A stretch of 22,428 bases of DNA from a virus, in the IMG/VR virus record IMGVR_UViG_3300044634_001528, positions 1 to 22,428 of that record, one strand, 5' to 3'. How positions within the stretch are numbered: the first letter of the stretch is position 1; each line of letters starts with the position of its first letter. Shown here in pieces: positions 1 to 22,428 of the stretch. Both the position numbers and the translations under genes were made by a program. The notes under the pieces are model-generated. The model worked only from the letters and a program-made list of their open reading frames with translations, was not told the DNA's origin and did no database searches.

Positions 1-25
1 AATTAAAAAACTTAGAGAACTTTAA

Positions 26-568
26 ATGATAAACGAAGGTAGACTTGTAGACAGTTTAATAGTTTTCAAAATATTGAAAATGTTAACAACCCCTATCGAA
101 AATTCTGATGCCTTTAATTATGGTATTATTGACGCCAATGGTAAAAAAATAAAAGAACCTACAGGCGCTCAAGAATTAGAATCATATACCATTCTTAATC
201 GTTTAATATTTAAAATACAATATGCTTTAATGAAATCTCCTGATAGAACTTCTAAACGCTTATTGACTTTAACCGCTGCTCTTGCTATACTAAGAGAACA
301 TAGCACAAAAGATTTTAATACATACACAGTTGAAGATATCAATGCTTTATTAGATATGTATGAAACTGATGAAAAAATTATTGCAGAGTCTATTCTACTT
401 GAACGTAATACTTTAACATTTAAAACTTTCAGAGAAGAAATGGCAGCTAATGCAGTTGGTGGTGGTAGTATCGCTGGCATTGGTGTTGGTGCAAAAGGTG
501 AACCAGGTGTTGATCCTAGATTAATGCCAATGATACGCAGAAGAAAGAAGAAAGATGTCTACCGTTAA
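26..568 (+). CDS. Conserved T4-like phage protein of unknown function
   Basis: This 180-residue protein has no motif I can tie to a function. The N-terminal 70 residues (beginning MINEGRLVDSLIVFKILKML) are helical and resemble, from memory, an uncharacterised protein of marine T4-like phages. The C-terminus carries a low-complexity Gly-rich stretch (about residues 145-165) followed by a basic tail with RRRKKK. The Gly-rich linker plus basic tail would suit a virion or nucleic-acid-contacting role, but that is inference. Its 3' end overlaps the next gene by 14 nt, so the two are probably cotranscribed. No promoter is visible in the 25 nt upstream, so the operon begins before the window. Confidence 0.8.
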   Translation: MINEGRLVDSLIVFKILKMLTTPIENSDAFNYGIIDANGKKIKEPTGAQELESYTILNRLIFKIQYALMKSPDRTSKRLLTLTAALAILREHSTKDFNTYTVEDINALLDMYETDEKIIAESILLERNTLTFKTFREEMAANAVGGGSIAGIGVGAKGEPGVDPRLMPMIRRRKKKDVYR

Positions 569-1028
569 GTCTTTAGAGACAGAACTTGCCATAGTAAAAA
601 ATGAAATAGGGCAAATAGCGCACCTATTCTCAAAATTAGAAATAACATTAGAAAAAATCACTAATGTTTCTACCAATGTAAGTCAGATATTGGCAGTTCA
701 CGAAAGAAGATTACAAGAAAATGATCTTCAATTTGAGAGTGTAAAAAATAGAATGGAAATTAGTGATGGTAGAGTAAAGGATGATATTAAAGATTTACAT
801 TCTAGAGTAACTTCAACTAGTAGAGAAGTAGAAGAAAAAATGTCTAAGGAAATAGACAAAGTATTACATGCTATACAAGATTTAAAAATACACATGTTAG
901 AAAAAGATAATAAATTGGAAGAACGAATTGAAACGCTAGAAAGATGGCGTTGGATTATGGTTGGTATATTAATTGCTGCTGGTATTTTTCTGCCCGAAAT
1001 TAGAAATTTCTTAACATCATTTGCTTGA
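555..1028 (+). CDS. Coiled-coil protein with C-terminal membrane anchor
   Basis: The 157-residue product is a long, highly charged coiled coil (about residues 5-130). A short basic/aromatic hinge (RWRW) follows, then one hydrophobic segment (about 134-150) and a short tail. This layout, coiled coil then a C-terminal transmembrane helix, resembles XhlA-like (haemolysin XhlA) phage proteins but is longer. A role at the host membrane or in the virion is possible; nothing visible decides between them. It starts inside the end of the previous gene. Its stop codon lies within the -35 box of the promoter that drives the following operon. Confidence 0.8.
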   Translation: MSTVKSLETELAIVKNEIGQIAHLFSKLEITLEKITNVSTNVSQILAVHERRLQENDLQFESVKNRMEISDGRVKDDIKDLHSRVTSTSREVEEKMSKEIDKVLHAIQDLKIHMLEKDNKLEERIETLERWRWIMVGILIAAGIFLPEIRNFLTSFA

Positions 1029-1053
1029 CAAAATAACTAAATTGTAATATAAT
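1025..1053 (+). promoter_or_regulatory. Sigma70-type promoter of the primase/nucleotide operon
   Basis: TTGACA (1025-1030) and TATAAT (1048-1053) are both perfect consensus boxes with a 17-bp spacer. The -35 box overlaps the stop codon of the preceding gene. Transcription should start near 1060, about 30 nt before the primase start codon. It has no copy of the upstream element found in the promoter family of the right half. Confidence 0.85.
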
Positions 1054-1090
1054 AAACCTGTAACTAACACTTATGGGTTTTTTTGTTTTT

Positions 1091-2116
1091 ATGTCTTTAT
1101 ATATTGATCTCAAATACATCGGAATGATTTCAGTGAAACTGAATAGATTCCAGAAAAAAAACGATTATTTGTTTAATTTTCGTTGCCCAGTATGTGGTGA
1201 TTCTGAAAACAAAAAAAATAAAACTCGTGGCTATTTGTATCGAAAAGACAATGATATGTTTTATCGTTGCCATAATTGTGAATATGGTACTACCCTTGGT
1301 AAATTCATAGAACAAATTGATTCTCTTTTGTACAAAGAATATATCATGGAGAAATTTGTAAAAAAAGATGATAAACCTGAACCTAAGAAAACAAAAAATC
1401 CAGAGTATGCTTTTGACTTTAAACCTGAGTTTAATAAACCCTCAAGTTTGATTGATAATCTCATGGACAGAATTGATACATTGCCGGCTGATCACGAAGC
1501 AGTGCAGTATGTAAAGAAAAGAATGATACCTGAGGATCAATTTCATAGACTGTATTATGTTGACGATATACGAACACTTTCACAATTAAATACCAAATAT
1601 ACGGAAGCACTAAATATCAAACAGCCAAGAATTGCTTTACCCTTTATTCGCCCAGACGGGCAATTGATAGGTTTAGCATTACGAGGTATTCGTGGTGAAA
1701 AATTAAGATATATAAATCTGAAAATAAAAGAGAATGACCCTACTGTGTTCGGTCTTGATGTTGTTGACACCAATAAAGAAGTGTATGTGGTAGAAGGTCC
1801 TATTGACAGTTTGTTCATACCAAATTCAATAGCAGCAGTTGGTTCAGCTTTTGGTAAGATAGATAAGTTAGGATTGACTTATTTCACGATGGTATATGAT
1901 AATCAACCAAGAAACAAAGAGATTTGTTCCTTGATACACAAACAAATAAAGGCAGGCAATAGAGTATGTTTATGGCCTGATATAATTGAAGAAAAAGATA
2001 TAAATGATATGATAATTTCAGGGTTGACATCGCAGGAAATTATAAGTATAATCACTGATAATACTTTTCAGGGCCTTGAAGCTGAACTACAATTTACAGA
2101 ATGGAGAAAATGTTAA
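1091..2116 (+). CDS. 61: DNA primase, T4 gp61 type
   Basis: This primase makes RNA primers for lagging-strand synthesis, working with the phage replicative helicase. An N-terminal zinc-binding module has Cys32, Cys35, Cys60 and Cys63, with the CPVCGDS and RGY signatures also found in T4 gp61. The TOPRIM-type catalytic core carries EGPIDSLFI (from Glu235), as in gp61, followed by a YDNQPRN motif corresponding to T4 LDNEPRH and by DINDMI near the C-terminus. The length (341 residues) matches T4 gp61 (342). I start it at 1091 (MSLYIDLKY), which lines up with the gp61 N-terminus; an in-frame ATG at 1073 would add six hydrophobic residues. It is the first gene after the promoter at 1025. Confidence 0.93.
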   Translation: MSLYIDLKYIGMISVKLNRFQKKNDYLFNFRCPVCGDSENKKNKTRGYLYRKDNDMFYRCHNCEYGTTLGKFIEQIDSLLYKEYIMEKFVKKDDKPEPKKTKNPEYAFDFKPEFNKPSSLIDNLMDRIDTLPADHEAVQYVKKRMIPEDQFHRLYYVDDIRTLSQLNTKYTEALNIKQPRIALPFIRPDGQLIGLALRGIRGEKLRYINLKIKENDPTVFGLDVVDTNKEVYVVEGPIDSLFIPNSIAAVGSAFGKIDKLGLTYFTMVYDNQPRNKEICSLIHKQIKAGNRVCLWPDIIEEKDINDMIISGLTSQEIISIITDNTFQGLEAELQFTEWRKC

Positions 2117-2784
2117 TGTTGTTAAAACCTAATGTTGTACTTGTTGGGATGACAACACCATCAGCAATGACCGGTTGCTTTACTGCAAATCAACTAATAG
2201 CATATGCTGCACGTGTGAGTAATCCAAGTAATCAAATTAATGATGAAACAGCACCAAAACTATTAAAATATCTCATAAAACATAGTCATTGGAGCCCTTT
2301 TGAGATGGTTTCCATAACAATGGAGATTACCACTACTCGCGACATATCTAGACAGATATTGCGTCACCGTAGTTTTAGTTTTCAAGAATTTAGTCAACGA
2401 TATGCTAAATCTTCTAATTTTATTGATCGTGAAGCTAGGTTACAAGACAATAAAAATAGACAAAATTCTGTTGTTACTGATGATAGAGACCTTAAAGAAA
2501 ATTGGAATATGAAACAACACGAAGTTATTCGTAAAGCTAATGAAGTTTACGAATGGGCTTTAGAAAACGGTATTGCAAAAGAACAAGCAAGAGCAGTACT
2601 ACCAGAAGGCAATACTGAAACTACCTTGTACATGGCAGGAACATTGAGAAGTTGGATTCATTATTATCAATTAAGAAGTAAAAACGGAACTCAAAAAGAA
2701 CATTCAGATATAGCTATAAAGTGCTGGGATATTATCAAGCAACATTTCCCAGATGTGGCTGAGGCAGTAGAGGAATTACAATGA
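2116..2784 (+). CDS. thyX: Flavin-dependent thymidylate synthase ThyX
   Basis: ThyX methylates dUMP to dTMP using methylene-tetrahydrofolate, FAD and NADPH. The family signature RHRxxSxxExSxRY is complete (Arg83-His-Arg85, Ser88, Glu91, Ser93, Arg95, Tyr96). The protein has 222 residues, the usual size. I choose the ATG at 2116: it overlaps the primase stop as TAATG and has GGAG nine bases upstream. In-frame ATGs at 2101 and 2110 are alternatives. T4 itself uses the unrelated ThyA, so ThyX is a difference from T4 that is shared with marine T4-like phages. The 3' end overlaps nrdA by 4 nt (ATGA), which couples the two. Confidence 0.95.
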   Translation: MLLKPNVVLVGMTTPSAMTGCFTANQLIAYAARVSNPSNQINDETAPKLLKYLIKHSHWSPFEMVSITMEITTTRDISRQILRHRSFSFQEFSQRYAKSSNFIDREARLQDNKNRQNSVVTDDRDLKENWNMKQHEVIRKANEVYEWALENGIAKEQARAVLPEGNTETTLYMAGTLRSWIHYYQLRSKNGTQKEHSDIAIKCWDIIKQHFPDVAEAVEELQ

Positions 2785-4583
2785 CAAAAAAAGAATATTT
2801 AGGGATTCAAATTGATTTATCAAAAGATAAATTATTTGATAAGTTAGGCATCCAACGACTGCAAGAAAGTTATATGAGAGAGGATGAAACCTCTCCTCAA
2901 GAACGATTTGCTTTTGTTAGTACAAGGTTTGCTAGTAACTTGGAACACGCGCAACGTTTATATAATTATGCAAGCGATCATTGGCTGTCTTATTCAACCC
3001 CTATTCTTTCTTTTGGAAGATCAAAAAAGGGAATGCCGATCAGTTGCTTCTTAAATTACATAGATGATACTGCGGAAGGATTGGTTAATAACCTTTCAGA
3101 AACAAATTGGCTCAGTATGCTTGGCGGTGGTGTAGGTATCGGATTTGGTATTCGCTCTACAGATGATAAATCAGTAGGAGTAATGCCACACCTTAAAACT
3201 TATGATGCATCATGCCTTGCTTATCGACAGGGTAGAACTAGACGCGGTTCTTATGCGACTTATCTTGATATTAATCATCCAGACATAGTTATGTTTTTGG
3301 AGATGCGTAAGCCAACGGGCGATCAGAATGTAAGATGTTTGAACTTACATCATGGAGTAAACATTTCAGACCGCTTTATGGAATTGATTGAACGATGCAT
3401 GTCTGATCCTACTGCGGATGATGGTTGGAATTTGTGTGATCCTCATTCAGGTGAAATAAGAGAAACAGTATCAGCTAAAGAGTTATGGCAGAAAATACTA
3501 GAATTAAGAATGGAGACTGGTGAACCTTACATTCATTATATTGATACTAGTAATAAACATCTACCAGAGTTTCAAAAGAAACTTGGTTTGAAAATTCACC
3601 AGTCAAATCTTTGCTCGGAAATTATTTTGCCGACAGATAAAGATAGAACAGCAGTGTGTTGTTTGTCTTCGGTAAATTTAGAATATTATGATTCTTGGTC
3701 TAAGAATACAAGATTTTTAAAAGATATAGCTGAAATGTTAGATAATGTGTTACAGTATTTTATTGATAATGCTCCTGATCAAGTTTCTCGCGCTAAATAT
3801 TCAGCATCACGCGAGAGAAGTATTGGTATTGGTGCTTTAGGTTATCATGCATATTTACAAAAACATATGTTTGCTTGGGAAAGTTGGCAAGCCACTAGTG
3901 CCAATGTGAGAATGTTTAAATATATTAGGACTAAACTTGATGAAGTCAATTTGGAACTCGGACAAGAAAGAGGCGAAGCTCCTGATGCAAAGGGAACAGG
4001 AAGAAGATTCAGCCATGTCATGGCAATCGCACCAAACGCATCAAGCAGCATCATTATGGGAAACACTAGTCCTAGCATCGAACCGTATAGGGCTAATGCT
4101 TACAGACAAGATACATTATCTGGGTCTTATCTCAATAAAAATAGAAATTTGGTGGGTCTTATTCAAAGTAAGATTGAAGCTGGGGAAACTAAACAGACAG
4201 AAGACGAAATCTGGTCGTCAATAATTTCAAATGATGGTTCTTGTCAACAGTTGAAATTCTTAACTGAAGATGAAAAGAATGTATTCAAAACAGCTATGGA
4301 AATAGATCAGCGTTGGATAATTGATCATGCATCTAAGCGTCAAGAATATATTGATCAAGGGCAATCACTGAATTTATTTTTTAGACCAGATGTGAATAAA
4401 AAATATTTGCATCTCGTACACTTCTTAGCATGGAAGTCTGGTCTGAAAACACTTTATTACTGCCGTTCTGAGAAGATTGGTAAAGCAGACAAAGTGTCTA
4501 GAAAAATTGAAAGGGACATTATTAAAGAAACAAATATGACTACACTCATAGAAGATAGTACTTGTTTAGCATGTGAAGGTTAG
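2781..4583 (+). CDS. nrdA: Class I ribonucleotide reductase, large (alpha) subunit
   Basis: NrdA reduces ribonucleoside diphosphates to deoxyribonucleotides, with the radical supplied by NrdB. The active-site cysteines are visible: Cys89 (PISCFLN), Cys278 in SNLCSEI with Glu280, and Cys293 in VCCLSSVNL. The paired radical-transfer tyrosines lie in TLYYCRS, and the protein ends in a redox-active CLACEG tail. At 600 residues it is much shorter than E. coli NrdA (about 760). The first catalytic Cys lies about 136 residues closer to the N-terminus than in E. coli, so the N-terminal ATP-cone is absent and dATP feedback through that site should be lost. The start ATG overlaps the thyX stop. An unknown gene separates it from nrdB. 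Confidence 0.96.
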   Translation: MTKKEYLGIQIDLSKDKLFDKLGIQRLQESYMREDETSPQERFAFVSTRFASNLEHAQRLYNYASDHWLSYSTPILSFGRSKKGMPISCFLNYIDDTAEGLVNNLSETNWLSMLGGGVGIGFGIRSTDDKSVGVMPHLKTYDASCLAYRQGRTRRGSYATYLDINHPDIVMFLEMRKPTGDQNVRCLNLHHGVNISDRFMELIERCMSDPTADDGWNLCDPHSGEIRETVSAKELWQKILELRMETGEPYIHYIDTSNKHLPEFQKKLGLKIHQSNLCSEIILPTDKDRTAVCCLSSVNLEYYDSWSKNTRFLKDIAEMLDNVLQYFIDNAPDQVSRAKYSASRERSIGIGALGYHAYLQKHMFAWESWQATSANVRMFKYIRTKLDEVNLELGQERGEAPDAKGTGRRFSHVMAIAPNASSSIIMGNTSPSIEPYRANAYRQDTLSGSYLNKNRNLVGLIQSKIEAGETKQTEDEIWSSIISNDGSCQQLKFLTEDEKNVFKTAMEIDQRWIIDHASKRQEYIDQGQSLNLFFRPDVNKKYLHLVHFLAWKSGLKTLYYCRSEKIGKADKVSRKIERDIIKETNMTTLIEDSTCLACEG

Positions 4584-4591
4584 GAGTTTAA

Positions 4592-5224
4592 ATGTTTTTA
4601 GTAGCAAATATACCACCAGTTCACTGTTGGATTAGAAAAGAATTTCTCTATGATTTTAAAGAAGGACATGGTGAATATGTTCCGTGCATTTGGGTAAGTA
4701 TTAAATCTATTCGAGGGCAAGCATTTCGAATTGAATCTTACTTACCAGAATATGGTGCATTGTACGACAAACTACCATTGAGTGCATATGTTAGCAGAAA
4801 TCATAATTTGAATCCGTATAAATTTTTGCCTCTAGATCATTTGCAAATATGGGATTGTTTGGGTTATGATATGACAGTGGTTCAAAAAGTTTTTCTCAAG
4901 AACCTTACTGGCAAATTTTATGCAAAAGATAAAAATTGGTATCAAGGTAATTACATGTTTACAGTGGATCATGCTGCTCCAGATCATAACGTTATGGACT
5001 TAACATATACTGAATGGCCTGAAGATCACAAATCATATAATTTTATTGAACTTGATAATGGACAGTATTCAGCGCAACCAAATAATCGTTGTATATTCTT
5101 TGACGCAGCAAGCAATCCTAAAGAATTACTGTTTCCAGATTTTAAAGTTGCAACAAAAAAATATGTTGTAGAACATAATCCAAAATGGGCGCTAGGTGAT
5201 ACTGATACGGTTATGTATGAGTAA
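4592..5224 (+). CDS. Conserved phage protein between nrdA and nrdB, function unknown
   Basis: The 210-residue protein begins MFLVANIPPVHCWIRKEFLYD and is rich in aromatic residues, Asp and Asn. It has no signal peptide, membrane segment or recognised catalytic motif. I recall a similar protein in marine T4-like phages, where it is also unannotated. A clear ribosome site (AGGAG at 4582-4586) precedes the ATG. Its place between the two ribonucleotide reductase genes suggests co-regulation with dNTP synthesis, but a direct role is not supported by anything visible. Confidence 0.8.
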   Translation: MFLVANIPPVHCWIRKEFLYDFKEGHGEYVPCIWVSIKSIRGQAFRIESYLPEYGALYDKLPLSAYVSRNHNLNPYKFLPLDHLQIWDCLGYDMTVVQKVFLKNLTGKFYAKDKNWYQGNYMFTVDHAAPDHNVMDLTYTEWPEDHKSYNFIELDNGQYSAQPNNRCIFFDAASNPKELLFPDFKVATKKYVVEHNPKWALGDTDTVMYE

Positions 5225-5295
5225 AAAATTAAATATGATAAATATAGTTCCCATCATTCGCTGGGTATAAAAATAATTTTAAAGAGATAGTATTA

Positions 5296-6267
5296 ATGTC
5301 AAAGTTAACAGAAGAGCGTTCTTATTTTAAACCCTTTAATTATGCCTGGGCATATGATGCTTGGTTAAAGCATGAACAATCTCATTGGTTGCACACTGAA
5401 GTCAATATGGCAGAAGATGTGAAAGATTGGAAAAACAAAATTACAAGTGAAGAAAAATCATTTCTTACTCATATATTTAGATTCTTCACACAAGGTGATA
5501 TTGATGTGGCAGGTGGTTATGTAAATAACTATTTGCCTTATTTTAAACAACCTGAGATAAGAATGATGCTTGCAGGATTTGCTGCAAGAGAAGCTCTTCA
5601 CATAGCAGCATATTCTCACCTTATTGAGACACTTGGCATGCCTGAGTCTACTTATTCTGAATTTCTAGAATATGAAGCTATGAAAGATAAGCATGAATAT
5701 TTTATTGACATGTCAAATTCAAATGGAACAGTTGAATCAGTAGCAACAAATATTGCTGCGTTTTCTGCTTTCACTGAAGGTATGCAATTGTTCAGTTCCT
5801 TTATTATGCTGTTGAATTTTCCTCGTCACGGTAAAATGAAAGGCATGGGACAAATCATTACCTGGAGTATTGTTGACGAGACACTACACGCAGAGAATAT
5901 GATCAAACTGTTCCGTGAATATATTAATGAAAATATTGGTATCTGGAACGATGATCTCAAAGGAAAGATATATACTATTGCTGAGAAGATGGTTGAGCTA
6001 GAAGATAAATTTATTGATCTAGCATTTGCAATAGGACCAATGGAAGGATTAACTCCTGAAGAAGTTAAAACTTACATTAGATATATTTGCGACAGGCGGT
6101 TGATTTCTTTGGGGCTTAAAGGTATTTTTAAAGTTAAAAAGAATCCACTTCTGTGGGTAGAATCTATGATAAATGCACCTACGCATACAAACTTTTTTGA
6201 AAATAAAAGTACTGATTATGCTCGCGGTGCATTGACTGGTGAGTGGGGTGATATTTGGGCAGCATGA
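5296..6267 (+). CDS. nrdB: Class I ribonucleotide reductase, small (beta) subunit
   Basis: NrdB holds the dinuclear metal site and the tyrosyl radical used by NrdA. The ligand set can be traced: Asp68, Glu99 and His102 (EALHIAAY), Glu161, and Glu195 with His198 (DETLH). The Asp68-Glu99 spacing of 31 equals E. coli Asp84-Glu115. The radical tyrosine is present (Tyr106, E-x2-H-x3-Y), which points to a class Ia-type enzyme and not the Tyr-less class Ic. The length of 323 residues is typical of short phage and bacterial NrdB. The 71 nt before it hold no clear promoter. The stop overlaps the next start (ATGA). Confidence 0.95.
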   Translation: MSKLTEERSYFKPFNYAWAYDAWLKHEQSHWLHTEVNMAEDVKDWKNKITSEEKSFLTHIFRFFTQGDIDVAGGYVNNYLPYFKQPEIRMMLAGFAAREALHIAAYSHLIETLGMPESTYSEFLEYEAMKDKHEYFIDMSNSNGTVESVATNIAAFSAFTEGMQLFSSFIMLLNFPRHGKMKGMGQIITWSIVDETLHAENMIKLFREYINENIGIWNDDLKGKIYTIAEKMVELEDKFIDLAFAIGPMEGLTPEEVKTYIRYICDRRLISLGLKGIFKVKKNPLLWVESMINAPTHTNFFENKSTDYARGALTGEWGDIWAA

Positions 6268-6674
6268 AGTGGCAATTGTATTATGCAGATATTGCAAATA
6301 TGACAGCAAATCTTTCTACTGCCAATAAACTGAAAGTTGGGTGTGTCATTACTAAAGACAATCGCATTTTGTCTATAGGATATAATGGCACACCCTCTGG
6401 ATGGTCTAATGAATGTGAGGAAGATGGTAAGACTAAACCAGAAGTATTACACGCAGAAGCTAATGCTCTTATGAAGTTATGTAGGTCAACGGAATCAAGT
6501 GACGGTGCGACACTATATGTCACTCATTTTCCTTGTATCGAATGTGCTAAATTAATATATCAATCAGGCATAAAAGAAGTGTACTATATAAATGATTACG
6601 AGGCTTCAAAGGGAAGCGGTAAAGAATTTTTATTCAAAGCAGGAGTAAATGTATGTCAAGTAAAAAAACAATAG
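6264..6674 (+). CDS. dCMP deaminase (zinc-dependent cytidine deaminase fold)
   Basis: dCMP deaminase converts dCMP to dUMP, the substrate of ThyX. The zinc-site motifs are complete: His63-Ala-Glu65 (HAEANAL) and Pro-Cys91-x-x-Cys94 (PCIECA). The protein also contains VGCVI and YNGTPSG, typical of dCMP deaminases (family of T4 cd). I start at ATG 6264, which overlaps the nrdB stop as ATGA and has a GGGGTG stretch upstream; a TTG nine bases earlier is less likely. The length is 136 residues, shorter than T4 Cd (193), with no visible N-terminal extra zinc insertion. The 3' end overlaps the next gene by 22 nt. Confidence 0.92.
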   Translation: MKWQLYYADIANMTANLSTANKLKVGCVITKDNRILSIGYNGTPSGWSNECEEDGKTKPEVLHAEANALMKLCRSTESSDGATLYVTHFPCIECAKLIYQSGIKEVYYINDYEASKGSGKEFLFKAGVNVCQVKKQ

Positions 6675-6844
6675 ATCATTATTGCAATAATTGTGGTTCA
6701 GATTTTATGATCACCTATGATGAAGAAAATAGTTCAGACGATCCTTACTATTGTACTTTTTGTGGTGTAGAATTTGATTTTGAATTTTCTGAAGAGGGTG
6801 ATGAATTGGATGATCAATTGCAATTTGAAAGAGGATACGACTAG
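6653..6844 (+). CDS. Small acidic zinc-ribbon protein
   Basis: The 63-residue protein has two CxxC knuckles (CNNC at about 11-14 and CTFC at about 34-37), as in a zinc ribbon. A strongly acidic C-terminal half follows. Similar zinc-ribbon miniproteins occur in many T4-like phages without an assigned function. The gene begins inside the 3' end of the dCMP deaminase gene, so it is translated from the same message. Nucleic-acid or protein binding is likely for the fold, but no partner can be named. Confidence 0.8.
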   Translation: MSSKKTIDHYCNNCGSDFMITYDEENSSDDPYYCTFCGVEFDFEFSEEGDELDDQLQFERGYD

Positions 6845-6846
6845 AA

Positions 6847-7032
6847 ATGGTACAGGGTCAGTGGTCGGGCGGTAAAGGCAGCGCCCAACGCAAAGTAGAT
6901 AAACAAAAGTTTAGCGACAACTGGGATCTGATATTCAGTAAAAATAAAGTCATAAATAGTACATCTAATAATGAGGATGTACTTAATGATAGTAGTAAAG
7001 AAGAAAAAACCGAAAATAAAACCAATTCATAG
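6847..7032 (+). CDS. Small conserved phage protein with GGKGS and NWDLIF motifs
   Basis: This 61-residue protein begins MVQGQWSGGKGSAQR and contains DNWDLIFSK at about residues 24-32. From memory this pairing (GGKGS plus R near the start, then NWDxIF) recurs in small proteins of T4-like marine phages; the function is unknown. The C-terminal half is a polar, low-complexity tail. It follows the zinc-ribbon gene after 2 nt, and the next gene starts within its 3' end. Confidence 0.7.
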   Translation: MVQGQWSGGKGSAQRKVDKQKFSDNWDLIFSKNKVINSTSNNEDVLNDSSKEEKTENKTNS

Positions 7033-7384
7033 AGTATATTGTACATATTTTCCGTCTGGTTTATATTATATCGGTTACTCTGGTAAAACTGAAAAGTTAT
7101 ATGAAAAATATTATGGAAGCTCTGCCTATGTTAAAGAGTTTGAAGGTGAACTTAAAAAAGAAACTATTGCAATTTATGAGAAAAAATCTCATGCTAAGAT
7201 GCAAGAGTTTTTACTGCAATGGCAACAGCGGCATGATCCAAATTGTTTAAACTCTATGTTAAATATAAGATTAAACAAGGAACCACTTTCTAGTTTTGTT
7301 CCTATTACTTGGACACCTAAAAAATTAACCAGTATTGATGAAGAACAGCTTGACTTATTTGAAAATATCATATACAATGAGTAA
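6986..7384 (+). CDS. GIY-YIG-like small protein
   Basis: The 132-residue protein carries a GIY-YIG-like core: RVY at residues 16-18, YYIG at 27-30 and the following KYYGSS at 41-46. These correspond to the GIY, YIG and GxGS segments of homing-endonuclease-type domains. The arginine that normally follows YIG in the active helix is not evident, and no NUMOD or other DNA-binding module is attached, so it may be inactive or may work with another protein. The ATG at 6986 has GAGG about nine bases upstream; an in-frame ATG at 6971 is possible. A CATAAATA (6951-6958), one base from the T4 late consensus, lies about 35 nt upstream and may be chance. Confidence 0.65.
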   Translation: MIVVKKKKPKIKPIHRVYCTYFPSGLYYIGYSGKTEKLYEKYYGSSAYVKEFEGELKKETIAIYEKKSHAKMQEFLLQWQQRHDPNCLNSMLNIRLNKEPLSSFVPITWTPKKLTSIDEEQLDLFENIIYNE

Positions 7385-7408
7385 CAATCAAAAAAGGAAA
7401 CAAATATT

Positions 7409-7681
7409 ATGAAAATCAATGATGTTGTGTCAGTAGTAACTCCTGCGGGAGAGTTTATTGGCAAGTTAGCAGATCAAACTGATAGCAGAATTAAACTAAA
7501 AGATCCTCGTATGCTTATTCATGCAGGAGAAGGTATGGGTTTTGCTAGAGGCATTGCTATTAGTGGGCGTGAAAATCCCGCTGAAGTAGAATTCTTTGCT
7601 TCAGGTGTTGTGTTTATAACACCAACAAATGATGATGTAGAGAAAGCATACCGTAAAATGACAAGTGGTATTATTTTATAA
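7409..7681 (+). CDS. Small beta-rich protein, possibly Sm-like
   Basis: The 90-residue protein opens with NDVVSVVTPAGEFIGKL and continues SRIKLKDPRMLI, a pattern of short strands resembling an Sm/LSm barrel. The middle (GEGMGFARGIAISGRENP) and the closing part (VVFITPTNDDVEKAYRKMTSGI) match what I recall of an uncharacterised conserved T4-like phage protein. If it is Sm-like it would bind RNA or form a ring, but this is a fold guess. An AAGGAAA ribosome site precedes the start. It is followed directly by a second small beta-barrel-like gene. Confidence 0.7.
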   Translation: MKINDVVSVVTPAGEFIGKLADQTDSRIKLKDPRMLIHAGEGMGFARGIAISGRENPAEVEFFASGVVFITPTNDDVEKAYRKMTSGIIL

Positions 7682-7692
7682 TGGAGAGTGAT

Positions 7693-7917
7693 ATGATTAA
7701 AGATCAATATATTCAGCAATTGCGTACAGGTACTCGCACAATTACCTTTACTAAGGTAGATGGTACTGAACGTGTGATGAATGCAACACTACTAGAAAGT
7801 GTTGTCCCTGCCACTGAAGGCAAACGCGCTATACCTGCATCAAATCTAGTCGTATTTGATACAGACAAGCAAGCATGGCGCTCAGTAAGGATTGATTCTA
7901 TCAAATCTTTTGTATGA
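7693..7917 (+). CDS. WYL_2/SH3-like small beta-barrel protein
   Basis: The 74-residue protein contains TITFTKVDGTERVMNATL, a Pro-rich middle and VVFDTDKQAWRSVRIDSI. This matches the pattern of the phage WYL_2 (DUF2693) family, annotated as an SH3-like barrel. The function is unknown; regulation or nucleic-acid contact is usually suspected. I start at ATG 7693, six bases after GGAG (7683-7686); an ATG at 7681 lies inside that ribosome site. The stop overlaps the next start (ATGA), so the genes are coupled. Confidence 0.78.
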   Translation: MIKDQYIQQLRTGTRTITFTKVDGTERVMNATLLESVVPATEGKRAIPASNLVVFDTDKQAWRSVRIDSIKSFV

Positions 7918-8429
7918 AAGTAACGGTGATAGGAAACGGGGTCTCTAGGACCCCTATTCCTTTAGATAAGATATCCGGTATATTGATAGGATGTAATGAA
8001 TTATATCTTGAGTATTGCCCACATTATTTGTGTGCAGTTGATATTAAGATGTTAAAAGAAATACACAATAGTGAGTATCCTGGTATTGTGTATTATAGGC
8101 ATTTAAGTTTGGTTGAAACAGGATTGAAACCTAAGAAAAACTGGCACTCTCCCGAATTTATGCAAAATAACAGTAGTGGCAATGCTGCTATAGGGTTAGC
8201 TATTAGTTTGGGCGCCACTCAAATAGACCTGTTGGGATTTGATTGTCAACAAGGTAGAGTGTATGGACCTCATGTTCCCCCTTCAAACTGGAGTCTGTGG
8301 ATTAACAACCTCATCTATCTATCCAAAAAATACCCTATTCGCAGGGTTATAGGTGTTAATTCATTAGATATTCCTGAAATTCCCAATGAAATCAGTGTTG
8401 AAAACTTTCTAAAAGAGCTTGACAAATAG
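7914..8429 (+). CDS. MptE-like / DUF115-type phage protein
   Basis: The 171-residue protein starts MKVTVIGNGVSRTPIPL, a glycine-rich Rossmann-like first strand and loop. It then has GCNELYLEYCPHYLCAVD and, later, SSGNAAIGLAISLGATQIDLLGFDC. This is the layout of phage and bacterial proteins annotated as MptE-like or motility-accessory-factor-like (DUF115), which resemble nucleotide-sugar or pterin-pyrophosphokinase folds. The substrate in phages is not known; glycan or nucleotide modification are possibilities. The final codons lie in the -35 region of the next promoter. Confidence 0.72.
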   Translation: MKVTVIGNGVSRTPIPLDKISGILIGCNELYLEYCPHYLCAVDIKMLKEIHNSEYPGIVYYRHLSLVETGLKPKKNWHSPEFMQNNSSGNAAIGLAISLGATQIDLLGFDCQQGRVYGPHVPPSNWSLWINNLIYLSKKYPIRRVIGVNSLDIPEIPNEISVENFLKELDK

Positions 8430-8447
8430 GTATTTCTTTGTTATACT
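8419..8447 (+). promoter_or_regulatory. Sigma70-type promoter before the 360-residue gene
   Basis: TTGACA (8419-8424) and TATACT (8442-8447) are separated by 17 bp. The -35 box lies inside the end of the preceding gene. Transcription would start near 8454 and reach the ATG at 8477, which has a strong AAAGGAG. It probably drives the run from this gene through the GNAT-like gene. Confidence 0.8.
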
Positions 8448-8476
8448 ATATAAGTAAACACTAAAGGAGTCCTTAA

Positions 8477-9559
8477 ATGGCTATAGTTAAAAGATCACGC
8501 AGTACATACGTATTGCCAGAACCCAAATGGGCAGAATACAAAATTCTGACTGACGATTCAGAGCGAGACACTGCACTACAACACTGCCTGTATTTTGTTC
8601 ATTATGAGATACAAGACAAAGCAGGTATTGCCCCACTTAAAAAGTGGATGAAAGAAAACTGGGACAAACAAGATATAACTTCTATCTCTGTTCTTCCAGA
8701 GTCTGCATTCTATAGTATGTCTAAATATTTTTTCTGTTGGAATAAACTGGGTTGGCTTCCTGAATCCGTTTTAAACTTTATGAAAAAACAAAAACTTGTT
8801 TGGTTAAAGCAGGCGTCTTTGTATATTGAAGAAAAAGAAGAGACACCTAAAGTTGTAAACATTCGTGAGAATCTTAATAAATTTGCTATTGCCATTGATG
8901 ATAGTATAGAAAAGATTATTGGTGGTACACAGATTACAAATTATAAAGATTTTGTATTATCATATAATTTAAATGCTGCTGAAATAAATAAGGCAGTTGA
9001 AATTGTAGACAGGTTTGCTATAGAATTTAAAGAATTGGCAGAAGGAACAGATACAGACTTAATTGAAGGTTATTCTCATGTTAAAAAGTCTACTCTGAAA
9101 CATTTACTTGCCTTTTTCGATGGCATTGTGATTGGGCTTTCTGAAACTAAACAGGTTAAAAAAATTGTACGAATTAAACGAAAAAAGCCTGTTGATAAAA
9201 ACAAACTTGTGAGTAAGTTAAAATATACTAAACAAGATGTGGAGTTGAATCTGACTTCAATTAATCCTGTTGAGATTATAGGTGCTAGTGAAGTGTGGGT
9301 ATATGATGTCAATCGTAAACGCATTGGTGTGTACGCTTCAGAGTATGCAAATACTTTAGGAGTAAAGGGTACAGCCATAGACAATTATTCAACTAGTAAA
9401 TCCTACGAAAAAACAGTCCGTGCAGCAGATATAGTTAAACAATTGGTAGACTGTCGTAAAAATGGTTTACATACACTTGCAGATAAAATACGAAGTAAAA
9501 AATATCCAGTCAAGACTCGGGTACAACCTTCAATGATTTTATTGAGGGTAATAAAATGA
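8477..9559 (+). CDS. Conserved marine-T4-like protein of unknown function
   Basis: This 360-residue protein is basic overall. A helical N-terminal part is followed by a Lys/Arg-rich segment (about 225-250, including RIKRKKP) and a compact C-terminal domain. The C-terminal segment (EVWVYDVNRKRIGVYAS, then LGVKGTAIDNYSTSKS) resembles a conserved tail I recall from uncharacterised T4-like marine phage proteins. A nucleic-acid-binding role would suit the basic middle, and it stands directly before RNase H with a 4-nt overlap, but this is inference. The start has AAAGGAG at the right distance and a dedicated promoter. Confidence 0.8.
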   Translation: MAIVKRSRSTYVLPEPKWAEYKILTDDSERDTALQHCLYFVHYEIQDKAGIAPLKKWMKENWDKQDITSISVLPESAFYSMSKYFFCWNKLGWLPESVLNFMKKQKLVWLKQASLYIEEKEETPKVVNIRENLNKFAIAIDDSIEKIIGGTQITNYKDFVLSYNLNAAEINKAVEIVDRFAIEFKELAEGTDTDLIEGYSHVKKSTLKHLLAFFDGIVIGLSETKQVKKIVRIKRKKPVDKNKLVSKLKYTKQDVELNLTSINPVEIIGASEVWVYDVNRKRIGVYASEYANTLGVKGTAIDNYSTSKSYEKTVRAADIVKQLVDCRKNGLHTLADKIRSKKYPVKTRVQPSMILLRVIK

Positions 9560-10461
9560 ATAAGGGTATTATAATTATAGACTTTAATCAGGTAGCTATT
9601 GCTACTTTTATGAGCAATGTTGGATTTGGTTCTAACACTGACATTGAAGTAGACTTGCCTCTGTTGCGACACATGATCATTAATACCATACGCTCATATC
9701 GCACAAAATTTGGTGCTGAATTTGGTGAACTCGTTATTGCATGTGACAACAGGCATTATTGGAGACGCACAGTTTTTCCATACTACAAAGCAAGTCGCAA
9801 AAAAGAGAGAGAAGAATCAAAATTTGATTGGAGTACCATATTCAATTCTCTATCTATTATTAAAAGTGAATTAGAAGAGTATTTTCCTTATCCGGTTATT
9901 GATGTAGACGGTGCTGAAGCGGATGATGTTATTGGTACACTTGCTGAGTATAGTCAGACAATGGGTGAATCTGATAATATGTTTGAGGACTCATCATCAG
10001 TGCCTTTTTTGATTATCAGTGGCGACCATGATTTTAATCAGTTGCAAAAATGGTCTAATGTAAAACAATATTCACCTGCATTTAAAAAGTGGATTAAGAT
10101 AAAAGAATCTGCTTCCCGTGTTCTCATGGAACACATTATCACAGGTGATAAGGGAGATGGCATACCTAATATGTTATCACCTGATGATTCGTTCGTGAAT
10201 AACATTCGTCAAAAACCGATTCGTAAGAATTTGTTGGAAGAATGGAAATCAAAATCACCTTCCGAATGGATAACATCAGACATGTCTCATGGATATAATC
10301 GCAATCAAATGCTGGTTGATCTAACCAAAACTCCTCAAGACATTAAAGATGCTATTATACATAGTTATGTAAAACAACAAAACGGTGACAGAAGTCAACT
10401 TTTAAATTATTTTATTAAAAACAAAATGAAAGGAATGATGGATGTTATTGGTGATTTTTAA
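9556..10461 (+). CDS. rnh: RNase H / 5'-3' exonuclease (T4 Rnh, FEN-like)
   Basis: The enzyme removes RNA primers and flaps from lagging-strand fragments. The acidic two-metal centre of the FEN/T4 RNase H family is visible: Asp9 (IIDFNQ), Asp64 (ACDN, followed by YWRR), Glu121 with Asp123-Asp124 (EADDVIG), Asp157 and Asp159 (SGDHDFNQL), and Asp198 and Asp201 (TGDKGDGIPN). KQYSP followed by KKWIKIK parallels T4 Rnh KQWSP and KKWVKIK. The length (301) equals T4 Rnh (305) closely. It overlaps the upstream gene by 4 nt and is cotranscribed with the following DUF6433-like gene. Confidence 0.93.
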   Translation: MNKGIIIIDFNQVAIATFMSNVGFGSNTDIEVDLPLLRHMIINTIRSYRTKFGAEFGELVIACDNRHYWRRTVFPYYKASRKKEREESKFDWSTIFNSLSIIKSELEEYFPYPVIDVDGAEADDVIGTLAEYSQTMGESDNMFEDSSSVPFLIISGDHDFNQLQKWSNVKQYSPAFKKWIKIKESASRVLMEHIITGDKGDGIPNMLSPDDSFVNNIRQKPIRKNLLEEWKSKSPSEWITSDMSHGYNRNQMLVDLTKTPQDIKDAIIHSYVKQQNGDRSQLLNYFIKNKMKGMMDVIGDF

Positions 10462-10476
10462 TTATTGGAGAGAACA

Positions 10477-10980
10477 ATGGTGATAAAATTTAGACAAACT
10501 GATGAAGGGTTTACATGGGTATTTAAAGCGCCCACTGTACCTGAACAAATTAAAAGATTGAAAGAATGGGCAGCAACAAATCAAGCACTCGTACCTATTG
10601 TTCGTCTCGGTGTCGGTGCTGAAAAACCGGATTGGAATCTGCCTGAAGGTATGCCCGATATTACTAAACTACAAGAAGACATTCCAGATGGCATGGGGCA
10701 GACTTCTTTGCAACTAGAATGGCGTAGAATAAAAGGATTTATTATTCCGAATAGTAATATGAGCAAATTGTCCACAGTGAAACGTGAAGCACAATGGGTA
10801 AACATTTTAGAGTCAGTGCATCACAAAGAGGCTAAAATTCTAACAGCAGTCAAAGATGGTACGTTGCTTGAACTGTATCCTGAATTGGAATCATTGTTAC
10901 CTGGATTAGGTATCACTGAATATAACAAACCCGAAACTAAGAAAAAGTCTAAAACTACTAAGAAATTGCAACTAGTATAA
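10477..10980 (+). CDS. DUF6433-like conserved T4-like phage protein
   Basis: The 167-residue protein has the pattern I associate with DUF6433: VFKAPTVPEQIKRLKEW, a central acidic Pro-rich stretch (LPEGMPDITKLQ), then LQLEWRRIKGFI, and a helix with ILESVHHKEAKILTAVKDG. A Lys-rich tail (KKKSKTTKK) closes it. The function is unknown; in T4-like phages the family sits near replication genes, as here after RNase H. I start at ATG 10477, with GGAGAG just upstream; a TTG at 10465 is inside that ribosome site. Confidence 0.8.
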   Translation: MVIKFRQTDEGFTWVFKAPTVPEQIKRLKEWAATNQALVPIVRLGVGAEKPDWNLPEGMPDITKLQEDIPDGMGQTSLQLEWRRIKGFIIPNSNMSKLSTVKREAQWVNILESVHHKEAKILTAVKDGTLLELYPELESLLPGLGITEYNKPETKKKSKTTKKLQLV

Positions 10981-10994
10981 TTGGTAAATTTATT

Positions 10995-11501
10995 ATGATT
11001 AATACTGTTAAAAAAGAAGTGATAACACTATCAATGCAAGAACTTCAACCTTATATTAAAGACGATGTTGTGCGACCAAATATCTCGGTTTACGACAGAG
11101 TGGGTCCAGGTAAAAAAACATTTGCTTTGAAAGAAGGTGAAAAGATACTAGCAATAATGTGTGTGTCTTATGGTTACGCTGCACCTGTTAATGAAGAACA
11201 ATTGCAAAAGGGAACTGGAGCCGATCTTCTTAATTATAATATTAGTCCAATTGATAAGACTAATTTTTTCATAACACCTTATACGTTGTGGTCATATGCT
11301 CCTGGCATGGGTTCAGAACTTCTTAGACAGTTTATTGCTAGTGTTAAAGAAAGTTATTCTACTATCAATATCAGTCTTTGGCCACGAATAGTAACAATGT
11401 CACCTAAAACTCCTGCGGCTACTAAATTTCATTTAAAGCATGGAGCTAAATTGATAAGTGATAATGAAGAATCGAATAGCTTTGAGTATTTTATTCGATA
11501 A
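10995..11501 (+). CDS. GNAT-like acetyltransferase-fold protein
   Basis: This 168-residue protein ends in a GNAT-like half. A strand (NFFITPYTLWSY) leads into PGMGSELLRQFI, which resembles the acetyl-CoA-binding loop (R/Q-x-x-G-x-G) and helix, though the first Arg or Gln is missing. RIVTMSPKTPAATKFHLKHGAK follows, the usual last strand-helix pair. A similar protein occurs in other T4-like phages. The substrate is unknown and the imperfect loop leaves activity open. No clear Shine-Dalgarno precedes it. Its stop overlaps the end of the convergent minus-strand gene by 11 nt with no terminator between. Confidence 0.65.
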   Translation: MINTVKKEVITLSMQELQPYIKDDVVRPNISVYDRVGPGKKTFALKEGEKILAIMCVSYGYAAPVNEEQLQKGTGADLLNYNISPIDKTNFFITPYTLWSYAPGMGSELLRQFIASVKESYSTINISLWPRIVTMSPKTPAATKFHLKHGAKLISDNEESNSFEYFIR

Positions 11502-11994
11502 TTCGATAAGGGTCGTACTTTGTGCCTAACTGATAACCGTCAGGCACAGGGTCGGTGTGTGGAATAGAGGTTACTTTACCATTAGGTCCACATATATATT
11601 TGTAAGGCACCCTTTGTCTTCTTTTCTGTGACATTTTTAGTTTAGTTGTCAGTTTTTGTTTACGCCCATACATGTTATTATCTTCACCTCGATATTTTCC
11701 TGTATGGTTTTTGCTGATTTTCTTTTTATGTTCCTCTGTTAAACCATCTTTGTGAGGGTGTGCCTCTTTGACTCCCTCACCAATTTTTCTTTTGGTTTCT
11801 TCAGTGTGTTTGGTTCTAGCTCTTGCTTTATCAACAGAAAATACAATGCCTTGTTTTGCAGCGAATTCACGCAATACTTCAACCGCAGAAGCTCTCCTAA
11901 TCAATTCTCTTGGTTTAGGAATCTTGTCTACGTCTTTGGACTCTACTAGATAATATCCAGTGGTAGTATTGAAAATAAAATAGGATTTAGACAT
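11491..11994 (-). CDS. NUMOD3-containing protein lacking a nuclease domain
   Basis: The central part (about residues 63-116) is Lys/His/Gly-rich and holds NUMOD3-type repeats: HTEETKRKIGEG, LTEEHKKKISKNHTGK and NNMYGRKQ. NUMOD3 is a DNA-binding module attached to GIY-YIG or HNH homing endonucleases. The C-terminus (NGKVTSIPHTDPVPDGYQLG) resembles the terminal segment of such proteins. The N-terminal 60 residues show neither GIY-YIG nor HNH motifs, so the nuclease is absent, degenerate or supplied in trans. I start at 11994 (MSKSYFIF); an upstream ATG at 12006 is possible. It overlaps the upstream minus-strand gene by 8 nt and probably shares its late-type promoter. Confidence 0.8.
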   Translation of the reverse strand: MSKSYFIFNTTTGYYLVESKDVDKIPKPRELIRRASAVEVLREFAAKQGIVFSVDKARARTKHTEETKRKIGEGVKEAHPHKDGLTEEHKKKISKNHTGKYRGEDNNMYGRKQKLTTKLKMSQKRRQRVPYKYICGPNGKVTSIPHTDPVPDGYQLGTKYDPYRIIE

Positions 11995-13099
11995 AAGAAT
12001 AATCAATCATCAAGTGAGTAGGATACACTTTACCGGCTGACTTACTTCTAAGATTAATTTTAAATGTGTATACAGGAGTGGTTATGATAATATCAATTCT
12101 TTTGGCGGTCACAGGACCGGTACCTCCTCCGCTCACTCCACCATAATAAGCAATAGCCCTAGTTACCTTTGTTGCTTTTGTTAAATAATCTTTGGTCATT
12201 TCGTTATCTTTGATGTTCTGACCTAAAAGATGTACCATATGATAACCATATCCTATACCACTCTTTAAGAAGTTTTGAAAGGATGCTTGATCCATCTTTT
12301 GTGTAACATCTTCTTTAAACTTATTCATAGAAGTATTGTTAGCATAAGCATTGAATGTTTTTATAAATTTAGCTTCATCAAGTCCTAGCATTTTCAAAAG
12401 AGCTTTACCCTTAGTACCAGTAAATTTCCCAGTCTTAAATTCTCTTTCTGGAAATAGTGTAGAAATACCTGGGTTAGCAAATGTCACTGTTGGACCAAAT
12501 TTCAATGAAAGGTAAATAGTTTTTCCTTTAAGACTTCTTCCTCCAGCTTTTGTTGCTCCCTCTACTGTTACGTCTGTTACTGTGGCACCTATGTTAAAAT
12601 CTCTGCCTCCAATGAACACCTCATTACCCATAAACTGTAGAGGTCTCTTTTGGTTTAATTCGCCCATAGGAAGAACTTTGTCTAGATAGGTTAATTTATA
12701 GTAAGCAACAAACTCTTTAATGAACTTATCGTTTTTTGTATCTCTAATAGGTTCGCCTTTTATGTAGAGATTAATATCTCTTACAAGATCAACTTCAAAC
12801 TTTATTCCTTTATTTACGGTGGCAGTAGTTCCTCCAACCTTTCTGCTGCCTTCACCCCAAGAAAGTTTAAGTGACGGTGCTCCTATCTCTTTTTTAATCT
12901 TTTTTAGGTCAAGCCCTGAGAGTCTTCGGGTTACTTTTATATCACCTGCCTCGGAATCGTGTAATACGATCGGATCGTTTACCGATGGATTCGTTTTGGC
13001 AAAGTATTCCATCAAGGCCACAATGCCATCGAAGTATTGCCTATGTAGTGTTTTCGTCCTAAGCTCTTTTTCACTCTTAGGGACATAAGTATACGCCAT
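11987..13099 (-). CDS. Late-type gene; possible PD-(D/E)XK-fold protein
   Basis: The 370-residue product is unidentified by name. One stretch is suggestive: NKGIKFEVDLVRDI (Glu102), then Asp176 in GATVTDVTV, then IYLSLKFG with Lys200, followed by TVTFANPGI. Helix-Glu, strand-Asp and strand-x-Lys is the order of the PD-(D/E)XK nuclease core. The second acidic residue is replaced by Ser198, so catalysis is uncertain. The C-terminal part is basic and strand-rich. The start at 13099 has AAAGGAG upstream; an in-frame ATG at 13126 lies between that and the promoter. With an exact TATAAATA about 28 nt upstream, it is probably expressed late. A structural protein is the main alternative. Confidence 0.75.
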   Translation of the reverse strand: MAYTYVPKSEKELRTKTLHRQYFDGIVALMEYFAKTNPSVNDPIVLHDSEAGDIKVTRRLSGLDLKKIKKEIGAPSLKLSWGEGSRKVGGTTATVNKGIKFEVDLVRDINLYIKGEPIRDTKNDKFIKEFVAYYKLTYLDKVLPMGELNQKRPLQFMGNEVFIGGRDFNIGATVTDVTVEGATKAGGRSLKGKTIYLSLKFGPTVTFANPGISTLFPEREFKTGKFTGTKGKALLKMLGLDEAKFIKTFNAYANNTSMNKFKEDVTQKMDQASFQNFLKSGIGYGYHMVHLLGQNIKDNEMTKDYLTKATKVTRAIAYYGGVSGGGTGPVTAKRIDIIITTPVYTFKINLRSKSAGKVYPTHLMIDYSYV

Positions 13100-13126
13100 T
13101 TTTGTAACTCCTTTGTTTTTATACAC

Positions 13127-13134
13127 TATTTATA
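13127..13134 (-). promoter_or_regulatory. T4-type late promoter (TATAAATA)
   Basis: On the minus strand this octamer is exactly the T4 late consensus TATAAATA, which is read by gp55-type sigma with the sliding clamp. It lies about 28 nt before the ATG of the minus-strand 370-residue gene, leaving room for a transcript start near 13115 and the AAAGGAG ribosome site. No -35 box is needed for this promoter type. Location, strand and spacing all fit. Confidence 0.65.
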
Positions 13135-13150
13135 TAAACAATAACACCTA

Positions 13151-13221
13151 TAAGTCATTGATCTCATTGACAAAAGAAATTTCAAATAATGCTTGACTTT
13201 TCAGAAAAACCATGTTATTAT
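13151..13221 (+). promoter_or_regulatory. Early promoter module, copy 1
   Basis: TTGACT (13193-13198) and TATTAT (13216-13221) are spaced 17 bp apart, with TG one base before the -10 (extended -10). Upstream, 42 nt from TAAGTCATTGAT to the -35 are shared with copies at 13265, 17149, 19166 and 20746. The A-rich AAAAGAAATTTCAAATAA part resembles a UP element. Downstream lies the shared leader ATAAACTGATGAAAA. Confidence 0.85.
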
Positions 13222-13250
13222 GTTCGCATAAACTGATGAAAAGAGCAAAA

Positions 13251-13310
13251 ATGCACACAAACCGTAAGTCATTGATTTCATTAGTAAAAGAAATTTCAAA
13301 TAATGCTTGA
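13251..13310 (+). CDS. Possible 19-residue leader peptide
   Basis: A short frame (MHTNRKSLISL then VKEISNNA) starts after the GAAAAGAGC leader of promoter copy 1, at the same position where copies at 18271 and 20746 start real genes. Its coding sequence is mostly the upstream element of promoter copy 2 and its stop lies within that copy's -35 box. It may be a remnant of a gene replaced by a second promoter module, or a translated leader. It is too short to judge by codon use. Confidence 0.35.
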   Translation: MHTNRKSLISLVKEISNNA

Positions 13311-13335
13311 CTTTTTCAAAAAACTAGTGTATAAT
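13265..13335 (+). promoter_or_regulatory. Early promoter module, copy 2
   Basis: TTGACT (13307-13312) and TATAAT (13330-13335) have a 17-bp spacer. The 42-nt upstream element is nearly identical to that of copy 1, which lies 114 bp upstream, making a tandem promoter pair. The leader TATAAACTGAAAAAC and an AGAGG ribosome site precede the ATG at 13369. Confidence 0.9.
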
Positions 13336-13368
13336 ACTTGTATAAACTGAAAAACACAGAGGATTAAC

Positions 13369-13647
13369 ATGGTCGAATACACTTTACAAGTTTTCAAAGC
13401 TGATCACCGTACAAAAACGGGTGACCGCTTGTTCACTACAATGTCAATAATGGCAAAGGATGATAATCAAATGCGTGGTATTGTTGCTGCGTACTTTGAT
13501 ATGTATTCGCCAGATCAAGGTTGGAGATACGAATGGTGTCCCGCTAAAAGAACTGTTAAGAATTTGATGACAGGCAAAGATGTTGAAATAGATCATGACA
13601 CACCTTGGTGTTGTAATCCTTCTTCTGAAACTTATTGGAGTATGTAA
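13369..13647 (+). CDS. Small early protein, unknown function
   Basis: The 92-residue protein is not recognised. It opens with a strand-like stretch (VEYTLQVFKADHR) and has a middle helix. The C-terminal half is rich in Trp, Cys and Pro (WRYEWCP, then PWCCNPSSETYW). No signal peptide or membrane segment is present. It is the first gene after the tandem promoter pair, so it should be strongly expressed right after infection. Its stop overlaps the next ATG by one base (TAATG). Confidence 0.75.
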   Translation: MVEYTLQVFKADHRTKTGDRLFTTMSIMAKDDNQMRGIVAAYFDMYSPDQGWRYEWCPAKRTVKNLMTGKDVEIDHDTPWCCNPSSETYWSM

Positions 13648-13862
13648 TGATGAAAAAAATAAACAAGCGTCACGGTGGTCCTTATGATCGTGGTTCAGCA
13701 GATGGTTACTATGGTCGCGATCCGATTCCTCACTATTTTGTAGGTGAGACTTACACTTCCGCCATCGTTGAACAACTGCATATGAGCAAAGGTGATATTG
13801 CCCTTTATATGCAAGGTTATTCTGATCAAATTGAATCTGGTGTGAGGAAATATAATGTTTGA
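13647..13862 (+). CDS. Small conserved phage protein with GGPYDRGSADGYYGR motif
   Basis: The 71-residue protein contains GGPYDRGSADGYYGR, then PHYF and TYTS, and ends with YMQGYSDQIESG. I recall this pattern from small proteins found in many large phages, always without an assigned function. I start at ATG 13647, six bases after TTGGAG (13635-13640) and overlapping the previous stop; a longer start at 13635 would lie inside that site. It overlaps the next gene by 8 nt. Confidence 0.78.
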   Translation: MMKKINKRHGGPYDRGSADGYYGRDPIPHYFVGETYTSAIVEQLHMSKGDIALYMQGYSDQIESGVRKYNV

Positions 13863-14214
13863 TTCTTTTAGTGCTCGTGCTACAACCTCTCTGACTGGTT
13901 CGCGCCTTTCGAATTGGGAAATGTCAAATGGTATGGATCGTCATGAATTGGCAAATGCCAAATCTATCTTGGAAAGATTTGATACCAATCGCAAGATTGT
14001 TAACTTCAAATCTACTACATTGAGCAATATTTTGCGAAGTGATAAACTCATATCTTTTGATATGCTTGCGCGTAATGTTATTGAAGAAAAGGTTTTTGAT
14101 AGAAATGCTCCATGTGAGGTAGGTTCATCTGGTAAATATCGCATTCTCAAAATAGAAGGCAAGCGTTTCTTGCAAATTGGTACTACCTATTTTGGTGAGG
14201 TTGACGATGATTAA
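13855..14214 (+). CDS. Unknown 119-residue early protein
   Basis: No family is recognised. The N-terminal part is Ser/Thr/Arg-rich, the middle is helical (NAKSILERFDTNRKIV), and the C-terminal third looks like a small beta unit (KYRILKIEGKRFLQIGTTYFGEV). It begins within the end of the previous gene and overlaps the following peptidase-like gene by 8 nt, so it belongs to the operon driven by the promoters at 13151-13335. Confidence 0.72.
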   Translation: MFDSFSARATTSLTGSRLSNWEMSNGMDRHELANAKSILERFDTNRKIVNFKSTTLSNILRSDKLISFDMLARNVIEEKVFDRNAPCEVGSSGKYRILKIEGKRFLQIGTTYFGEVDDD

Positions 14215-14722
14215 TATCTATATCAAAGGCGGTACTAAAACACAGCAACGAGTCACTGATGAAGCGGCCCGTGTTTTTATTAAGCAATTACTACCGCGCA
14301 AAAGAACTCTAAACATAGATATTACCATTCGAAATACTCTAATAGAAAATGCTGCTGGTTACTGTACTCATGAAGACAGGGATCAATTTCATGTCGAGTT
14401 GCACAACCGAGGTACTTTGTTTGATTACTTGTCTTTTTTAGCACATGAATTGGTACACGTAAAACAATATAGCAATCGTGAACTGGTAAACAAGTCTTAC
14501 AAGTCCTACTGGATGGGTGTAGATTATTCTGATGTCGCGTACTCTAAACTTCCATGGGAAAAAGAAGCATGGTCTTCACAGTATCCAATGTCAAAAAATT
14601 ACATTAAAAACAATCTAGGCATGACTTTTGTTAAGGCTAAAAACACTTCACCAAGAACCATGAAAAAAATCAATTGGGACATTGAGTGTAAGATATTAGA
14701 GGCTACATGTGATGCCCAGTAG
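14207..14722 (+). CDS. Zinc-metallopeptidase-like protein (HELVH)
   Basis: The 171-residue protein has HExxH in AHELVHVKQY (His80-Glu81 to His84), the zinc-binding motif of metallopeptidases. PWEKEAW (Glu118 or Glu120) offers a third zinc ligand about 35 residues later. Small phage proteins of this kind are often annotated as SprT- or ImmA-like, but the sequence around the motif does not settle the family. Possible targets are host regulators or phage proteins; none is shown. I start at 14207 (MINIYIKGG), which has GTGAGG upstream and overlaps the previous stop; the extra 10 residues from 14177 are unlikely. There is no signal peptide, so it should act in the cytoplasm. Confidence 0.78.
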   Translation: MINIYIKGGTKTQQRVTDEAARVFIKQLLPRKRTLNIDITIRNTLIENAAGYCTHEDRDQFHVELHNRGTLFDYLSFLAHELVHVKQYSNRELVNKSYKSYWMGVDYSDVAYSKLPWEKEAWSSQYPMSKNYIKNNLGMTFVKAKNTSPRTMKKINWDIECKILEATCDAQ

Positions 14723-14766
14723 CAGACAGCGACAAGAGTTGCAAAATTACAGGAAAAATATAGAAA

Positions 14767-15381
14767 ATGCGTATGATGAAGAACGGAAAAGAAAAAATAA
14801 TATTGACGGACGTAGATGGAGTTTGTCTAGACTGGGAGTTTGGCTTTCACACTTGGATGTCCGTACATGGACACGAATTGGTAGACAAGGACAATTACAG
14901 TGTAGCAATACAATACAATGTGGAATTTCCAAAAGCAAAGTCTCTCATAAGGACGTTTAATGAATCGGCAGCGGTAGGATTCTTGCCTCCTCTTCGTGAT
15001 GCACAGTACTACATTAAAATGCTGCACGAAAAATACCAGTATCAGTTTATTGCAATTACCAGTTTGTCATTAGATCCTCACGCTCAGAAGTTGCGAGAGA
15101 GAAATCTATCTAAGATTTTCGGACCGAATACATTTAAGGAAGTTGTGTTTCTTGATTGTGGTGCTGATAAGGACGAGGTACTATCATTGTACGGTTCTCG
15201 TTATTCTGATCATATTTGGGTAGAAGACAAAAAGCAAAATGTTGATGTCGGTATAGCATGTGGTCTCAAAGGACTTTTGATGGAACACGCGCACAATATG
15301 GACTACACTGGTCCCGCTAAAGTTGTTAAAAATTGGGAAGAGATATATAAATATTATATCAAATTAAATTATCGAGGTTAA
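14767..15381 (+). CDS. HAD-superfamily phosphatase-like protein
   Basis: The 204-residue protein opens with the HAD motif I, ILTDVDGVCLDW (Asp15 and Asp17). Later it has ITSLS, a candidate motif II (Thr/Ser), and HIWVEDKKQNVDVG followed by a Gly-rich end, matching the acidic motif IV. Phage HAD proteins of this size include 5'(3')-deoxyribonucleotidases and polynucleotide phosphatases. The nucleotide context makes dNMP or DNA-end phosphate a plausible substrate, but this is inference. ATGs at 14767, 14773 and 14776 are all possible starts and no strong ribosome site decides between them. A TATAAATA lies inside the 3' end (15346-15353). Confidence 0.75.
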   Translation: MRMMKNGKEKIILTDVDGVCLDWEFGFHTWMSVHGHELVDKDNYSVAIQYNVEFPKAKSLIRTFNESAAVGFLPPLRDAQYYIKMLHEKYQYQFIAITSLSLDPHAQKLRERNLSKIFGPNTFKEVVFLDCGADKDEVLSLYGSRYSDHIWVEDKKQNVDVGIACGLKGLLMEHAHNMDYTGPAKVVKNWEEIYKYYIKLNYRG

Positions 15382-15382
15382 T

Positions 15383-15553
15383 ATGACAGATGCTACAGTT
15401 GCCTTTTTAAAGAATCTTCTTGACCCTGAAGTGTACGGTCTTGCTGTTACAGCAGAAATCCGTGATGAGGCTAGAAAACTATTGGGTATGCCTACAGTTG
15501 AAACGCCTTGTGTCAAATGTGGAAGCATGACTAACATATGCGGAAATGATTGA
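15383..15553 (+). CDS. Small Cys-containing protein
   Basis: This 56-residue frame begins MTDATVAFLKNLL and has a C-terminal CVKCGSMTNIC, which could be a small zinc knuckle with three Cys visible. CGAGG at 15373-15377 gives a ribosome site at good distance, and the gene follows the HAD gene directly. From memory, phage miniproteins with an N-terminal helix and a CxxCG tail are common. A TATAAATA at 15346-15353 would put a late transcript start just ahead of it, though that octamer also encodes Tyr-Lys-Tyr and may be chance. Confidence 0.65.
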   Translation: MTDATVAFLKNLLDPEVYGLAVTAEIRDEARKLLGMPTVETPCVKCGSMTNICGND

Positions 15554-15562
15554 TATTATTTC

Positions 15563-15591
15563 TTGACTTTTTAATAACCGTAGTGTATAAT
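15563..15591 (+). promoter_or_regulatory. Early promoter (diverged family member) before the ParB-nuclease gene
   Basis: TTGACT (15563-15568) and TATAAT (15586-15591) have a 17-bp spacer, and the -10 context AGTGTATAAT equals that of the module copies. The long upstream element is absent or diverged here (only TGATATTATTTC precedes), as is the usual leader. A TATGGTG at 15611-15617 lies before the ATG at 15626. Confidence 0.8.
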
Positions 15592-15625
15592 CAGTTATAC
15601 AATCAAATATTATGGTGATATTATT

Positions 15626-16951
15626 ATGCAAAAAATATCTTTAGGTGGTGGTGTTTTTTTTAATTGCAACAGCAACACAAACTACACATTGCTTCCCATA
15701 GAATCCGTAGTCGTTATTCCGCTTAATGAAAGTCTCCGAGTGGGCAGAGGTAGCCCATCGTTTTATTCCTCAATTAAACAAGACGGTCTTGATGAACCAT
15801 TAAAGGTCTATAAGAATAGCAAATTTATTATATCTGGTAATGGCAGGTACGAAGTGCTTACGGACCTCGGTGCTACGCATGTTCCTGTTATTTACATAGA
15901 ACGCACAGAAGAAATGAATAAGTCTTTTGATGAACAGAATGAAATTGATCTTTGGCATCCAGACGTTAAGGACGCACTCACTACAGCAAATATGCGAGAC
16001 CCGGTAAAAACTATCGGCTATTATACATTGCTCAGGAAATGGATGTTAAACAAAGAAGGATACTCCTTTGAACAACCAGCAATTGATTTTCTTGGCAATA
16101 AAAAAAGCATTGAAACTTACATAAAACAAAGCAAAATAGCAATATCATATGCTGACTTTGAAGCAATCGAAGGACTTAGATTCGGATGCAAAATACGATT
16201 CGAAGGCAAGACACATCACGTATCTCCCCGCGTTGAATTATATGATGACTTATCCAACACAGACAAAAATCGTGAAGAGTTTACGCCTAAAAAAGCTAGA
16301 AAAGCACAGTTAGATGATTACAAGGAACAATCAGGTGTAAACTATTCTAAAAATGCTGAGATGGCTAATTTATTCACAAGTATGGATATAAATAAGGTAT
16401 TGCTTGAGGTACAGGAAAAGTTCCTTGACGTACAGAACAGCAGCAACGGAAACAGATATGATATTAACTGGTTTAATTCTCTAGAACCAGCAGCAGTTTC
16501 AAACATTGTACATTCAATGGTTGTTTCCTTCACCACAGCCGAATTGAAAAATACGTTGAAAAAATTGAACAGTAACTACACTGCCGAAGCGTCAATAAAT
16601 CAAAGCACGTATGATATTCATATAAAGAATGCAAAAGGAAATCTCATCAATACCCTTGAAATCAAAACCACCTGTGACTCATCAAAAAACGGATGGACAA
16701 CAAAAACAAAGAAAGGAGGTTACGCACTTTTCATTGAGTATAACCGCGAAAATACTCACTACTTTGCCGCCCTCGCATATTTGGAAAACCTTGATTGGAA
16801 AAAAGCAGGACCTTACAATAGCAATATAAAAGCAGAAAAACTGAACGAAAGGGCTCTCAAAGTTTATCAGGGCGAAATACATCTCAACAACAGCAAATGG
16901 GTAGTCGCACCAAAAAAACTTGAACAAACAAAAATAGCTTTAGCGGCATAA
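15626..16951 (+). CDS. ParB-like domain fused to a PD-(D/E)XK nuclease-like domain
   Basis: The 441-residue protein has a ParB/Srx-like N-terminal domain (about 24-93). It carries VVVIPLNESLRVGRGSPSF, DGLDEPLKVY and the ParB-type box SGNGRYEVLTDLGATHVPV. A middle helical region (95-300) is unassigned. The C-terminal domain has YDIHI (Asp330) and LEIKTT (Glu345, Lys347), then KGGYALFIEYN. The 15-residue spacing and strand context fit the D-(x)n-E-x-K core of restriction-type nucleases. This would make a DNA-binding or NTP-using domain joined to a nuclease, perhaps for breaking host or rival DNA. The function is inference; the domain calls rest on motifs only. It has its own promoter and is probably expressed early. 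Confidence 0.72.
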   Translation: MQKISLGGGVFFNCNSNTNYTLLPIESVVVIPLNESLRVGRGSPSFYSSIKQDGLDEPLKVYKNSKFIISGNGRYEVLTDLGATHVPVIYIERTEEMNKSFDEQNEIDLWHPDVKDALTTANMRDPVKTIGYYTLLRKWMLNKEGYSFEQPAIDFLGNKKSIETYIKQSKIAISYADFEAIEGLRFGCKIRFEGKTHHVSPRVELYDDLSNTDKNREEFTPKKARKAQLDDYKEQSGVNYSKNAEMANLFTSMDINKVLLEVQEKFLDVQNSSNGNRYDINWFNSLEPAAVSNIVHSMVVSFTTAELKNTLKKLNSNYTAEASINQSTYDIHIKNAKGNLINTLEIKTTCDSSKNGWTTKTKKGGYALFIEYNRENTHYFAALAYLENLDWKKAGPYNSNIKAEKLNERALKVYQGEIHLNNSKWVVAPKKLEQTKIALAA

Positions 16952-16973
16952 TATCTTACAAAGGAATAGCACT

Positions 16974-17159
16974 ATGATCAAATCAATGTTTAACTATATC
17001 ACAAAACCCACGTTAAGCGTATTCGAATTCGTGAGCATCGGTACTCTCATTATGCTCATCGCAGCAAACCAATGGATACTCGCAATCGTCATATTCCCGG
17101 TCACTTTCATCATTCAGACAGTAGCATCATTCAAACAACAGCAAAACGTAAGTCCTTGA
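16974..17159 (+). CDS. Small two-helix membrane protein
   Basis: The 61-residue protein has two hydrophobic segments (about 16-32 and 34-51) with a short basic N-terminus and a polar Gln-rich tail. AAAGGAA precedes the ATG. It follows the ParB-nuclease gene and is likely cotranscribed. Its codons are C-richer (ATC, CTC, GCA) than the replication genes at the left. The stop codon falls within the upstream element of the promoter module at 17149. The function is unknown; small phage inner-membrane proteins often act in exclusion or lysis control. Confidence 0.7.
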   Translation: MIKSMFNYITKPTLSVFEFVSIGTLIMLIAANQWILAIVIFPVTFIIQTVASFKQQQNVSP

Positions 17160-17219
17160 TTTCATTGAAAAAAGAAATTTTAAATAATGCTTGACTTTTC
17201 CAAATAACCATGCTATAAT
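17149..17219 (+). promoter_or_regulatory. Early promoter module, copy 3
   Basis: TTGACT (17191-17196) and TATAAT (17214-17219) have a 17-bp spacer and TGC before the -10 (extended -10). The 42-nt upstream element begins TAAGTCCTTGATTTC. The leader TATAAACTAAAAAC and AAAGGAAAAC precede the ATG at 17255. Confidence 0.9.
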
Positions 17220-17254
17220 ACTCATATAAACTAAAAACTTAAAGGAAAACAATC

Positions 17255-17686
17255 ATGAAAGCATTAAGTGTAATCGGTCTCGCAATACCCTTTCTTCTCT
17301 TGTCAAGCATAGCATCAGCAGAGGACATCAACGCAAAGGTAGTACACACGAACGCCGTCTTTCAAAACCAAGCGCATCAAACCGCCGGATCATGCACTCC
17401 ACGCAGAAGCATCGGTGGTACTCTTATAGGCGGTGCAATCGGTGCAGCACTCGGTAATCAAGTAGGCGGCGGATCAGGACAAGATATTGCAACAGCAGTA
17501 GGAGCAGTAACAGGCGCCGCAATCGGACAAAACGTAGCACAAAATTGTGTCGGCAACGTCACTTACGTCCAAACAATTCTTTACTATGAAATTACCGTAG
17601 AAGTAAACGGAAGTCTTCATACAGTACAGCGACAATACAGTCCAGCAATCGGTAGCTATATACCGGTGAATATCACCGTGTTCTGA
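17255..17686 (+). CDS. Exported glycine-zipper protein
   Basis: The 143-residue protein has a clear Sec signal peptide (MKALSVIGLAIPFLLLSSIASA, likely cleaved before Glu-Asp). A glycine-zipper segment follows (about 54-95), with GGTLIGGAIGAALG and GAVTGAAIGQNV, as in the 17-kDa surface-antigen / 2TM glycine-zipper family. The C-terminal 45 residues are strand-like (YYEITVEVNGSL). Two Cys (Cys47 and Cys98) could form a periplasmic disulfide. There is no lipobox, so it should be periplasmic or inserted in the outer membrane. Bacterial homologues are envelope proteins; in a phage it may be a host-derived gene used for superinfection exclusion or envelope change (inference). Codon use is G/C-richer than in the core genes. 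It has its own promoter module. Confidence 0.82.
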   Translation: MKALSVIGLAIPFLLLSSIASAEDINAKVVHTNAVFQNQAHQTAGSCTPRRSIGGTLIGGAIGAALGNQVGGGSGQDIATAVGAVTGAAIGQNVAQNCVGNVTYVQTILYYEITVEVNGSLHTVQRQYSPAIGSYIPVNITVF

Positions 17687-17691
17687 AACAC

Positions 17692-17759
17692 CCCCCGCGT
17701 CTCGCGAAACCCTAAGCACCGTTTAGGGCATCAATTACACCATTCAGCGAGCGCGGGGG
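17692..17759 (+). other. GC-rich branched RNA structure after the glycine-zipper gene
   Basis: CCCCCGCG (17692-17699) pairs with CGCGGGGG (17752-17759), and after a bulged T, CTCGC (17701-17705) pairs with GCGAG (17747-17751). This gives 13 base pairs. Inside, CCCTAA (17710-17715) pairs with TTAGGG (17723-17728) as a second hairpin. No U-tract follows, so it is not a standard intrinsic terminator. It may protect or end the upstream message, or be a structured small RNA. It stands out in AT-rich surroundings. Confidence 0.6.
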
Positions 17760-17786
17760 ACTTTAATTTATTATGTAGGAGTTAAG

Positions 17787-18062
17787 ATGCCAATGATTCA
17801 GCAGGAGATTACATTCTTCTGGCCTCTTACTGAGCAAATACCTTTAGATTTAATCTATGAGGGCTGTAATAAGCCATTGCCTCTTGTGTCATCCAGCGTC
17901 CTCCTTATTAGCAATGGTGGTACATTATGTACAACAAGTAATACAATGCAACACACCACCATTAACTGTGATCAAATAAGTTTTCAAACAAAGAAAAAGC
18001 AAACATTCTTACAGCGGTTAATGTATAAAGCTATGGGAATTAAAGTACAAGTTGTTAAATAA
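17787..18062 (+). CDS. Unknown 91-residue protein
   Basis: The protein is not recognised. It has a hydrophobic/aromatic N-terminal stretch, a Ser/Thr/Cys-rich middle and a basic C-terminus (KKKQTFLQRLMYKAMG). No membrane helix or signal peptide is convincing. TAGGAGTTAAG gives a good ribosome site before the ATG. It lies between the GC-rich RNA structure and the repeat-rich gene-free stretch, and no promoter of its own is visible, so it may depend on read-through from 17219. Confidence 0.65.
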   Translation: MPMIQQEITFFWPLTEQIPLDLIYEGCNKPLPLVSSSVLLISNGGTLCTTSNTMQHTTINCDQISFQTKKKQTFLQRLMYKAMGIKVQVVK

Positions 18063-18096
18063 CCATTAACACCCTGAATGAAATTATGTGAGCAAT

Positions 18097-18148
18097 GACT
18101 CAGGGCTGACTCAGGGCTGACTCAGGGCTGACTCTGGGCTGACTCTGG
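18097..18148 (+). repeat. Tandem 11-bp repeat, 4.7 copies
   Basis: The unit GACTCAGGGCT is repeated at 18097, 18108 and 18119. A variant unit, GACTCTGGGCT, is at 18130, and a partial GACTCTGG at 18141. An inverted fragment, CCCTGA, lies about 25 nt upstream (18072-18077). The period of 11 places each unit close to one helical turn apart, which suits cooperative protein binding. The gene-free stretch from 18063 to 18382 holds this array, the 30-bp direct repeats and a promoter. Confidence 0.85.
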
Positions 18149-18195
18149 TAGGAAACTTTACCTGAATTGCATTTTTGACAGGAACCCAGTATAGA

Positions 18196-18266
18196 GTTGG
18201 TGTAATTACGCTAAATATTGGCGGTTTTGACCAATTGTTGGTGAATTTTACTAACTATTGGTCGGT
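18196..18266 (+). repeat. Pair of 30-bp imperfect direct repeats
   Basis: Copy 1 is at 18196-18225 and copy 2 at 18237-18266, with a 41-bp period. Both contain GTTGGTG, AATT, CTAA, TATTGG and a closing CGGT at matching positions. Between and within them ACCAAT and ATTGGT form short inverted repeats. They look like iteron or operator sites and end a few bases before the promoter module at 18271. Confidence 0.75.
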
Positions 18267-18270
18267 CCTG

Positions 18271-18350
18271 TAAGTTATTGATATGCTTAGAGTAATATTT
18301 TCTGGTTTACCGCAAATAATGCTTGACTTTTCCGAAAAACAGTGTATAAT
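18271..18350 (+). promoter_or_regulatory. Early promoter module, copy 4 (diverged upstream part)
   Basis: TTGACT (18323-18328) and TATAAT (18345-18350) are 16 bp apart. The module start TAAGTTATTGAT (18271) is kept, but the distance from it to the -35 is 52 nt instead of 42 and the middle has diverged. CAAATAATGC before the -35 and the leader TATAAATTGATGAAAA are conserved. It drives the gene at 18383. Confidence 0.85.
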
Positions 18351-18382
18351 AGTACTATAAATTGATGAAAAGGCGTAGCAAG

Positions 18383-18592
18383 ATGGTCACAGTACAGGAA
18401 ATCACTAGTTTCAAGAGCAAAATTTACAGCCTTGCTATGATGAAAGCGGTGAAATCGGTTGCTAATGTCAAGCGGCAGGCGCTGGCTAGGTTCTCCGTGG
18501 AGAACGAAGACACTCAGCAGTGGATTGCTGACATGTGGTTCGGAAGATGCGCCAGAAAGTCTTACCAGGACGTGGTTGTGGTACTGTCCTGA
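18383..18592 (+). CDS. Small basic early protein, unknown function
   Basis: The 69-residue protein is helical and basic (SFKSKIYSLAMMKAVKSVANVKRQALARF), followed by a Trp-containing polar part and a hydrophobic end. The family is not recognised. I place the start at ATG 18383 (MVTVQEI), after the AAAGGCG of the shared leader. The ATG at 18365 falls inside the conserved leader, in which other module copies have no functional start. A DNA-binding role is conceivable from the charge but is not shown. Confidence 0.65.
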   Translation: MVTVQEITSFKSKIYSLAMMKAVKSVANVKRQALARFSVENEDTQQWIADMWFGRCARKSYQDVVVVLS

Positions 18593-18619
18593 GTGATTTA
18601 TAATGATAAGGAGTGAGAA

Positions 18620-18844
18620 ATGATTACTACTAAACAAGTTCGTAGCATTATGCGAAATCATAACATCAGCACTATCTACACTAATAAAAACAAAAACAGT
18701 CACACTGTCAAGTGCTATATGCCTCGTGACGCGCAAGCTTTGCTGAACGATATTAAACAGCAAGTAAGTGCTGATAATATCAAGATTTCTAACATAAGCT
18801 ATCATAAGATTCCTAGCATTATAGTTACGTGTATTAAAGCGTAA
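18620..18844 (+). CDS. Small basic protein, unknown function
   Basis: The 74-residue protein begins MITTKQVRSIMRNHNI, a short helix, followed by a polar loop with NKNKNSHTVKCYMP, a helix (DAQALLNDIKQQV) and a strand ending IIVTCIKA. It resembles, from memory, small alpha-beta phage proteins with no assigned role. AAGGAG lies at a good distance from the ATG. It is probably cotranscribed with the preceding gene from the promoter at 18323-18350. Confidence 0.68.
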   Translation: MITTKQVRSIMRNHNISTIYTNKNKNSHTVKCYMPRDAQALLNDIKQQVSADNIKISNISYHKIPSIIVTCIKA

Positions 18845-18869
18845 TTAGCAAAAAAAAGGCTTGACTTTC

Positions 18870-18910
18870 GCTCTACAGAAAGTTTCAGATACTGTAATTT
18901 TCTGTAGAGC
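18870..18910 (+). repeat. Perfect 12-bp inverted repeat overlapping a tRNA-like D arm
   Basis: GCTCTACAGAAA (18870-18881) is the exact reverse complement of TTTCTGTAGAGC (18899-18910), with a 17-nt loop. The right arm contains GTAGAGC, the expected end of a tRNA D loop plus the 3' side of the D stem. A TTGACT (18861-18866), the -35 of the promoter family, lies just upstream, but no good -10 follows at normal spacing. Confidence 0.85.
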
Positions 18911-18961
18911 AGCGGACTCATAATCCGTTGGTACCGTGTTCGACTCACGGGAGGCCCACCA
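18904..18961 (+). pseudogene. 3' half of a CAT-anticodon tRNA (Met or Ile2), 5' half missing
   Basis: From the D-loop end (GTAGAGC) onward the sequence is a normal tRNA. The anticodon arm is GCGGA-CTCATAA-TCCGT (anticodon CAT), followed by a short variable loop, the T arm CCGTG-TTCGACT-CACGG, the acceptor 3' strand GAGGCCC and then ACCA. A matching acceptor 5' strand (GGGCCTC) should lie about 10 nt before the D stem, but the sequence there is TTGACTTTC, which cannot pair. The 5' part appears to be replaced by an inverted copy of the D-arm region. It is either a decayed tRNA gene or an unusual tRNA-like RNA. Confidence 0.75.
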
Positions 18962-18968
18962 AATTAAA

Positions 18969-19045
18969 CGGAATGTAGCTCAGTCTGGTAGAGCACTTGC
19001 TTTGGGAGCAGGAGGTCCGAGGTTCAAATCCTTGTATTCCGACCA
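18969..19045 (+). tRNA. tRNA-Pro (TGG)
   Basis: The cloverleaf is complete: acceptor CGGAATG pairs with TATTCCG (one G-T), the D arm is GCTC...GAGC, the anticodon arm CTTGC-TTTGGGA-GCAGG has anticodon TGG, the T arm is GAGG-TTCAAAT-CCTT with a wobble pair, and ACCA is encoded. The C1-G72 acceptor end is typical of bacterial tRNA-Pro. It lies 7 nt after the tRNA fragment. Confidence 0.92.
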
Positions 19046-19111
19046 ATTAATGCAGTAAATATACACGGGTTACGGTTTACCCCCATTTTCTCGTAAAAAC
19101 CGAGTCTTTTT

Positions 19112-19144
19112 GCCCCTAAGATCATATCAAAGGGGCGTTTTTTT
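19112..19144 (+). terminator. Intrinsic terminator after the tRNA gene
   Basis: GCCCCT (19112-19117) pairs with AGGGGC (19131-19136) and is followed by GTTTTTTT. It would end the tRNA transcript. A weaker CTCG...CGAG hairpin with a TCTTTTT tail lies just before it. Confidence 0.82.
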
Positions 19145-19165
19145 GCTCTTTTTACGCCTTTTTCG

Positions 19166-19236
19166 TAAGTCATTGATAAGTATAGCAAAAGAAATTTAAA
19201 ATAATACTTGACTTTTGCAAAAAACTCGTGTATAAT
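19166..19236 (+). promoter_or_regulatory. Early promoter module, copy 5
   Basis: TTGACT (19208-19213) and TATAAT (19231-19236) have a 17-bp spacer. The 42-nt upstream element starts TAAGTCATTGAT. The leader TATAAACTGAAAAACGAGAG runs to the ATG at 19269. It stands directly after the terminator at 19144. Confidence 0.9.
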
Positions 19237-19268
19237 ACTTGTATAAACTGAAAAACGAGAGAAAAAAC

Positions 19269-19427
19269 ATGTGGCAAGTGTATATAGTTCAGTCAGATGG
19301 GTACGAAACTTGGCGTCGTCCAGTAGACGGTGAACTGTTCGCTACTCAAGCCGAAGCTGACGCCCGAGCTGATTATCTGGACCGTTGGTGCTTTCCAGGC
19401 GACTATCACACTGTAGATGAGGAATAA
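19269..19427 (+). CDS. Small early protein, unknown function
   Basis: The 52-residue protein begins MWQVYIVQSDGYETWRRP, likely a beta pair, followed by an acidic Ala-rich helix (QAEADARADYLDRW) and a short tail. I recall similar small phage proteins of no known function. The ATG at 19269 follows GAGAG of the promoter leader. An in-frame TTG at 19239 would start within the promoter itself and is rejected. It is the first gene of a cluster of short genes driven by promoter copy 5. Confidence 0.7.
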   Translation: MWQVYIVQSDGYETWRRPVDGELFATQAEADARADYLDRWCFPGDYHTVDEE

Positions 19428-19429
19428 AA

Positions 19430-19603
19430 ATGACATACGAAACGAATCCCCGTGATTACGCACTAGAACTGGTTGACGCCGGAGTGATTGATCCAACAAC
19501 AATGCTGCTAGCAGCTCTCAAGTATATGAGTTCTGCGGATGTTGCTGAAATGCTTGACATGAACGAAATGAGTCCACGTTTTTCCGAAGAGGATGCTGTA
19601 TGA
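19430..19603 (+). CDS. Small conserved phage protein (MTYETNPRD ... NEMSPRF)
   Basis: This 57-residue frame begins MTYETNPRDYALELVDAGVI, has an Ala/Met-rich helix with LAALKYMSSADVAEMLD, and ends NEMSPRFSEEDAV. From memory, the pairing of an N-terminal NPRD with a C-terminal DVxxMLxxNExSPRF recurs in small proteins of many large phages; no function is known. It starts 2 nt after the previous gene, with GAGG as ribosome site, and overlaps the next start by 4 nt (ATGA). Confidence 0.75.
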   Translation: MTYETNPRDYALELVDAGVIDPTTMLLAALKYMSSADVAEMLDMNEMSPRFSEEDAV

Positions 19604-19779
19604 TTACTGTTAAATTTTATGTGAAGTCTGAAACCTACCAATTCACCGCTGAGTCTGTTTGGAAAGCCATGGAGATGTGCAACCGTCAGGTGATTGACAA
19701 GTTGGACTTGCACCCCATGTCTTGGGCTGAAGCTGGTAGGAATGCGTATACGTGTGTTGGCGGTAACTTGTTTGATTAA
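19600..19779 (+). CDS. Small early protein, unknown function
   Basis: The 59-residue frame starts MITVKFYVKSETYQF, suggesting a short beta hairpin, then a helix (ESVWKAMEMCNRQVIDKL) and a polar C-terminus. No family is recognised. Evidence for coding is the ATGA overlap with the previous gene, an uninterrupted frame, and a normal 9-nt gap to the next gene. A GAAGAGG (19586-19592) upstream may serve as its ribosome site. Confidence 0.65.
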   Translation: MITVKFYVKSETYQFTAESVWKAMEMCNRQVIDKLDLHPMSWAEAGRNAYTCVGGNLFD

Positions 19780-19788
19780 GGAAATAAT

Positions 19789-20193
19789 ATGAGAGTAATT
19801 ACAGTAGAGAAGTTGTTGTCTCGCTATGAGTCAGACATCCGTGGTAAAGAAGAGAAGATTGCCAAGTTTGCTGAGGCTGTCCAGAAGGACCCTGCATATA
19901 CTCTGTCCTGGTCCCAGGATGTATTTGCAGCTGCTGCGGAGATTAAGATTCTTAAGCAGGTACGCGATTACCTGATCCATGAAGTAGATTATGCAGTAGA
20001 TGCTCCGGTATCGAACTTAATTGACATGCTAACAAGCAAGGTGATTAATGGTGCTATGTATCCTTCCTTCAGCAGCAGTATTACTAGTAATCTGATCAGC
20101 AAGTATGAGACAGCATCAGCTGCATTGATACTGAATAATCTTAGATGCATGGTTGTCGTCTTCGCCGACATGAATTCAGGAGAAGCACAATGA
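19789..20193 (+). CDS. Unknown 134-residue helical protein
   Basis: The protein is almost entirely helical: MRVITVEKLLSRYESDI, a charged helix with KEEKIAKFAEAVQK, an Ala-rich helix (DVFAAAAEIKILKQVRDYL), and a Ser-rich segment before the last helix. No catalytic motif or membrane segment is seen and I do not recognise the family. AAGGAAATA precedes the start. Its stop overlaps the start of a 25-residue membrane peptide gene (ATGA). Confidence 0.72.
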   Translation: MRVITVEKLLSRYESDIRGKEEKIAKFAEAVQKDPAYTLSWSQDVFAAAAEIKILKQVRDYLIHEVDYAVDAPVSNLIDMLTSKVINGAMYPSFSSSITSNLISKYETASAALILNNLRCMVVVFADMNSGEAQ

Positions 20194-20267
20194 AAGAGTT
20201 TTTTTCGATGGTGGCGGTGCTGCTGATCGCCTTCGTGATTGGCTTGCTGATGGTAGCGTCACTGTGA
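20190..20267 (+). CDS. 25-residue single-helix membrane peptide
   Basis: The frame encodes MKEFFSMVAVLLIAFVIGLL plus MVASL, one transmembrane helix with a short charged N-terminus. It starts at ATGA overlapping the previous stop, with AGGAGA about six bases upstream, which is good support for translation. Function unknown; it resembles the micro-membrane proteins common in phage early regions. Confidence 0.65.
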   Translation: MKEFFSMVAVLLIAFVIGLLMVASL

Positions 20268-20296
20268 GAAACCTACGGAAAAGGTTGTTTGGTGAT

Positions 20297-20389
20297 ATGA
20301 CCAATAGAGAAATCATATTAGAAGCCCTCAATGCTGGCGCACATATTGTGCTGATTTATCTGCTAGTCTTTTTGGTTCTGAGTTGGTGA
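20297..20389 (+). CDS. Short membrane peptide with C-terminal helix
   Basis: The 30-residue frame starts MTNREIILEALNAGA and ends in a hydrophobic helix (IVLIYLLVFLVLSW). A GTG at 20264, overlapping the previous stop as GTGA, opens the same frame 11 codons earlier with a basic stretch (RNLRKRLFGD), and may be the real start. Ribosome sites are weak for both. The function is unknown. Confidence 0.5.
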   Translation: MTNREIILEALNAGAHIVLIYLLVFLVLSW

Positions 20390-20532
20390 GAAACCCAGCA
20401 TTACGACTATGGATGAGTAAACAGGGGTGTACCTATATAAGGGGATATACCTCAGCGTCACCTTTCTTAGTCAATATTGAATTTTTTTTTCCGGAAATTT
20501 TTTCCGTGCAAAACATGAGTGTAGAAACATGA
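20386..20532 (+). CDS. Possible 48-residue frame
   Basis: A GTG at 20386 overlaps the previous stop (GTGA) and opens an uninterrupted frame (GTG-RNPALRLWMSKQG...) that ends as ATGA at the next gene. Support is only this pair of 4-nt overlaps; composition is unremarkable and no ribosome site is clear. Otherwise this stretch is non-coding and contains a T-run and a small CGGAAA-TTTCCG hairpin near 20491-20506. Confidence 0.3.
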   Translation: MRNPALRLWMSKQGCTYIRGYTSASPFLVNIEFFFPEIFSVQNMSVET

Positions 20533-20699
20533 TTGCATCAGGTACTGTATTGTTGTTTATAAGTTTTGTTGTAGACTCTCTGTGGAATGTAAGCCGCTTT
20601 TCTGAAGCTATGCAAAAGGTAGTCGGCTGGGCTACGCTGATCGGCGCTACGCTGATTGTAGCTGGAGTGGCTACTCTATTATGGAAGTACTTACCATAA
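20529..20699 (+). CDS. Small two-helix membrane protein
   Basis: This 56-residue frame has a first hydrophobic helix (MIASGTVLLFISFVVDSLW), a polar loop with SRFSEAMQK, and a second helix (ATLIGATLIVAGVATLLW) ending KYLP. From memory, small phage membrane proteins of this layout, ending in W-x-Y-x-P, occur in several large phages with unknown function. The start is an ATGA overlap with the short frame ahead of it. A 15-bp hairpin follows 19 nt after the stop. Confidence 0.7.
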   Translation: MIASGTVLLFISFVVDSLWNVSRFSEAMQKVVGWATLIGATLIVAGVATLLWKYLP

Positions 20700-20717
20700 G
20701 AAAACTGATAATCGTTT

Positions 20718-20759
20718 AAAATCAATGACTTAGGGGGGCTTCTTCTAAGTTATTGATTT
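20718..20759 (+). repeat. Hairpin formed by an inverted copy of the promoter-module start
   Basis: AAATCAATGACTTAG (20719-20733) pairs with CTAAGTTATTGATTT (20745-20759) over 15 bp with one G-T pair and a G-rich loop. The left arm is an inverted copy of the TAAGTCATTGATTT sequence that begins the early promoter modules; the right arm is the start of copy 6. It may end transcription of the micro-membrane cluster, although no U-tract follows. Confidence 0.7.
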
Positions 20760-20815
20760 CCTTAGCAAAAGAAATTTGAAATAATGCTTGACTTTTCTGA
20801 AAAATAGTGTATAAT
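20746..20815 (+). promoter_or_regulatory. Early promoter module, copy 6
   Basis: TTGACT (20788-20793) and TATAAT (20810-20815) are 16 bp apart. The 42-nt upstream element TAAGTTATTGATTTCC... is intact. The leader TATAAACTAATGAAAAGGGC leads to the ATG at 20846. Confidence 0.9.
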
Positions 20816-20845
20816 ACTTGTATAAACTAATGAAAAGGGCAAAAA

Positions 20846-21016
20846 ATGAGTAAAAATGTGAGTTTGAAGTTGAATTTTGAAGAAGTTGCGTTACTTCGTG
20901 CTGTACTGTACGAATACTACTCAGAAAACGACTATATGTGTAATGATGAGAGAAAAACACATCAATCCTTAGAAGAAATCCTTGCTGATGCTGAAGATTC
21001 TTTCGTATTTGAGTAA
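20846..21016 (+). CDS. Small acidic early protein, unknown function
   Basis: The 56-residue frame begins MSKNVSLKLNFEEVALLRAV and continues as a charged helix with acidic C-terminus (SLEEILADAEDSFVFE). The position relative to the promoter leader (GAAAAGGGC then ATG) is the same as for the gene at 18383, which supports the start. No family recognised; a small acidic protein that binds a host enzyme is one possibility. The next promoter starts at its stop codon. Confidence 0.68.
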   Translation: MSKNVSLKLNFEEVALLRAVLYEYYSENDYMCNDERKTHQSLEEILADAEDSFVFE

Positions 21017-21023
21017 ATAATGC

Positions 21024-21052
21024 TTGACTTTTCGTGAAATACGTGCTATTAT
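21024..21052 (+). promoter_or_regulatory. Early promoter module, copy 7 (core only)
   Basis: TTGACT (21024-21029) and TATTAT (21047-21052) are 17 bp apart, with TGC before the -10 (extended -10). Only AAATAATGC of the upstream element remains, since the preceding gene runs up to it. The leader CATATAAACACTGAAGAGAG leads to the ATG at 21086. Confidence 0.88.
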
Positions 21053-21085
21053 ACTCATATAAACACTGAAGAGAGAAAAGAAAAT

Positions 21086-21442
21086 ATGACTTACCGAGTT
21101 TACCAGCTTAAGATTGCAAGAGAAGTGTACGATTACGTCAATGAAGTCGGACACGTTGCCGCCGCTGTTAAATACCCTGAATATAAGATTTCAATGGACA
21201 TTCGCTTTCAAGGTTCTGCTAAGTGGGAACCATCAATGTTTGCCTACTTTACCCCCGTGTGTGAAATTGCCGCTAGTGACTTAGATGAAGTATTTCATGT
21301 CGGTAATGTCGGTCCTGAAGCAAAAATAGTTCGCCTTGACCGTATGCATTCTGTCAGCGTCGGCGATATCATCCAAGATCCAACCGGTGAGTTTCACATG
21401 GTTGACGATTTCGGTTTCAACAAAATTCAAGTTAAAGGATAA
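21086..21442 (+). CDS. Conserved small phage protein (SVSVGDII motif)
   Basis: The 118-residue protein starts MTYRVYQLKIAREVYDYVNE and has a C-terminal part with DRMHSVSVGDIIQDPTGEFH followed by VDDFGF. From memory this pattern (a YxxYQLK start, an MHSVSVGDVI core and a final GF) is widespread in small proteins of large phages and some plasmids; function is unknown. Promoter copy 7 and an AGAGAGAAAAG leader lie directly upstream, and the next gene follows after 6 nt. Confidence 0.78.
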   Translation: MTYRVYQLKIAREVYDYVNEVGHVAAAVKYPEYKISMDIRFQGSAKWEPSMFAYFTPVCEIAASDLDEVFHVGNVGPEAKIVRLDRMHSVSVGDIIQDPTGEFHMVDDFGFNKIQVKG

Positions 21443-21448
21443 AATATT

Positions 21449-21802
21449 ATGACACCATCAGTAATCCGTATGATTGTAGACGAAGCACAGGCGGCTGCTA
21501 AAAAAGCGTCCGTTTATTATCTGACCGAGACTCTTGGCGGAGATGACAAGTACCCTTGTGGTTTCGCTTGGTTGGATGTGTACAAGATGAACGGAGAGAA
21601 GATCCGTGCGAATAGTAAAGTAGGTAAGGCGCTTGCTTTGTGTGGCATTACCAAGAATGCTTACGAAGGTACCATGCAATGGTGGAACCCTAGTGATCTT
21701 CCTGTGCAGAATGTTGATTGTAAATACGCGGGTGCGCGGGCTGCTCAAGAAGTGTTTGCCAAATACGGTTTCACTGCATACGCTGGGCAAAGGTGGGATT
21801 AA
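21449..21802 (+). CDS. Conserved small phage protein (NPSDLPVQN / YAGQRWD)
   Basis: The 117-residue protein contains CGFAWLDVYKMNG, TMQWWNPSDLPVQNVD and the C-terminal KYGFTAYAGQRWD. From memory these segments recur in a family of unknown function in many large phages. Conserved Trp, Asn-Pro and Gln-Asn suggest a defined binding or catalytic site but none is assigned. The stop overlaps the next start as TAATG. Confidence 0.78.
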   Translation: MTPSVIRMIVDEAQAAAKKASVYYLTETLGGDDKYPCGFAWLDVYKMNGEKIRANSKVGKALALCGITKNAYEGTMQWWNPSDLPVQNVDCKYAGARAAQEVFAKYGFTAYAGQRWD

Positions 21803-22029
21803 TGAAATTCAATGACGGTATACAGTGGATAGGTGCTACTCTAATCATAGTAGGACATGTTCTGAATGCGATAGGCCCATCCATGTACCCCTATAATATT
21901 ATCGTGTTCGCCCTCGGTACTATTGCTTTCTTGACTTGGGCGTACCGTGTCACAAACAAACCTCAAGTAGTTGTCAATGTAGTATCGCTAGCCATCGGTG
22001 TCATTGGTTTAACTAATGCGTTTATATAA
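21802..22029 (+). CDS. Small membrane protein with three hydrophobic helices
   Basis: The 75-residue protein has hydrophobic segments at about 9-25, 33-48 and 57-74, with TWAYRVTNKPQ between the second and third. It resembles small phage membrane proteins with IQWIGA and YPYNI segments that I recall from other large phages. I choose the ATG at 21802, which overlaps the previous stop (TAATG) with AAAGGTGGG upstream, over an earlier TTG at 21793. Function unknown. Confidence 0.72.
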   Translation: MKFNDGIQWIGATLIIVGHVLNAIGPSMYPYNIIVFALGTIAFLTWAYRVTNKPQVVVNVVSLAIGVIGLTNAFI

Positions 22030-22039
22030 GGATAAAATT

Positions 22040-22255
22040 ATGTCATGCAATTTTAATTATCAAAGTTATTTCTATAGACCAGAATTCCTAGAAACGCTTG
22101 TGCGTAATCTGGTGCGTGAGGACGCGGTGGAGAATAACGAAGAGCGAGTGAGAAGTTCGCTGGAAGCAATCGTGAGTTGTGCTGAAGTAATGCTCAGAGA
22201 ATTGGCAGAGGCTGAAGCCGAGAAGGCGTATCTCCAGAGCAGGCAGGTTGCTTAA
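22040..22255 (+). CDS. Small acidic helical protein, unknown function
   Basis: The 71-residue protein has a polar Tyr-rich N-terminus (MSCNFNYQSYFYRPE) and two long charged helices, the second Glu/Ala-rich (REDAVENNEERVRSS; ELAEAEAEKAYLQ). No family recognised. AAGGATAAAATT lies before the ATG at 22040; an ATG at 22016 would overlap the upstream membrane gene and lacks a ribosome site. Confidence 0.65.
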   Translation: MSCNFNYQSYFYRPEFLETLVRNLVREDAVENNEERVRSSLEAIVSCAEVMLRELAEAEAEKAYLQSRQVA

Positions 22256-22284
22256 ATACAATATTTACATAAAGGATATTTGAT

Positions 22285-22428
22285 ATGAAGATAGTGATTA
22301 ATAAATGTTATGGTGGATTTGGATTGAGCCACGAAGCGATGATGCTGTACTTTGAGATTAAAGGAATACCTGTGTATCCTGAGGTGTATCCCGAAGATGG
22401 CGATAACGCTAGTAATCTGTTCAGAGAC
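22285..22428 (+). CDS. Conserved phage protein (MKIVINKCYGGFGLS), truncated by window end
   Basis: The visible 48 residues begin MKIVINKCYGGFGLSHEAMM and continue YFEIKGIPVYPE, then an acidic DGDNAS stretch. From memory, INKCYGGFGLS is a strong signature of a protein family of unknown function in many large phages. AAAGGAT precedes the ATG. The frame is open at the right edge, so the rest lies outside the window. Confidence 0.78.
   Translation, partial: MKIVINKCYGGFGLSHEAMMLYFEIKGIPVYPEVYPEDGDNASNLFRD

Follow-up and report, generated by a model that had tools for sequence, protein, structure and literature searches.

Domains of the ParB fold occur together with nucleases and methylases in conflict systems (PMC5512222, PMC4619093, PMC12704722), and in a survey of their partners HNH, UPF0020, DUF3850, DUF4417 and methylase domains were common (PMC12704722). 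In phage polyvalent proteins, ParB-like DNases occur without other DNase domains (PMC5512222). Mutational work indicates that an R-to-A substitution in the P-motif abolishes NTP binding in the tested homologues, and the same source warns that the choice of nucleotide is not predictable from sequence (PMC12704722). ParB/Srx domains are now recognised as general NTP-binding modules with many fusion partners, and it is the use that phages make of them that is at issue here.

The gene described below lies in a virus record that was analysed at its full length of 22,428 bases (hereafter, the window) and that has the appearance of a T4-like phage fragment, with genes among others for a primase, ThyX, ribonucleotide reductase, dCMP deaminase and an RNase H/exonuclease-type protein. 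A single open reading frame (ORF) encodes a 441-aa protein within an open frame of 455 codons, for which the chance expectation at the given base composition is about 6e-16 (Table 1). Third-codon-position T amounts to 40% in residues 1–110, 26% in the remaining residues and 41% in phage core genes, the drop in the rest of the gene having a Fisher p of 0.008 within the gene and of 1.6e-7 against the core. This codon bias hints at a mosaic gene, and it is only a hint because a similar bias is seen in the resident gene at 17255. The coding strand of window positions 16001–18000 is A/C-rich (that is, GC skew is negative) relative to other plus-strand genes.

Table 1. Coordinates of the features at the locus (window positions)
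Feature	Position	Strand	Evidence or remark
441-aa protein gene	15626..16951	+	ParB/Srx, middle region, PD-(D/E)XK-like segment; single ORF, ATG at 15626, stop at 16951; ORF listing, translation
ParB/Srx domain, about residues 20–100	15683..15925	+	phrog_620, profile A1, plasmid ParB HMM
C-motif-like (box I) loop GLDEP, residues 54–58	15785..15799	+	sequence, alignment
P-motif (box II) SGNGR, residues 70–74	15833..15847	+	alignment A3
Middle region, about residues 101–280	15926..16465	+	possible helix-turn-helix at about 147–170, by eye alone
Candidate PD-(D/E)XK core, residues 303–387	16532..16786	+	motif, sub-threshold NOV_C match, low-confidence models
Promoter TTGACT-17-TATAAT	15563..15591	+	sigma-70-type, drives the 441-aa gene
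Swapped segment	15556..17181	+	L003 and L004 collinear to about 15555 and from 17182
61-aa small membrane-protein-like ORF	16974..17159	+	22 nt downstream of the 441-aa gene, same swapped segment

On the basis of profile comparisons, the N-terminus is a genuine ParB/Srx domain. Residues 48–98 match phrog_620 (ParB-like) at E = 3.4e-8, with further ParB and ParB–methylase PHROGs ranking behind, and a hidden Markov model made solely from eight plasmid ParBs matches residues 48–96 at E = 6.6e-6 (one target); Pfam ParB_N matches the single sequence weakly (E = 0.11). When the ParB domain was used as a tblastn query against the phage collection, ParB-domain proteins of Arthrobacter, Curtobacterium and Streptococcus phages were recovered at about 30–48% identity, and a profile of the 441-aa protein and ten of these matches, anchored on the ParB domain (A1), matches solved Spo0J/ParB, Noc, sulfiredoxin and SerK chains (best E = 1.5e-13). 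As A1 includes ten other sequences, this last evidence concerns the family as a whole. The ParB/Srx N-terminus proposed in the first-pass annotation is therefore well beyond chance by phrog_620, A1 and the plasmid ParB model, and the SGNGRYEVL box that it named lies at residues 70–78. Both motifs of the NTP pocket are present, namely a P-motif GxxR (SGNGR), whose G71 and R74 are invariant in alignment A3, and a C-motif loop (GLDEP) that resembles loops such as GLQEP, found among CTP binders (PMC12704722). Arg74 is predicted to contact the NTP phosphate, and the domain to be nucleotide-binding.

The C-terminal segment is probably a PD-(D/E)XK domain. The residues D330, E345 and K347 stand exactly where the first-pass annotation had placed them, and the spacing of YDI (D330) and LEIK (E345, K347) is that of a PD-(D/E)XK core, the placement of these residues on strands coming from low-confidence models only. 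The best Pfam match is NOV_C (PF13020), a PD-(D/E)XK family, at E = 0.018 with the full-length protein and 0.002–0.014 on sub-segments chosen post hoc; across these searches the score was 15.6–18.6 bits and did not reach the curated cut-off of 22.1 bits. The alignment is nearly gapless, pairs residues 310–355 with profile positions 12–56 of 91 and includes D330 and E345-x-K347. It vanishes if the searched segment begins only at residue 326 or is cut off at residue 343, and therefore needs both the part that precedes the motif and the ExK strand. In six-frame control scans of nine plasmids (about 2.1 Mb) and 39 viral records (about 2.2 Mb), there was no other NOV_C match at E ≤ 1. Given about 0.018 chance matches per protein and a PD-(D/E)XK clan that makes up about a hundred of 24,736 models, a chance match to this clan would be expected about once in 10,000 proteins.

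Structure prediction was unusable because no homologues were found: single-sequence AlphaFold2 models had a mean pLDDT of 31 for the full protein and 38 for residues 280–441. At this low confidence, the models have an alpha-beta-beta-beta order, and the candidate core runs helix, strand, strand (D330), strand (E345-I-K347) and later strands, but no clear second helix follows E345-x-K347 before the strand predicted next, which counts against the nuclease reading. Foldseek searches with the low-confidence model of residues 280–441 returned noise (best E = 0.19 in the PDB and 0.05 among viral structures), and these best matches were not nucleases. The PD-(D/E)XK C-terminus suggested earlier is thus weakly confirmed, by the motif and by a NOV_C match that covers the triad and falls below its cut-off.

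In the middle region, no credible match was found in Pfam, NCBIfam, PHROG or the PDB. An alignment by eye of residues 123–170 as a ParB-type helix-turn-helix was unsupported by Pfam, NCBIfam, the PDB search and hhalign, and we regard the matches to endoglycosidase H and RNA polymerase in NCBIfam and to MetOD2 in Pfam as due to chance.

The gene is an orphan in the 50,697 phages, 72,556 plasmids and related viral records searched. By tblastn, the middle region and C-terminus had no match in the 50,697 phage records at E ≤ 10, nor had the C-terminus in the 72,556 plasmids at E up to 10. None of the related viral records matched either, whether found through a neighbouring gene (11), through a downstream gene (9) or mostly through NrdB (47 more, two of them already among the other 20); since many of these records are fragments, absence from any single one says little. 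Neither exact-peptide scans, in which the protein as a whole and in parts was run against viral and genome contigs, nor a degenerate DNA pattern for ISGNGRYE(V/A) gave a match, and these nulls are weak because such scans demand exact short matches. The tblastn nulls are stronger than the exact scans, the whole-record searches of the relatives having been run without a positive control of their own. One match at E = 2 to residues 297–360, in records L015–L022, was rejected, as it left D330 and ExK unaligned and belongs to an ORF of another kind. Among the T4-like and related records searched, it holds that this architecture, which the first-pass annotation did not know from T4-like phages, is absent.

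Two relatives span the site of the gene, L003 with 94–98% identical DNA in long collinear blocks and L004 with 86–91%. Between the collinear flanks, L003 has about 2.4 kb (L003:9232-11640) and L004 about 1 kb (L004:10789-11778) of other genes, and because both relatives carry unrelated genes there, the 441-aa gene occupies a swap site. Two contigs that share 99.9% identity with the window, L002 and L005, break off shortly before the site, at 15400 and 15314 respectively, a pattern that polymorphism of the site in the population would fit. By eye, the genes of L003 and L004 at the site include sulfotransferase/P-loop-like and hydrolase-type ORFs; ORFs of 187 and 181 aa there, P-loop/sulfotransferase-like by eye, share YYVYSPHGRTGSWRLCKM near their start. 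The 441-aa gene thereby also marks, within a T4-like lineage, an early-gene swap site that may harbour other conflict genes.

The 61-aa ORF that follows, possibly co-transcribed with the 441-aa gene, has no match in L003 or L004; it is 29% identical (E = 0.1) to an ORF at L021:9801-9974 that adjoins the same downstream lipoprotein-like gene. Upstream, a 204-aa ORF at window positions 14767–15381 (phrog_420, weakly HAD-like) has relatives at 48–100% identity in 11 viral contigs and is a useful lineage marker for the phage. Within the 22-kb fragment we noticed neither a protecting methylase gene nor one for base modification, which speaks against an endonuclease. Further downstream, a short tandem repeat of about five copies of TGACTC(A/T)GGGC lies at 18096–18147, and positions 18905–18965 are 87% identical to tRNA-Met of Acinetobacter phage ZZ1, possibly a decayed tRNA; near there, ARAGORN called tRNA-Pro at 18969–19045 alone.

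A strong sigma-70-type promoter of its own precedes the 441-aa gene and indirectly supports the earlier claim that it is an early gene. This promoter is one of six 11/12 promoters on the plus strand of the region 12900–21500, compared with 0.2 ± 0.5 in shuffled sequence. Promoter-bearing repeats of about 50–110 bp (AATAATGCTTGACTTTT...TATAATAC), about 75–93% alike, lie upstream of many small genes, with copies at window positions 13151–13350, 17142–17246, 18313–18372, 19164–19271 and 20746–20845; in the relatives, the right-hand boundary of the swap site falls within one such early-type repeat.

We tentatively favour, at just under even confidence, a reading in which the gene encodes an accessory endonuclease, made early by the phage, with an NTP-binding ParB/Srx domain that governs its cutting domain and with non-self DNA as its target. 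We infer NTP gating, target and role as follows. Judging from its host-type promoter, the gene would be transcribed soon after infection. The ParB/Srx domain, assigned by homology, may then use its GLDEP loop and SGNGR pocket to bind an NTP, and binding or hydrolysis of the nucleotide could alter DNA engagement or the dimer state, as ParB would suggest. The PD-(D/E)XK-like domain would probably cut DNA with a divalent metal through D330, E345 and K347. The target may be the host chromosome, plasmids or co-infecting phages, and we suggest non-self DNA because the gene is optional and sits in a swap site. The fuller proposal of a new class of phage weapon is doubtful: an NTP-gated ParB-type DNA-binding module and a PD-(D/E)XK cutter would form one chain, encoded in an early-gene slot whose content is swapped rapidly, and would attack the DNA of the host or of rival phages.

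The main rival to the endonuclease reading is a ParB-family NTP-binding regulator or DNA-binding protein, the C-terminus of which would have another fold or be a degenerate, DNA-binding PD-(D/E)XK domain rather than an active nuclease. We consider this unlikely, with D330 and E345-x-K347 correctly spaced and inside the weak NOV_C match; in its favour are the sub-threshold score of that same match, the pLDDT of 31–38 and the C-terminal homologues that were not found, together with the occurrence of NTP binding across diverse ParB fusions (PMC12704722). The C-terminal part of full-length relatives found through the ParB domain is an N6/N4 methylase, DUF4417 or nothing recognisable; many phage ParB-domain proteins are standalone or fused to domains that are not nucleases, and a role other than that of a nuclease would place the protein in common company.

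Two further readings keep the nuclease and change its purpose, and both seem improbable. In one, the gene is selfish and encodes a free-standing homing-type endonuclease, which would cut relatives that lack the gene so that repair copies it in. T4-like phages carry many homing-type endonuclease genes, this phage has the gene whereas relatives with 86–98% identity around the site lack it there, and the near-identical L002 and L005 stop just short of the site, as if it were polymorphic; however, L003 and L004 have other genes there and no empty site, Pfam and PHROG gave no match to a homing-endonuclease family, and the 441-aa protein is longer than usual for such enzymes, of which its ParB domain is also atypical. 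SegB of T6 is an example of the homing-type genes of such phages (PMC13096335). The other is a modification-dependent (type IV-like) enzyme in which the ParB/Srx domain and the middle region would sense modified DNA of competitor phages and trigger the nuclease, as in GmrSD/SspE, and it draws on the functional parallel with ParB/Srx-fold restriction enzymes (PMC4619093, PMC13251355). Against this, the Pfam search of the 441-aa protein gave neither DUF262 nor DUF1524/HNH, the pocket reads SGNGR and not DGQHR, and no modified-base reader domain was detected; of the comparison with GmrSD made at first pass, the functional parallel alone survives.

Several known systems resemble the 441-aa protein in part. 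Canonical ParB, Spo0J, Noc and KorB share its N-terminal ParB fold; they also have a ParA partner, a ParB helix-turn-helix and a C-terminal dimer domain, none of which was recognised for the 441-aa protein, in which HTH_ParB had no match, and no ParA-like product was noticed among the window genes scanned, so that it does not qualify as a canonical ParABS component. In GmrSD/SspE-type enzymes, too, a single chain couples a ParB/Srx-fold NTPase to a nuclease by way of a long linker (PMC4619093), a layout that the 441-aa protein shares with a putative nuclease; those enzymes combine DUF262 (DGQHR) with HNH (DUF1524) (PMC4619093), whereas the present protein combines another ParB branch (SGNGR) with a PD-(D/E)XK-like motif. 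NOV_C/DUF3883 (PF13020) is the closest family for the C-terminus, through a weak match limited to about half of its profile. The phrog_940 'nuclease' family (ParB–DUF4417) is similar in total length and its ParB/Srx N-terminus matches residues 43–99, but a full-length member ends in DUF4417 (E = 4e-27) and the resemblance is confined to the ParB domain. The ParB/Srx–N6/N4 methylase fusions of Streptococcus phage Javan486 and Faecalibacterium phage FP_Lagaffe (about 390–445 aa) have the same class of N-terminal domain and a C-terminal PF01555 methylase, in place of which the 441-aa protein has its PD-(D/E)XK-like segment. A non-exhaustive literature search turned up no account of a ParB–PD-(D/E)XK fusion. 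If the nuclease is real, this would be a fusion with a clear readout (that is, DNA cutting and its NTP dependence), a testable case of NTP-gated attack on DNA by a phage, and a new combination among known ParB–effector fusions.
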